From a virus: DNA of 53,711 nt. The DNA lies in IMG/VR virus record IMGVR_UViG_3300037488_000489, positions 1 through 53,711 of that record, one strand, 5' to 3'. The position numbers and the translations under genes were made by a program. Positions 1-53,711 of the stretch are shown here, one piece after another; the stretch's first letter is position 1, and each line of letters opens with the position of its first letter. The notes under the pieces are model-generated. The model searched no databases. It was not told the origin of the DNA and saw only the letters and a list, made by a program, of their open reading frames with translations.

Positions 1-291
1 CAAGATGTAACTCCTACTAGTATAGGTAACTTTAATACTACTAGACAATTTAGTAAAGCTTATTATAGTCCTAGATTTGATATAGCAGATCAGTATGGAC
101 AAGGTTTTATTGCTGAGGTACCAAGAGCAGCTTCTGATTGGGGAAAAAGATATGGTAAAAAAGAATGGAGTCAAATTGCTCAAAAAGACATACCTATAAC
201 TGAAGGTAAAGTTTTACAGAAAGATTGGTTAAAAAGATATAAAGAAGTTCCTAAAAAAGAAGAGGGTGGCTGGTTAAACAAATATAAATAA
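1..291 (+). CDS. 3' end of unknown phage protein (partial)
   Basis: The first frame is open from the window edge to a TAA at 289-291 and gives 96 residues with no start codon inside. The sequence is rich in Lys, Tyr and Gln and contains no family I recognise. Its C-terminus reads EEGGWLNKYK, a Gly-Gly-hydrophobic ending that resembles short motifs repeated in the following 1341-aa protein. It sits 20 nt upstream of that gene in the same orientation and probably belongs to the same virion operon. The codon use matches its neighbours, so I regard it as a real truncated gene. Its function is unknown. Confidence 0.7.
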   Translation, partial: QDVTPTSIGNFNTTRQFSKAYYSPRFDIADQYGQGFIAEVPRAASDWGKRYGKKEWSQIAQKDIPITEGKVLQKDWLKRYKEVPKKEEGGWLNKYK

Positions 292-311
292 ATCATACAA
301 TAGATTATAAT

Positions 312-3300
312 ATGAAAGATCAAATCTTAAAGATCGCTAAAGTAAAATCTGAAAAGGAATTCTATAAGAAGTATCCTACAGAAGAAGCATTCATGAAAGC
401 TCATGGTAAAGCATTTAAAAAAGCTGCCATGGGTGCTAAGATGGTAGAAACTCAATTAGACCAATTAACTGACTTTGGTAATCCTCCTATAGCACAGGTA
501 GGTACAATGATTGGTGGTAATAACCTAAACCCTAAGCTTAAACCTGTGGGCTTCAATGATTTAATGACTGGAGCAAAAGCTACTAATGCTGGCATTAGTA
601 AAGAGGAACAAATGAGGCAAGATAACCTGGCTGCTCTTGAAGTAAAAAATGCTCCTGATCAAGAAGTTGATGGTGGGTTTGCAAAAACATTATCTGGAGT
701 TGCTAATCAATTTCTTGGAGAAGGTGGAGGTGGGGATGTTGGAGATATTGTAAATGATTTACCTATTCATAGATATGGTGGTGATTTATATAAATACCAA
801 GGCGGTGGTGGATTAACTGGTCTTGGTAATTCTATTGGAAGTGCTTTCCAAGGACAAGGTGGTCTTGGTAATGGTTTAATGAATCTATTTGGAAATAAAG
901 GAGGTGGTCAACAGATGATTAAAGATAGTCAGGCTATGTTTAAAGGTTCTGGAATGGCTGGATTAAAAGGTGGATTAAAAACACTTGGTACGTCTGAAGG
1001 ATTAAAAACTGCTGGTAAGGCTGCTGGTATAGGAGTGTTAAATGCTGCTCCTCAAATCTTACAAGGTATTGGTCAAATTAAAGAACAAAAGCAAGCAATT
1101 AAACAAGCTGATCAAACTGCTCAAATATCAAACGTTACAGCATTAGCTGCTGAGTCACAACCTCAATTACAAAAACGTAGATATGCAAGACCAGAAGATT
1201 CTTTAGTACAACCTGGACAATTAGGTAATCCTCAAGGTGCTGGTACAAACTTCTTGGCTCAGAACGGTAGATCTATTGGAGGTAACTCAACAGAGATTCA
1301 AAATACATATAGTAATCCTTTAGATATATATTCAGATCTTGGATTTACTCCACTGAATGATAATATTGTTAAACAATATCAAGTGGGTGGTAAAGTTAAG
1401 TTTGATCCAAGCACTTATAAACGTAGACCTGATGCAGAGTCGTCTGATATAAAATCTTCATCTAATTTATTATTATCAGCTGGAGCTGGAGGAGCTAACT
1501 CAAATGATTTTAGTAACTATTCTACAACTATTAATAAGTATGCTAATATGGGGAATGATACCTCATATATGTCTACACGTAACACTCCTGCAGGAACTGA
1601 AGAATTCTTTCATAATACAAATCAAGGAAATCCTATTTCTCAATTACGTAGAGGTAAGGAATTTATTAATTTAAGTCCTGATCAAGTAAATGCATATAAG
1701 CAAAAAGTATTAACAGGAACAGGTGGATTTGAACAAGGTGGTAATTTACCTACAGCAGAGTTTGGTGATTACTTCCAAGACTCAGGTCAAGCTTCCATTG
1801 GTAAAGGTGTAGGTTCTGCAATTGGTAGTGCATTTGGACCAGTTGGTGGTATGATTGGTGGATTCTTAGGTGGTGTTGCTGGTAACTTATTAGGTGGTGC
1901 TAAAGATGCTAATCAACTTGCTAACTTCCAAGATACAACAAAGAAAAATACAGAAAGAGCTGCTTGGGCACAAGGTGCTCAAAATATACAATCTACATAT
2001 TCTAGTTTTATGGAAGATGGTGGATATATGAATCCTGAATACAATCCACAAATGATTGCTAAGTTTGGTGATTATTCTATGGATCAATTATTAGCACCTC
2101 CTTATGATGCTGATATGTTACGTGCTGGTGGTCATTTAAAAGAGTACACTCCGCCTAGTGCAGAAGCTATGTTTACAGACAGAGCTCAATATGGTAAATG
2201 GATGAAGAGAACTAATGACCCAGGTGTAGAAGTTGCACCTACTGGTGGTGCTATGGCAAATCCAAGATTGAGTGATATTAAAGCTTATACACAAATGAAT
2301 GCTACTGATACAAATAGAAATGGTAGAAGTAATTATAATCAAGACTTTACAAGTGCTCAATACACTAAAGACTATTATGATAATCAACCTTCTCAAGAAG
2401 TTTACTCATATGGTAGAGATAACGGTAATAAGTTTTCAGAGTTTACTAGAATGGCAACAGAAGGACAGCCTGCTGTTAATGAGTTACATAGAACAGAAGA
2501 ACGTAGACCATTTCTTAATTTGATTGGTAAGAAACAAATTATGGATAGATATGATATGTTAAATGAGAAGAAAGCTCAAGGATACATGCAACAAATGAAT
2601 AATGCTATGCCTGGCGGATTACCAGGATATACAGCTCCTAATATGGAGTATGGTGGACAGCTGGCTATGGGTGGTGACTTACAAGTACATCGTGGTACAG
2701 CAGAAACTATGTCTTACAATCCATACTTACCAGGAGATGGAGAAACAGTTATGTTCAGAGGACCTTCTCATGACAATGGTGGTATACCAGTTAGTTATGG
2801 TCAGAATGGTGTAGAGGTAGAAGGTGGCGAACCAGCTATTAAGTTACAAGATGGTGGTCAAGAAGAGAACTTAGTTGTATTTGGTAACATGGTTATTCCT
2901 AAGTATGGTGTAGCTGAAATAGGTGATGACAAAGCTAAGGGTAAGAAGTTCAAAAACTATATTGCAGACCTTAGCAGAACAGAAGCTAAACAAAACAAAA
3001 TTATAGATAAATCAACCAAGTTAGTTAATAGCCTTAAAAATGATAATCCATTTGATCAATTATCAATGAACGCTAGTCGTGCTAACTTATTAGGAGCTAA
3101 TATGAAATTAAAAGATATTGCTGACAAAAAGCAAAGAGCAGCTGTAGTACAAAATGCTATTCTTGACACAGCTAAAGAGTTTGGTGTAGAAAGCGATGGT
3201 TTGGCTAAAGGTAAAATCAAAGCTATTAAAGATCCATTAATTGGTAAGAATGGTTTAAAGTTAAAGAAAGCTCAAAGTGGAGACAAGGTGGTAACATGGC

Positions 3301-4337
3301 ATCCAGACTGGGATGATGTATATAACAATGATGCACCAGATGTGTTAAATGCAGCAGATCTTGAGATGATTAAAAGAGGTATGAGCAAACCAGGGTTTAT
3401 GGGACAAGGTGCAACTGATTTACAAGAAGTGGTTGTTACAGCAAAACGTCCAAAGTTAAAAGGACCACTAGATATTATTCCAATGGAAACTAATCTTCGT
3501 AAATTGCCATTACCTCCAGTAACTTTCTCTGGTAAACCTCTTGATTTACAAATGGCTAAAGGTAAGAAGAAGAAAGGTAAGTTTGATTGGGAAATGTTAG
3601 CTAAAACTTTAGCTTCTGGTTTAGGTGATTACTTTAGACCTAGTACTAACAATCCATTAGATGGCAGTCAATTAATGGGTGAGATGTACGCACTGGGGAA
3701 TAATCAACAAGATCCTGTATATGCTCAAACATATCAGCCAATGTTGGATAATATTTATGACATTTCATTACAAGATCAAATTAACTCTATAGATTCTCAA
3801 GCTAGAGCTGCTATTAGAGCTGCTGGTGATAATCCTTCTGCACAGGCTTACATTATGAGTCAAGCTGCTGAACTTAAGAATAAGACATTGGGTGAGCAGA
3901 TGAGAATCAATCAAGCTAATAGAGCTCAAGTGTTCCAGGGTAATAGAGCAGCAATTAATGATTCTGTATTAAAGAATATAGGAATCCTTGATAATCAACA
4001 AGTTAGACAATCAACAGCTAAGTCTAGAACTAAAGAGCAAGCTATTGAAGCCCTTAACTCTATCTCTGATAAGATTGCTAGAAACAAACTTGAGACTAGA
4101 AATATAAATACTATGGAGAATTTGTATGGTTATAGATTTGGTCAAAATGATCGTGTGTATAATGCAAACAATCCTTACTTCTTTAACAGTCCTATAGTTG
4201 GTTCAATGAACGTTGGTGGCCTTAGTGAATATGAAAAAGCTAAAGCTATCACTAATGCTTATGAAAAGAAAACTAAGGGTTTAGGTAAGGAAGAAAGTAG
4301 AAACGGTTCTATTGTAAAAGCTCTTAAAAACATCTAA
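312..4337 (+). CDS. Giant Gly-rich probable virion protein (1341 aa)
   Basis: No enzyme domain is recognised. The N-terminal half alternates low-complexity Gly-rich hydrophobic stretches (for example around residues 170-200 and 500-530, of the GxxxG type) with hydrophilic segments. Short Gly-Gly motifs recur along the chain: RYGGDLYKY, YQVGGKVKF, EQGGNLP, MEDGGYM, RAGGHLKEY, MEYGGQLAMGGDL, LQDGGQE. Around residues 815-870 is a compact segment containing SHDNGGI and VEVEGGE, which I associate with large structural proteins of uncultured Bacteroidota phages. Lys-rich KKAQSGDK occurs near residue 986. The gene leads a run of giant genes in one orientation and is followed by an 86-nt gap with a promoter. 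The Gly-rich segments could be membrane-active if the protein is ejected. The virion role is inferred from size, context and composition, not from a diagnostic motif. Confidence 0.6.
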   Translation: MKDQILKIAKVKSEKEFYKKYPTEEAFMKAHGKAFKKAAMGAKMVETQLDQLTDFGNPPIAQVGTMIGGNNLNPKLKPVGFNDLMTGAKATNAGISKEEQMRQDNLAALEVKNAPDQEVDGGFAKTLSGVANQFLGEGGGGDVGDIVNDLPIHRYGGDLYKYQGGGGLTGLGNSIGSAFQGQGGLGNGLMNLFGNKGGGQQMIKDSQAMFKGSGMAGLKGGLKTLGTSEGLKTAGKAAGIGVLNAAPQILQGIGQIKEQKQAIKQADQTAQISNVTALAAESQPQLQKRRYARPEDSLVQPGQLGNPQGAGTNFLAQNGRSIGGNSTEIQNTYSNPLDIYSDLGFTPLNDNIVKQYQVGGKVKFDPSTYKRRPDAESSDIKSSSNLLLSAGAGGANSNDFSNYSTTINKYANMGNDTSYMSTRNTPAGTEEFFHNTNQGNPISQLRRGKEFINLSPDQVNAYKQKVLTGTGGFEQGGNLPTAEFGDYFQDSGQASIGKGVGSAIGSAFGPVGGMIGGFLGGVAGNLLGGAKDANQLANFQDTTKKNTERAAWAQGAQNIQSTYSSFMEDGGYMNPEYNPQMIAKFGDYSMDQLLAPPYDADMLRAGGHLKEYTPPSAEAMFTDRAQYGKWMKRTNDPGVEVAPTGGAMANPRLSDIKAYTQMNATDTNRNGRSNYNQDFTSAQYTKDYYDNQPSQEVYSYGRDNGNKFSEFTRMATEGQPAVNELHRTEERRPFLNLIGKKQIMDRYDMLNEKKAQGYMQQMNNAMPGGLPGYTAPNMEYGGQLAMGGDLQVHRGTAETMSYNPYLPGDGETVMFRGPSHDNGGIPVSYGQNGVEVEGGEPAIKLQDGGQEENLVVFGNMVIPKYGVAEIGDDKAKGKKFKNYIADLSRTEAKQNKIIDKSTKLVNSLKNDNPFDQLSMNASRANLLGANMKLKDIADKKQRAAVVQNAILDTAKEFGVESDGLAKGKIKAIKDPLIGKNGLKLKKAQSGDKVVTWHPDWDDVYNNDAPDVLNAADLEMIKRGMSKPGFMGQGATDLQEVVVTAKRPKLKGPLDIIPMETNLRKLPLPPVTFSGKPLDLQMAKGKKKKGKFDWEMLAKTLASGLGDYFRPSTNNPLDGSQLMGEMYALGNNQQDPVYAQTYQPMLDNIYDISLQDQINSIDSQARAAIRAAGDNPSAQAYIMSQAAELKNKTLGEQMRINQANRAQVFQGNRAAINDSVLKNIGILDNQQVRQSTAKSRTKEQAIEALNSISDKIARNKLETRNINTMENLYGYRFGQNDRVYNANNPYFFNSPIVGSMNVGGLSEYEKAKAITNAYEKKTKGLGKEESRNGSIVKALKNI

Positions 4338-4378
4338 TCAATTCAGTTATACCAAGTTAATCAAAGCAGTTAATTCTC

Positions 4379-4409
4379 TTGGTAATTATAATAATTTAAA
4401 TTACATTTG
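4379..4409 (+). promoter_or_regulatory. Bacteroidota-type promoter for the giant-gene operon
   Basis: TTG at 4379-4381, a 20-nt spacer and TACATTTG at 4402-4409 match the Bacteroidota sigma consensus TTG-N17-23-TAnnTTTG exactly. The element lies in an 86-nt gap and its -7 box is 14 nt before the ATG at 4424. The -33 region reads TTGGTAATTATA, close to the extended TTGGTTATA seen at other promoters in this window. A weak inverted repeat (ACCAAG ... CTTGGT) overlaps the upstream half. Confidence 0.7.
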
Positions 4410-4423
4410 CTAATTCATACATC

Positions 4424-7027
4424 ATGGCTTCATTTACAGACCAAATATCAAAATTTAATCCTTACGTAGCACAATTGCCCTCAGATGCAATGGTGAAAGT
4501 GGGCATGTACAAACAGGCTCAATATGACGCTGGTGTGCAAAAGATCCAGTCCTATATGGATAATATAGCTGGTATGGATATTTACAATGAAGGAGATAAG
4601 GCATACGTACAATCCAAACTTGATAGTTTAGGTAATGATCTTAAAATAGTTGCTGCTGGAGATTTCTCTAATCAGCAATTAGTTAATTCTGTTGGCGGTA
4701 TGGCTACTCAAATTGTCAAAGATGCTAACGTACAAAACGCTATTGCTACCACTGCACAATTTAGAAAAACATTAGCTAGGATTGAAAAAGATCAAGCTGA
4801 TGGTAAAGCAGGTGCAAATAATATAGAAGATTTCTATGCACAAGCTAAACCTTGGATGGATAGTACAGAAGCTGGTGTTAAGTTAAAAGCTAACTATTCT
4901 CAATATAGAGATGTTAATAAAAGTGCCCTAGAGATTATAAAAGGTATGCACTCAAGCTTAAGATCTATTGATATTCCTTTTGTAGTGAAAGATGGTAAGA
5001 TTAACACTAAAGCAATTGCTGATGCAATGAAGCGTAATAAGATTGAAGGCATCACTGAAGGAGCAATTGTTACAGCTTTAAGAGCTGGTTTATCTTCAGA
5101 AGATTATAACCAATTAGCTATTGATGGTAGATCTACATTTAGAGATGTACCTGAAGAGAAATTGAATTCTATTGTAAGCGACACCTTAGGAAAAACTAAG
5201 GAGCAGAATGGTTTAGATATTAAAAAATTACAAACTGAACTACCTTCACAAGTACAAGACCCTAATAAAACTGACGAGATTAATAAAAGAATTGAATTTT
5301 ATAAGGGTCAGGGTTATATCATGAAGGATGCAAAAGGTAATGTTACAGAAAATGTTAGTGGTGAATTAGATAAACAAGCTGAAGAAGATTTTAGTCTTAT
5401 TCAATCCAATCCAAACAAGGTAAAGGAATCTCTATATAGACAAGGTTTCTTTCAACAGTTTGCTAATGGTTTTAAATGGAATAATGAAGACTTTAGTTAT
5501 GTAACAAATCCTCTTAAACAACAAGAGAATTGGGTTGCTGATATGAATCTTAAATGGGTTACTGAGAATAGACAAAAATTAAAAGATGAAAGAGATTATG
5601 TATTAGCAGTAAAAGATGATGCGAGAAAAGATGCTAAAGAAAGAAGAGAGGCTCAAGAATTTGATGGTGCTCCAGGTATTCCAGTTGAGGAAGGAAATAC
5701 AACAGATAATGCTTTAAAATCTCCTGAACGATTGCAAGGTCACATGACTGAAGTTGCCAATGAGATTTTAGGTAAGAAACAAGCCTTGATGGGTAAGGGA
5801 TATACAGATGCTCAAGTTAATGGAATGATTGCTGATTACGAAAAGAATGGCAATAAGGCTAACATTCCTGCTACAGAGATTGGAACCATTCAAGATATAT
5901 TAAGACAAAAGCAATACTTTAATGATTTAGATAAATTAAATAAAACTGCTAAGGCTGAAGCTCAGAATGAAATAACTGGCGATGCTGCTGTTGGAAAACA
6001 AATAGCTGAAAGAGAAGCATTTGTAGCAAGCAATTTTAGTCCAGATAAAAAGATTACACAGCCAGGAGCCAAAGATTGGAGAGATGGTTTAAACATCACT
6101 GAAAAACAATTTATAGATGGTGTAAGAAATGGTACAATTTCATATTCTTATGATAAAGGTCCTCTTGGTCAAGTATATGTAAATGTTAATGGTAAACAAT
6201 TTAACTTTAAGAAAGTAGGATATGGTTCAAACCCTGCATTTAAAGCCTTAGTTGAAAAAGCAATATCATATAGTAATAAATATGGTAAGATAGATAAAGA
6301 CATTGAAACCAAGATTGATCAAAAATATAAAGAGAAGTTAGGTCCTAGAGTTGCTGAGTTAGTTCCAACAGTTACAGGAATGGGCTTTGGTAAAGATGGT
6401 ACTGTTCCAACAAGAGTTGCTAATAACTTAGTTGCATTTATTGGTGCTGCTGATGCTAAAGAGATTGCAGCTAATGAAGACTTTAATACAAAAACTGCAT
6501 CTGGTAGACTTGCTGGAGATAATTTAAAAAACACAAAGGTGTTATTACGTCAAGATGGTAACAAGTACCAAGCAATCATTAGAGATCTTACAGATCCAGG
6601 CAATGACCAGGTACTTAATATAAGCCAAAAGAATGCTATTGATATATTTGGAGCTGAGAATGTAAATATGAATAAACAAGATGCATTAAGAATTAGAGCT
6701 GGTAGAGGCAGTAATAATGTTAACGGTAGCCCTAATTCTGCACCTATGCAAGTTCAGTTTGGTGATTTTCCAAACGTTAGGAGTTTTCAGGTTACAGCTC
6801 AACTAGATGAAGATACTAAATACCAAGGACAATTTGTACCTAAAGTGCATCTATTAAAAAAAGATGGAACATATCAAACATTTGAAATCTCTGGTAAGAA
6901 TAGAGCACAAAGAGTTGGATATGATCAAGGTAAGCAAGTATTGAATAATTTAACAGATGACACAATGATGAAGTTATTAAAAGAACTTTATCCAACATAC
7001 GATTTCTCTCAAATCTATAGAAAATAA
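4424..7027 (+). CDS. Large hydrophilic probable virion protein (867 aa)
   Basis: The protein is long, charged and predicted mainly helical, with many Lys, Asp, Asn and Gln residues and no transmembrane segment or signal peptide. It starts MASFTDQISKFNPYVAQLPSD, which I associate only loosely with internal virion proteins of Bacteroidota phages. Stretches around residues 370-410 and 480-530 are rich in Lys and Glu and could form coiled coils. The C-terminal 120 residues look more beta-rich, with alternating hydrophobic residues. The gene has its own promoter and is 2 nt from the start of the 3834-aa gene, so the two are co-transcribed. I infer an internal or cargo structural role. No catalytic motif is visible. 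Confidence 0.6.
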   Translation: MASFTDQISKFNPYVAQLPSDAMVKVGMYKQAQYDAGVQKIQSYMDNIAGMDIYNEGDKAYVQSKLDSLGNDLKIVAAGDFSNQQLVNSVGGMATQIVKDANVQNAIATTAQFRKTLARIEKDQADGKAGANNIEDFYAQAKPWMDSTEAGVKLKANYSQYRDVNKSALEIIKGMHSSLRSIDIPFVVKDGKINTKAIADAMKRNKIEGITEGAIVTALRAGLSSEDYNQLAIDGRSTFRDVPEEKLNSIVSDTLGKTKEQNGLDIKKLQTELPSQVQDPNKTDEINKRIEFYKGQGYIMKDAKGNVTENVSGELDKQAEEDFSLIQSNPNKVKESLYRQGFFQQFANGFKWNNEDFSYVTNPLKQQENWVADMNLKWVTENRQKLKDERDYVLAVKDDARKDAKERREAQEFDGAPGIPVEEGNTTDNALKSPERLQGHMTEVANEILGKKQALMGKGYTDAQVNGMIADYEKNGNKANIPATEIGTIQDILRQKQYFNDLDKLNKTAKAEAQNEITGDAAVGKQIAEREAFVASNFSPDKKITQPGAKDWRDGLNITEKQFIDGVRNGTISYSYDKGPLGQVYVNVNGKQFNFKKVGYGSNPAFKALVEKAISYSNKYGKIDKDIETKIDQKYKEKLGPRVAELVPTVTGMGFGKDGTVPTRVANNLVAFIGAADAKEIAANEDFNTKTASGRLAGDNLKNTKVLLRQDGNKYQAIIRDLTDPGNDQVLNISQKNAIDIFGAENVNMNKQDALRIRAGRGSNNVNGSPNSAPMQVQFGDFPNVRSFQVTAQLDEDTKYQGQFVPKVHLLKKDGTYQTFEISGKNRAQRVGYDQGKQVLNNLTDDTMMKLLKELYPTYDFSQIYRK

Positions 7028-7029
7028 CT

Positions 7030-10000
7030 ATGCCAGATTTTGACAAAAACCTCAAGCCTATTCTAAAAAATGAAGATGTTAATCTTCCTAATTTAGACAA
7101 TCCAGCTTCTACTGGAAACTTTGGATATAGACAAAGTGTAGAAGGTAAGCAAAGTGCTGTAGATCAATTCTTTGGAGGTGGTCCTGTTGTTAATGATATG
7201 GCTCCAACTGTTACAGCTAAGGAATTATATGAGAATAGAAGATATGAAATCTTTAGTCCTGATATTACAGATATAGAAAATCAAAAAGCTAATGCTCAGT
7301 CTTGGGGAACTCAGGCTGCTAATGGTATTTTGAAAGGATTAAACTTAACTGCCACAACTGTTGTTGGTGGATTTGGTATGTTGGAGGGTGTGTTAGAAGC
7401 ATCTTTCTCTGGAAGACTTGCTGACATTTGGGATAATAAAATCTTAAGGGATCTTGATGATTGGAATAATAAAGTGGATCAAGAGTATCTTCCAAACTAT
7501 TATAGTACAAAAGAAACTGAAGCTAATTGGTACTCTACTGATAACTGGTTCAGACCTAACTTCCTATTTGACAAGTTAGTAAAGAATAGTGGATATGCTG
7601 TAGGTGCAATGATTAGTGGTAATATTGCTAATGCTGGTATCCTAAGATTAGGACGTGGTATTGGTGCACTAGCTGATGCGTATGCTATAGGAGCTGAGAG
7701 TTCTCAAGCATTTAAATCATACACTCCTCTATTAAGAAACATGTCAAGAGCTTTCAGTGCTGGTAAAAACATTGAAGCTGCTGCTGTATTAGAAAAGGGA
7801 ATTGCAACTGTAGCAGATGTTACAGCTCAATCTTCTCAACTAGCTGAGATTGCTGCACAAACAAATAATTTTTTTAGAATTAATGATATAGGTAGAAGAA
7901 CAGCTATTGCTGCATATTCTTCTGCAGGTGAATCATCTTTTGAAGCTTTACAAACAAGTAGAGAATATAGAAAGAATGCTATTGCTCAATTCATACAAGA
8001 TTATGGATATGAACCTACTGGTTCTGATTTAGAAAAAATCAATCAAGACACAGAATCTGTTGGTAAAGTTTCATTCTTTGCTAACATGGGTATTCTTAGT
8101 GCTACAGAATATGTACAGCTTCCTAGACTTTTAGGTTCTTCTTACTCTGCAAGCAAGCAAGCTGCTAATAGCTTAATGGGACAAGTTGATAATGTTGTAT
8201 TGAGAGAAGGTAAATATGTAGCTGAAGAAGCTGCTACTAGATTTGGTAAGATATATGATAAAGCTAAAGGTGTAGGCAGATATGTATTTGATCCTAAAGA
8301 AGCTTTACAAGAAGGTTTACAAACTGGATTACAAGTAGGTACTCAAAACTATTACAATAAAGCATATCAAACTGGTAATGCTAATGTATGGGTAGATGGT
8401 TTCTTATATGGTGTAAATGGTGTTAATAAAGAAGGTAGAGGTGTTGGTGTATTGAATTCTAAAGAAGGTGCTGAGAGTATTTTACTTGGAGGTATCACTG
8501 GAGGAATGATGCAGATTAAAGGAAACTTCTCTCAACAAGCAGCACTTGCTACTAATACGCAAGCATTCATAAATACACTTAATAGTACACCATCGTTTAA
8601 ACAAGCCTTCCAAGATAGAATGGATGGTATTAATAGAGGTGTAATATTACAACAACAACAACAAGTTGCTGTTCTTCAAGGAGATAGATTAGAAGCTAAA
8701 GATCTTGATGCAGATTTATTACACAACTACTTAGCCCCACGTATCAAATACGGTAGATTTGATATGATTATTGAAGACATTAAAGAATTAAAAAGAGATG
8801 GTCTTACAGAAGGTGGATTAAGTCAACTTAAAGAACAAGGACTTGCTAATATTAATGATACTGTTGACATGTATCAACAAAGACTTGCTAACTTTGAAAA
8901 GGTTGCAGGACAAGTAAGTGAATTATATAAGTCTCTTGATTTAAGATATTCTGGTGAGGTTGATGATAAAGGGAATAGAAAATATTCATCTCAAGTAATT
9001 GATAAGTTAGTATATGCTGGTGCTAAAATCATGAACTATGATAAACGTATCCCTCAAGTTAATGCACCATTGGCTGCAGCAGGTATTGATACCACTGCTG
9101 TATTAACAGATATTATTAAGAACAAACAACCTAACAAAGAAGCAACAGATGGTGTTATTGAGCAAATCAATAACATGGATGTAACTTCTGAGGTGAAGGA
9201 TGATCTTAAATTAGCATTAACTGATACTATTGAACTTTCTTTACGTAGAAAGTTATTCATAGATCAGTATGATGATATTAAATCTAACCCTGAAAAATAT
9301 CAGGTTAAAACTACATTAGCTGAAGAAGAAGAACTTCCAGTTGAAGTGGATCAAGTTGAAGACGGTAAGACTAAGAAAAGAGAATTAGAAGTGGGTCAAG
9401 AGTATTCTCTTAAACAATCTTATCTTAGAGATGGTAATGGTTTAGTATTAGCTCCTAAGATAACTGTGCAAGCACAGACTCTTGGTGGTGAATATGAAGT
9501 TGTTCTTCCTAATGGAAAGACTAGCTTCTTAACTCCTGAGCAATTTAAAGCTTATAGCGTTAGTGATAACAATAATACATCTGAAGAACTATCAGATTTA
9601 TTAGATAATGTAATTACTAGAATTGTTAGCCAACCTAAATATAAAGATGTTGCTGATACAATGCCTGCTGGAGAAGAGTCTGAAAAGACTTTATTACAAC
9701 ACATTAATGAGCAAAACAATCCTGAGTTGATTGATGAAATTGAAGCAGAGTTCAAAGAGAAATCTGAAGCATTCATGAAACAAGCTGAGGCAATTGCTAA
9801 AGATGAAAAGCTTGCAGCTGAATTTAATGCTACAATGGATATGGCTGGTACAGAAGTAATAGCTACAGAAGAAGCTAGTGCTCCTGATACTAATGCTAAA
9901 TCAACAGATGTTCTTCCTAGAGCTACTATCCCATCTCAACAAATTCCTGGTTACAAGAATTCAAACTTCTTTGGTAACAAGTTAGGTAGTTTCTCTAATA

Positions 10001-13000
10001 GAGCAAACATCCGTGGTGTATATGTTACACAAGCTAATGAAGCTAAACTAGGTTTAGGTGGTACTATAGTAGATGGTAAGTATGTTGGTGGATTAATGAA
10101 CTACTTAAAAGGTGATAGTGATATAGATCCTGCTAAGACTATTGCATTTGTAATGGTTGAACAAGTAGGAGATAAAGTGACTGTTGTAGATAAAGATGGC
10201 AAACCTCTTGCTAATCCTACATTTGAAACTGCTGTATTCCAAGTGATGCCAGATCCTAAGTTTCAATGGAGTGAGAAGTTTGGTGGGAAGAGTATGTTCA
10301 GAGAAGGTACTCCAGAAGATGTCAAAGAAAACATTATTGCTAGATATACAGAATTTGTTAATGAAACTCTATCTGAAACTGGTATTATTCCTCATACAAT
10401 AGAAGCTTCTTTTGGTACTGCTCAAAAGACTAAGGGTGCAAAGAACTCTGTGACTAGTGCTGGATTAATCAAATCTTCTGATTTGAATACTAAGTCTGTA
10501 CTAAATGTTCCTACAAATAATGGTACTATCACAAGAGGTTCTACTTCTTTTTCTAATCCATTAGGTAAGATATTTTTAAAAGCTGCTAATGGTTATGTGA
10601 TGTTACAAAATAACAAACACAATAAAAAGCAAGCTGGGGTTATATTTGATGCAATCAGGGAACTTTGTAATATTGCAAATACTGAATACAACTTACAATC
10701 ACCTGAGGCTCAGAGATTGTATAAGTGGTTAACTACTGTGGTGTATTGGGGTAAACCTAAGAATGCTCCAGGGGTTAACAGTATGTGGTTTGAGAAAGGT
10801 AAGTTACGTGTTGGAAACGAAGGTAAAACTTACACGTTTACAACTGAAGGATTGGATGCAGCTAAAGATAAAATCATGGCTGACATAATGGACTCTTACC
10901 ATAATGTAAGATCTATATTTGTAGCTAGTGATGTAAAGACCAATAGTATTTACAACTGGCAGTTACCCTATGAGCAAATTGTTGGTATAAAAGATGGTAA
11001 GATAGAAGCTAAGCAATGGAAGAACTATCAATCATACTTATTATCTTCTGAAGGAAGAAATGGTGAAGATGCTCCATTGACTACAAACATTAATCCTATA
11101 TCAGCTGAAGCTGAAGTTAATAGACAAGGTGTATACTTTGTAGCTACAGATACAGCTGCTAGATATGCAGCTCCTCTTCCTAAGGTGAAAGCTCCTAAAA
11201 CATTGACTCCAGGTTCTCCTAAAGCTGATGTTACTAATGCTATTGAAGATGGTAAGGTGACTACTATTAGCAACCCTGCTTTTGGTACAGTTCACTTTAT
11301 TGCTAACTTCAACAATCTAGATGAGATTCAGTTTGTTACAACAGATCCAACTAATCCAGATTCTATTAAAATGGCTGCAGATAACACTTCTGCTTTTGCT
11401 AAAGTGAATGCTAATACAATTGCTGCATCTATTGCTCAAAAAATTAGAGGGGAACAAACAGCTATTAAAGAAGAAGCTAAAGTTGTAGCTCCTATTATTG
11501 AAGAGAATAATATCCCTGAGACTGATGAGGAGTTGATGAGAAAGCAAATGAATGAAACAGAAGATGATGCTCCTTTCCGTACTAAGTTACGCAATCAAGT
11601 TGATTCATTTGAGAAAGAGAACTGGCCTAAGATTGAAAAATTCTTAAAAGAAAAGTTTCCTAACCTTCCTGTATATAGAGTAAAGAACATCATCAGAAAT
11701 GCTGCTGGACAAGAAATGTTTGGTATGTTTAAAGATGGTGCCATCTATGTATATGAAGGAGCTGAGACAGGTACATTATATCACGAAGTGTTCCACGGTG
11801 TGTACAGAATGTTTACTAGCCCTGATGAACGCAATAGTATCAGAGATGAATTTAGATCTAGAGCAGGAAGCTTTACAGATAGAGCTAGTGGTGAAGAGCT
11901 TAAATACTCTGATGCTACTGATATACAAATAGAAGAGCAATTAGCTGAAGAGTTAATTGACTACATTCAAAATGGTAAGCTACCAGCTAAACCAAAAGAT
12001 GGTAGACCATTCATTGTTAAGATGTTTGCTGACTTTGTAAACTTTGTTAAGTCATTGTTTACAGGTGCTAAAGCTGAATTAAATACAAGAGAATTATTTA
12101 AGCAAATTAAGAAAGGAGATTTTAAACAGTACTCTCCTGTTACATCTAGTTTGTCTTATGCTAATAAAGGTATTATAGATATTGATTCTGCTATTGCAGA
12201 ACCTGGTGCTGTTGCACGTTTAAAGATGGGTGGACAAACTGTTCATGACATCATGCAACAAATGACTTACATTACGCTAGGTGATATTGTTAAGAGTGAT
12301 GAAGGTTTGTTCAATATTGAGAAGGTTAAGAAACCAGCTCTTTATGCAAAACTTAAAGATAACTTACAGAAGACAGCTCTTAAATCTAGAAAAGAAGCTG
12401 AAAATGATGTTAGAGATGGTAATATGACTAATGAAGCATCTCTTCCTATTATTGAAAAGTCTATTGCTTTATGGAGAGACATTACTGATAACTGGGATGA
12501 TATTGTTGCAAAACATGAAGAATATCTTAAAGCATATTCTATTCAGTTTGATGAGAATGAAGAAACAGAATTTACTACTGAAGATAAATCTAAAGGTTCT
12601 GATTATATGGATAGTAGCAAGATTGATAGCTTTAAGAAAGCTGCAGCTGCTACTAAGATTTTATTAGCCACTGTGCCTATTGTAAAAGATGGCAAGTTGG
12701 ACTACTCATCTATCAATGGTGTAAGATTATTACCTGTTAGTGAGGTGTACATGACTTTGTTAAACAAAACTCATAGCTCACGTAGTATTGATGAGATGAT
12801 TAGCAGAATCTATGATATAGCTAAGGATGACGAAAACTATCGTACATTATATGAGCGTATTACTAAGACTAAGTATATTGATAATAACTTTGACTTCTCT
12901 TCTATTAAGAACACTAATGAAGAAAGATTAATTTCTGCATTATGGAAGTTACTTAAGAAACAGAACCCAGAGGTTAAGAACTTATTTATATTAGAGAATG

Positions 13001-16000
13001 GCGAAGCTCAAGTTGGAGATTCTAACTTTAGCACAGCAACTAGACAACTAAGTGCTACATATACAAGTGCTGTTATTAATAGCATTAAGACCACTCCTAA
13101 ATATTTTACGTTTGATAAGAAAGAAAATGCTTTTGTCCCTGTAAGAGATGACAACGGTGTTGCAGCTATAGAAGATGCAGATGTTAACACTCCAGAAACT
13201 CAAAGAAGATTCTTAGGTTCATTAGGTATCAGTTTCACTAAAGATGAGTATGATACATTAGCGATGAATGGTACTGATGATATAGATAGATTCCAAGAAG
13301 CTGTTAGAGGTATTAAAACTAGTTTTGTAAGAGCTAAGAAGATCACAACATTCTCTGGTAAGACATTATCTATCAAGGGAAGATTGATGACATTAGCTGA
13401 GTTGAAAGTTAAGCTTGCAAACCCAGAGTTTGACAGCACGTTCTACAACGTGAATGGTGAGATGACTCAAACGTTCCTTGGTACAAATGCTGCTAGTAAC
13501 TTATTTGATACACTTTCTCAAATTAACAATAAGTCAGAGTTAGCTAACACTCCGTATGCATACTTACTTACAGATTCATTTGCTCAAAACTCTATTATAT
13601 TAAACATGATGTTTGATGAAGAGGGTAATAGAATTGAAGGGTCTAATGAGTTAATGAAAACATCTTGGGCTGATGGTACACAGAATGCTGTAAACGGTAA
13701 GAAGAAGTCTTCTTCTAAATTAACATACCAAGAGCGTTTAATCCAAGAGATTAATATGAACTTGGCTGGATACTACTATACACTTATTCCTGGTGATGCA
13801 TCATTACAATGGCAAACTTATATGAAGAATGCTATTATTGCTGATCAATTACTTTCAGGATATGATGCTGTATATGATATCTTCAAAGGTTATTTCACTT
13901 CTGAAATGAATTTATCTAGAGAAGACCGTCCTACTAAAAACCAAAAAGAGTTACGTTTCTTTAAACCTATTCTTGGTGAAACCCTTCATAACAAATTAAT
14001 TGCACTTGACGGAGCTCCTGAGGTTATATATGACAATAATAAAGAAGCTATTGATAAAGCTGTATTGGCATTTATTAACAAGAAGACAACTTCATTTAAA
14101 AATAATCTTGAGACATACGGTGTAATCACCAATGCAGCAGGACGTATGGTTGAACAGATAATGAACAAACAATTTGAAGTAAAAAACTTACAGTTTGCTC
14201 AGGGAGGGTCTATGACAGAAGAAAAATTGAATAGAGAGTTGACAGCATTGTCAGTTAACTTCATGATTAATAACATTGAGTTACATAAGTTATTGTTCTC
14301 TGACCCTTATCAATATACAGATGAGTTGAAGCGTATCAAGAACTTTTTATCTCCACGTCAATCTATTATTTCTAACTCAGCTAATATGAATGATGTGTTA
14401 GATAGAGTTTGGAATGAGGGCTATGAGGTGGGTGATATTGGTTACACAGATATGACTCAAGATTCTTTTAAAACTGTAACTGTTGCTGATATAAATAGTT
14501 TCCGTGATCTTGATGGATACAAGCCAGCAGACACAGAGGAAAAGAAAGATACTAAATGGCAACCATATGAGGAATCAGATGGTTCTGGTATTATTATGTT
14601 TAAATCATACCGTAACTTCAGAATCCGTGCTAATGATTGGACTGATGAAAATGAAGAACAATATAAATATGATATAGCTTGGGAGAAAAGATTCAAAGGG
14701 TTAAAGCTTTCTGATAAAGAAAAAGCAATCTTAAAAGAACTTAATCCTAATGTTAAGAGCACGTATACATCTATTAAGCCTATTGTATCTGGTAACAAAG
14801 CTAACGGTCAATCATACAATGATGTTGTATTAGATAAGTTTGCGTTGTATCCATTATCTTTCCGTGTTCTCCAAGAGATTAACATGGCTGGTGGTAAAGA
14901 AAGCTCTAACGCTGTTGAGCATTACAACAAGATGCAAGCTGAGAATATTGATTACAGCATCTTTAAATCAGGTAGAAAGGTTGGTGCACAAGGTCAACAT
15001 GATTTATATAAAGATGGTGAGTTTAATACTGATTCATATGCTGATGATACAATAGTTAATGTTCCATTTAATATTATATCTGTTCAGTCAGAAGTTCCAT
15101 CTAAAGAAATAGAACAAGTAACTAGAGGTTCTCAAATCACTAAGTTAGCTACTATGGACTTCATGGAAGCTGGTGTACCTATTGACTTTGAGAAAGGTAA
15201 AGATATTAACACTCGTTATGAGAAATGGTTTAAGTTAACAGGAGATCAAAAGTTAGCTAAATCTAAATTATACAAAGAGATTAAAAATAACCAAGCATTG
15301 TTAGAGGCAATGATGGAAGAGGGTTATCAAAATCTACTTAAACAAATGGGCATTATTGAAAATGCTGATGAGACATTTAGCATTGATAGTACTGCTAAGG
15401 TGGGAGAGATTTTACGTAAAGAGATTCTTAAAAGAGAAGTTAATGACAACATTGCTGATGCATTAGCTGGATTCTTAGAAGGTCATACAGTTATAGAAGC
15501 TACTCCTGCATATCAACAAATTAGAAGTATTCTTTACTCAATTGCTAATAGAGAAGTTATTAGTCCTAAGATTTCTGGTGGCATGAAGGTACAAATCCCT
15601 TCTACATTATTTGAAGAAATTAAAGGTAGACCAACTAAGATTAATGGTAAAGAAGCTTATGAGTCTGATGTATTAGACTTCTATGTAGATAAAGAGGGCA
15701 AGCGTGTATGTGAAATAATGTTAGGTAGATGGTTCTACAGTCCAATGAGTGACAAAGACCTACTTGACTATTTAAATAATACAGATGAAGGAAAAGAGAT
15801 TTTAGCTGGTATTGGATTCCGTATCCCTACACAGAAACAAAACTCTATTGATAGCTTTGTAATTAAACAATTCTTACCAGAAGAGTTTGGAGACAACGTA
15901 GTTATTCCTTCAGCTTTGGTTAAGAAAGCAGGTTCTGATTTTGATATTGATAAGTTATCTGTATACTTAAAGAACGTTTATGAAGATGCAAAAGGTGATG

Positions 16001-18534
16001 TAAGACTTGTTCCTTATTTAGGAATGGGAGAAGAAGCTAAAGCTAAATTCAATGAGCAATTAAACCTTGGTAAGAATGGATATAAAATGTCTCTTGAGAA
16101 TGCATATATTCAATCTATTCAGAATTTAGTATCTAGTCCTGAGAACTTTAAATCATTAGTACAACCTAACTCTGCAGATCAGTTAAAAGACTTAGCTAAA
16201 GAAATCACTAAGAAATTAGGAATGGAATCACTTGATTCTTCTTCTTTAGATAATATGTTGGATAGAGAATATATGTCTAGACTGAGACAAGCGTTTGTAG
16301 CTGGTAAGTATGCAATTGGTATTGCTGCTAGAAACCAGACAAACCACTCATTGAATCAACGTCAGCTTGTATATATTGATCCAACAAAGATAGCTAGTGA
16401 AGATGCTGCTTGGTTAAAAGATGGATCTATTACATTTACAGACTATAACAAAGTTACAGTTAAGGGTAAAGAGTATGCTACTATCTCTATGATTAATAAC
16501 GTAGATGGTCAGAAGATCTCTGATATTAACGCTCAGTTCATTGATGGATACGTGGATATTTCTAAGGGTCCTTGGATTATGGAACTTGGTGCTACACCAA
16601 ACGTAACCTCTACTTGGATGTTCTTATCAAGCATTGGTGTACCTATTGATACAATTGCCTACTTCATGAACCAACCAATCATTCGTGATTACTTGGCTAA
16701 GGTGGAGAACGCAGGATATAGTTGGTTATTTATTGATGATTATGTAGCTGAGACAAAAGCTCTTAATAAATATAGTGTAGGAAAGAACTATGACTTCTCT
16801 AAGATCAAGTCTATTCCTAGCAAAGAAAGTTTACTTAAAACTGTAGGAGCTATAGGTAGAGATTTAACTAGAGATCAAAAGGCTGAACAACAATTCATGT
16901 TAGATGAGTTCTTGAAATATGCTAAGATGTCTAGTCAGATGTTTACATTCTCTCAGGGTACAAACTTTGATACAGCTACATTCAATGATCCATACTTAGT
17001 ATTCAAGAAGATGGAGCAATTGAAGAAAGCTCAGAATACAATCTTCTCAGCATTAGATGAAGAAGGTAATGTTATATCTGGTGTAGATGATGTATTGAAG
17101 AACTCTTTCTTAGGTAAGCTAGCTGAGAAGATTGGTTATATTAGAAATGCTTATGCAGAGATTCTTAAGTCTGATGCTCCTAATGTAAGAAACGTAATTG
17201 AGAATGTATTAGTTGATTACATAGATATGCCAGACTCTGATTTTATTAGAGTGAGTCAAAAGGCTGTATCTGATTTGTTTGACTGGGCTGTACAGATTGA
17301 TAAAGGATATAACAAACAAATCACTGAGTTATTGTTATCTAAAGACAATGCTTCAGGTGAATTATCTAAATTCATAAAAGAAGTTAAGGATACAAAAGAT
17401 CATCCTTTACGTAACAATCAGATAATCAAGTTGTTAGATCCAATCATTAATGGTGCTGTAGATGGTGTCAATAATGCTAAGATTAACAACAAGAGCAATA
17501 AGGTGTTTGATCAAAACCAAATCATCTATGGATTTAATGAAATGAAACAATACTTAGAAGACAATGGTAGTACATTGTACGATAAGCTTGTAAGACTTGC
17601 AGTGTTACAATCTGGATTGTCTAACTCTCCAATATCATTCACTTCGTTATTGCCATATGAAGATTTCAAAGAAATCTATAATAAGACTTTGTCTAATTTA
17701 GAAAATATGCCTAACTTAGCGGACTTCAATACGTTGAAGGTATTCCAAAGAAACAACTGGAATGATAGTGATATTGTTCCATCAAGAAAGGCTAAGAAGA
17801 TATCTGGACCATCTGGAGATTATTATCAAAACAATACAATCTTTAATGGTAACCTAGCTGTAACAGAAGCAGTGGCAGCTGGACAGATTCCAAAGCTACT
17901 TAAGTTGTCATCTCTATCTAGAGAAGCAAAAGCTGATGTTGTTATTTATTCTTGGGAAGAAGTACCTCAGGATAAGAAGAAATATGACATGATTAAAGAA
18001 GGTGACTTCTCATATATCAAGAAAGGATTATTCCAAAAGGTATATGATGGTACAACTCCTTTATCATTTGATAATAGGTATGGCACTCCAACATTTGTCT
18101 ATAAAATGATTAATGCTTGGGGAGAATCTAAAAGAGTTGGTGAAAGCTATTTCAGTGCAAATGAGTTTTATGCATTTGCTCAGAAGTCTGTAATTGATAA
18201 TGGTTTCTTAGAAGCTAAGGAAGTAGAAGATGATGTAATCACACAATACTTCTCAGCTGAACCAAAGGCAATTGTTAGCACAGAACCAAAGATTCAAGAT
18301 GAATTGATAGATGAAGATGCTGTATTAATTGAAGATGACGCAGAACAATTAGGCGAAGCGTTAGAAGAATCAATTAAGAATGATGCTAAAATGGAAATAC
18401 CTTCTGGTGAGGTAAAATTAAAAGATGGTAAGTATCATGCACTAGCTGATATAAATGGTACATATCTTAGTGAGCTAGGATATTCACAGAAGAAAATAAG
18501 CGAAATATTACAAACAATCTGTAAACTAGGATAA
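7030..18534 (+). CDS. Giant polyprotein-like virion protein: zincin motif plus DxDxD RNA-polymerase-like motif (3834 aa)
   Basis: This single frame fills 11.5 kb. The N-terminal 200 residues include hydrophobic Gly/Ala-rich stretches (about residues 95-125 and 185-215). H1585-E-V-F-H1589, in the context LYHEVFHGVYRMF, is a zinc metallopeptidase HExxH motif, with candidate third ligands in the Glu-rich helix about 50 residues on (IEEQLAEELIDYI). Near residue 2967 is AGSDFDIDKLSVYL, with D2970, D2972 and D2974. This fits the DxDxD metal-binding loop of the single-chain, two-barrel RNA polymerases carried in virions of crAss-like phages (phi14:2 gp66 is the characterised example). Upstream, near residue 2700, RGSQITK could be part of the first barrel. 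A zincin near such a polymerase is also known from crAss-like phages. I infer an ejected early-transcription polymerase and protease, possibly matured by cleavage. Homology rests on short motifs seen by eye, and relatedness to crAss-like phages is not established. Confidence 0.65.
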   Translation: MPDFDKNLKPILKNEDVNLPNLDNPASTGNFGYRQSVEGKQSAVDQFFGGGPVVNDMAPTVTAKELYENRRYEIFSPDITDIENQKANAQSWGTQAANGILKGLNLTATTVVGGFGMLEGVLEASFSGRLADIWDNKILRDLDDWNNKVDQEYLPNYYSTKETEANWYSTDNWFRPNFLFDKLVKNSGYAVGAMISGNIANAGILRLGRGIGALADAYAIGAESSQAFKSYTPLLRNMSRAFSAGKNIEAAAVLEKGIATVADVTAQSSQLAEIAAQTNNFFRINDIGRRTAIAAYSSAGESSFEALQTSREYRKNAIAQFIQDYGYEPTGSDLEKINQDTESVGKVSFFANMGILSATEYVQLPRLLGSSYSASKQAANSLMGQVDNVVLREGKYVAEEAATRFGKIYDKAKGVGRYVFDPKEALQEGLQTGLQVGTQNYYNKAYQTGNANVWVDGFLYGVNGVNKEGRGVGVLNSKEGAESILLGGITGGMMQIKGNFSQQAALATNTQAFINTLNSTPSFKQAFQDRMDGINRGVILQQQQQVAVLQGDRLEAKDLDADLLHNYLAPRIKYGRFDMIIEDIKELKRDGLTEGGLSQLKEQGLANINDTVDMYQQRLANFEKVAGQVSELYKSLDLRYSGEVDDKGNRKYSSQVIDKLVYAGAKIMNYDKRIPQVNAPLAAAGIDTTAVLTDIIKNKQPNKEATDGVIEQINNMDVTSEVKDDLKLALTDTIELSLRRKLFIDQYDDIKSNPEKYQVKTTLAEEEELPVEVDQVEDGKTKKRELEVGQEYSLKQSYLRDGNGLVLAPKITVQAQTLGGEYEVVLPNGKTSFLTPEQFKAYSVSDNNNTSEELSDLLDNVITRIVSQPKYKDVADTMPAGEESEKTLLQHINEQNNPELIDEIEAEFKEKSEAFMKQAEAIAKDEKLAAEFNATMDMAGTEVIATEEASAPDTNAKSTDVLPRATIPSQQIPGYKNSNFFGNKLGSFSNRANIRGVYVTQANEAKLGLGGTIVDGKYVGGLMNYLKGDSDIDPAKTIAFVMVEQVGDKVTVVDKDGKPLANPTFETAVFQVMPDPKFQWSEKFGGKSMFREGTPEDVKENIIARYTEFVNETLSETGIIPHTIEASFGTAQKTKGAKNSVTSAGLIKSSDLNTKSVLNVPTNNGTITRGSTSFSNPLGKIFLKAANGYVMLQNNKHNKKQAGVIFDAIRELCNIANTEYNLQSPEAQRLYKWLTTVVYWGKPKNAPGVNSMWFEKGKLRVGNEGKTYTFTTEGLDAAKDKIMADIMDSYHNVRSIFVASDVKTNSIYNWQLPYEQIVGIKDGKIEAKQWKNYQSYLLSSEGRNGEDAPLTTNINPISAEAEVNRQGVYFVATDTAARYAAPLPKVKAPKTLTPGSPKADVTNAIEDGKVTTISNPAFGTVHFIANFNNLDEIQFVTTDPTNPDSIKMAADNTSAFAKVNANTIAASIAQKIRGEQTAIKEEAKVVAPIIEENNIPETDEELMRKQMNETEDDAPFRTKLRNQVDSFEKENWPKIEKFLKEKFPNLPVYRVKNIIRNAAGQEMFGMFKDGAIYVYEGAETGTLYHEVFHGVYRMFTSPDERNSIRDEFRSRAGSFTDRASGEELKYSDATDIQIEEQLAEELIDYIQNGKLPAKPKDGRPFIVKMFADFVNFVKSLFTGAKAELNTRELFKQIKKGDFKQYSPVTSSLSYANKGIIDIDSAIAEPGAVARLKMGGQTVHDIMQQMTYITLGDIVKSDEGLFNIEKVKKPALYAKLKDNLQKTALKSRKEAENDVRDGNMTNEASLPIIEKSIALWRDITDNWDDIVAKHEEYLKAYSIQFDENEETEFTTEDKSKGSDYMDSSKIDSFKKAAAATKILLATVPIVKDGKLDYSSINGVRLLPVSEVYMTLLNKTHSSRSIDEMISRIYDIAKDDENYRTLYERITKTKYIDNNFDFSSIKNTNEERLISALWKLLKKQNPEVKNLFILENGEAQVGDSNFSTATRQLSATYTSAVINSIKTTPKYFTFDKKENAFVPVRDDNGVAAIEDADVNTPETQRRFLGSLGISFTKDEYDTLAMNGTDDIDRFQEAVRGIKTSFVRAKKITTFSGKTLSIKGRLMTLAELKVKLANPEFDSTFYNVNGEMTQTFLGTNAASNLFDTLSQINNKSELANTPYAYLLTDSFAQNSIILNMMFDEEGNRIEGSNELMKTSWADGTQNAVNGKKKSSSKLTYQERLIQEINMNLAGYYYTLIPGDASLQWQTYMKNAIIADQLLSGYDAVYDIFKGYFTSEMNLSREDRPTKNQKELRFFKPILGETLHNKLIALDGAPEVIYDNNKEAIDKAVLAFINKKTTSFKNNLETYGVITNAAGRMVEQIMNKQFEVKNLQFAQGGSMTEEKLNRELTALSVNFMINNIELHKLLFSDPYQYTDELKRIKNFLSPRQSIISNSANMNDVLDRVWNEGYEVGDIGYTDMTQDSFKTVTVADINSFRDLDGYKPADTEEKKDTKWQPYEESDGSGIIMFKSYRNFRIRANDWTDENEEQYKYDIAWEKRFKGLKLSDKEKAILKELNPNVKSTYTSIKPIVSGNKANGQSYNDVVLDKFALYPLSFRVLQEINMAGGKESSNAVEHYNKMQAENIDYSIFKSGRKVGAQGQHDLYKDGEFNTDSYADDTIVNVPFNIISVQSEVPSKEIEQVTRGSQITKLATMDFMEAGVPIDFEKGKDINTRYEKWFKLTGDQKLAKSKLYKEIKNNQALLEAMMEEGYQNLLKQMGIIENADETFSIDSTAKVGEILRKEILKREVNDNIADALAGFLEGHTVIEATPAYQQIRSILYSIANREVISPKISGGMKVQIPSTLFEEIKGRPTKINGKEAYESDVLDFYVDKEGKRVCEIMLGRWFYSPMSDKDLLDYLNNTDEGKEILAGIGFRIPTQKQNSIDSFVIKQFLPEEFGDNVVIPSALVKKAGSDFDIDKLSVYLKNVYEDAKGDVRLVPYLGMGEEAKAKFNEQLNLGKNGYKMSLENAYIQSIQNLVSSPENFKSLVQPNSADQLKDLAKEITKKLGMESLDSSSLDNMLDREYMSRLRQAFVAGKYAIGIAARNQTNHSLNQRQLVYIDPTKIASEDAAWLKDGSITFTDYNKVTVKGKEYATISMINNVDGQKISDINAQFIDGYVDISKGPWIMELGATPNVTSTWMFLSSIGVPIDTIAYFMNQPIIRDYLAKVENAGYSWLFIDDYVAETKALNKYSVGKNYDFSKIKSIPSKESLLKTVGAIGRDLTRDQKAEQQFMLDEFLKYAKMSSQMFTFSQGTNFDTATFNDPYLVFKKMEQLKKAQNTIFSALDEEGNVISGVDDVLKNSFLGKLAEKIGYIRNAYAEILKSDAPNVRNVIENVLVDYIDMPDSDFIRVSQKAVSDLFDWAVQIDKGYNKQITELLLSKDNASGELSKFIKEVKDTKDHPLRNNQIIKLLDPIINGAVDGVNNAKINNKSNKVFDQNQIIYGFNEMKQYLEDNGSTLYDKLVRLAVLQSGLSNSPISFTSLLPYEDFKEIYNKTLSNLENMPNLADFNTLKVFQRNNWNDSDIVPSRKAKKISGPSGDYYQNNTIFNGNLAVTEAVAAGQIPKLLKLSSLSREAKADVVIYSWEEVPQDKKKYDMIKEGDFSYIKKGLFQKVYDGTTPLSFDNRYGTPTFVYKMINAWGESKRVGESYFSANEFYAFAQKSVIDNGFLEAKEVEDDVITQYFSAEPKAIVSTEPKIQDELIDEDAVLIEDDAEQLGEALEESIKNDAKMEIPSGEVKLKDGKYHALADINGTYLSELGYSQKKISEILQTICKLG

Positions 18535-18535
18535 T

Positions 18536-21500
18536 ATGGCAACCTGCCCAAATACAAGTCTTGATTCTTGGAAGAAATTAGTAGAAGATAAAGGAGAAGC
18601 TGCAGCATACTATCTTTGGGATAAGTATGATGGAAACATTCCTGTAGAAGCTACTGAAGAGCAATTAGCTGTAAAAGATAAATTGTTTCAAACTAAGAAG
18701 GAAGTTAAGAAGGTTACTATTGATAAAAAAGAAACAGATCCATTACTATTAGATTCTGAAGAAGCTAATAATGGATATGAAGTTCAAGATGAAACTGGTA
18801 AATGGACACCTATTCTTAAAAGGGTTACTAATAGAGTGAAGGCTTGGTACAAAGAGAAGTTTGGCACTAAGGTGTTTACTCCTCAAGAACAAGCGTTCAA
18901 TGATTTGAAAAGAGATTATGGTATTGCTGGTCACAATGATTTACAAGAAATACATGAGAGATACTTCTATCCAGACGGAACTAAAAGAGATGTTCCATTA
19001 GATAGACCTGCAGAAATCAACTTACCTTCTCAAGACATGTATGAAAAGTTAGAGAAGTATTATGTAAAGCTTATTGACTCATTCCCAGAAGGAACTAATA
19101 TCTATTCTGAGGTGGTGATTTATGATAAGAAGAATAAGGAAGCTGGTACAATTGACTTCTTAGCTGTTGAGAAGAATGGTAAGGGTCATATTCTAGACTG
19201 GAAGTTTATGTACATAGCTGGTAATGATGTTGCTTGGTTCAAGCAAGGAGCATTCAATATTCAGATTGGTACATACAAAGAGATGTTACGTACTAACTAC
19301 GGCATCAAAGAGTTTGGAATGCTACGTGCTATTCCTATTGCCATGGACTTCCAACTTAAGAACAAGCAAGATCCAAAGTTAGGATATAACTTAAATGGTA
19401 TTGCTATTGGTTCTGTAGACAAGAATGAAATAGATCCTCTTGTAGACTTAAAACTTATTCCTATATCTGAAGAAAGTGAATCTACAGGATTTGCAGCTTT
19501 AGATAAAGTGTTAAGTAATCTAAATGCATTATACCGTCAGTATAGTAAAGAGCAAGTTACTGATGAGCAAGAGCGTCAATTTAAAATAGAAAGACTTAAT
19601 CAGTTAAAGAAAGCTGTACGTATTGTACAGGGAACCAATAACTTACAACCTTTAATTGATGTAATTGAGGTGATGAGAAAAGATGGTGACAGAATCATGA
19701 ATGATTATGATGCTATCTATAAAGACAGACCTGCTTCAGCTGATGATTCTAATGATGCAGACCTATCTGACTTTGCTGAAGATATGAATAACTACATCAG
19801 ATTCTCTGAAGTGTTTTCTACAATCAGTGATGATATTGGAGATTTAATTTGGAATGCAGAGATGGATGCTGCTGCTACATCTGAAGCAGAAAAAGATAAC
19901 ATTAAAGCTAGAAAAGATATTCTATTTAATTTAGAGAGTGAATCTAAGTTAATTAGAAAGTCTATTAAAAGTATTACAGAAGCTTCTGAGAAGTTTGCTG
20001 ATAAGCATATTGGAGAAAGAAACTTGGTAACAGGTTTAACTAAAGCTGAGGCAGTTGTAAAAGGACTTGCTTCTAACTTTAGAGGTATTTCAGAATTACC
20101 ACTACGTGCCCTACAAGTGTTATACAAGCTAACTAGAAATGCACAAGGTAAAGCATCTCAAGAATCTTTAAGTGAGGTGGAAGAGCTTATGGCTATTAGA
20201 GAGAAGTTAGCTAAAAGAGGTGGTGATTTAAGAAAGCTTGTACAAAGAATTTATCAGAAAGATAGCTCAGGTAAATTGGTTAACAAGCTTGTAAAGAAGT
20301 TTGACTCTGACTTCTATGAGCAGGTTGATGAGAAAGCTGCAGCTGGTGGAGATAGACAATGGTTAACTGATAATATTGATATAGAAGCTTACAAAAAAGA
20401 AGCTAGTGTATTATTAGAAAAGCAACTTAAGAACATTGAGAGAAACTCTTATGCTGGTTCTGAAGAAGAGGTTGAAGATCAGAAGCGTAGATATTCTGAA
20501 GAAGCTAGACGTCTTTGGGATATAGAGAATGAGAACTTTAATGGTTGGAACAACTATGTAATCAAAAGACATCCGTTGGATAAATGGTTCTCTAAGGATT
20601 ACCAAGATGTACAATCTGATCCAGAACTATTAGAACTTTATAATTATATTGGTAAGGTTAATGATAAGGCTAAGGACTTAGGATATATCAATAACATGGT
20701 ATCTAAGAACTTCTTACCTTTCATTAGAAAGAGTATGGCTGAGCAGTTAGTTTGGGATAACAAACTTTCTGTAATGAGCAACTTTTATAATAGCTTACAG
20801 ATTAGAACAGATGATGCTGGTTATGGTCAAATCAATGAGGTGACTGGAGAATTAGAGAACAGCATCCCTAAATATTACACTGCAGACTTTAGTAAACAAG
20901 AAGATGGTACAAATGATTATTCTGATGTAAGTGAAGACTTATTCAAGAATATGATTTTATATGTTCAGCAAGTGAACAAGTATAAATACATGTCTGAGGT
21001 GGAAGGTCAACTTAAATTAGTTAAAACTATTGAGTCTTTCAAAAAGCACCTTAACACTAACCGTGTAGGTAATATTGTTAGAAAAGATGGTAAACCTGAA
21101 GAACTTCCTGGTAATGAAGAGAATACAAAGATGTATGATGAATTCTTACGTGCATTGTTGTATGAGCAAAAATATGTAATCAATGATTCTGATGTTCCTT
21201 TGAATATTGACAAAGTGCTAAACTTTGTTAAGAAAGGAATTAATAGGGTGGCTGGTAGAGAAGTATATAAAGAAACTGATGCTACAACAGCTACATCCAT
21301 GGTTAAAACTATTGATGCTGCTAATAGAGCATTTCAGTTAAAGACTCTTGGATTTGAATTCATCTCTGGTGCTGCCAACATGTTTGGTGGTAACATTCAG
21401 ATTGCTACACAGGCTGGAAACTATTTCAAGGCTAGAGAGTTTCTGAAAAATGAAACTAAATTAATTGGACAGAAGTTTGATAGTGAAGAAGACAAAGAAA

Positions 21501-22786
21501 CATTTGTTCAATTAGTTAATACATTCATGCCAATGAAAGATGACCCTTCTTATGAAGAGTTTAAAAAAGCTGGTATGTCTGCTTTAACAAGAGTGAGCTT
21601 AGGAGATACACTTATGGTATTTATGAGACAGCCAGAACAACTTATTGAGAAAGCTGTGTTCACCACATTGCTAGAAAACGTAATGGTTGAGAATGGTAAG
21701 ATTGTGAGTATTAGAGAGTTTGTTAAGAATCAATATAAAGATAGATATAAGTCAGCTGCTGATTTCAAGAATGCTAAAAGCAAAATGGAATCTGAAGTTG
21801 AAGAACTTAAAAAGACTAGAGCTATATCTGTAACTAAAAAGTTAGAGGATGGTAAGTTGGTTATCCCTGGACTTGATTTAACCAATAGAACTGAGCTTCA
21901 AAGACTTACAAACTTGACTAGACGTATTTCTAGAAATGCCACTGGAGGTTTATCTGATGGTGATATTAATAGAATGTCTATGTCTATTTGGACTAAGTCT
22001 ATGATGTTGTTCAAGAACTGGATTCCAAAACTAACAGATACACGTTTCTCTGAGTTCAGAAAGGTGAGTGATGACTTCTCTGTACGTATCAATGAAGATG
22101 GTATAGCTGAAGGAGAGAAGTATGACGTGGGTAGAATTCGTTTACTAGCTTCTGTTATGGCTTCATCTTTCCAAGATAAGGCTAATAACTTAATGAACAT
22201 CATGAAAATGAATGATGCTGGTATTGAGAAGTTAAATAAAATGTATGAAGAATACAGAGAGCAATATGAAACTGAGACAGGAGAAGTGTTAAACATGACT
22301 AAGGAAGACTTCATTGATATGATTAGAACTAACCTTCACAATCAGATTAAGGAACTTGCTATGCTAGGAGCACTTATAGCATCTATGTTTGCTTTAGGAT
22401 ATATGGCTCCAGATGATGATGAAGATAAGGCTAGTAAAAACTTCTATCGTTTTACATTAAAAACAATGGATAAGTTTGTAAGTGAGCTTTCATTCTTCTA
22501 CAATCCTGTAAACTACGAACAGCTTTTAAGTGGATCAATGTTCCCAGCGTTAGGTATTGTGGGTGATTATTCTAAATTTGTGTCACATACATTTAGAGAA
22601 GTGACAGGGTTTGATTTTGATCCAAACACATCTGCTGAAGATGTTAGGAAGAAGGCTTACCCATTAAAATATGGTATGAAAGCAGCACCTATCACTAAGT
22701 CTTTAGTCACTTACATTTCAATTTTTAATTCAGAGTTTGCTAAAGATAATGATGTAACTATACAAGCTCAAAATAGAATAAGATAA
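18536..22786 (+). CDS. Large virion-associated protein with PD-(D/E)XK nuclease-like motif (1416 aa)
   Basis: The start ATG is 1 nt after the previous stop. Residues 1-45 (CPNTSLDSWKKLV ... AYYLWDKYDGN) resemble N-termini I associate with large polyvalent phage proteins. Residues 190-225 hold a nuclease-like signature: E192, D207 in GTIDFLAV and D221-W-K223 in ILDWKF, arranged like the E / GxxD / (D/E)xK core of RecB-type PD-(D/E)XK enzymes. The middle is long, charged and helical. Near residues 1260-1310 is a hydrophobic stretch (MLGALIASMFALGYM). The segment KSMMLFKNWIPKLTDTRF near residue 1160 also looks familiar from giant proteins of related phages. It is probably co-ejected with the 3834-aa protein, where the nuclease could act on host or incoming DNA. 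The nuclease call is moderate and the rest is unassigned. Confidence 0.6.
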   Translation: MATCPNTSLDSWKKLVEDKGEAAAYYLWDKYDGNIPVEATEEQLAVKDKLFQTKKEVKKVTIDKKETDPLLLDSEEANNGYEVQDETGKWTPILKRVTNRVKAWYKEKFGTKVFTPQEQAFNDLKRDYGIAGHNDLQEIHERYFYPDGTKRDVPLDRPAEINLPSQDMYEKLEKYYVKLIDSFPEGTNIYSEVVIYDKKNKEAGTIDFLAVEKNGKGHILDWKFMYIAGNDVAWFKQGAFNIQIGTYKEMLRTNYGIKEFGMLRAIPIAMDFQLKNKQDPKLGYNLNGIAIGSVDKNEIDPLVDLKLIPISEESESTGFAALDKVLSNLNALYRQYSKEQVTDEQERQFKIERLNQLKKAVRIVQGTNNLQPLIDVIEVMRKDGDRIMNDYDAIYKDRPASADDSNDADLSDFAEDMNNYIRFSEVFSTISDDIGDLIWNAEMDAAATSEAEKDNIKARKDILFNLESESKLIRKSIKSITEASEKFADKHIGERNLVTGLTKAEAVVKGLASNFRGISELPLRALQVLYKLTRNAQGKASQESLSEVEELMAIREKLAKRGGDLRKLVQRIYQKDSSGKLVNKLVKKFDSDFYEQVDEKAAAGGDRQWLTDNIDIEAYKKEASVLLEKQLKNIERNSYAGSEEEVEDQKRRYSEEARRLWDIENENFNGWNNYVIKRHPLDKWFSKDYQDVQSDPELLELYNYIGKVNDKAKDLGYINNMVSKNFLPFIRKSMAEQLVWDNKLSVMSNFYNSLQIRTDDAGYGQINEVTGELENSIPKYYTADFSKQEDGTNDYSDVSEDLFKNMILYVQQVNKYKYMSEVEGQLKLVKTIESFKKHLNTNRVGNIVRKDGKPEELPGNEENTKMYDEFLRALLYEQKYVINDSDVPLNIDKVLNFVKKGINRVAGREVYKETDATTATSMVKTIDAANRAFQLKTLGFEFISGAANMFGGNIQIATQAGNYFKAREFLKNETKLIGQKFDSEEDKETFVQLVNTFMPMKDDPSYEEFKKAGMSALTRVSLGDTLMVFMRQPEQLIEKAVFTTLLENVMVENGKIVSIREFVKNQYKDRYKSAADFKNAKSKMESEVEELKKTRAISVTKKLEDGKLVIPGLDLTNRTELQRLTNLTRRISRNATGGLSDGDINRMSMSIWTKSMMLFKNWIPKLTDTRFSEFRKVSDDFSVRINEDGIAEGEKYDVGRIRLLASVMASSFQDKANNLMNIMKMNDAGIEKLNKMYEEYREQYETETGEVLNMTKEDFIDMIRTNLHNQIKELAMLGALIASMFALGYMAPDDDEDKASKNFYRFTLKTMDKFVSELSFFYNPVNYEQLLSGSMFPALGIVGDYSKFVSHTFREVTGFDFDPNTSAEDVRKKAYPLKYGMKAAPITKSLVTYISIFNSEFAKDNDVTIQAQNRIR

Positions 22787-22813
22787 ATGCTATATTATAT
22801 AGCATAGTTTTTT
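22787..22813 (+). terminator. Probable terminator after the giant-gene operon
   Basis: Directly after the TAA is an inverted repeat, ATGCTATA TTA TATAGCAT (22787-22805), followed by AG and a run of seven T. The stem is AT-rich and therefore weak, but its place between the 1416-aa gene and the next promoter is right for a terminator. Confidence 0.5.
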
Positions 22814-22821
22814 ACAACTCA

Positions 22822-22850
22822 TTGAAATTAAATAATTTTAGCTATTTTTG
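22822..22850 (+). promoter_or_regulatory. Promoter for the fibre operon
   Basis: TTG at 22822-22824, an 18-nt spacer and TATTTTTG at 22843-22850 match TTG-N17-23-TAnnTTTG. The next coding ATG is at 22927, so the expected leader is about 70 nt, longer than at other promoters here. That leader carries a stable hairpin. Confidence 0.65.
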
Positions 22851-22855
22851 TACCT

Positions 22856-22889
22856 ATAGGCACAAGCTATTTCAAAGCTATGTGCCTAT
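22856..22889 (+). promoter_or_regulatory. Stem-loop at the 5' end of the fibre mRNA
   Basis: ATAGGCACAAGCT (22856-22868) pairs with AGCT-A-TGTGCCTAT (22876-22889), giving a 13-bp stem with one bulged A and a 7-nt loop. It begins about where transcription from the promoter at 22822-22850 should start. No T-run follows, so it is not a standard terminator. A 5' mRNA stabiliser or translation-control element is plausible but is inference. Confidence 0.55.
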
Positions 22890-22926
22890 TTGTATATCAA
22901 TAGATTACACATAATACAACTTTACT

Positions 22927-25900
22927 ATGAACGTTACATGTTCTGCAACTCCTTGCCCAGTCATACTTAACAGCACCTGCGTATTTTACGAGGGTGCTAA
23001 TCTTGTTTATACAGGTATCAACACTAATGATTCCATTCAGACAGCTTTACAAAAAATTGATGAAGCTATTGGTAATGGAGGAGGTGGTGGAACCACTGGA
23101 ACCTCAGGTACTTCTGGTACCTCAGGATCAAATGGTTCATCTGGAACTAGCGGTGCTTCTGGATCTTCTGGAACATCTGGTGCTTCTGGATCTTCAGGTG
23201 TAAGTGGTAGCTCAGGGACTTCAGGTTCATCTGGAACACGTGGTACATCTGGTTCAAGTGGAACTAGTGGTGTAAACGGTGCTGCTGGTACATCTGGAAC
23301 TTCTGGTGCATCTGGTTCAAGTGGAACAAGTGGAACAAGTGGAGCTGCTGGATCAAGTGGAACAACTGGTACAAGTGGTACATCTGGTTCACGTGGTACT
23401 TCTGGTACGTCAGGTGTTAATGGAACAAATGGAACAAGTGGTGTGAATGGCTCAGCAGGTTCTTCAGGAACTGCTGGAAGCTCAGGCACATCAGGTATAA
23501 ATGGTACAAGTGGAACTGACGGTACAAGTGGAACAAGTGGTTCATCTGCAACAAGCGGAACCTCTGGAACAAGTGGAACGTCTGGTATAAATGGTACATC
23601 AGGATCTTCAGGAACTACAGGAACTAGTGGCACATCTGGTGTTAATGGAACTAGTGGAACTTCTGGAGAAAGTGGAACATCTGGAACAAGCGGAACTTCA
23701 GGTGAAAATGGTACATCAGGAACAACTGGTAGTGATGGAACAAGCGGAACGTCTGGAACTTCTGCAACAAGTGGTACATCAGGAACAAGTGGATCTACAG
23801 GTACAAGCGGTTCTTCAGGAACAACAGGTACATCAGGGTCTTCTGGCACTGCTGGAACAAGTGGTGTTGATGGAACATCTGGTACTTCAGGATCTGACGG
23901 TACTAGTGGAACTACTGGAACCTCAGGAACTACTGGAACCTCAGGTACTTCAGGGGAAACAGGAACTAGTGGTACTTCAGGAACATCTGCAACAAGTGGA
24001 TCTTCTGGAACTAGTGGGTCTTCTGGAATAGATGGAACAAATGGTACTAGTGGCACTACAGGTACAAGTGGTAGTTCAGGTACATCAGGAAGTGATGGTA
24101 GTAACGGAACATCTGGAACTACAGGAACAAGTGGTACAAGTGGTGAATCAGGATCAAGTGGTACAACAGGTACTTCTGGATCAAGTGGTACAAGTGGTAC
24201 AGACGGTAGTCATGGAACATCAGGATCTACAGGAACTTCAGGTTCATCTGGAATAGATGGTACTAGTGGAACAAGCGGTACTTCTGGAGCACAAGGTGAT
24301 ACATATAGAACAACATCTACTGATAGCTTTACATTAGGTAACTCTGGTACATTAACAGTTGATACAGGTTTAGCATACTCAGTGGCTCAATCAATAATTG
24401 TGGTTTATGATGCTAATAACTTCCAAGAGTGTGAGGTTACTGCTTATAATCCAGCAACAGGTCAATTAAGTTTTGGTGCCCCTTTTAGAACAGTGGGTTC
24501 AGGCACATATACAAGTTGGATAGTAAACCTTGATGGTGCATCAGGTGGTGATGGTAGCTCAGGTACTAGTGGAACATCTGGAATAGATGGTTCTTCTGGC
24601 ACTTCAGGTACTACTGGTACTTCTGGAACTTCTGGTACTGATGGCTCATCAGGCACTACTGGGACTTCAGGCACAAGTGGCACGTCAGGATCTAGTGGAA
24701 CAACTGGAACTAGTGGTTCTAGTGGAACTTCTGGAACTTCTGGTATTGATGGTACAAATGGTACAAGTGGTACAAGTGGAAGCACTGGTACTTCAGGAAC
24801 AAGTGGTACATCAGGTTCTAGTGGTATTGATGGCACTTCAGGGACTTCAGGCTCAAGTGGTACTTCTGGTACAGACGGAACATCAGGAACTGATGGAACA
24901 TCTGGTACTGACGGTACTTCTGGAATAGATGGAACTTCAGGAACAAGTGGAGTTGACGGAACTAGTGGTACAGACGGTACAAGTGGTACAGATGGTACAT
25001 CAGGAATTGATGGAACTTCTGGCACTTCTGGTTCATCTGGTACTAGTGGAACAACAGGTACAAGTGGAACTTCAGCAACTAGTGGCACCTCAGGAACTTC
25101 TGGTTCTTCAGGAACTACTGGCACCTCAGGTACAAGTGGAACTTCTGGTTCATCAGGTACGTCAGGTGTGGATGGTACATCAGGCTCTAGTGGAACAGCT
25201 GGTACTTCAGGAACTTCTGGTATAGACGGTACATCAGGATCTAGTGGTACATCTGGAACATCTGGCACTTCTGGAACAAGTGGTGTAGATGGAACTAGTG
25301 GAACCTCAGGAACATCAGGAACTAGTGGCACAAGTGGAACTAGCGGTACGTCTGGTACTAGTGGTACAACAGGTACATCTGGTAGCTCTACATTATTATA
25401 TGGTACAAGTTCTAATACAATTACACTTCCTCCTGCAGAAGCTACAACTACAAGCACAACTACAACAGCTGCTCCTGTAGCATATGTAATTGATAATGCA
25501 GCTACAGGTACTTCTGGAGAAGCTTGTGTTGGTTCAACTACAACAAGTACTGTTTATGCTTTACCTGGATATACTGTTCCTATGGTAGGAATGATTTTTT
25601 ATAATAGCCCAAGTTTAACAACACCGTTTGTTGGTTCAGTGGGATGGAGAAAATTAACTAAAGATGGTACTGATTATGCAGTAGAAGTAGATGTTAATGG
25701 AGAACTTACAAACTATATAACTTGTCCTTCTGAATATCCTGTTACTTTTTATTTAAAGAAAAAGGCAGCAACAACAGAAGGATCTGTTAAAATAATGTAT
25801 AGTGTAAATGCTGGATCAACATGGAATGAATGGATTGAACTTTCAAATAGTTTTGTTACTGTTAATAGTTATTCTGGTAGTAGTGGATTATTCATTACTG

Positions 25901-26103
25901 CTGGTTCTAGTTTATTAATTGGTTTATTAGATGGTTCTTCAAATAATTTAAACTTTGGAAAAATTGTAGGTAATCCACCAACAGATTGGGATTCTTATTG
26001 TGGTATTAGTATACCGTATAATGTTGGCCTTATAACATCAACTACTGATTTATATCTAAATCTAGATGTACAAGGTCCTTCGTTTGCAATATGTGGATTA
26101 TAA
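22927..26103 (+). CDS. Collagen-like fibre protein 1 (1058 aa)
   Basis: Residues 1-50 form a short N-terminal module ending in a helix (TNDSIQTALQKIDEAI), of a kind used to attach fibres to a tail or capsid. Then come uninterrupted Gly-X-Y triplets in which X and Y are nearly all Thr or Ser, with occasional Asp, Asn, Ala, Ile, Val or Glu (about residues 55-456 and 538-820). An 80-residue globular insert (about 457-538; TYRTTSTDSFTLG ... SWIVNLDG) interrupts them. The C-terminus (about 822-1058) has a Thr-rich linker (TTTSTTTTAAP) followed by beta-rich sequence with a few Cys, likely a receptor-binding tip. Gly-X-Y repeats form trimeric collagen-like rods in phage fibres. Proline is nearly absent, so stability must come from another source, possibly glycosylation of Thr and Ser. 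The fibre role is well supported; the receptor is unknown. Confidence 0.8.
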   Translation: MNVTCSATPCPVILNSTCVFYEGANLVYTGINTNDSIQTALQKIDEAIGNGGGGGTTGTSGTSGTSGSNGSSGTSGASGSSGTSGASGSSGVSGSSGTSGSSGTRGTSGSSGTSGVNGAAGTSGTSGASGSSGTSGTSGAAGSSGTTGTSGTSGSRGTSGTSGVNGTNGTSGVNGSAGSSGTAGSSGTSGINGTSGTDGTSGTSGSSATSGTSGTSGTSGINGTSGSSGTTGTSGTSGVNGTSGTSGESGTSGTSGTSGENGTSGTTGSDGTSGTSGTSATSGTSGTSGSTGTSGSSGTTGTSGSSGTAGTSGVDGTSGTSGSDGTSGTTGTSGTTGTSGTSGETGTSGTSGTSATSGSSGTSGSSGIDGTNGTSGTTGTSGSSGTSGSDGSNGTSGTTGTSGTSGESGSSGTTGTSGSSGTSGTDGSHGTSGSTGTSGSSGIDGTSGTSGTSGAQGDTYRTTSTDSFTLGNSGTLTVDTGLAYSVAQSIIVVYDANNFQECEVTAYNPATGQLSFGAPFRTVGSGTYTSWIVNLDGASGGDGSSGTSGTSGIDGSSGTSGTTGTSGTSGTDGSSGTTGTSGTSGTSGSSGTTGTSGSSGTSGTSGIDGTNGTSGTSGSTGTSGTSGTSGSSGIDGTSGTSGSSGTSGTDGTSGTDGTSGTDGTSGIDGTSGTSGVDGTSGTDGTSGTDGTSGIDGTSGTSGSSGTSGTTGTSGTSATSGTSGTSGSSGTTGTSGTSGTSGSSGTSGVDGTSGSSGTAGTSGTSGIDGTSGSSGTSGTSGTSGTSGVDGTSGTSGTSGTSGTSGTSGTSGTSGTTGTSGSSTLLYGTSSNTITLPPAEATTTSTTTTAAPVAYVIDNAATGTSGEACVGSTTTSTVYALPGYTVPMVGMIFYNSPSLTTPFVGSVGWRKLTKDGTDYAVEVDVNGELTNYITCPSEYPVTFYLKKKAATTEGSVKIMYSVNAGSTWNEWIELSNSFVTVNSYSGSSGLFITAGSSLLIGLLDGSSNNLNFGKIVGNPPTDWDSYCGISIPYNVGLITSTTDLYLNLDVQGPSFAICGL
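23089..24294 (+). repeat. Gly-Thr/Ser-Ser/Thr triplet repeat, fibre 1, block A
   Basis: About 400 codons in a 9-nt-related periodicity encode Gly at every third residue. Synonymous codons are strongly mixed (GGA/GGT; ACA/ACT/ACC; AGT/TCT/TCA), so the protein repeats more exactly than the DNA does. Confidence 0.9.
24295..24543 (+). repeat. Globular insert module, copy in fibre 1
   Basis: This encodes about 82 residues that break the collagen repeat. The same module recurs at 26644-26892 in fibre 2, sharing VAQSI(I/V)(V/I), NNFQECEV, YNPATG and TVGSGTYTSWIVNLDGASG. A more divergent relative forms the N-terminus of fibre 2. Confidence 0.8.
24544..25389 (+). repeat. Gly-X-Y triplet repeat, fibre 1, block B
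   Basis: A second collagen-like block of about 280 codons. It differs from block A by many GTDGTSG and GIDGTSG units in its middle part (about 24870-25020), a local tandem expansion with Asp at the X position. Confidence 0.9.
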
Positions 26104-26133
26104 AAATAAAATAAAAATATAAAATCAATATAA

Positions 26134-29100
26134 ATGGCTTATTCTAACATAACAATAACTACTCAAACAGGTCTATCTTTTATCACTGGACAATTTATCC
26201 AGCTAATAGCAGATAGTACTGACTATATTTTTGGTCAGGTAGTTTCTTACAATCCTGCTACAGGAGAGTTGGTTTTTACACCAACCAAATCTGTAGGTAG
26301 TGGTAGTTATAACCTTTGGGAAGTAATTGCTTCTGGTTCTCCTGGTGATGATGGTACATCTGGTACTTCAGGTATTAGTGGTAGTGGTGGAACAGGTGGT
26401 ACTTCTGGTACTTCTGGCACCTCTGGTATTGATGGAACAAATGGAACATCTGGCTCATCTGGTACAAGTGGTATAGATGGCACAAGTGGAACTAGTGCAG
26501 TTGATGGTACCTCAGGTACAAGTGGGACAGCAGGAACTGGTGGAACTAGTGGTACTTCAGGCACCACTGGTACTAGTGGTATTGATGGAACAAGTGGAAC
26601 TGATGGTAGTAATGGTACTTCTGGTACTAGCGGCACTTCAGGACAAACAGGTGATCAATTTGCAACAACTTCTACTACATCATTTACATTAGGTACTAAT
26701 GGAGCCATTGTTGTAGGAACACAACTTGCCTATACAGTAGCTCAATCTATTGTAATAGCTTATGATATAAACAACTTCCAAGAATGTGAAGTGGTATCTT
26801 ATAACCCAGCTACTGGGGGATTGATATTTGGCTCTCCAACTAGAACAGTTGGTAGTGGTACATATACAAGCTGGATTGTTAACTTAGACGGTGCTTCTGG
26901 AGGAGATGGTTCTTCTGGAACATCTGGCACAACTGGTACATCTGGTACATCTGGGACTAGTGGCTCTTCTGGAACTGCTGGAACAACAGGTACAAGTGGA
27001 TCAAGTGGAACATCTGGAACACACGGAACTAGTGGTACATCTGCAATTGATGGTACTAGCGGAACAAGTGGCACAACTGGAACTAGTGGAACGGCTGGTA
27101 CAAGTGGAACATCCGCTATTGATGGAACATCTGGTACAACTGGAACCTCAGGAACTAGTGGTACAACAGGTACAAGCGGTACATCTGGCACAAGTGGAAC
27201 ATCTGCTACCAATGGTACAGGTGGTACAAGTGGATCAAGTGGATCAAGTGGTACATCAGGAATTGATGGTACCAATGGTACAAGTGGAACTACAGGAACA
27301 AGTGGAACCTCAGGATCTTCTGCAACTAGTGGAACATCTGGTACAACAGGTACATCTGGAACTAGTGGAACAAGCGGCTCTTCAGGAACTGCTGGTACTA
27401 CTGGTACTTCAGGTACTTCTGCAATAGATGGAACAAGTGGTACATCTGGCACTACTGGTACGTCTGGTAGTGGTGGTACATCAGGTACTTCTGGAACAAC
27501 TGGTATTGATGGTACTAACGGAACTTCTGGTACAACAGGTACTAGTGGTACGTCTGGATCAACAGGTACTTCTGGCACTAGTGGAACTACTGGTGTAGAT
27601 GGAACAAGTGGTACAACTGGAACAAGTGGATCTTCAGGTACAAGTGCTACTGATGGTACAAGTGGAACTTCAGGTACTACTGGAACTTCAGGCAGTTCAG
27701 GATCTACTGGTACCAGTGGTACATCAGGTACTACAGGAACAAGTGGTACTTCTGCAACTGACGGAACTAGTGGAACTAGTGGCACATCAGGTAGCTCAGG
27801 TACAACTGGTACCTCTGGTACATCAGCCACAAGTGGTACAAGTGGAACTAGTGGTTCTACAGGAACTAGTGGTTCATCAGGAACTACAGGAACAAGTGGG
27901 TCTAGTGGAACTGCTGGTACAACTGGTACATCTGGTACTTCAGGTATCAATGGTATAGCTGGTGGTCAAGTGTATTGGATGAATTTATCTAGTGACACAT
28001 CATCTGCTTTTGGTTCTCCTACATATAAGAAACTTTCTTATGATCCTTCTGGTGGTGCACAACAAACTACAACAGTAAGTGTTGCAGCTAATGCAACTGC
28101 TACAATAGCAACCTTTGCTACAGACTCAAATGTTCCTAACTTGACAAGTATACCTGGTGGTAACTGGGGATTCACAGGTCACTTTTTAACAAATAGTGCT
28201 AATGCAGCTTGGAATATTTATTATGAGCTTTGGAAATATACTACAGGTGGCGTTTCTACATTATTAGGTACAACTAATAGTGTATTAGTTACTTTAGATA
28301 ATGTTGTAGTACAACAAATTTATGCTGACTCTTTTATAGCAGCACAATCATTAAACGCAACAGATAGACTTTTTATAAAGGTTATTGCTACTAATACAAG
28401 CAATCAATCACATAATATAATCTTCTACACAGAGGGTACAACCTTTTATTCATACGTACAGACAACTTTCACTTCTCCTTCTGGAACTAGTGGTACAGGT
28501 GGTACATCAGGAACCTCAGGTTCTTCTGGTACAACTGGCACTTCTGGAACCTCTGGAACAAGTGGTAGCTCTGGAACTTCAGGTTCAACTGGTACAAGTG
28601 GTAGCTCTGGAACAACTGGTACATCAGGTTCTTCTGGTTCATCTGGCTCATCTGCAACTTCTGGTACTTCAGGTACCTCAGGTTCAAGTGGTATTGATGG
28701 AACTAGTGGTTCATCAGGTACAACAGGTACATCAGGTAGCTCAGGAACAACTGGAACAAGTGGTACTGCAGGTACTACAGGTACGTCAGGTACATCAGGA
28801 ACCAACGGTACTGGTGGTACGTCAGGTACTACTGGTACATCAGGCTCTTCAGGCTCTTCAGGTACAAATGGTACAGGTGGTACATCTGGTACAAATGGTA
28901 CAGGAGGAACTTCTGGTACAACTGGTACCTCAGGTACAACTGGTACAAGTGGTTCATCTGGTACAACAGGAACAAGTGGAACTAGTGGAATAAACGGTAC
29001 ATCAGGTACAACAGGTACCTCTGGCACCTCTGGTGTTAATGGATCAAATGGTACTTCTGGAACCACAGGAACTAGCGGTTCTTCTGGCACTGCTGGTACG

Positions 29101-31899
29101 TCAGGTATAAATGGTACATCTGGTACCACTGGTACAAGTGGTACTACTGGTACCTCTGGTACCTCTGGAGTAAATGGTTCAAACGGTACCTCTGGTACTA
29201 CAGGAACAAGTGGTACCTCTGGAGCTGCTGGTAGTAATGGTACTTCAGGCTCTTCTGGTGCAGCTGGTAGCAATGGTACTTCTGGATCTAGTGGTATTAA
29301 TGTTGGTTCTAGTGCTGTTATTATTCTTGGAGATGGTGCATTATCTTCTGTAAGATGTGGAGCTGGTAATACAGCAACAGGAAACTGTAGTTCTGTAGTA
29401 GGAGGTCAAAATAATAATGCTACTGGAGAATATTCATTTGTTGGGGGTGGTAATAGCAATGGAGCTTCTGGAACATCTGGAGTGGTAGCTGGTGGTAGCA
29501 ATAACACTGCTAATGGATCCTTTTCAGCAATACTAGGAGGTTCAGGTAATACTGCAATGGGAGCATATTCTGGTATATTTGGATGTAATTTAACAAACAG
29601 TTTATCATGTTCATTCATGGCTAACTGCTTTGTACAACCTAATTTAAGTAATGCTGCAATAGGTGGATGTGCTGTATGTGCAGGACCTAGTGGTGAATTG
29701 ATTGCTTACACAGCTGGTGGTGGTGGAGGTAGTGTAATGGTTGCTGGTAGTGGTGTTTGTTCAATTGTTGGTAATGGATTTAGTAACACAGCAAGCGGAT
29801 ATTGTTCTAGTGCTTTAAGTGGTCTTCAGAATGCTAGTTCTAGCTTTGGATCAGTTATTACTGGTGGTGGATTTAATAGTAACTCTGGAATGTATTCATT
29901 TATTGGAGGAGGTTTCTTTAACTCTGTAATTTCTGGAAGCTGTTCAGTTGTTGCTGGGGGTGGTAACAACTGTGTTTGTTCATCTTATTCAACAATATCT
30001 GGTGGTGTATGTAACAAAATACTTGCAAATACAAACTGTTCTACAATTAGTGGTGGTGCATGTAATATTATTTGTGATAATTCTATTGGTAATTTAATTG
30101 CTGGTGGTAAGTCTAACACTGTTAGTACTTATGCCAACTGTAATGCGATTGGAGGCGGTGAGGCCAACATGATTGGAACAGGTGCAACACATGGTGTAAT
30201 TGGTGGTGGTTCTTTTAATAGCACTGGTAATTACTCAGGCAACAGTACTATATCTGGAGGATTTATGAATAACACTGGTAGTAATGGTACTTCAGGTACT
30301 ATATCTGGAGGAAGCATGAATACTATTAGTGGATATGTAACTGGTGCAACTATAACTGGAGGACAGAGCAATACTGCCTCTGCAAATTTTGCAACTATAT
30401 CTGGATGTAGTATAATAAATTCATTAGCATGTACACACATGGTTAATGAGTTAGCAATCACTTCATTTTCTCCATACGTTGGAATGGGCTGTAGTATAAG
30501 CTTTGATGCATCTGGTAAATTATGTTTAACTGCTGGTGGCGGTGGTGGTTCAAGCATCATGGTTTTAGGAATGGGAGCTGGTTCCACAGAAAGATGTGGT
30601 AACTTTAACACGACAATGGGTAATTGTGCTGCTACTTTAAGTGGTTATTTTAACAACGCTATGGGAGCAACTTCTACAATTGCTGGTGGTGCTAATAATA
30701 ACAATGGTGCAGCTCTTTCATTTATTGGAGGTGGATTTAATAATTTTACTGCTAGTAATTATCCTTTTAATAATACTGGGATGACAATTGGCGGTGGTAA
30801 TAGTAATAAAGTGTGCGTTAGTTATGGAACAATAGGTGGAGGATGGTGTAATACTATTGGAAACGCAGGAAGTTCAGGATATAGCACTATTGGTGGTGGT
30901 AGAAGTAATAATGCAAATGGAGATTTTTCAACAGTTAGTGGTGGATATACTAACACTGCTGGAGCTGAACGTACCTTTATTGGGGGTGGACAGGGCAATG
31001 GAGCATTTGCCCCAGGTGCTGGAGTTTCTAGTGGTTATTATAACAACGCTATGAACTGCCGTGCATATGTTGGTGGTGGTGAGATGAATACTGCTGGTGC
31101 ATGTCATTCTGCTGTTATAGGAGGTACCATGCATAATGCAAATGCTAATTGTTCAGCTATTATAGGAGGTGCTGGTAATAATACTAACAGTGCATATTAT
31201 GGTAGCTTCCCTGGTTATTCATTTGTTGGTGGTGGGCAAACCAATAACAACTGTGGTGGTTGGGGTTTCATTGGAGGTGGTAGTAATAATACTATAGCTG
31301 CAGGTAATATGTTTAGTAGTACTATGAAGTCAGGTATTGTTGCTGGATTTCAAAACTATATAGGTTCAGAAGCGAGTGGTATTCTTGCTGGAACATCTAA
31401 CAACGCAATAGCTGCATCTTCTGCTATTACTGGTGGTTGTTTTAACATGACTATGGGAATAGGAAGCACTGTAAGTGGATGTAGCATAATGTCAATGAAC
31501 TCATTTGTAAACCAGGCTACTTGTTTTGCTGCATCTAATCTAGGTACAGGAGGTGCAATTTGTGCAAACAGTAGTGGAACAATTGTTTTAAGTACATCTG
31601 ATGCTAGATTAAAGTGTTGCATTCAACCTGTTGGATATCAGCTTTGTGATATTAGCAAATTAGTTCCTTCATTCTATGAATTCAATAGTGCTAATAAAGC
31701 TAATGGAGAAGGAAAACAAGTAGGATTCATTGCTCAACAAGTTAAAGACGTAGTACCTGAATCAGTAAAAATGACCTTTAGTGGATACTACTCATTTGAT
31801 TCATCAAAACTAATACCTATTTTAACCAAGGGTGTACAAATTTTGATATCTTGTGTAGATTCATTAACTTTACAATTAGAAGAATTAAAGAATAAATAA
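26134..31899 (+). CDS. Fibre protein 2: collagen-like repeats, Cys-rich beta-roll and C-terminal S74 chaperone (1921 aa)
   Basis: Residues 1-68 are a beta-rich module related to the globular insert of fibre 1. Gly-X-Y blocks follow (about 70-170, 253-608 and 783-1057). They are interrupted by an insert module (about 171-253) and by a 170-residue beta-sandwich-like domain (about 609-780; VYWMNLSSD ... FYSYVQTTF) that could bind carbohydrate. Residues 1065-1815 are Gly/Asn/Cys-rich repeats such as VGGGNSN and ISGG, like the beta-roll of trimeric adhesin heads. The C-terminus is a peptidase S74 intramolecular chaperone: TSDARLK with S1822, then GFIAQQVKDVVPESV. In characterised S74 fibres the chaperone assists trimerisation and cuts itself off just before this Ser. 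It follows fibre 1 after 30 nt and likely forms a host-recognition fibre. Confidence 0.85.
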   Translation: MAYSNITITTQTGLSFITGQFIQLIADSTDYIFGQVVSYNPATGELVFTPTKSVGSGSYNLWEVIASGSPGDDGTSGTSGISGSGGTGGTSGTSGTSGIDGTNGTSGSSGTSGIDGTSGTSAVDGTSGTSGTAGTGGTSGTSGTTGTSGIDGTSGTDGSNGTSGTSGTSGQTGDQFATTSTTSFTLGTNGAIVVGTQLAYTVAQSIVIAYDINNFQECEVVSYNPATGGLIFGSPTRTVGSGTYTSWIVNLDGASGGDGSSGTSGTTGTSGTSGTSGSSGTAGTTGTSGSSGTSGTHGTSGTSAIDGTSGTSGTTGTSGTAGTSGTSAIDGTSGTTGTSGTSGTTGTSGTSGTSGTSATNGTGGTSGSSGSSGTSGIDGTNGTSGTTGTSGTSGSSATSGTSGTTGTSGTSGTSGSSGTAGTTGTSGTSAIDGTSGTSGTTGTSGSGGTSGTSGTTGIDGTNGTSGTTGTSGTSGSTGTSGTSGTTGVDGTSGTTGTSGSSGTSATDGTSGTSGTTGTSGSSGSTGTSGTSGTTGTSGTSATDGTSGTSGTSGSSGTTGTSGTSATSGTSGTSGSTGTSGSSGTTGTSGSSGTAGTTGTSGTSGINGIAGGQVYWMNLSSDTSSAFGSPTYKKLSYDPSGGAQQTTTVSVAANATATIATFATDSNVPNLTSIPGGNWGFTGHFLTNSANAAWNIYYELWKYTTGGVSTLLGTTNSVLVTLDNVVVQQIYADSFIAAQSLNATDRLFIKVIATNTSNQSHNIIFYTEGTTFYSYVQTTFTSPSGTSGTGGTSGTSGSSGTTGTSGTSGTSGSSGTSGSTGTSGSSGTTGTSGSSGSSGSSATSGTSGTSGSSGIDGTSGSSGTTGTSGSSGTTGTSGTAGTTGTSGTSGTNGTGGTSGTTGTSGSSGSSGTNGTGGTSGTNGTGGTSGTTGTSGTTGTSGSSGTTGTSGTSGINGTSGTTGTSGTSGVNGSNGTSGTTGTSGSSGTAGTSGINGTSGTTGTSGTTGTSGTSGVNGSNGTSGTTGTSGTSGAAGSNGTSGSSGAAGSNGTSGSSGINVGSSAVIILGDGALSSVRCGAGNTATGNCSSVVGGQNNNATGEYSFVGGGNSNGASGTSGVVAGGSNNTANGSFSAILGGSGNTAMGAYSGIFGCNLTNSLSCSFMANCFVQPNLSNAAIGGCAVCAGPSGELIAYTAGGGGGSVMVAGSGVCSIVGNGFSNTASGYCSSALSGLQNASSSFGSVITGGGFNSNSGMYSFIGGGFFNSVISGSCSVVAGGGNNCVCSSYSTISGGVCNKILANTNCSTISGGACNIICDNSIGNLIAGGKSNTVSTYANCNAIGGGEANMIGTGATHGVIGGGSFNSTGNYSGNSTISGGFMNNTGSNGTSGTISGGSMNTISGYVTGATITGGQSNTASANFATISGCSIINSLACTHMVNELAITSFSPYVGMGCSISFDASGKLCLTAGGGGGSSIMVLGMGAGSTERCGNFNTTMGNCAATLSGYFNNAMGATSTIAGGANNNNGAALSFIGGGFNNFTASNYPFNNTGMTIGGGNSNKVCVSYGTIGGGWCNTIGNAGSSGYSTIGGGRSNNANGDFSTVSGGYTNTAGAERTFIGGGQGNGAFAPGAGVSSGYYNNAMNCRAYVGGGEMNTAGACHSAVIGGTMHNANANCSAIIGGAGNNTNSAYYGSFPGYSFVGGGQTNNNCGGWGFIGGGSNNTIAAGNMFSSTMKSGIVAGFQNYIGSEASGILAGTSNNAIAASSAITGGCFNMTMGIGSTVSGCSIMSMNSFVNQATCFAASNLGTGGAICANSSGTIVLSTSDARLKCCIQPVGYQLCDISKLVPSFYEFNSANKANGEGKQVGFIAQQVKDVVPESVKMTFSGYYSFDSSKLIPILTKGVQILISCVDSLTLQLEELKNK
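26341..26643 (+). repeat. Gly-X-Y repeat, fibre 2, block A
   Basis: About 100 codons of collagen-like repeat follow the N-terminal module. They contain GIDGTSG, GGTGGTSG and GTSAVDG units among GTSGTSG. Confidence 0.85.
26644..26892 (+). repeat. Globular insert module, copy in fibre 2
   Basis: A homologue of 24295-24543 with the same 249-nt length and a nearly identical 3' third (TVGSGTYTSWIVNLDGASGGDGSSGTSGT). This points to duplication or recombination between the two fibre genes. Confidence 0.8.
26893..27957 (+). repeat. Gly-X-Y repeat, fibre 2, block B
   Basis: About 355 codons of Gly-Thr/Ser-Ser/Thr triplets with periodic GTTGTSG and TSAIDGTSG units. The block ends at SGINGIAGGQVYW, where the beta-sandwich-like domain begins. 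Confidence 0.9.
28482..29304 (+). repeat. Gly-X-Y repeat, fibre 2, block C
   Basis: About 274 codons of collagen-like repeat between the beta-sandwich-like domain and the beta-roll. It contains GTNGTGG and GVNGSNG units not common in the other blocks. Confidence 0.9.
29340..31595 (+). repeat. Beta-roll repeat region with three Cys-rich head modules
   Basis: Short 12-16 residue repeats with (V/I)(A/S)GG(x)NN cores are organised into three long modules. The first two end with a GC(N/S)xxNSL(S/A)C ... M connector and a Gly-rich GGGGG turn. The third ends in GCSIMSMNSF and runs into the S74 domain. Cys recurs at similar positions in each module. Confidence 0.7.
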
Positions 31900-31928
31900 T
31901 TTAAAAAACAAAAATAAAAAATAAAGTT

Positions 31929-32273
31929 ATGTTAGTAGCTAAAATTAGTCCAAGTGCATCTTTCTCTCAAAAAGATGAGAACCCATTCAGTTCTGCAACA
32001 GTTGCATCATTTGATCACTTAGGAGTGATTGGTGTAAACTATATTCCAGGAAATGAAAATCATGAGTTTGTAGTTGTTTATGGCAACATCAAAAATGTAA
32101 ATGATGTAGATTATTTACAGAGAGCTCCTCAACGTACACAACTTGTGTTAACTGCTGCAGAAGTAGCTAACTGGGGTACAAATGACGAAGAGTTATTTGA
32201 AATTGTTGCAGCTAAATTAGGAACATCTGTAGTGGAGTTCAAAGAAGTTAGCAATAACCTTAATGTATTGTAA
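31929..32273 (+). CDS. Unknown small protein downstream of the fibre (114 aa)
   Basis: A 114-residue soluble protein of mixed alpha/beta type, starting MLVAKISPSASFSQ. The first half is beta-rich (HLGVIGVNYIPG, HEFVVVYGNI) and the C-terminal half more helical. There is no signal peptide or membrane segment. It follows fibre 2 by 29 nt with an A-rich leader and precedes a strong terminator, so it is the last gene of the fibre operon. Its position suggests a fibre-assembly or fibre-associated protein, but that is context only. Confidence 0.65.
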   Translation: MLVAKISPSASFSQKDENPFSSATVASFDHLGVIGVNYIPGNENHEFVVVYGNIKNVNDVDYLQRAPQRTQLVLTAAEVANWGTNDEELFEIVAAKLGTSVVEFKEVSNNLNVL

Positions 32274-32294
32274 TATTGATTTAAGGTGAAGTAA

Positions 32295-32330
32295 TAAAAA
32301 AAGCCCAGTTAATTCTGGGCTTTTTTGTTT
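32295..32330. terminator. Bidirectional terminator between fibre and modification operons
   Basis: AGCCCAG (32302-32308) pairs with CTGGGCT (32315-32321) around a TTAATT loop. An A-run precedes and a T-run follows, so the hairpin works on both strands. It lies between two convergent operons. Confidence 0.85.
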
Positions 32331-32333
32331 TTA

Positions 32334-33155
32334 TTATTTACTATATCTAAATTGGTCATAGAACCATTTGTAATTGGTATAGATCCAATCTGTTACGTCC
32401 TTACCTAATAACTCTTTGGCCTTACTTCTTACAGGCTCAAGTTTTGTACGAATAACGTGATCCCCAAATGCACCGTACACTTCATCATCTTCTTTAGTAA
32501 CTTGTTCAATATTATCAAAATCATGTTGGTAATACGGTAAGCCTAGATATTCATATATCTTAATCATTGTAGTATCTGGATATAAACACAAGTCTTCAAA
32601 CCTTACAAATAACATTTTATTATTAATTCCTGTTCTAAATATCTCACTAAGTCTTTCAATAGCTAGTCCTACAGGAGGTTGTTGACTCCATATATCTATA
32701 CGCTTAGGTACAGTAGTTCCTTGTCCTTTAGACCAATCTAGAATATCTGATTGCTTCTCTGGATGTTTTCTAAAGTTACCTTCCATAGATGCAAATATAT
32801 CACGTAAGTCTCTCACCATACAAATGATTTTTGGTTCCTCGTTGTGTACAAACTGTAAGAAATCATAGTGTATGCCCCAACCTCTGCTTTTATCTATAAC
32901 ATATTTTTTATCTGTAATAGCATTATAGAAAGCATCCATACCAGATTTAGCAAATGCCTGCCATCCTTTTTTCATAGTTTCAGCATCTTGAGCTTTAAAC
33001 TCAGTAGAGCTTGTGTAATTAGCACGTGCACCAAATATTAATTCAAGTACACCAGATGTAGGTGTAGCATATATATCAGGGTTCTGTGCAAGGATGTTTT
33101 GTAACAATGTAGATCCTGACCTAGGTAAAGAACTTTGATAGAATATTTTTTCCAT
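32334..33155 (-). CDS. PAPS-dependent sulfotransferase family protein (273 aa)
   Basis: Sulfotransferases move sulfate from PAPS to a hydroxyl of a glycan, protein or small molecule. The 5'-phosphosulfate loop is visible at residues 8-16 (SSLPRSGST), immediately after the first strand. The 3'-phosphate-binding segment is at about residues 113-124 (MVRDLRDIFASM), with Arg115 and Ser123 in the expected places. The length is typical for single-domain members and no membrane anchor is visible, so it probably acts in the host cytoplasm. It is the last gene of the (-) operon, and its ATG shares one base with the upstream stop. Two genes upstream are an HxGH nucleotidyltransferase and an APS-kinase-like protein, which could supply PAPS. 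The acceptor is unknown; fibre sugars or host glycans are candidates by context. Confidence 0.8.
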   Translation of the reverse strand: MEKIFYQSSLPRSGSTLLQNILAQNPDIYATPTSGVLELIFGARANYTSSTEFKAQDAETMKKGWQAFAKSGMDAFYNAITDKKYVIDKSRGWGIHYDFLQFVHNEEPKIICMVRDLRDIFASMEGNFRKHPEKQSDILDWSKGQGTTVPKRIDIWSQQPPVGLAIERLSEIFRTGINNKMLFVRFEDLCLYPDTTMIKIYEYLGLPYYQHDFDNIEQVTKEDDEVYGAFGDHVIRTKLEPVRSKAKELLGKDVTDWIYTNYKWFYDQFRYSK

Positions 33156-34021
33156 TATTTTAAAGATTTAATTACATTGTTTATATTAAATATTTCAGAC
33201 TCATTGTTATAAGGAAATTCTATAAGCTCACCTGATATATTATATTTATTTAAATAAGAGTTCCTTAGTTCAGGAGAGATTGTTTCTGGATTAGCTACAA
33301 TATTTGTATGAATGTCATAACCAAACACATTAGGAACATTCACAACCCATAGTACAGTGGATGGTTTATTCAAAGCAGCTGCAGCATGTTGACCAAAGCT
33401 ATCCATCATTAATCTCTTATCACTTATACTTATAAGTACAAGAAGTGCTCTGAATGTATCAGTTACAGGAAATGTACCTTCATAATTTATTTGATCTTCT
33501 CTTCTTATATGAACAATGTTATATTCATCTTTAAATTCATGTATAACATTCTCAACCACATAACTAGGAATATCTCTAGCCCATGAGTATTTAACATCAG
33601 ATTCAGTTCCACCGTTTGTTTGTAATAGCAGAATAGGTTTATCAGACACAAACTTTTTACTAAAGAAATCTATTTCTCTTTTTGTAAGAAATAGTTCCCC
33701 AACAGTTTTAGTTACAGGTAAGTCATATAGCTTACACCAAGTTTCAATAAGATGTTCTTCTTGTTTGATGTGCTTTGTTTCTAGATAAGGATCGTGTGCA
33801 AACAACATAATCTCTTGATTCTCAATGTACTCCTTATAGAAATAAGCTTGTTGACCAAAGCCATAAGCTCTATCCACATTAGGATTACCTAGAAATACAT
33901 CTGGATAACCAGAGACAACAATTAGTTTACAATCAGGGTACTTAGTTTTTATTGAAGCACACACAGCTGTGGAGGCAATCACCTTGCCTATACCACCATT
34001 AATTTGAAATATTATATTCAT
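33155..34021 (-). CDS. GT9 (heptosyltransferase)-like glycosyltransferase (288 aa)
   Basis: The N-terminus MNIIFQINGGIGKVIASTA has the Gly-rich first loop of the GT-B heptosyltransferase-like (GT9) fold. It is followed by KYPDCKLIVVSGYPDVF, typical of its second strand. The second half contains HIRRED and LMMDSFGQHAAAALNKPSTVLW, similar to the donor-binding segment where GT9 proteins have a conserved Asp/Ser-Gly motif. At 288 residues it is shorter than many bacterial heptosyltransferases. The ORF overlaps its upstream neighbour by 4 nt (ATGA) and its downstream neighbour by 1 nt. I infer sugar transfer onto a phage or host acceptor. The donor and acceptor are not deducible from sequence. Confidence 0.7.
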   Translation of the reverse strand: MNIIFQINGGIGKVIASTAVCASIKTKYPDCKLIVVSGYPDVFLGNPNVDRAYGFGQQAYFYKEYIENQEIMLFAHDPYLETKHIKQEEHLIETWCKLYDLPVTKTVGELFLTKREIDFFSKKFVSDKPILLLQTNGGTESDVKYSWARDIPSYVVENVIHEFKDEYNIVHIRREDQINYEGTFPVTDTFRALLVLISISDKRLMMDSFGQHAAAALNKPSTVLWVVNVPNVFGYDIHTNIVANPETISPELRNSYLNKYNISGELIEFPYNNESEIFNINNVIKSLK

Positions 34022-34404
34022 AGTTTACCTTCTTTTTTCATTTGTTCTCTAATTTGTGTAGCAGATATATCATGTATCTCTTGTGGTGGTACATGTTCTA
34101 CAACATCATAACCCACTCCTCTTCCAAAATTTATAGACTCAATATCAGGGATAATCATGAGTCTCACTTTACCTTCTTCAATTAAATCATTTAATGCCTC
34201 TGCTAAGTTCATCATTATTTGATATGCAGACCATGGATTCTTTTCATCCTCTTTAACATCTCTTACACACAATAACACTTTCTTTCCTTGGTTCAATTGT
34301 TGATCAATTAACCATCTATGACCAGCATGCCAAGGTTGCCATCTTCCTATAAACATTGCATACCCATCTGTCTTACGGTTTCCTTCAGCTAAAATATTCT
34401 GCAT
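34018..34404 (-). CDS. HxGH nucleotidyltransferase; candidate ATP-sulfurylase-like partner (128 aa)
   Basis: This is a small cytidylyltransferase-superfamily enzyme. GRWQPWHAGHRWLI has the nucleotide-binding HxGH at residues 26-29, and ISATQIR at 113-119 matches the second conserved motif. Enzymes of this fold join a nucleotide to phosphate, phosphosugar, NMN or sulfate. The preceding gene is an APS-kinase-like protein (16-nt overlap) and a sulfotransferase lies two genes downstream, so sulfate adenylylation is an attractive reading. However, the sequence is much shorter than classical ATP sulfurylase. The alternative is activation of a sugar or alcohol phosphate for the glycosyltransferases here. 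The fold is confident; the substrate is inference. Confidence 0.7.
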   Translation of the reverse strand: MQNILAEGNRKTDGYAMFIGRWQPWHAGHRWLIDQQLNQGKKVLLCVRDVKEDEKNPWSAYQIMMNLAEALNDLIEEGKVRLMIIPDIESINFGRGVGYDVVEHVPPQEIHDISATQIREQMKKEGKL

Positions 34405-34826
34405 ATACGTTTGATTTTATCTAAACTGTCTTCAATAGAAGTGTTAGAAGTGTTAATAATTAAATCTACATTATCCATATGAGGAACTTCAAAGTCTTTC
34501 ACTTTAAAGTCATCTCTACCTCTATCTTCTTCATAGATAAGGTAGATCCATTTAACACCTCTGTTTAATTTACTAAGGTACTCTCTAGCTTCTTCATAAG
34601 GATATACTAATGAGAGCACTACATTGTAGTTTTTTATCTTATCTAAATAATGAGCTATATCACTAGCTCTATTTAAATTCTTAATTCTACCTTCTCTACT
34701 ATAGTCTTTATTTTTAAAAAGGTCTCTTAACTCATCTCCATCTATGTGATGAAAGCCTTCTCCTATAAATTTTTTAGCTAGAGTGGTTTTGCCTGATGCA
34801 GGCTGACCAAATAATACTATTATCAT
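34389..34826 (-). CDS. Adenylyl-sulfate (APS) kinase-like protein (145 aa)
   Basis: A P-loop kinase with Walker A GQPASGKTT at residues 7-15. HIDGDELRDLF (27-37) and DYSREGRIKNLNRA (41-54) correspond to the LDGDxxR and FSxxDRxxNxxR signatures of APS kinases, which phosphorylate adenylyl-sulfate to PAPS. At 145 residues it is shorter than typical CysC (about 180-200), lacking some C-terminal sequence. It overlaps the upstream giant transferase gene by 4 nt and the downstream nucleotidyltransferase by 16 nt, so translation is coupled. Related P-loop kinases share the Walker A, but the DGD-R and FSxxxR elements point to CysC. Activity would give the linked sulfotransferase its donor. Confidence 0.7.
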   Translation of the reverse strand: MIIVLFGQPASGKTTLAKKFIGEGFHHIDGDELRDLFKNKDYSREGRIKNLNRASDIAHYLDKIKNYNVVLSLVYPYEEAREYLSKLNRGVKWIYLIYEEDRGRDDFKVKDFEVPHMDNVDLIINTSNTSIEDSLDKIKRICRIF

Positions 34827-37800
34827 AGTAAGTGTTTTATTTTATTAATTACTGTTTCTGCAGATATACCTTTGTGACATTCAAATTGTCTATTAGTTCC
34901 TTTATGTACAGGACACCAATCCCAATCACCTTTATCAAACTTAAAGTTAGGATTATTCCAGCAACCATGACATAAGTTTGTATCTGTAATTCTTAAACAA
35001 TTAGATTGAAACTCATGATCTGCTTCTGTAAAGTTACTAATCATTACAGTTTGCTTACCCATCATCCAAGCTAACCAACTTAATCCTGAACTTAATCCTA
35101 TAAAGAACTTACTGTTCCAAATCATATTGATAGTGTTATCCATAGAAGTGTCTTCTATCTGTGTACAGTTATCAAATGGATTTTTTTCTTTAGATACATT
35201 GTACACTTTGTATCCATGATCAACTAGATAGTTAATCAAAGCTTGCCAACCTTGCTTAGTCCAGAACTTACATCCTGATGTACTATTAGTAGCAATTGTT
35301 ACAAATGTATCTTTGCCACTAAATTTAACTGGCTCGTAAGCAAATCTAGGTCTAATCTCTTTAAATTCTAACCCTAGTATGTTAGTAGCTGCTTTCTGTA
35401 AAGGGATAGTGTTACACAACACAGGTTCTTTATCTTTACCATATCTCCAGCCAACAATGTACTGACCGTGGATGTTGCCCACTACACTTCCTGGAGTGAC
35501 AAACTCAAGCTCTGGATACGCTTTCTCAAATAAGAAGTTCTTATATGTGCTCACTACAACATGACAGTTGTGTTTCTTTCTGAATTCATTGCAATACGGT
35601 ATCCAAGCAATAGTATCACCTAATGATTGACTATCTATACAGATGTATACACGCTTACCTTCATAGTTTAACGTTTCTTCAAAGATGAGTTCTCCATCTT
35701 CCCACACCCTAGCTGTCCACTTGGTAAACCATTGTCTATTTAACTTAACCCAACGGTTGCTAGTAATTGTATTTTCATAATGGCAAACTTCTTTCTCATC
35801 AAAGAATTTGATTAAGAAGTTGCTATCACTATTTCCTGTAATTTCTAAGGTGGGACTCTCTACAAATAGCAAAGATATGTTCACCTTTGTTTTCTTCTTC
35901 TTTTTAGGTTTGATAGGAAGGAACATTATGTTGTTGTACAATTCATCATGTTCTTCTGCAAATCTATTTTCTGGTATATTATAATGAACAATACCTTGTA
36001 TAAACTTTGATCTAACTTCATCTAAGTCAGTATCTATAGGTAGAAGATAGTTGGTAAACATATCTTCATACTGTGGTAGGTTTCTAGCTACAACAGGTAG
36101 AGCATATCCAATTGCTTCTCTAAGTACTAGAGGATTACACTCCCATGTACTATTAAACATAAAGATGTCTGCAGCTTTTAAGAACTCATCTACATCATCT
36201 CTTTCTCCCCACACGGTTACATTACTTGGTAAGTCTTCCATCAATGGTTCCCAATACTCTTTAAAATTAGGGGCTTGATTACCTACAAAATGGAACTCCA
36301 TGTGAGGATATCTTCTAGCTATCTCTATACCTTCCTTTTGATTCTTACCAGGAGTCCATAGTCCTACATTGACAACAGCAGTTTTAAATGGAGCAAAGCC
36401 CAACTTATCTTTTGCAATTATCTTAGATAGAACACCTGGCTGCTTATTCTCTATTGGAAACTGTATCACTTTCTTGTGAGCTTGCATATTAGCAAATGTC
36501 TTAAGATGATATGTTGTACAGAAAGCATATGCTTCTGGCTCATACTTCTTAAGTTCATCAGGATTAAACCAAACATTATGACATGTCTCAACTATTCTCC
36601 AGGTTCTATCAGGAGCATACAATGCATCTAATAACTGAGGGCTTATTTGATTAAAGCTCTCAAACCCTTCTAACATTTCTTCTACATGTACAACATCAAT
36701 ACTATTCTTTTTGATGATGTCAATGAGCTCCATCTTGTTCTCCTCTAGTGTAAAGAATCTATTCTCAGGTACTAATTCTTTGATTTGATTCTTCTGCACT
36801 ACATACACTGGACTGAAGTTGGAATACTCCACTACATAAATTCGTACGAAATTTTGTAATTCTTGCACTCTTTTTAGGAGGAAAGATGGCATCCCACCTG
36901 TAGATAGGTGAGGGGCTAAGAACAATACATTTAATTTATTCTCTGTATGCACCAAAGCATCTATCATACTAAGCATTACACTTGGATCTTTCTCTCCATG
37001 TAAGAATAATAATTTATGTTTATTATCTGGTAATCTTGACCAGCTTCCGTGGTGTTTTCCCCACTCAAGTTTATCGTAGATGTCTTCTATTCTATCTAGG
37101 CTAGCATTAGTATAGATGTAAGGTAAGCCATCTAACACTCCCCACTTCCACAATAGCACGTTAGCTATTGTTTCTTCATGGTATGGAGCATACCACTCAT
37201 GGTTAGCCATCACTTTAGGATGAGTACACATCCAGTACCACTCATCTAAGAAATCAAAGCAGTAGTGGTTAGCTACAAAGTATCCTGTTTGTCTATATCT
37301 CTGTCTGACATATTGATTGACACCAAACAATTCACACGCTGGTGCTTCAAGTGTAGTAGACATATCTTCTCTAGTATCAGCACCACCTCTACCATTGATG
37401 TGTAGATAATCATAGATACCTTCTACAAAGTAAGGGTAGTTCATCTTAGGATACATATCAAAGATGCTATCAATATATTCTGTAGCCACACTGTCACTAT
37501 CTATATAAGCTACTGTATGAGCACAGTTTAATAGAGCATCTTTAACAATCATTGGACGTTCTATCAACAGTCTATAGACATTCTTATCACTTCTATCAAT
37601 GTATTTGTTGATAGAAAGTTTTGGTAGATTAGACTTCCACATAATTGTTGTAGCACCAGGAATATCTGCAGTGGTATCTAATAAATATACATAGATGGGA
37701 AGTTCACTATATCTTCTTATAGAAGCTACACAAGCTTTAACAGTAGGGACATAAGATGCATTTGCATATAAAACGTACGCTTTTTCAGCTTTTATATGCT

Positions 37801-38299
37801 TATTCGTATAATATCCATACAAATGGTTGCTATAAAGTTCAACTAGCTGGGGGTATCTAGTCTTCATAACACTATGAGTCAGGTCCTCCTGGAGATGAGT
37901 TTCATATGTATTACCATACTCCTCACCATCCTGAGCCATCATATATGGCACAGCTACCAAACATTCCTTACCTGCATCTGTTATATCTGTAATAAGCTTC
38001 TGACCTTCTTCAGCTGTAAGATGTTCTAGTATATCTCCTAAGATGATGTAGTCATATTCTGACCAGTCAAACTTACGGATGTCTGCATTATGTACTGTTC
38101 CGTACCAATCTTTCAGTTTGAATTCTTCAATGTAAGGGGCCCAAGCTTCAACAGCATCTATATCATAACCAATATCTTCTAAAAGCTTAGCGTAAGTACC
38201 CTGTCCAGGGCCCACATCTAGTATCTTTTTATGTGTAGGAACATGATGTTCAAAGTATTTCTTAATCTCAGGTTTATAAAAAGTATAACTATTTGGCAT
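34823..38299 (-). CDS. Four-domain methyltransferase / glycosyltransferase fusion (1158 aa)
   Basis: I start the gene at ATG 38299; an in-frame TTG at 38320 would overlap the promoter. Residues 1-160 are a SAM-dependent methyltransferase: LDVGPGQGTYA at 27-37 and GDILEHL near 88. Residues about 170-450 are a GT-A, GT8-like transferase (YVLYANASYVPTV; metal-binding D267-S-D269). Residues about 455-830 are a GT4-like GT-B domain (NVLFLAPHLSTGGM near 456; ECNPLVLREA near 716, the EX7E donor motif). Residues about 880-1158 are GT9-like, with SLGDTIAWIPY at the start and a Cys cluster C1110-x2-C1113-x15-C1129-x11-C1141 at the end. That cluster resembles the iron-binding finger of autotransporter heptosyltransferases such as TibC. 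The protein probably builds or caps a glycan. It is the first gene of the modification operon. Confidence 0.75.
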   Translation of the reverse strand: MPNSYTFYKPEIKKYFEHHVPTHKKILDVGPGQGTYAKLLEDIGYDIDAVEAWAPYIEEFKLKDWYGTVHNADIRKFDWSEYDYIILGDILEHLTAEEGQKLITDITDAGKECLVAVPYMMAQDGEEYGNTYETHLQEDLTHSVMKTRYPQLVELYSNHLYGYYTNKHIKAEKAYVLYANASYVPTVKACVASIRRYSELPIYVYLLDTTADIPGATTIMWKSNLPKLSINKYIDRSDKNVYRLLIERPMIVKDALLNCAHTVAYIDSDSVATEYIDSIFDMYPKMNYPYFVEGIYDYLHINGRGGADTREDMSTTLEAPACELFGVNQYVRQRYRQTGYFVANHYCFDFLDEWYWMCTHPKVMANHEWYAPYHEETIANVLLWKWGVLDGLPYIYTNASLDRIEDIYDKLEWGKHHGSWSRLPDNKHKLLFLHGEKDPSVMLSMIDALVHTENKLNVLFLAPHLSTGGMPSFLLKRVQELQNFVRIYVVEYSNFSPVYVVQKNQIKELVPENRFFTLEENKMELIDIIKKNSIDVVHVEEMLEGFESFNQISPQLLDALYAPDRTWRIVETCHNVWFNPDELKKYEPEAYAFCTTYHLKTFANMQAHKKVIQFPIENKQPGVLSKIIAKDKLGFAPFKTAVVNVGLWTPGKNQKEGIEIARRYPHMEFHFVGNQAPNFKEYWEPLMEDLPSNVTVWGERDDVDEFLKAADIFMFNSTWECNPLVLREAIGYALPVVARNLPQYEDMFTNYLLPIDTDLDEVRSKFIQGIVHYNIPENRFAEEHDELYNNIMFLPIKPKKKKKTKVNISLLFVESPTLEITGNSDSNFLIKFFDEKEVCHYENTITSNRWVKLNRQWFTKWTARVWEDGELIFEETLNYEGKRVYICIDSQSLGDTIAWIPYCNEFRKKHNCHVVVSTYKNFLFEKAYPELEFVTPGSVVGNIHGQYIVGWRYGKDKEPVLCNTIPLQKAATNILGLEFKEIRPRFAYEPVKFSGKDTFVTIATNSTSGCKFWTKQGWQALINYLVDHGYKVYNVSKEKNPFDNCTQIEDTSMDNTINMIWNSKFFIGLSSGLSWLAWMMGKQTVMISNFTEADHEFQSNCLRITDTNLCHGCWNNPNFKFDKGDWDWCPVHKGTNRQFECHKGISAETVINKIKHLL

Positions 38300-38317
38300 A
38301 ATGATGGTTATTTTGAA

Positions 38318-38348
38318 CAAAATTAGTATATTTGTTGTAAATAAACAA
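38318..38348 (-). promoter_or_regulatory. Promoter of the (-) modification operon
   Basis: On the minus strand, TTG (38348-38346), a 20-nt spacer and TAATTTTG (38325-38318) match the Bacteroidota consensus exactly. The -7 box is 18 nt before the ATG at 38299. It lies back to back with the start of the rightward gene at 38359. Confidence 0.65.
38327..38334 (+). promoter_or_regulatory. Possible -7 box for the rightward DUF6165-like gene
   Basis: TATATTTG fits TAnnTTTG 24 nt before the ATG at 38359. The only upstream TTG is 11 nt away and a TTA 16 nt away, so the -33 element is poor. It may be a weak or activator-dependent promoter in this divergent gap. Confidence 0.3.
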
Positions 38349-38358
38349 CAAAATTTTT

Positions 38359-38727
38359 ATGCAAATAGAAGTAAGTATTGGGGAAGTTGTGGACAAATGG
38401 ACCATCCTTTCCATTAAGGCTTTGAACATTACAGACAAAGACAAACTTAAGAACGTTTTTGTTGAGAAAAACTACTTAAATACAGTGATTGACCCTGAAA
38501 TTCTACACGATCCACTAGTAGATGATCTACTTAAGACAAATAAAGCTCTTTGGGATGTAGAAGACTTGCTCAGAGACTTTGAAAGAGCTAATAGTTTTGG
38601 CCCAGAATTCATTGATTTGGCTAGGTCTGTATACAAATTGAACGATAAAAGAGCACATATTAAAAAAGAAATTAATATTAAGTACTTCTCTGAGTTTGTA
38701 GAGGAGAAATCCTACAAACCATATTAA
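38359..38727 (+). CDS. DUF6165-like protein (122 aa)
   Basis: The opening IEVSIGEVVDKWTILSIKALNI, followed by KLKNVFVEKNYL, matches the pattern I know from the DUF6165 family (PGELxDKxTILxIK). This is a small helical protein often found beside glycan-synthesis genes, with unknown activity. It has no signal peptide or membrane segment and is rich in Lys, Asp and Glu. It is transcribed divergently from the modification operon and ended by a perfect hairpin. The family assignment is from memory of the motif and is moderate; the function is unknown. Confidence 0.6.
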   Translation: MQIEVSIGEVVDKWTILSIKALNITDKDKLKNVFVEKNYLNTVIDPEILHDPLVDDLLKTNKALWDVEDLLRDFERANSFGPEFIDLARSVYKLNDKRAHIKKEINIKYFSEFVEEKSYKPY

Positions 38728-38728
38728 A

Positions 38729-38755
38729 AAAAGATTTGGTTATATCAAATCTTTT
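38729..38755. terminator. Perfect 10-bp hairpin overlapping the next promoter
   Basis: AAAAGATTTG (38729-38738) pairs with CAAATCTTTT (38746-38755) around a 7-nt loop, directly after the DUF6165-like stop. It has an A-run before and four T after, as in weak bidirectional terminators. The left arm contains the TTG of the promoter at 38736-38766. Confidence 0.55.
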
Positions 38756-38766
38756 ACATAGTTTTG
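38736..38766 (+). promoter_or_regulatory. Promoter of the lysis region
   Basis: TTG at 38736-38738, a 20-nt spacer and TAGTTTTG at 38759-38766 fit the consensus. The -33 region reads TTGGTTATA, the extended form also seen at 42139. The ATG at 38776 is 9 nt after the -7 box, so the leader would be extremely short or absent. Confidence 0.6.
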
Positions 38767-38775
38767 CTCATACAT

Positions 38776-38982
38776 ATGCCATTGGTAAAGAGACACATAG
38801 CTAAGACTATTAGCTATAGAATAATCAGCACCTTAATAGGTTTCCTAATAATGTGGTGGATCAGTGATTCTATCAAGGTGGGAGCTGCCTTTGGGGTAGC
38901 TGAGCTTATCTACAAGCCTGTTCAATATTACCTTCACGAACGTTTCTGGTACAAGTGGATTAAGTACGGATTGAAGAAATAA
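38776..38982 (+). CDS. DUF2061-like small membrane protein (68 aa)
   Basis: MPLVKRHIAKTISYRIISTLIGFLIM fits the DUF2061 pattern, in which RxxKxxSYR precedes the first membrane helix. A first hydrophobic helix spans about residues 13-31, a second about 37-53, and the end is basic and aromatic (ERFWYKWIKYGLKK). The ATG at 38776 is chosen; a TTG 12 nt upstream is in frame but inside the -7 box. It would sit in the inner membrane with Lys-rich ends in the cytoplasm. Its place before holin-like and lysozyme genes suggests a role at the envelope. The family's activity is unknown. Confidence 0.65.
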   Translation: MPLVKRHIAKTISYRIISTLIGFLIMWWISDSIKVGAAFGVAELIYKPVQYYLHERFWYKWIKYGLKK

Positions 38983-39001
38983 AATTTTATTTATAAACTA
39001 C

Positions 39002-39042
39002 ATAGAATGATCTTCTCCCAATTAGGGGGACAGGCATTCTAT
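39002..39042 (+). promoter_or_regulatory. Structured hairpin in the leader of the next membrane gene
   Basis: Outer stem ATAGAATG/CATTCTAT (39002-39009 with 39035-39042), a symmetric 4x4 internal loop, then inner stem TCTCCC/GGGGGA (39014-39019 with 39025-39030) and loop AATTA. The inner GC-rich stem stands out in this AT-rich gap. It ends 15 nt before the ATG at 39058, so it could affect translation. No T-run follows the inner stem. Confidence 0.45.
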
Positions 39043-39057
39043 TTTCTATTTTAAAAC

Positions 39058-39366
39058 ATGACAACAAAACAAGAAAATGTTTCAGAAGTTAGTGCATTTA
39101 AGGTTTGGATATTTCCTAGCCTAGTGTCAATAGTTAGTCTTCTAATCTGGAACGATGTTAATGAAATCAAATCTGATGTCAAAGCTTTGATGGCTCAGTC
39201 TAATATAGACAAGACACGTATTGATAATTTAGAAAGACTTGTTTATAAGAAAACAGCGTCTCTTCCTTTTGATTTACCTATTGCAGATTTAGAGATGGAA
39301 AGCTATGCTATTCTGCCTAATAAAAAAACAATTAAAAATAAAAAACATGAAGAAATTCTTTTCTGA
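39058..39366 (+). CDS. Single-span membrane protein with coiled coil (102 aa)
   Basis: One strong hydrophobic segment lies at residues 13-31 (KVWIFPSLVSIVSLLIW). A heptad-like stretch follows (NEIKSDVKALMAQSNIDKTRIDNLERLVY), then a low-complexity charged tail. This layout, an N-terminal anchor plus an outward coiled coil, occurs in phage holin accessory and inner-membrane spanin proteins. The next gene starts inside its 3' end, a 20-nt overlap. The lysis role is by location only; no family is recognised. Confidence 0.6.
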   Translation: MTTKQENVSEVSAFKVWIFPSLVSIVSLLIWNDVNEIKSDVKALMAQSNIDKTRIDNLERLVYKKTASLPFDLPIADLEMESYAILPNKKTIKNKKHEEILF

Positions 39367-39598
39367 TCTATTTGATGATAATAACACAATCAATGAGAAA
39401 GCTGTAATTGGCTTTGCTTCTTTTGTAATTATGGTGGTGTTTGCTTTGGCAGATATTATCACTGGTACATTACATAAAGAGTTGGTTGTCAATGAATTCA
39501 TATATGATTCATTCAAGGTGCTAACTATAGCTTGTTTTGGAATTGCTTCTGTAGACAAGTTTATCAATAAAAAGAACCAAACTGAAGATAATGAATAA
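39347..39598 (+). CDS. Holin-like two-helix membrane protein (83 aa)
   Basis: I use the ATG at 39347, giving MKKFFSDLFDDNNTI; the in-frame ATG at 39305 would add 14 residues from inside the preceding gene. Two hydrophobic helices (about residues 18-40 and 54-73) are joined by a short charged loop, and the C-terminus is charged (KFINKKNQTEDNE). Size, topology and position upstream of an endolysin match a class II holin, which would open the inner membrane for the lysozyme. The end overlaps the next gene by 8 nt. No named holin family is recognised. Confidence 0.55.
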   Translation: MKKFFSDLFDDNNTINEKAVIGFASFVIMVVFALADIITGTLHKELVVNEFIYDSFKVLTIACFGIASVDKFINKKNQTEDNE

Positions 39599-40190
39599 AC
39601 TGCTTACTGTCATAATTTTTGTTTTACTAGCATTTATATTTTTTCAAAACGATGGATGCACTTACATAGACAAAAAGTCTGAAATAGTAACTGTCCACGA
39701 CACTGCCTGGGAAGTTCATGACTCATTGATTGTTAAGAAGATAAAGATTAAAGAGACAATACATGACACTATTGCAACTCCTCCAGAATATATAGCAGAC
39801 ACAAACTATCCAATTCTTAAGCTTCAATACGAAGCGTTAGTATCAGAGTTCTTAGCTAAGAATGTCTATGCTGACACAGTGAAATTGGATACATTAGGTT
39901 ATGTAGCTGTAGCTGATACAGTGTATAAAAATGAGTTATTAAATAGATCTTACAAATACAACTATAAGATTCCTACAATCACTGTAACAACCACTATTAC
40001 TAAGTATGCTCCTCTTAAAGGGGCTCTATTTATAGGTGGAGGCATTGCAGGTAATAAGAATAATTTAGATGTTTTACAAGGGGGGCTTCTATACAAATCT
40101 AAAAAAGATAAAATATTTGGATTAAATATTGGAATCAACAATAATAGTCAAGTTATATATGGTTTTCAATCATATTGGAAAATTAAATAA
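39591..40190 (+). CDS. Anchored periplasmic protein of the lysis block (199 aa)
   Basis: MNKLLTVIIFVLLAFIFFQNDGCTY has a short positive start and a hydrophobic helix (residues 5-19), so it is a signal anchor or a lipoprotein-like signal (Cys23 lacks a good lipobox). The middle is rich in Asp, Thr, Val and His. The C-terminal 60 residues alternate hydrophobic and polar residues with Gly (GALFIGGGIAG ... GLNIGINNNSQVIYGFQSYW), like the strands of an outer-membrane or amyloid-like beta structure. It could bridge the envelope as a unimolecular spanin, which pairs an inner anchor with an outer-membrane end. That reading is inference. Confidence 0.55.
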   Translation: MNKLLTVIIFVLLAFIFFQNDGCTYIDKKSEIVTVHDTAWEVHDSLIVKKIKIKETIHDTIATPPEYIADTNYPILKLQYEALVSEFLAKNVYADTVKLDTLGYVAVADTVYKNELLNRSYKYNYKIPTITVTTTITKYAPLKGALFIGGGIAGNKNNLDVLQGGLLYKSKKDKIFGLNIGINNNSQVIYGFQSYWKIK

Positions 40191-40195
40191 AACAC

Positions 40196-40357
40196 ATGAA
40201 AAAAATTATTGAACTTGTCAAAAGCCTTTTTGGTGAAGGGTCTTTTGCTAAAAAATTATTAACTATCAAAAGCTTAGAGAAAGAAGTTAAAGCTGTAGTT
40301 AATGGTTCTGAAGAGAAAATAGAAAAAGTTAATCATAAAAAGAAAAAGAAAAAATGA
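40196..40357 (+). CDS. Small Lys-rich protein upstream of the endolysin (53 aa)
   Basis: A short ORF, MKKIIELVKSLFGEGSFAKKLL, with an amphipathic N-terminal helix and a poly-Lys tail (HKKKKKKK). The last codons overlap the endolysin ATG in an ATGA junction (40354-40357), and the start is 5 nt after the previous stop. Such coupling supports a genuine gene. The amphipathic basic helix could bind membranes or nucleic acid. The function is unknown. Confidence 0.55.
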   Translation: MKKIIELVKSLFGEGSFAKKLLTIKSLEKEVKAVVNGSEEKIEKVNHKKKKKK

Positions 40358-40959
40358 ATTTAGATAAATTAAAAGGACACATTCCTGACACAGTGATTGC
40401 TCAAATCCCTGCTGTACAAGAGAAGTTTGAGATCAATACTCCTTTACGTTTAGCTCATTTCTTGGCTCAATGTGGACATGAATCTGGCGGCTTCAAAGCT
40501 GTTTCAGAGAACTTAAATTACGGTGCTGCTGGTTTACAGAGCATCTTTAAAAAATACTTTACTCCTGTGAGTGCTAAAGAGTATGAACGCAAGCCTGAAA
40601 AGATTGCTAACATTGTCTATGCTAATCGCATGGGTAATGGTCCTCAAGCTAGTGGAGAAGGTTGGAAATTTAGAGGTCGTGGTTACATCCAGTTGACTGG
40701 TAAAGATAACTACACAGCTTTTGATAAGTCAGTAGAGGATGATATTGTTGCCACTCCTGATCTTGTAGCTACAAAGTATCCTTTATTATCTGCTGCTTGG
40801 TTCTTCCATAAGAATGGATTACACAAGATTGCTGATGAGGGGGCTACAGATGCTGTGGTTACCAAGGTGACTAAGCGTGTTAATGGTGGAACAATTGGTC
40901 TTCCTGATCGTATCAAACATTTCAACGAATACAATAACTTATTAAACGGAAGCATATAA
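40354..40959 (+). CDS. Endolysin, glycoside hydrolase family 19 lysozyme (201 aa)
   Basis: GH19 phage lysozymes cut the glycan strands of peptidoglycan. FLAQCGHESGGF (residues 36-47) carries the catalytic Glu43 in the expected HESGGF context. GEGWKFRGRGYIQLTGKDNY (101-120) is the family's substrate-cleft segment. The length is that of a single catalytic domain, without a signal peptide or a wall-binding domain, so it likely leaves the cytoplasm through a holin. It is translationally coupled to the 53-aa gene and overlaps the next gene by 1 nt (TAATG). Confidence 0.9.
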   Translation: MNLDKLKGHIPDTVIAQIPAVQEKFEINTPLRLAHFLAQCGHESGGFKAVSENLNYGAAGLQSIFKKYFTPVSAKEYERKPEKIANIVYANRMGNGPQASGEGWKFRGRGYIQLTGKDNYTAFDKSVEDDIVATPDLVATKYPLLSAAWFFHKNGLHKIADEGATDAVVTKVTKRVNGGTIGLPDRIKHFNEYNNLLNGSI

Positions 40960-41261
40960 TGGCAGCAAAAAAAGACTTAAATGTATCAGCAAATCCTTTA
41001 CCTATATCGTTTAAGGAGTTTGCTAAAAACCCAATAGTAGGCACCCTTTTCTTGGTGCTTATTGCTATTTCATACCTATATATAGATGTTCGTACAACAT
41101 TTAAAGAGCAGGCAACTTCTCAGAATGTACGTATTGAAAAGGTGGAAACCAGATTAGATAAAGTGCAAGAAGCATTAAGAGTTAGTGATAGCACTAAGGC
41201 TGTGACTACTACTCAGTTACAAACTCTACAACAATTAGGTGCAATCAAAAAACTTAAATAA
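40959..41261 (+). CDS. Single-span membrane protein with coiled coil (100 aa)
   Basis: A hydrophobic helix at about residues 29-48 (GTLFLVLIAISYLYI) is followed by a heptad-type region (QNVRIEKVETRLDKVQEALRV) and a Ser/Thr/Gln-rich end. The layout matches inner-membrane spanin-like proteins: a cytoplasmic N-terminus, one span and a periplasmic coiled coil. It directly follows the endolysin. It resembles the 102-aa protein at 39058 in design, though not clearly in sequence. Confidence 0.6.
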   Translation: MAAKKDLNVSANPLPISFKEFAKNPIVGTLFLVLIAISYLYIDVRTTFKEQATSQNVRIEKVETRLDKVQEALRVSDSTKAVTTTQLQTLQQLGAIKKLK

Positions 41262-41262
41262 T

Positions 41263-41592
41263 ATGAAAAATATATTATATATATTAGTATTATTTGCATA
41301 TGGATGTCAAATTGGTACAGCTCAGCAAGTTGATGGAACAGCTAAGGAAGATAAGGAATTTGAACTTCTACTTAACAAAGTTTCAGAAAACAATAAGGCT
41401 GGTGCAGTTGTACAAGAAGGTGCTACCAAAGCACAAACAAAAATAGTAAACCAAGCAGTTAACCAAATAGTATCGTTAAAAGCAGAGGTTAGTTCATTAA
41501 AATCTGAATTAAATGATGTTAAAAGCAAACTTGATAGTAATCTTAGTGACACTGGTGTCAAATTTAGGTTATTGCCAGTATCCAATCGTTAA
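41263..41592 (+). CDS. Exported coiled-coil protein, spanin-like (109 aa)
   Basis: The ATG at 41263 gives MKNILYILVLFAYGCQIGTAQ, a signal peptide; a GTG 24 nt upstream is in frame but less likely. Cleavage could be by signal peptidase I after GTAQ, or as a lipoprotein at Cys15, although FAYGC is a poor lipobox. Residues 65-100 are a coiled coil (VSLKAEVSSLKSELNDVKSKL). Its 3' 80 nt overlap the start of the next exported protein in another frame, an arrangement seen in Rz/Rz1-type spanin pairs. Function is inferred. Confidence 0.55.
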   Translation: MKNILYILVLFAYGCQIGTAQQVDGTAKEDKEFELLLNKVSENNKAGAVVQEGATKAQTKIVNQAVNQIVSLKAEVSSLKSELNDVKSKLDSNLSDTGVKFRLLPVSNR

Positions 41593-41902
41593 GAAGATAG
41601 GAAATGATTCTGTGGTGATAATGACCTTAAAACAGGCAAACACTATAAATGATAAGTTTCAATCTAATCAAACCACAATTGATTCGTTGAAGACGTATGT
41701 TTATATAAAAGACAGTATTATAAGCAAAGACAAAATAACATATGATAGCTTGCATACAGTTACAAATCAGTATAGAGCAAGATATGATGAAAGGTTAAAT
41801 ATGCGTATCCCTGTTGCTAAAGACAATAGTGGATGGGAGTTTGCTCAAAAGATGGTACTGATTGGTGTTATAGTATTACAATTCTTCACTATAAAAAGAT
41901 AA
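41513..41902 (+). CDS. Exported protein with C-terminal membrane anchor, overlapping spanin-like partner (129 aa)
   Basis: It starts at ATG 41513, or 41516 (MM), inside the preceding gene. The N-terminus (LKANLIVILVTLVSNLGYCQ) is a signal peptide or anchor. The middle is hydrophilic with coiled-coil tendency (KQANTINDKFQSNQTTIDSLK). The C-terminus ends in a hydrophobic helix (MVLIGVIVLQFF) plus TIKR, a possible second membrane anchor. The 80-nt overlap in a different frame is long for a chance arrangement. With the previous protein it may complete envelope disruption after the endolysin acts. Confidence 0.5.
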   Translation: MMLKANLIVILVTLVSNLGYCQYPIVKKIGNDSVVIMTLKQANTINDKFQSNQTTIDSLKTYVYIKDSIISKDKITYDSLHTVTNQYRARYDERLNMRIPVAKDNSGWEFAQKMVLIGVIVLQFFTIKR

Positions 41903-41910
41903 AAATCAAC

Positions 41911-42039
41911 ATGGCAAAGGCTAAAGGAGGATCATCCTCACAAAAAGTAACTTTTGGAAAACGTAAAGGTGGCAAAGCTGCTAAATCACAAGGTCCAAAA
42001 GATAAACCAGTAAAGAAATATAAAGGTCAAGGTAAGTAG
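41911..42039 (+). CDS. Small very basic protein MAKAKGG (42 aa)
   Basis: ATG at 41911, 8 nt after the previous stop, with AAAAATCAAC before it. The product is about one third Lys or Arg (KVTFGKRKGGKAAKSQGPKDKPVKKYKGQGK) and has no hydrophobic core. It resembles in composition the Lys-rich proteins at 44846-47193 and may bind DNA or RNA or neutralise packaged DNA. No family is recognised. Confidence 0.6.
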   Translation: MAKAKGGSSSQKVTFGKRKGGKAAKSQGPKDKPVKKYKGQGK

Positions 42040-42111
42040 TATTACTACCAATATACAAACATTTCTAAACTAAAATCTATAACTAACTTGATTAGAGTTG
42101 AGTTAATTAAT

Positions 42112-42124
42112 TTGGTTATACCAA
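42112..42124 (+). promoter_or_regulatory. Palindrome and direct repeat of TTGGTTATA near a promoter
   Basis: TTGGTTATACCAA (42112-42124) is a perfect 5-bp inverted repeat. The same TTGGTTATA recurs at 42139-42147 as the -33 region of the next promoter. The spacing of 27 bp and the palindrome suggest an operator or a second, disabled -33 site. Confidence 0.35.
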
Positions 42125-42138
42125 TTTCATAAACCTCA

Positions 42139-42168
42139 TTGGTTATAGTAAAAAACAACATATCTTTG
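42139..42168 (+). promoter_or_regulatory. Promoter for the 42188-43813 gene group
   Basis: TTG at 42139-42141, a 19-nt spacer and TATCTTTG at 42161-42168 match the Bacteroidota consensus. The ATG at 42188 is 19 nt after the -7 box. The 148-nt gap before it contains no other gene. Confidence 0.65.
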
Positions 42169-42187
42169 AAAATTAATTTTTTATAAC

Positions 42188-42343
42188 ATGGCAATACCAT
42201 CAAGACCCATAGGGCAAGATCCAGTTTCACAACAATTGTGGGCTATATCAAAACAAATGGAACAGTTGATTGGACAAGTTGGAGCTGTAGTTAAAAACAC
42301 TGCAGGCTTAACTACCACAACTACCACTACAACAACCCCTTAA
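42188..42343 (+). CDS. Small protein with poly-Thr tail (51 aa)
   Basis: MAIPSRPIGQDPVSQQLW begins a short helical body (SKQMEQLIGQVGAVVKN). The C-terminus is GLTTTTTTTTTP, nine Thr encoded by mixed codons. A similar Thr run ends the 61-aa protein at 43628 and links domains in fibre 1. Its promoter and a start 11 nt before the next gene's leader support it as real. Function is unknown; the Thr tail may be a glycosylation or attachment tag. Confidence 0.55.
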   Translation: MAIPSRPIGQDPVSQQLWAISKQMEQLIGQVGAVVKNTAGLTTTTTTTTTP

Positions 42344-42354
42344 ATAAAATAAAA

Positions 42355-42552
42355 ATGGCAAATTTACAAACGTTAAAAGCAGAAATAGAAGCAACAGACA
42401 AAGCAATTCAAGAAGCAAGAAAGGCTCAAGTTGATGCACTTATTGCAGCAAAAGCAGCTGCAGAAGAAGCAAAGACTCCAGCAGATTATGAAGCTGAATT
42501 ACAAGCTCAACTTGATGCTAAGAAAGCTCTATTAGCTGGTCTTCAAGCATAA
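42355..42552 (+). CDS. Small coiled-coil protein (65 aa)
   Basis: An Ala/Glu/Lys/Gln-rich protein that is almost certainly one or two long helices (LKAEIEATDKAIQEARKAQV ... YEAELQAQLDAKKALLAGLQA). It lacks a signal, span or Cys. It sits 11 nt after the poly-Thr gene in the same transcript. A small structural or scaffold role is possible, but nothing specific is visible. Confidence 0.6.
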   Translation: MANLQTLKAEIEATDKAIQEARKAQVDALIAAKAAAEEAKTPADYEAELQAQLDAKKALLAGLQA

Positions 42553-42590
42553 AGATAAAATACATTTATCTAAACCAACAATAACTACAT

Positions 42591-43607
42591 ATGAAGGATT
42601 TAAAATTTATCTGTGCTCAGCCAGATGACACTTACTATACATGGCAAGTACATGCCTGGTTAGAAAGTTTAAAAGAAATTGGGCACTTGGACAAAGCAAT
42701 TGTGTTAATATACACTCCTAGCTTTAGAGAAAAAAGTGATAAATGGCAAAAGATAGTTGATCTGTATCCAGAAGCAGAGTTTGCTTTCTATAAAGACACA
42801 GGAGATGTAAGTAAATACTTAGGAGTTTATATTCCTGTTTTACGTCCATATGTCTTGATGAGATACTTTCAGGAACACCCTGAGATGATAAGCAAAGCAG
42901 TGTTCTACTGTGACTGTGATATTCTGTTTACAGATAAATTTGATGTAGAGAAGTATAGAGACGATGAAGTCTGCTACTTGTCTGACACAAACAGCTACAT
43001 AAATGCTTCATATTTTGATAGTAAAATAAAAGATGTTCTTCCTGCTAAACTGGAAGAATACAAAACTAGAGATGTCCTAGCTGAGATTACAAGCTTAATA
43101 GGAATCAATAGAGAAATAGCAGAAGCTAACAACGAACATTCAGGAGGAGCTCAATACTTCTTAAAGAATGTAGATGCTAATTTCTGGAAGAAGGTGATGA
43201 ATGACTGTATTGTTATTCGTAGCTATCTTCAACATATAAACAAAGAGTTCTTTGGTAGCGAAGATAAAGGATTTCAAAGCTGGTGTGCAGATATGTGGGC
43301 TGTGTTATGGAACCTTTGGTTAAGAGACCAAGAAACTAAGAACATTCCTGAAATGGATTTCTCTTGGGCAACAGACCCAATTGAAAAGGTGGAGAAACTG
43401 GGACTCTTTCATAATGCAGGAGTAACAGCTAAAACAATGTATGGATATCCTGCGTTCTACAAAGGAATATATCATACAGGTAAAAATCCTTTTGATGATA
43501 GTCACATGTATGTAGTACATACTAGTGATGAGTCTAAGAAACATGGTACACACTACTATGTTAAAAAACTATTAGAATTAAAACAAAAATATAACCTAAA
43601 CTATTAA
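42591..43607 (+). CDS. GT-A glycosyltransferase-like protein (338 aa)
   Basis: A cytoplasmic enzyme of GT-A type. AVFYCDCDILF carries a D108-x-D110 metal-binding motif after a hydrophobic strand, as in nucleotide-sugar transferases. FAFYKDTGDVSKYLGVYIPVLRPYVLMRYF and the later HSGGAQYFLKN and FGSEDKGFQSWCADMW segments are typical of the acceptor side, with many aromatic residues. No membrane segment is present. The gene stands apart from the (-) modification operon but likely serves the same glycan chemistry. The sugar and acceptor are unknown. Confidence 0.7.
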   Translation: MKDLKFICAQPDDTYYTWQVHAWLESLKEIGHLDKAIVLIYTPSFREKSDKWQKIVDLYPEAEFAFYKDTGDVSKYLGVYIPVLRPYVLMRYFQEHPEMISKAVFYCDCDILFTDKFDVEKYRDDEVCYLSDTNSYINASYFDSKIKDVLPAKLEEYKTRDVLAEITSLIGINREIAEANNEHSGGAQYFLKNVDANFWKKVMNDCIVIRSYLQHINKEFFGSEDKGFQSWCADMWAVLWNLWLRDQETKNIPEMDFSWATDPIEKVEKLGLFHNAGVTAKTMYGYPAFYKGIYHTGKNPFDDSHMYVVHTSDESKKHGTHYYVKKLLELKQKYNLNY

Positions 43608-43627
43608 CGTAATTAAAAAACAAAATT

Positions 43628-43813
43628 ATGGGAAGTAATCAAAACTTAAAAGCTTATGTACGCTACGATGGTAGTGGCAGAGTAGTTGCAGGTAGTCTTA
43701 TCTTTAGAAGAAAGAAGCCTACAGTTGGAAGATGGCATGAAATTGCTATAACAGAATGTTGTGAGTATGTTCCTACAACTACTACTACAACCACTACTGC
43801 TGTTCCTGAATAG
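43628..43813 (+). CDS. Small beta-rich protein with poly-Thr tail (61 aa)
   Basis: MGSNQNLKAYVRYDGSGRVVAGSLIFRRKKP is a compact beta-rich head. It is followed by GRWHEIAITECCEYVP and a run of eight Thr, then AVPE. The double Cys before the Thr run is notable. The Thr-tail layout repeats that of the 51-aa protein at 42188, suggesting a shared tag. Small head-plus-Thr-tail proteins could be capsid decorations. Function is inferred only. Confidence 0.55.
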   Translation: MGSNQNLKAYVRYDGSGRVVAGSLIFRRKKPTVGRWHEIAITECCEYVPTTTTTTTTAVPE

Positions 43814-43830
43814 TATAAAAACCAAACAAA

Positions 43831-44235
43831 ATGGCAAAATCACTGTTCCCTGATGAGATGATGAAATCAGGAGAATTAAACTTGGAAACAATAGCTGGGA
43901 AGCTTACGTATTTTCATGAGCAATTACATTTAACTCATTGGCAGACAAAAAGTTATGCTGAGCATCAAGCTCTAGGAGGATTGTATGATTATGTACATGA
44001 TTTTAAAGATGGTGTAATTGAGAAGCTTATGGGTTATACAGGTAAAAGACCTGCTCCATATAAGATAGAACCTCTTACAAATTGTACAGGGAATGAATGT
44101 GTGTCAAATCTTTTATCTTTTGCATCCTCTTTAAAAAGCTATGCTGAAGCAAATAGCTATCACGATATAGCAAATCTAGCAGATGCGTTGTCTGGTGAAG
44201 CTGCAAAAACCAAATACTTATTAACCTTGTCTTAA
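43831..44235 (+). CDS. Dps/ferritin-like four-helix protein, possibly DUF5856 (134 aa)
   Basis: The pattern LTYFHEQLHLTHWQTKSYAEHQALGGLYDYVHDFKDGVIEKLMGY resembles the first two helices of Dps-like proteins, with His and Glu residues (HEQLH, HW, EH) placed as in a ferroxidase-type site. Residues 105-134 form further helices. I recall this arrangement as DUF5856 in phages. Dps proteins bind iron or DNA and protect against oxidation. Whether the metal site is complete cannot be told by eye. The stop and the next ATG overlap as TAATG. Confidence 0.5.
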   Translation: MAKSLFPDEMMKSGELNLETIAGKLTYFHEQLHLTHWQTKSYAEHQALGGLYDYVHDFKDGVIEKLMGYTGKRPAPYKIEPLTNCTGNECVSNLLSFASSLKSYAEANSYHDIANLADALSGEAAKTKYLLTLS

Positions 44236-44525
44236 TGCAAATTAATAAAAAGTATTTCCCCAAGATAATGCAAGACAATGAAATGATTTATTTTGCACAT
44301 CTTGAGGGGATTATTGATTCAATAGATGAGCTGTCTACATTAGAGATAGTTAAAAATCCTCGCTCATATCATTTTAGATTGGCTCCTAGCGTACCAAAAT
44401 ACACTGAGTCTCTTTTACAGGAGCTATTGAAGTTTCATAATATGTTTAAAATTAGACTAGAGTTATCTAAAAGTATTAAAAATTCATCTACTATTACATT
44501 TGAAATAAATTTGGAAGATTCGTAG
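44235..44525 (+). CDS. Unknown small protein (96 aa)
   Basis: MQINKKYFPKIMQDNEMIYFAHLEGIIDSIDELSTLEI is a helical N-terminal part. It is followed by mixed sequence and an end rich in Ser and Ile (SKSIKNSSTITFEINL). No signal peptide, membrane segment or known motif is visible. The start overlaps the Dps-like stop by one base, so translation may be coupled. The possible promoter for the next group begins inside its 3' end. Confidence 0.55.
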   Translation: MQINKKYFPKIMQDNEMIYFAHLEGIIDSIDELSTLEIVKNPRSYHFRLAPSVPKYTESLLQELLKFHNMFKIRLELSKSIKNSSTITFEINLEDS

Positions 44526-44541
44526 TAAATACATATCTTCG
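44511..44541 (+). promoter_or_regulatory. Possible promoter for the small-gene cluster
   Basis: TTG at 44511-44513, a 20-nt spacer and TATCTTCG at 44534-44541. The -7 box differs from TAnnTTTG at one position (C for T). It lies 24 nt before the ATG at 44566 and would drive the tandem Lys-rich genes. Confidence 0.4.
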
Positions 44542-44565
44542 CTATTAAACCAAAAAAATAAAGTT

Positions 44566-44835
44566 ATGTCAGAAGAAATTCAAGAAGTTGGACAAGAAGC
44601 TCCAAAATTTGACCCTAATAAGAAATATACATGGGCTGGTGATGTTAGTATTGTAGTTTCTGGTGCAGAGTTTGGTGCAATCTTAAATGCTTTACGTGGT
44701 GTTACATCAACTCAAGAAGCACAAGCATTATTTTTAGCTGCAGAAACTGCAGATAAAGTAGAAGCTATTTTAGCAAGAAATGTTGAAATTGGTATTATTG
44801 TAGAAGCTCCTGAAGCTCCAAAAGCAAGTTTATAA
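44566..44835 (+). CDS. Unknown acidic protein (89 aa)
   Basis: An acidic, Ala/Glu/Val-rich protein (MSEEIQEVGQEAPKFDPNKKYTWAGDVSIVVSG). A short beta part is followed by helices (EFGAILNALRG, QALFLAAETADKVEAILARN) and an end reading EAPEAPKASL. The composition is unlike the basic proteins that follow, which it could neutralise or accompany. No family is recognised. Confidence 0.6.
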   Translation: MSEEIQEVGQEAPKFDPNKKYTWAGDVSIVVSGAEFGAILNALRGVTSTQEAQALFLAAETADKVEAILARNVEIGIIVEAPEAPKASL

Positions 44836-44845
44836 AATAATCATC

Positions 44846-44992
44846 ATGGCTACTGCTAAGAAAAATTGGATACAAGGTGCTGTTAACCCTAAACATAAGG
44901 GTTATTGCACTCCAATGACCAAAGCTACATGCACTCCTAAAAGAAAGGCATTAGCTAAAACATTCAAGGCAATGGCTAAGAAACGTAAGTAA
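44846..44992 (+). CDS. Lys-rich small protein 1 with paired Cys (48 aa)
   Basis: MATAKKNWIQGAVNPKHKGYCTPMTKATCTPKRKALAK is very basic, with Cys21 and Cys29, and ends KAMAKKRK. Its stop overlaps the next ATG (TAATG, 44992). The start matches the MAT-x-KK openings of its neighbours. The CTPMTKATCTP repeat resembles a small metal or disulfide loop in a basic background. Function is unknown, probably nucleic-acid binding or virion internal. Confidence 0.6.
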   Translation: MATAKKNWIQGAVNPKHKGYCTPMTKATCTPKRKALAKTFKAMAKKRK

Positions 44993-45372
44993 TGGCAACT
45001 ATTAAAAAAGCTGGTCCTTGGAATCCTCAAAAAGCTACAGCTTATGTAGGTAAGGGTGTTCTTAGAACTGGTGGTAATATAACTCCTGTTCCTAATGGTC
45101 ATCTAATTAAAAAAGATGGTACATCATTAAAGGATGGTGGTAAGGTTGTTAAAGCTGGTGGTCAAACACACAAAGTGTTTAAAAAGAAAGTTGATAAAGG
45201 TATAGGCAATAAGGGGGATATAGTTGTAGATCATACAGCTGGTCCCTCTGCTGGTAAATGGGATAAAATTAATCTCACAAAGAAGTCAAGAGCTAAAACT
45301 GTTAAACAAGGTGTTGCATCTGTTAAGAAATGGCACAGAGATAATCCTAATTATAAAAGCAAAAAGAAATAG
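44992..45372 (+). CDS. Lys-rich small protein 2, MATIKKAG (126 aa)
   Basis: A basic protein opening MATIKKAGPWNPQKATAYVGKG. It contains KDGGKVVKAGGQTHKVF, a Gly-Gly motif like those of the 1341-aa protein, and a Lys/Asn-rich end (WHRDNPNYKSKKK). It is one of a tandem set with near-identical first six residues. No enzyme motif is visible. Candidate roles are DNA condensation or internal virion protein; both are inference. Confidence 0.65.
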   Translation: MATIKKAGPWNPQKATAYVGKGVLRTGGNITPVPNGHLIKKDGTSLKDGGKVVKAGGQTHKVFKKKVDKGIGNKGDIVVDHTAGPSAGKWDKINLTKKSRAKTVKQGVASVKKWHRDNPNYKSKKK

Positions 45373-45374
45373 CC

Positions 45375-45677
45375 ATGGCTACAGTTAAAAAGGTTATGAA
45401 GTCTGGTGGTAGTACTCCTGCTTGGACTCGTAAGGAAGGAAAGAATCCTGAAGGAGGATTGAATGCTAAAGGTGTAGCAAGCTATAGAGCTGCTAATCCT
45501 GGAAGTAAACTAAAAACTGCTGTTACTACTAAACCTTCTAAACTTAAAGCTGGATCTAAGGATGCTAAAAGACGTAAGTCTTTCTGTGCTAGAATGTCAG
45601 GAGTTAAAGGACCTGCAAAGAAACCTAACGGTGAACCAACAAGAAAAACGTTAGCATTAAGAAAATGGAATTGTTAA
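45375..45677 (+). CDS. DUF6321-like basic protein (100 aa)
   Basis: MATVKKVMKSGGSTPAW is followed by TRKEGKNPEGGLNAKG, RRKSFCARMSGVKGPAKKPNG and the end RKTLALRKWNC. I associate that pattern with DUF6321, short Lys-rich proteins of phages and some bacteria. Two Cys (in SFCARM and the terminal KWNC) are conserved parts of the pattern and may bind metal. Gly-Gly motifs appear at SGGS and EGGL. It starts 2 nt after the previous stop. Function of the family is unknown. Confidence 0.65.
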   Translation: MATVKKVMKSGGSTPAWTRKEGKNPEGGLNAKGVASYRAANPGSKLKTAVTTKPSKLKAGSKDAKRRKSFCARMSGVKGPAKKPNGEPTRKTLALRKWNC

Positions 45678-45689
45678 AAAAATAATATT

Positions 45690-46112
45690 ATGGCAACGGT
45701 AAAAAAAGCTGTAAAAGCTCAAAACGGTAAAGATGTCCCTAAAGGATATGTCCGTGGTGAAATGACTAATAGACTATATAAGAAAGAAGATATGGCTAAG
45801 CATGAAGCTGGAATGGCTGATGCTTTAGACAGACAAGCTGGTCTTGGTAAATATGCTCCTAAAAAGAATCCTGCTATTAAAAACAATCCTTTCAAAGAAG
45901 CGATTTCTAACTTCTCAGAAGCTGAAATAAAGAAAGCAAAAGCAGCTCCTAAAAAGAAAATGAAAGCAGGCGGTATGTTGAAACGTGCTGATGGTTCTTA
46001 TTCTAAAAGAGGATTATGGGACAACATTCGTGCTAACAAAGGCTCAGGTAAAAAACCTACAGCTGCTATGTTAAAACAAGAGAAAAAAATTAACGCTAAA
46101 ACTAAAAAATAA
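45690..46112 (+). CDS. Lys-rich small protein 4, MATVKKAVKAQNGK (140 aa)
   Basis: It opens with MATVKKAVKAQNGKDVPKGYVRGEM. The middle is charged and helical (NPFKEAISNFSEAEIKKAKAAPKKKMKAGGML), with Gly-Gly in MKAGGMLKRADGSYSKRG. The end is Lys-rich. It shares the KKAxxG-type N-terminus with the two genes that follow. The repeated start suggests a processed or targeting sequence rather than a catalytic one. Confidence 0.65.
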   Translation: MATVKKAVKAQNGKDVPKGYVRGEMTNRLYKKEDMAKHEAGMADALDRQAGLGKYAPKKNPAIKNNPFKEAISNFSEAEIKKAKAAPKKKMKAGGMLKRADGSYSKRGLWDNIRANKGSGKKPTAAMLKQEKKINAKTKK

Positions 46113-46117
46113 ATAAA

Positions 46118-46558
46118 ATGGCAACTGTTAAAAAAATGAAGAAAGCCCAAGACGGTAAATTGATAGATGCTTTTAAGAAGGCTTCAAACTCATCAGCTGT
46201 TAAAGCAAAAGAAAATTCAGCTTATACTAAAAGTTCTTTTAAAACTGCAGATTCATTACGTTCAGCATTTCCTAAATTAGGTTCAAAAGGATTAAAAGGA
46301 TTAGTAGAAGAAAGAAAATCCAATAAAGCAAAAGCTGATTCTATTGAAGGTGCTGTTGAGAAACGTATAGGTGTTCCTAGAAAGTACAACATGTATGACA
46401 ACAAGAAAAATGGCGGACCAGTTAAAAAAGCTAAATCTGGTGGTTCATTTCCTGACTTAAACAAAGATGGTAAAATCACTAAGGCTGATATTTTAAAAGG
46501 TCGTGGTGTTATTGCTAAGAAAGGTGCTATGATTAAGAAATCTATTAAAAAGAAATAA
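46118..46558 (+). CDS. Lys-rich small protein 5 with EF-hand/dockerin-like loop (146 aa)
   Basis: MATVKKMKKAQDGKLIDAFKK is followed by a Ser/Lys-rich middle. KKNGGPVKKAKSGGSFPDLNKDGKITKADIL then contains a 12-residue calcium-type loop at residues 113-124: D113, N115, D117, G118, I120, D124. Only one loop is present, whereas true EF-hand and dockerin domains have two, so calcium binding would need dimerisation or may be lost. The two Gly-Gly motifs directly before it match those of the neighbours. The end is basic (KSIKKK). Confidence 0.65.
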   Translation: MATVKKMKKAQDGKLIDAFKKASNSSAVKAKENSAYTKSSFKTADSLRSAFPKLGSKGLKGLVEERKSNKAKADSIEGAVEKRIGVPRKYNMYDNKKNGGPVKKAKSGGSFPDLNKDGKITKADILKGRGVIAKKGAMIKKSIKKK

Positions 46559-46559
46559 A

Positions 46560-47033
46560 ATGGCAACTATAAAGAAAATAAAGAAAGCTGAAGATGGGCT
46601 TAGAACAGGTCAATACAAAAGACTTGGTAGAATTGCAGAAAAGAATCCAGAAAGAGCTGAAAAAGTAGCTGGACGCATGACTAGAAAAGCTGATCGTATT
46701 GAACGTGGTAAAGATATTGCAAGCCCTCGTGCAAACCTTATGATGAACATGAATAATGCAGCAGAAAAGAGAGAGCGTCTAATGATGGACATGAGGAAAG
46801 AAAAGAATGGCGGTAAAAATAAGAAGTTTGAATCTGGTGGTAGTCTATCTGGATTAAATGCTTCTAATAAGCGTGTTGGTCCTGTAGATCCTAAAGGTGC
46901 TTATACTAAAGTTCAAAAGAGAACATTAGCAGGTGCTAAAGGTAAAGCTGTTTTAAAGAAAGATAAACAATTAGGTGCTACTAAAATGAAAAATGGTGGA
47001 CCTATGAAAAAATGCAAGTATGGCTGCAAGTAA
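46560..47033 (+). CDS. Lys-rich small protein 6 (157 aa)
   Basis: It opens MATIKKIKKAEDGLRTGQYKR, one nt after the previous stop. Residues 20-80 are helical and strongly basic with Met-rich segments (MMNMNNAAEKRERLMMDM). The second half has NGGKNKKFESGGSLSG and ends MKNGGPMKKCKYGCK. The Cys pair at the end is like those of other small members. It may be a DNA-organising or virion protein. The family is unrecognised. Confidence 0.65.
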   Translation: MATIKKIKKAEDGLRTGQYKRLGRIAEKNPERAEKVAGRMTRKADRIERGKDIASPRANLMMNMNNAAEKRERLMMDMRKEKNGGKNKKFESGGSLSGLNASNKRVGPVDPKGAYTKVQKRTLAGAKGKAVLKKDKQLGATKMKNGGPMKKCKYGCK

Positions 47034-47193
47034 TATGACTGCTGGCAAAGCTAAAAAATCAGGTGCACCTCGTAAGGCACCAAAGGTACCAGCTCCTAAA
47101 CCAATCAATGGTAATTATATGAAGGAGTCTGATACAAAGTTACAAAGAAAGAGTCCTATGCTTCCTATGAAGCAGAAGAGATTATCAAAATAA
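47020..47193 (+). CDS. Lys/Pro-rich small protein 7 (57 aa)
   Basis: The frame from ATG 47020 (MAASNMTAGKAKKSGAPRKAPKVP) runs to TAA 47191-47193 and overlaps the previous gene by 14 nt. A second in-frame ATG at 47035 gives 52 residues with no overlap, and I cannot decide between them. The product is basic and Pro-rich, ending LPMKQKRLSK. It closes the tandem cluster before the bidirectional terminator. Confidence 0.5.
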   Translation: MAASNMTAGKAKKSGAPRKAPKVPAPKPINGNYMKESDTKLQRKSPMLPMKQKRLSK

Positions 47194-47330
47194 TTGTCTT
47201 CTCCTGCATCCCATAAGAACTGCACGCTCAGGTTGATCCTCCAGTTTCTAGAACTGTGGTCTTAAAGAAGAGTCATTCCCCCCTATAGTCTCAGTATTGT
47301 AGGTCTGCTCCTTCTGGGAGTAAAAGAAAA
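47194..47330. other. Non-coding gap with higher GC and small hairpins
   Basis: About 137 nt between convergent operons, more GC-rich than its surroundings. It contains small inverted repeats, such as CCAGTT...AACTG-TGG and CTCC...GGAG (the latter about 47309-47320). I see no ORF, no tRNA-like T-arm and no promoter. It could be 3' UTR or a small RNA. Confidence 0.3.
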
Positions 47331-47351
47331 GCCCCTATTTGGGGCTTTTTT
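47327..47351. terminator. Bidirectional terminator between the Lys-rich and recA operons
   Basis: GCCCC (47331-47335) pairs with GGGGC (47341-47345) around TATTT, with four A before and six T after. The stop codon of the (-) GT31-like gene (47335-47337) lies inside the stem and loop. Confidence 0.8.
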
Positions 47352-48066
47352 CATTTAGAAGGGTATGTAAATATTTCATAAAGCTTTTATGTCTTATGTA
47401 ATGGTGTGTTACATGTTTAGATAAAAAGGTAACATCTTCTTCTGTAAGTTCAGCTAGCATCTTAGGTACATAACTATCTCCTTCTTTCCAAAGGTCATTG
47501 AAATATCTTTGAAAGGGAAACCAACCATTTAGATATAGTTTATGTAAAACATTTGAATCTAAAAACTTATCATAGATTTTTATCTGGTTCTCTTTTAACC
47601 ATGTGCCCATACAAACATCTTCATACCCATAACCTTTTACAGTCATAGGTTGACACTTCTTAATTAACTGTGGAGATATAAAATAACCACATCCTCCAGA
47701 TGGATAATCTAGTTCAGGTTCTTTTGTATATGATCCTTTCATACTATATCCATATACAGCATCTTTACTAAAGAATGTAACTACTTCTTCAAATAAAGGA
47801 ATGTTAAGTATGGCATCATCATCAATAAAGACTAACCAATCATATGCATCAAATTGGTCAGTAGTCCTAACCAGGTTGATGAAGTTGACTGTCTTCTCTT
47901 CATTGCTTTGATAATCATCTTTGTCAGAACAAGATATCTCATTAGGTCTCCCTGTGAGTTTATCTGTAAGACATACATAATCAAGAGCAGATAACCACGT
48001 TTCAAGGCAGTTATCTACTCTGTCAGTATGCTTATGACTAGTTTTTAATACAATTTTGTATTTCAT
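47335..48066 (-). CDS. Fringe/GT31-like glycosyltransferase (243 aa)
   Basis: A GT-A enzyme. DWLVFIDDDAILN has the triple-Asp D82-D83-D84 metal site of beta-1,3-galactosyltransferase/Fringe-type (GT31) proteins. PSGGCGYFIS matches the conserved GGxGY segment of that fold, and GYGYEDVCMGTWL carries the EDV base motif. These three elements are in the right order and spacing. It has no membrane anchor, unlike eukaryotic members, so it would act in the host cytoplasm. It is the last gene of the recA operon, overlapping the GroES-like start by 1 nt. Acceptor unknown. Confidence 0.75.
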   Translation of the reverse strand: MKYKIVLKTSHKHTDRVDNCLETWLSALDYVCLTDKLTGRPNEISCSDKDDYQSNEEKTVNFINLVRTTDQFDAYDWLVFIDDDAILNIPLFEEVVTFFSKDAVYGYSMKGSYTKEPELDYPSGGCGYFISPQLIKKCQPMTVKGYGYEDVCMGTWLKENQIKIYDKFLDSNVLHKLYLNGWFPFQRYFNDLWKEGDSYVPKMLAELTEEDVTFLSKHVTHHYIRHKSFMKYLHTLLNEKSPK

Positions 48067-48353
48067 TACCAGATTTGAATTATATCAAATGGTGATACTA
48101 AGATTGCACGGTCATCATCTTCATTGATTGGAACCAATGTAGCTTTGTTTAAAGCTGCTGGATCTACTAATACATAGTCTCCTGCTTTGATTTCTGTAAC
48201 AATTGTACCTACCTGTAACACTTTTAACTTAGACATCTTATTAAGCAATTCTCTTTGTAATGCTTCTTTAGTGTTATCGTCCACAATTAATTTACTATTG
48301 TCATCTTGTGGCGGCATTTCTAATAAAATTCTATTTCCTAATAACTTTGGCAT
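48066..48353 (-). CDS. GroES-like co-chaperonin candidate (95 aa)
   Basis: MPKLLGNRILLEMP fits the first strand of co-chaperonin (GxRxLxxxP). VLQVGTIVTEIKAGDYVLVDPAA fits the conserved VGxG...GDxVL segment. The end DDDRAILVSPFDIIQIW matches the last strands. Length (95) equals that of GroES. A Lys/Asp/Asn-rich stretch at residues 17-42 takes the place of the mobile loop. Phage co-chaperonins such as T4 gp31 help the host chaperonin fold capsid proteins. Identification is by pattern and moderate. Confidence 0.55.
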   Translation of the reverse strand: MPKLLGNRILLEMPPQDDNSKLIVDDNTKEALQRELLNKMSKLKVLQVGTIVTEIKAGDYVLVDPAALNKATLVPINEDDDRAILVSPFDIIQIW

Positions 48354-48355
48354 GA

Positions 48356-48628
48356 TTAATTATTTAAACTGTTAAATCTTGTAATGTCTTCATCAAACAG
48401 ACTGATTTCTGTTGAATATGTATTACGTTGTCTTTTAATTCCTCTTTGTTTTCCTGTCTTAGGATCAATATCTGGAACATCTTCTGAACGATCATGTGCA
48501 TCATCTAATAAGACTAACACTTTGTTGTCATCAACTTGTACAGATCTAATCACTTTATCTAGATTAAAGCTGTCTGTGAAGATTTTACCATCTTCTGTTT
48601 TTCTTGTGTAAAAAAATAAATTGCTCAT
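48356..48628 (-). CDS. Unknown small protein MSNLFFYTRK (90 aa)
   Basis: I choose ATG 48628, one nt after the upstream stop; the TTG at 48640 would overlap it. Residues 1-50 are beta-rich (NLFFYTRKTEDGKIFTDSFNLDKVIRSVQVDDNKVLVLLDD). A Lys/Arg-rich loop (KTGKQRGIKRQRN) and a beta ending (YSTEISLFDEDI) follow. No known motif. Its place between a co-chaperonin-like gene and a helical protein gives no clear role. Confidence 0.55.
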   Translation of the reverse strand: MSNLFFYTRKTEDGKIFTDSFNLDKVIRSVQVDDNKVLVLLDDAHDRSEDVPDIDPKTGKQRGIKRQRNTYSTEISLFDEDITRFNSLNN

Positions 48629-48629
48629 T

Positions 48630-48899
48630 TTAATTTTCAATTTTATCTGGGTTATTTAAATCTGTCATTCTTTGAACTAATATGTTTTCATAATTCTGCA
48701 TAGTAGTCAATTGACTATCTAGCAAACGTTTATGAAAGTAATTTACATTTTTAAAATCAGGACTCATTGTCATAAAAGTTTTTAACTTTTCAATTTTATT
48801 TGAAAGTTCTATTCTTTCAATGTGTAATTTACCTGCTAGACCTACTATAGGTTCTTTTAATTCTTGTTCTGGAACATTGTCCCATGCTGTTGCAATCAT
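48630..48899 (-). CDS. Unknown helical protein (89 aa)
   Basis: An all-helical small protein (LAGKLHIERIELSNKIEKLKTFM ... FHKRLLDSQLTTMQNYENILVQRM). I recall similar sequences as common hypothetical proteins of tailed phages, but no domain name is certain. The spacing of the two helices, with an intervening FKNVNYFHKRLL, fits a helical hairpin. It overlaps the lipoprotein gene by 4 nt. Function unknown. Confidence 0.55.
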   Translation of the reverse strand: MIATAWDNVPEQELKEPIVGLAGKLHIERIELSNKIEKLKTFMTMSPDFKNVNYFHKRLLDSQLTTMQNYENILVQRMTDLNNPDKIEN

Positions 48900-49333
48900 T
48901 TGTTTATATTTATTTGGTTATCTAATTGCTGTGATAAGTGTTGTAATTCATATGCATACACTTCTTCTGTGGCTACATTAAATGGTACTGATGCCCAAGT
49001 CATAATTTCCACTGTAACGTGAAATAATTCATGATTAATTATTGCTACAGGAGAATGATATGGCAACCATATAATTGGAGGTTTACCATCAACTATAGGA
49101 AATGTAATTCCTCTACAATCAAACTGTTCACTTGTAACAGTACTATCTAAATTTTCTCTTACATATTTAGCAGCAAAAGCTGTATCATCTGTAATAAGAA
49201 CTTTTACATCCATATCAAATGTGTCTCCTGTAAGTGTAACTAATTCATATTTAACTGTTAAATCCTCAGCACTTTTACATGATGAATATAACATTGCTAT
49301 TGTAATAATAGATAATAAGATTTTAGATTTCAT
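48896..49333 (-). CDS. Phage-encoded lipoprotein with zincin motif (145 aa)
   Basis: MKSKILLSIITIAMLYSSCK is a lipoprotein signal with lipobox LYSSC, placing Cys19 at the mature N-terminus. After a beta-rich segment comes INHELFHVTVE, a metallopeptidase HExxH (H101 to H105). About 18 residues on is ATEEVYAYELQHL, whose Glu123/Glu124 could be the third zinc ligand. The protein is small for a protease and would be anchored in the host inner or outer membrane facing the periplasm. It lies between a 136-aa HNH-like gene and small genes. Lysis, envelope remodelling or superinfection exclusion are possible; none is shown. Confidence 0.6.
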   Translation of the reverse strand: MKSKILLSIITIAMLYSSCKSAEDLTVKYELVTLTGDTFDMDVKVLITDDTAFAAKYVRENLDSTVTSEQFDCRGITFPIVDGKPPIIWLPYHSPVAIINHELFHVTVEIMTWASVPFNVATEEVYAYELQHLSQQLDNQININK

Positions 49334-49733
49334 ATTTCTTTTTTAATTGTTCACGTCTAATATTAACTTCTTCATACTTATACATGTCATTTTCAACATT
49401 AGAATGTTCATCTAATGTCAAAAGTATGATATTTTCTTCATCCAAAGAAGCCTCAGGATATTTTTCTTTTGGCAATATGTGGTGAAAGTATACTGAGAGA
49501 GGCTCCCCAACCAAGGGAAGCCCACTAATCTCAGATAAATGTTGTCTTTTCTTCCAGATTTGTAAAAAGAAATTTTGCATGTCTACAACACGTGCAAGTG
49601 CTTCTCCATACTTTTCTGCATTATCTTTACTAACCCAACCTTTAGTATTCTTTTTAGCTAAAGGCTTTCTAGGTTTGTGCTGAAAACAATATTCTCCATC
49701 ACATTTTTTACCACATGTCTTACAGGTAGGCAT
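49323..49733 (-). CDS. NinG/HNH-like protein with zinc-finger start (136 aa)
   Basis: The first 20 residues are MPTCKTCGKKCDGEYCFQHK, a C-x2-C...C-x2-H type zinc finger. Residues 78-113 contain SVYFHHILPKEKYP and LLTLDEHSNVEND, with HH and a later His spaced like the bba-metal site of HNH nucleases. This combination is typical of NinG-type or other phage HNH proteins near recombination genes. Here it is next to dut and recA. A structure-specific or homing-type nuclease is possible. The catalytic assignment is moderate. Confidence 0.6.
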   Translation of the reverse strand: MPTCKTCGKKCDGEYCFQHKPRKPLAKKNTKGWVSKDNAEKYGEALARVVDMQNFFLQIWKKRQHLSEISGLPLVGEPLSVYFHHILPKEKYPEASLDEENIILLTLDEHSNVENDMYKYEEVNIRREQLKKKYEI

Positions 49734-50173
49734 TATTGCACACCAGTTGAACCAAATCCACCTTCTCCTCTTTCAGACTCTTCAAGCTCATGTACTTGCG
49801 TAAGATCTGCAATCATAACTGGTTCAAAATAGATTTGAGCAACTCTCTCACCTACACCATAAGGAAATTGATTCTCTGTTATAGTTCCTTTTAATGATGT
49901 AAATACAGCTTTCCATTCACCACGGTAATCTGCATCAATTATACCAAAAGAGTTGTTTAATACCCAATCATACTTAGTTAGATTACTTCTAGGTACAATA
50001 ATTCCTTTGTATCCTACAGGAATTTCTGTTTTAAAACCTAAACCCACTATAATCTTGTTATTAGCATTAGATGTGATATCATGTGCATATACATCAAAAC
50101 ATGCTGCATACTTAGAGCCTTTGATAGGCATTTTTACGTCATCGCTGACTTTCTTAAATTTCACTTGTATCAT
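49733..50173 (-). CDS. dut: dUTPase (146 aa)
   Basis: dUTP diphosphatase, which turns dUTP into dUMP and diphosphate to keep uracil out of DNA. The five motifs are in order: AACFDVYA (near 23), VPRSNLTK (near 60), NSFGIIDADYRGEW (motif 3, with the Asp of the uracil pocket), a Gly/Glu-Arg region with GERVAQIYF (motif 4), and the C-terminal ERGEGGFGSTG (motif 5) that closes over the substrate. Length is normal for the trimeric class. It overlaps recA by 20 nt and the HNH-like gene by 1 nt, so it is part of the recA operon. Confidence 0.9.
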   Translation of the reverse strand: MIQVKFKKVSDDVKMPIKGSKYAACFDVYAHDITSNANNKIIVGLGFKTEIPVGYKGIIVPRSNLTKYDWVLNNSFGIIDADYRGEWKAVFTSLKGTITENQFPYGVGERVAQIYFEPVMIADLTQVHELEESERGEGGFGSTGVQ

Positions 50174-51191
50174 CTTCTTCAGTTTTAATTTCTACTTGAT
50201 TAATTTTGTTAATAATTTCTTTTTTGATTTCATCATAAAACTCCTGGTTATCAGTAAGCATACTCTTAAATTGTTCAAGATCATATTTATGTTCACCAAT
50301 AGTCATTGTTTTACCATACTTTCTACCAATACCAAAATCATTGATAAGAGTCATGATTTCATCAAGCTTATCAATACCTGTACCATATACAATCTCAAAC
50401 TGAGATAGTTGGTACGGAGGACACATCTTATTCTTGATAGCTTTCACCTTGGTAATATTACCATAGTTTACATCACCATCTTTTGCTAAGCTCTTGCTCA
50501 CCTCAATTCTACAATCACTGTAGAACTTAAGAGCATGCCCACCTTGTGTAGTTGTTGGATTACCAAACATTACACCAATTTTTTCTCTATACTGAGAAAT
50601 GACAATAAGACATACATTATGTTCTGATAGAGCAGATTTAAGTTTTGGATAGGCATTGCTATTTAGTCTAGACTTGTAACCAATAGTACTATCACCCACC
50701 TCACCATCTAATTGTTTCTTAGGAATTAATGATGAATCTGAGTCAATGATAATAAGACCAACTTCTCCAGTGTTAATCATTTCCATAGCAATGTTAAAAC
50801 CTTCCTCACCACATGATGGTTGAGCAATCAATAACTCACTAGTGTTAACACCAATAGCTTCAAAATAATTTTTATCAACAGCATGCTCGCCATCAATATA
50901 AACCACCTTGTTACCTTTCTTCTGAGCTTCAGCTACAACGTGTCCACAAATAGTAGACTTACCTGTACCTTCCCAGCCCATTAGTTCGTACATCTTACCT
51001 TTAACAAATCCACCAACACCTAATGTAATGTAATCAAATCCAATAGAACCTGTTGAGATGACATCATACTCACCACTGTCTTTTGAATCAAGTGTAAGTA
51101 CTGTACCTACACCATATGCCTTGTTTAATTTATCAAGAGCATCTTGGAATTTAGAGACACCGCTGTCTACTGTTTTTGCTGCTTTAGCCAT
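50154..51191 (-). CDS. recA: RecA/UvsX-like recombinase (345 aa)
   Basis: RecA-type recombinase that pairs homologous DNA strands. Walker A is GWEGTGKST (residues 72-80), Walker B is in GLIIIDSDSSL, and a Lys-rich N-terminal domain precedes the core. Loop and Gln elements follow (CLIVISQYREKIG; TTTQGGHALKFYSDCRIEV). The length (345) is typical of bacterial RecA, and the ATPase core is complete. It heads the operon after a candidate promoter (-7 box at 51216-51223) and a terminator for the unit before it. It probably supports phage replication and repair. Confidence 0.9.
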   Translation of the reverse strand: MAKAAKTVDSGVSKFQDALDKLNKAYGVGTVLTLDSKDSGEYDVISTGSIGFDYITLGVGGFVKGKMYELMGWEGTGKSTICGHVVAEAQKKGNKVVYIDGEHAVDKNYFEAIGVNTSELLIAQPSCGEEGFNIAMEMINTGEVGLIIIDSDSSLIPKKQLDGEVGDSTIGYKSRLNSNAYPKLKSALSEHNVCLIVISQYREKIGVMFGNPTTTQGGHALKFYSDCRIEVSKSLAKDGDVNYGNITKVKAIKNKMCPPYQLSQFEIVYGTGIDKLDEIMTLINDFGIGRKYGKTMTIGEHKYDLEQFKSMLTDNQEFYDEIKKEIINKINQVEIKTEEDDTSEI

Positions 51192-51215
51192 TATTTAACT
51201 GTTTTTGTTTGAGAG

Positions 51216-51223
51216 CAAATTTA
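51216..51223 (-). promoter_or_regulatory. Promoter -7 box of the recA operon
   Basis: On the minus strand TAAATTTG fits TAnnTTTG 24 nt before the ATG. There is no exact TTG at the right distance; TTATGG lies 22 nt upstream. The position between terminator and gene supports a promoter, but the -33 element is weak. Confidence 0.5.
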
Positions 51224-51267
51224 CTGAAATTGTATGATATTTCCATAACTTTTTTGGATAATTGCAA

Positions 51268-51300
51268 CAAAAAACCCCCACCATAGAAATAGTAGGGGTT
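51268..51300 (-). terminator. Terminator after the RNR unit
   Basis: Read on the minus strand, AACCCC (51300-51295) pairs with GGGGTT (51278-51273) and is followed by a T-run (51274-51268). A central CTATTTCTATGG forms the large loop. It separates the class II reductase/DUF5522 unit from recA. Confidence 0.7.
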
Positions 51301-51329
51301 ATATTGTGACACACATTAAACAAAAACAG

Positions 51330-51370
51330 TTACGCAATATTACGCATATATTCGTATATATTCGCAAATA
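51330..51370. repeat. Four imperfect AT-rich ~10-bp repeats
   Basis: TTACGCAATA, TTACGCATATA, TTCGTATATA and TTCGCAAATA follow each other without gaps, so AT tracts recur at about one helical turn. They lie between the DUF5522-like stop and its terminator. The function is unknown. Confidence 0.5.
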
Positions 51371-51373
51371 TTA

Positions 51374-51535
51374 TCATTTATTTTCTTTTTCTAATTTTTT
51401 GTTACCTTTTTTAACAGGTTTAGTGTATGGACAATGCCTACAGTTGTTGCCACAGCAAAATCCCCTTTCTTTCAAGTATTCTTCTGTAAAGACTACCTTG
51501 TCTTTGTCCAGATAATACAGATTAGGCGATTTCAC
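51374..51535 (-). CDS. DUF5522-like Cys-rich protein (53 aa; longer start possible)
   Basis: The sequence VFTEEYLKERGFCCGNNCRHCPY is the signature I know for DUF5522, a short family with a CCxxxCxxC cluster likely to bind a metal. GTG 51535 is chosen because AGGAGG lies 5 nt before it on the minus strand, one of few Shine-Dalgarno-like sites here. However, that sequence also encodes the Gly-Gly of the reductase C-terminus, so it may be chance. ATG 51583 would add 16 residues and overlap the reductase by 62 nt instead of 14. The protein may partner the reductase, but that is only context. Confidence 0.55.
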   Translation of the reverse strand: MKSPNLYYLDKDKVVFTEEYLKERGFCCGNNCRHCPYTKPVKKGNKKLEKENK

Positions 51536-53375
51536 AAGCACCTCCTGCACAGGCTGCAACTTGACCAAAATCAACGTTGTCATCCATCTCTACAACCTTT
51601 GTTAAATCTATTTCTTTTACAGAAGCAATACGTTTGTTGTATTCTTCTTCTGTTATGTCTTCAAATGGAGCTTGTTGATATGATCCACCAAAGAATGGTA
51701 ATACAGATAAGCCATTATATGTTTCTCTGTTATCCCACATCCAGGTACCCACTTCTTTCCACTCATCAGCAATAGAAATAGTAGCACTTACATTGTGTGT
51801 ATTAGCCCCATTAATATGACCTGGTTTAACCCATTCTGTAGAGAACTTCTTAACACGCTCTAACGTATCTAATGGAGACTCTGTACGGAATATAGAACCT
51901 TCAGGAGCTTTAACTGGAATACGTACACACACTGTATCTGTAGGACGTAATACATCATCTTCACATAACTCAGGATGATTAATCATCAAGTATAATGCAA
52001 TAGCTTCATTCTTGTTAAATCTCATTGTACGTAGATAGTATGGAGCATGCCAAGCATGAATACCACTAGCTGTACCTAACACAAGACTAGTTGTACCTGA
52101 AGGCTTTATACATGTAATACGAGCTGCTTCGTTGGTTCCAATTAATCCAGAGATATCTCTATTCACTGTCTTAGCTGTATTAGCTACTAGTTCTAGGTCA
52201 TATTTAAGGATTTCTCCACTTCCTATACCTGTCATACCAATTCCTAATAGAGCGTCTTTTTGAGTTGTTTTAGACCAAATAGGACGTAGGTAATGAAAGT
52301 CATAAAATCCTGCTTGTAATGTACCAAAGAATGCAGCCACTGCTACACGGTTATTAAGATCTTCTTGAGACTCAACATCTGACACATTCACTTCACATAG
52401 GTTACAGAACTGGAATGGACGTAATCCAATCTCACAACAAGGATTAGTTCCCCAATCTAGGTCATTAGACCAATAGATTCCTGGTTCACCACTTCCTGAT
52501 GCTTCAATTCTCTTCCATAGAGACATGAATTCTTCTTCACCTACCTCTCCTCTTTTAAGAACAGCTGAGTTATTACTTCTACCACGTTGTTCATTCAATT
52601 CCCACCAGTTACCATACTTACAGGTAATCATTTCCTCATCATCATGACTAAATAAGCTAATCATAGCTGATCTACGAATACCACCTGCTAACACTGAGTT
52701 AGCAATATGACACATAATATCATGACACTCTAGAGGAGATAGTTTACTACCATCTGCTTTACGTTCCATGATGGCATCAATGTGAGCTAGTGCAATCTTT
52801 AATGGTTCAGGGCCAGGTGCTTTACCACCAGCTGTTACTAGTCTAGCTCCTTTCTCACGGATAGCTCTAAAGTCAAACTTAGGCTTTGGACCACCTTCAA
52901 AATAGAACTTGATCAACATCTTTACTGAGTCAGCCCAGCCCATAATAGAATCTTCAATAAGATAGTTACGTTGTTTGTAAGTATCCTGCTTCTTAATAGC
53001 TGGTAACTGCTCTACATGATGCTTTTGTACTGAAAAGCCTACACCTGAACCTCCTAACAATAGAAACATAGTCTCACTGAAACTATATAAACTATCTACT
53101 GGTAAGTAAGCACAGTTATAACCTCTAGCATTATTCACTTCCATTGCTGGACCAGCAAACTGTAAAGCTCTCATAGAAGGTAACACCTTCTTATCTCTGA
53201 TGAACTTAGCACTTTCAACAATTGCTAATTCTAATTTAGGATATTTCTTGACCATCATCACTTGATATCTATCCACTATTTCATCCCAAGTCTCTCTTCT
53301 TTGTAGCTGGGGATTGTGCTTAGCGTACTTGCTAAACACTGTAATCTTTCCTAAGGCATCTAATCCTAAATCCAT
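51522..53375 (-). CDS. Adenosylcobalamin-dependent class II ribonucleotide reductase (617 aa)
   Basis: Converts ribonucleotides to deoxyribonucleotides using vitamin B12. The ATG at 53375 is used; 69 nt of open frame upstream would run into the promoter. The active-site set matches the monomeric triphosphate reductase (RTPR) type. Cys88 lies in GYNCAY; Cys313-x-Glu315 in NPCCEI fits the thiyl-radical Cys and Glu; Cys324 is 11 residues later, the same spacing as C408 to C419 in the Lactobacillus enzyme. The terminal Cys609-x4-Cys614 (CAGGAC) is the shuttle pair. At 617 residues it is shorter than the 739-aa Lactobacillus enzyme. B12 dependence means the host or its surroundings must provide cobalamin. 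Confidence 0.85.
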   Translation of the reverse strand: MDLGLDALGKITVFSKYAKHNPQLQRRETWDEIVDRYQVMMVKKYPKLELAIVESAKFIRDKKVLPSMRALQFAGPAMEVNNARGYNCAYLPVDSLYSFSETMFLLLGGSGVGFSVQKHHVEQLPAIKKQDTYKQRNYLIEDSIMGWADSVKMLIKFYFEGGPKPKFDFRAIREKGARLVTAGGKAPGPEPLKIALAHIDAIMERKADGSKLSPLECHDIMCHIANSVLAGGIRRSAMISLFSHDDEEMITCKYGNWWELNEQRGRSNNSAVLKRGEVGEEEFMSLWKRIEASGSGEPGIYWSNDLDWGTNPCCEIGLRPFQFCNLCEVNVSDVESQEDLNNRVAVAAFFGTLQAGFYDFHYLRPIWSKTTQKDALLGIGMTGIGSGEILKYDLELVANTAKTVNRDISGLIGTNEAARITCIKPSGTTSLVLGTASGIHAWHAPYYLRTMRFNKNEAIALYLMINHPELCEDDVLRPTDTVCVRIPVKAPEGSIFRTESPLDTLERVKKFSTEWVKPGHINGANTHNVSATISIADEWKEVGTWMWDNRETYNGLSVLPFFGGSYQQAPFEDITEEEYNKRIASVKEIDLTKVVEMDDNVDFGQVAACAGGACEIA

Positions 53376-53397
53376 GTTTGTTTGTTTTAATATATGT

Positions 53398-53444
53398 AAA
53401 AAAATGAGGGTTGCAAATGTACAACCCCCATTTCTATAAACCAA
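53398..53444 (-). promoter_or_regulatory. Composite terminator and promoter upstream of the reductase
   Basis: On the minus strand, TTG (53444-53442), a 20-nt spacer and TACATTTG (53421-53414) match the promoter consensus. The same TACATTTG is exactly the 8-nt loop of a hairpin whose arms are TGGGGGTTG (53430-53422) and CAACCCTCA (53413-53405). A run of seven T follows, so the hairpin also looks like the terminator of the MazG-like gene. Confidence 0.65.
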
Positions 53445-53459
53445 GAAAATTAGAAAATT

Positions 53460-53711
53460 CTATCTAATCAATTCTCTTATTTTGTGTCCTAATTCTGCGT
53501 CATTTGAATGATTTTTAACCAACTTAGTTATTTCCTTGTTTTGGTCCATCATCTTTTGCAGATACAGGGTTGCATCCATCAATTCTTCCTGGAGATGCTT
53601 AAGATAGTTATCTTTATTGTTGGTCTCTAGAGTGGTGCCATACTTGGCTATACCTATCTCGCTACGTTTAGCGTACTTCTCTATTACCTCCAATACTATT
53701 TGGTCACTCAT
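53460..53711 (-). CDS. MazG-like NTP pyrophosphohydrolase-type protein (83 aa)
   Basis: The all-helical sequence RSEIGIAKYGTTLE and LKHLQEELMDATLYLQKMM carries E42-E43 and D46 in the EExxD pattern of MazG-type NTP pyrophosphohydrolases, which cut noncanonical or regulatory nucleotides. The ATG is at the last base of the window; with no upstream sequence I cannot exclude an earlier start, although an N-terminus MSDQIVLEVIEKYAKR looks natural. It precedes the reductase in the same orientation. The short size suggests a minimal one-domain member. The substrate is unknown. Confidence 0.6.
   Translation of the reverse strand: MSDQIVLEVIEKYAKRSEIGIAKYGTTLETNNKDNYLKHLQEELMDATLYLQKMMDQNKEITKLVKNHSNDAELGHKIRELIR

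Follow-up and report, generated by a model that had tools for sequence, protein, structure and literature searches.

Lysine-rich modular proteins with a shared glycine junction in a crAss-like phage: a possible set of processed virion proteins

A row of small lysine-rich proteins that start alike and continue differently raises the question of what the shared sequence is for. We analysed such a row in a virus record of 117,711 bases (IMG/VR IMGVR_UViG_3300037488_000489), positions 1-53711 of which form the window, the 53,711-nucleotide stretch that carries the cluster; the remainder of the record comprises pieces L004-L007. The initial annotation had explained the pattern by a common delivery or processing tag on diverse cargo, with only the tags conserved. 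DUF6321, to which one of the proteins belongs, and internal proteins of the T4 type are already known. In a literature search that was not exhaustive, we found no description of a one-of-each modular set with Gly junctions spread over unrelated phages, and none of lysine-rich internal proteins of Bacteroidetes phages.

The cluster and the phage that carries it

The cluster consists of seven ORFs on the plus strand, in which we distinguish nine recurring modules, designated W, P, H, C, R, D, N, G and T (our own letters). As the initial annotation had noted, six tandem ORFs begin with MAT(V/I/A)KK; this start occurs in 6/7 cluster ORFs and in one (82264-82596) of 121 further ORFs selected from the 117.7-kb record. 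ORF 1 (44846..44992, 48 aa) is a stand-alone short form, MATAKK followed by module W (NWIQ...YCTPMTKATC...KALAKTFK). ORF 2 (44992..45372, 126 aa) joins MATIKK to module P (~45019-45141, with a GG inside) and module H (~45214-45369). ORF 3 (45375..45677, 100 aa, MATVKK start) is made of MATVKKVMKSGG and module C, which is DUF6321 (~45411-45674), with a KSGG junction motif immediately 5' of the module (45399..45410).

In the next three ORFs the leaders continue as KA(Q/E)(N/D)G, again as first described. ORF 4 (45690..46112, 140 aa, MATVKK start) has the leader MATVKKAVKAQNG with its junction KAQNG (45714..45728), a variable spacer, a KAGG junction and module R (~45975-46109, RGLWDNIRANKGSGKKPT). 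ORF 5 (46118..46558, 146 aa, MATVKK start) has the leader MATVKKMKKAQDG with KAQDG (46142..46156), a spacer, a KAKSGG junction (~46427-46444) and module D (~46445-46525, SFPDLNKDGKITKADILKGRGVI), an EF-hand/dockerin-like loop whose match to Dockerin_1/EF-hand is weak and below the Pfam cut-off. ORF 6 (46560..47033, 157 aa, MATIKK start) opens with the leader MATIKKIKKAEDG, which includes KAEDG (46584-46598), followed by module N (~46620-46709), an FESGG junction, module G (~46842-46991) and a C-terminal NGG and KKCKYGCK. ORF 7 (47020..47193, 57 aa) carries no tag and encodes module T (MTAGKAKKSGAPRKAPKV...), which forms the final module ORF in nearly every locus. A 42-aa lysine-rich protein ending KYKGQGK (window 41911..42039, plus strand; phrog_23735, E 0.0028) is a possible extra member; relatives have it too, and in three other phage contigs (L161, L162 and L167) it is encoded close to C genes. 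The cluster genes are real, because dN is far below dS in comparisons with relatives (for example, 0.009 vs 0.67 for W and 0.068 vs 0.61 for C). None of the small modules gave a PHROG/Pfam-type match to an enzymatic domain. A short way 5' of the cluster (window 43831-44235) lies a gene whose protein matches phrog_858, a starvation-inducible regulator, and DUF5856; directly 3', a terminator-like hairpin (aagcccc..ggggctt, then a T run; window ~47328-47352) separates converging gene sets.

Judged by its tail ring, muzzle-like, portal, terminase and capsid proteins, the genome is that of a crAss-like (Crassvirales-related) phage. PHROG matches identify terminase, portal and major capsid protein, and the tail ring protein scores 38.4 bits against Pfam CrAss_Ring_1 (cut-off 27). 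A muzzle-like tail protein of 1543 aa is akin to proteins of Cellulophaga phi4:1/phi17:2, Leptolyngbya phage Lbo-JY46 and Flavobacterium FpV4, and a protein of this type is present in 6/6 long relatives that have the cluster. A 3834-aa protein contains DFDID, a motif found in the virion RNA polymerase of crAss-like phages. An SPFH/Band-7 protein gene lies between the portal and capsid genes (L005 15224-15754). Collagen-like fibre proteins with GTSGTSG sequence are also encoded, two of great length in the window (22927-31899) and one more in L006 (4931-6727). An 862-aa open ORF at the 3' end of the record (L007 5125-7710) and the 1341-aa ORF that is the first long one in the window (312-4337) share a near-identical N-terminus, MKDQILKIAKVKSEKEFYKKYPTEEAF, and diverge after it; either the two are paralogues in tandem, or the ends of the record overlap as strain variants.

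Conserved modules and a common junction

The view that only the tags are conserved turned out to be reversed, as the bodies are conserved modules that occur in a near-constant set across relatives. The nine modules were recognised by inspecting the loci of relatives and then searched for with small profiles. We defined as near-complete any locus that has T and no fewer than six types of module, which gave 62 distinct loci. R and T were present in 62 of these, C in 61, G in 60, D in 59, P in 57 and W in 56, although the counts for T and D are biased upwards because T is part of the definition and most loci were retrieved via D. That bias does not explain how rare second copies are: R and T occur exactly once in 62/62 loci, and P has a single copy in 55 loci and two copies in 2. 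Modules H and N are optional. Linkage varies, and includes P-H, P-C, P-R, R-C, N-D-G, G-W, D-W, G-D and others. Thus about seven modules form a fixed inventory, usually with one copy of each, in which the inventory is kept and the covalent linkage is not. ORF 5 illustrates this conservation of bodies, as it has 322 relatives in IMG/VR and most among the best 80 of the 322 match only its C-terminal third, module D. Direct homologue searches among isolated phages gave no match for ORF 5 or module R, and two weak short matches for module W.

The recurring Gly-Gly motifs reported at first sight are also real, with 13 occurrences of KxGG/KxKxG in the cluster compared with 2.0 expected from shuffling, and 1 compared with 7.5 in the other 113 proteins. 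Their positions, however, are internal junctions ahead of modules rather than tags. A motif of the form K-x-(Q/K/E)-x-G(G) lies directly 5' of 160/166 embedded modules, whereas random positions in the same proteins have it in 12-26% of cases. By module, the junction is immediately ahead of 22/22 embedded copies of W, 29/29 distinct copies of C, 20/20 of G, 33/36 of R and 56/59 of D, and in two of the three R exceptions the ORF start was apparently called too far upstream. Because either form, K-x-K/Q/E-x-G or xGG, immediately precedes embedded modules, we read the leader end and the Gly-Gly motifs as one junction motif that marks module boundaries. Shuffles and random positions together exclude chance or composition as its source.

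The leader itself is maintained in homologues, with AQxG within the first 26 residues in 124/408 distinct module ORFs across relatives (10.2 expected). It clusters in the first ten residues, is nearly confined to ORFs with a spacer ahead of the module, and is found in 1/126 ORFs of 30-60 aa, 66/138 of 100-160 aa and 51/81 that are longer. The proposed motif link to the 1341-aa protein is supported by an excess of AQxG that is confined to the large cargo-type proteins of this genome: 10 vs 3.9 expected in the 1341-aa protein, 41 vs 19 in all cargo-type proteins, and 31 vs 28 in the rest.

DUF6321 in other phages and in virions

Module C connects the cluster to unrelated phages. ORF 3 is a DUF6321 member (PF19846, E 1.1e-22, 80.8 bits against a cut-off of 28.5, covering profile positions 1-72 of 72) and matches phrog_4689 with E 1.5e-29; DUF6321 matches occur in 545 phage records. 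In the T7-like phages HTVC142P, HTVC031P, S-SBP1 and KBS-P-1A, C and R are separate genes in the interval between scaffold and capsid genes, an interval that in T7-like P-SCSP2 holds C and a D-like gene. Three contigs, L165, L180 and L181, carry consecutive D-like, R and C genes. The pelagiphage-like L165 (50-1429) and L181 (2862-4225) carry islands of 6-7 consecutive tiny, very basic genes, which include modules not observed in the crAss-like set, such as LKAWGKQKWRTKSGKKSS...GKQFVKQPK. In T4-like cyanophages, C stands at the end of larger proteins, encoded mostly between the two terminase genes.

The joint ahead of embedded C differs between these lineages. In the crAss-like set, C is preceded by GG, NG or DG in 23/24 cases and by Glu in 0/24, whereas in the non-crAss set, whose IMG/VR contigs are presumed to be T4-like or T7-like, it is preceded by Glu in 35/38 (15% at random upstream positions) and by a GG-type joint in 1/38. 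Some C-module proteins start with MKTFKQYITEA, MKTYSQFIVEH, MISFKEYIFEA or MKSFKQL...ITEA, resembling MKTYQEFIAEA of T4 ipII/ipIII. Such starts occur in 4/28 C-module proteins, the four from T4-like cyanophages, compared with 8/4021 background ORFs, and one of those eight, the S-CREM2 cytidylyltransferase, has itself been detected in virions. The AlphaFold2 model of module C is of low confidence (mean pLDDT 70.7, pTM 0.38) and matched nothing in the PDB with E <0.001; by sequence it has no solved relative, the best hit being an antibody chain (E 0.11). Our non-exhaustive search found no literature on DUF6321 or the peptide GLWDNIHAKR.

Because some of the modules lie beside capsid genes in unrelated phages, the proteins are probably packed inside the phage particle, and by analogy they are probably located in the virion of this phage too. 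Mass spectrometry of purified S-CREM2 virions identified gp137, a protein with DUF6321 at its end, by 4 unique peptides, and the neighbouring gp136 by eight (PMC10665884, Table 3). The DUF6321 protein of S-SZBM1, SSZBM1_192, is not among the proteins listed for the virion of this phage (PMC9146016). The virions of S-SM1 and syn9 have also been analysed by proteomics, and the annotations of these two phages give their DUF6321 homologues no structural label, whereas the annotation of S-P4 labels its own homologue structural. These negatives weigh little because lysine-rich tryptic peptides are easily missed.

Possible processing and comparison with known systems

We consider the chances even that the late-operon modular proteins, single or chained, are carried inside the virion and have their junctions cut at head maturation. 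The cluster would then encode small, very basic proteins, as single modules or short chains, that enter the virion interior by binding either the scaffold or the packaged DNA, and that are probably ejected together with that DNA. Head maturation would cut the junctions, as the leaders of T4 internal proteins are removed, and so free about seven separate peptides. We propose cutting at the Gly junctions as the likeliest reading because the joints of C differ between lineages with different head proteases and are absent where none is expected. This comparative pattern is the strongest case for cutting, and the weakest point is the protease, as none is recognised in this genome. The prohead proteases of T4, phiKZ, 201phi2-1 and SPN3US cleave C-terminal to Glu, and in T4 the targeting sequence leads internal proteins to the head before being cleaved off (PMC5694885). 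The processing reading predicts that proteins are processed in crAss-like phage heads, of which we found no report in the literature searched.

Pfam recognised no protease among the head-region proteins (ten proteins in one scan), and we recognised no gp21-like protease in this phage. A 1519-aa cargo-type protein (L007 547-5106) has an HExxH at residue 380, between AQNG at 283 and 581. A role of its zincin domain as the universal protease is not supported, as HExxH was present in only 13/38 relatives fetched and in differing contexts. Two HExxH motifs are found in phi4:1 gp41, a protein detected by MS/MS.

We put forward more tentatively that the unrelated crAss-like, T4-like and T7-like phages share a toolkit of small basic peptides of the virion core, with separate genes where there is no head protease and polyprotein chains where there is one, and with joints that match the protease of the lineage, Gly-specific in crAss-like phages. 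If true, this would imply a new Gly-specific head-maturation protease in crAss-like phages. T7-like phages are not known to have a head protease.

It seems rather unlikely that the modules are virion-internal while the junctions remain uncut, acting merely as flexible Gly linkers and as recombination seams for shuffling. Motifs rich in Gly, Asn and Lys are typical of linkers, module shuffling needs seams, and the missing protease would be no difficulty; but the motif is specific and positioned directly at the module start, T4-like cyanophages have Glu at the corresponding position, which fits the specificity of a T4-type head protease better than it fits a flexible linker, and T7-like phages encode C and R apart from each other.

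We regard as improbable a capsid-targeting or delivery tag, in which the first ~13 residues would guide each protein to the particle interior. The strong excess of the leader at N-termini and the T4-targeting-like N-termini of some C-module proteins in T4-like cyanophages speak for it; against it, the identical motif is also internal, ahead of modules, and since the leader is missing from most copies of these modules that stand alone (30-60 aa), it is not generally required. From the tag first proposed we therefore retain a leader and junction that are shared by diverse proteins, kept in relatives and common to the large cargo-type proteins, together with an analogy to capsid targeting and processing, which we draw because C-module proteins of some T4-like cyanophages bear T4-internal-protein-like N-termini; a tag required for delivery is the part that we set aside. 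It is very improbable that the proteins act solely in the infected cell, as nucleoid, ribosome or host-takeover factors, which are commonly small and very basic: the unreported DUF6321 proteins of several virion proteomes fit this, but the late-gene position, the T7-like C and R genes between scaffold and capsid genes, the targeting-like starts and the virion-detected S-CREM2 protein do not.

The virion-protein reading offers a clue to the function of DUF6321 and of several modules without names that hundreds of marine phages carry. For Gly-Gly-type processing, a possible parallel lies in the core proteins of adenovirus and ASFV, where a viral cysteine protease cuts after GG/GX. Among phages, crAss001 carries large cargo proteins, gp45-gp50 (PMC10172136). 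This genome likewise has large cargo-type proteins, in which AQxG is enriched. In the crAss001 cargo the excess of AQxG is only weak, and small lysine-rich modules of the cluster kind were not found described for crAss001 (PMC10172136). The polyvalent proteins of phages and plasmids are multidomain and injected, and processing by zincin-like peptidases has been proposed for them (PMC5512222); the HExxH of the 1519-aa cargo protein is alike, whereas the small modules match no enzymatic domain. Module C is a clear member of the DUF6321 family of cyanophages and pelagiphages, in which the domain ends large proteins and follows Glu in T4-like phages or stands alone in T7-like ones, while here C is one of a Gly-joined set. 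T4 ipI-III and Alt, with their capsid targeting sequence and gp21 processing, are likewise small proteins with short N-terminal leaders. The leaders here, MAT(V/I/A)KK, show no similarity that we could see to the MKTYQEFIAEA of T4, and the ipII/ipIII-type start is found only on the four C-module proteins of other phages and not on the window leaders. The junctions here are Gly and not Glu, and several modules are joined in one chain.
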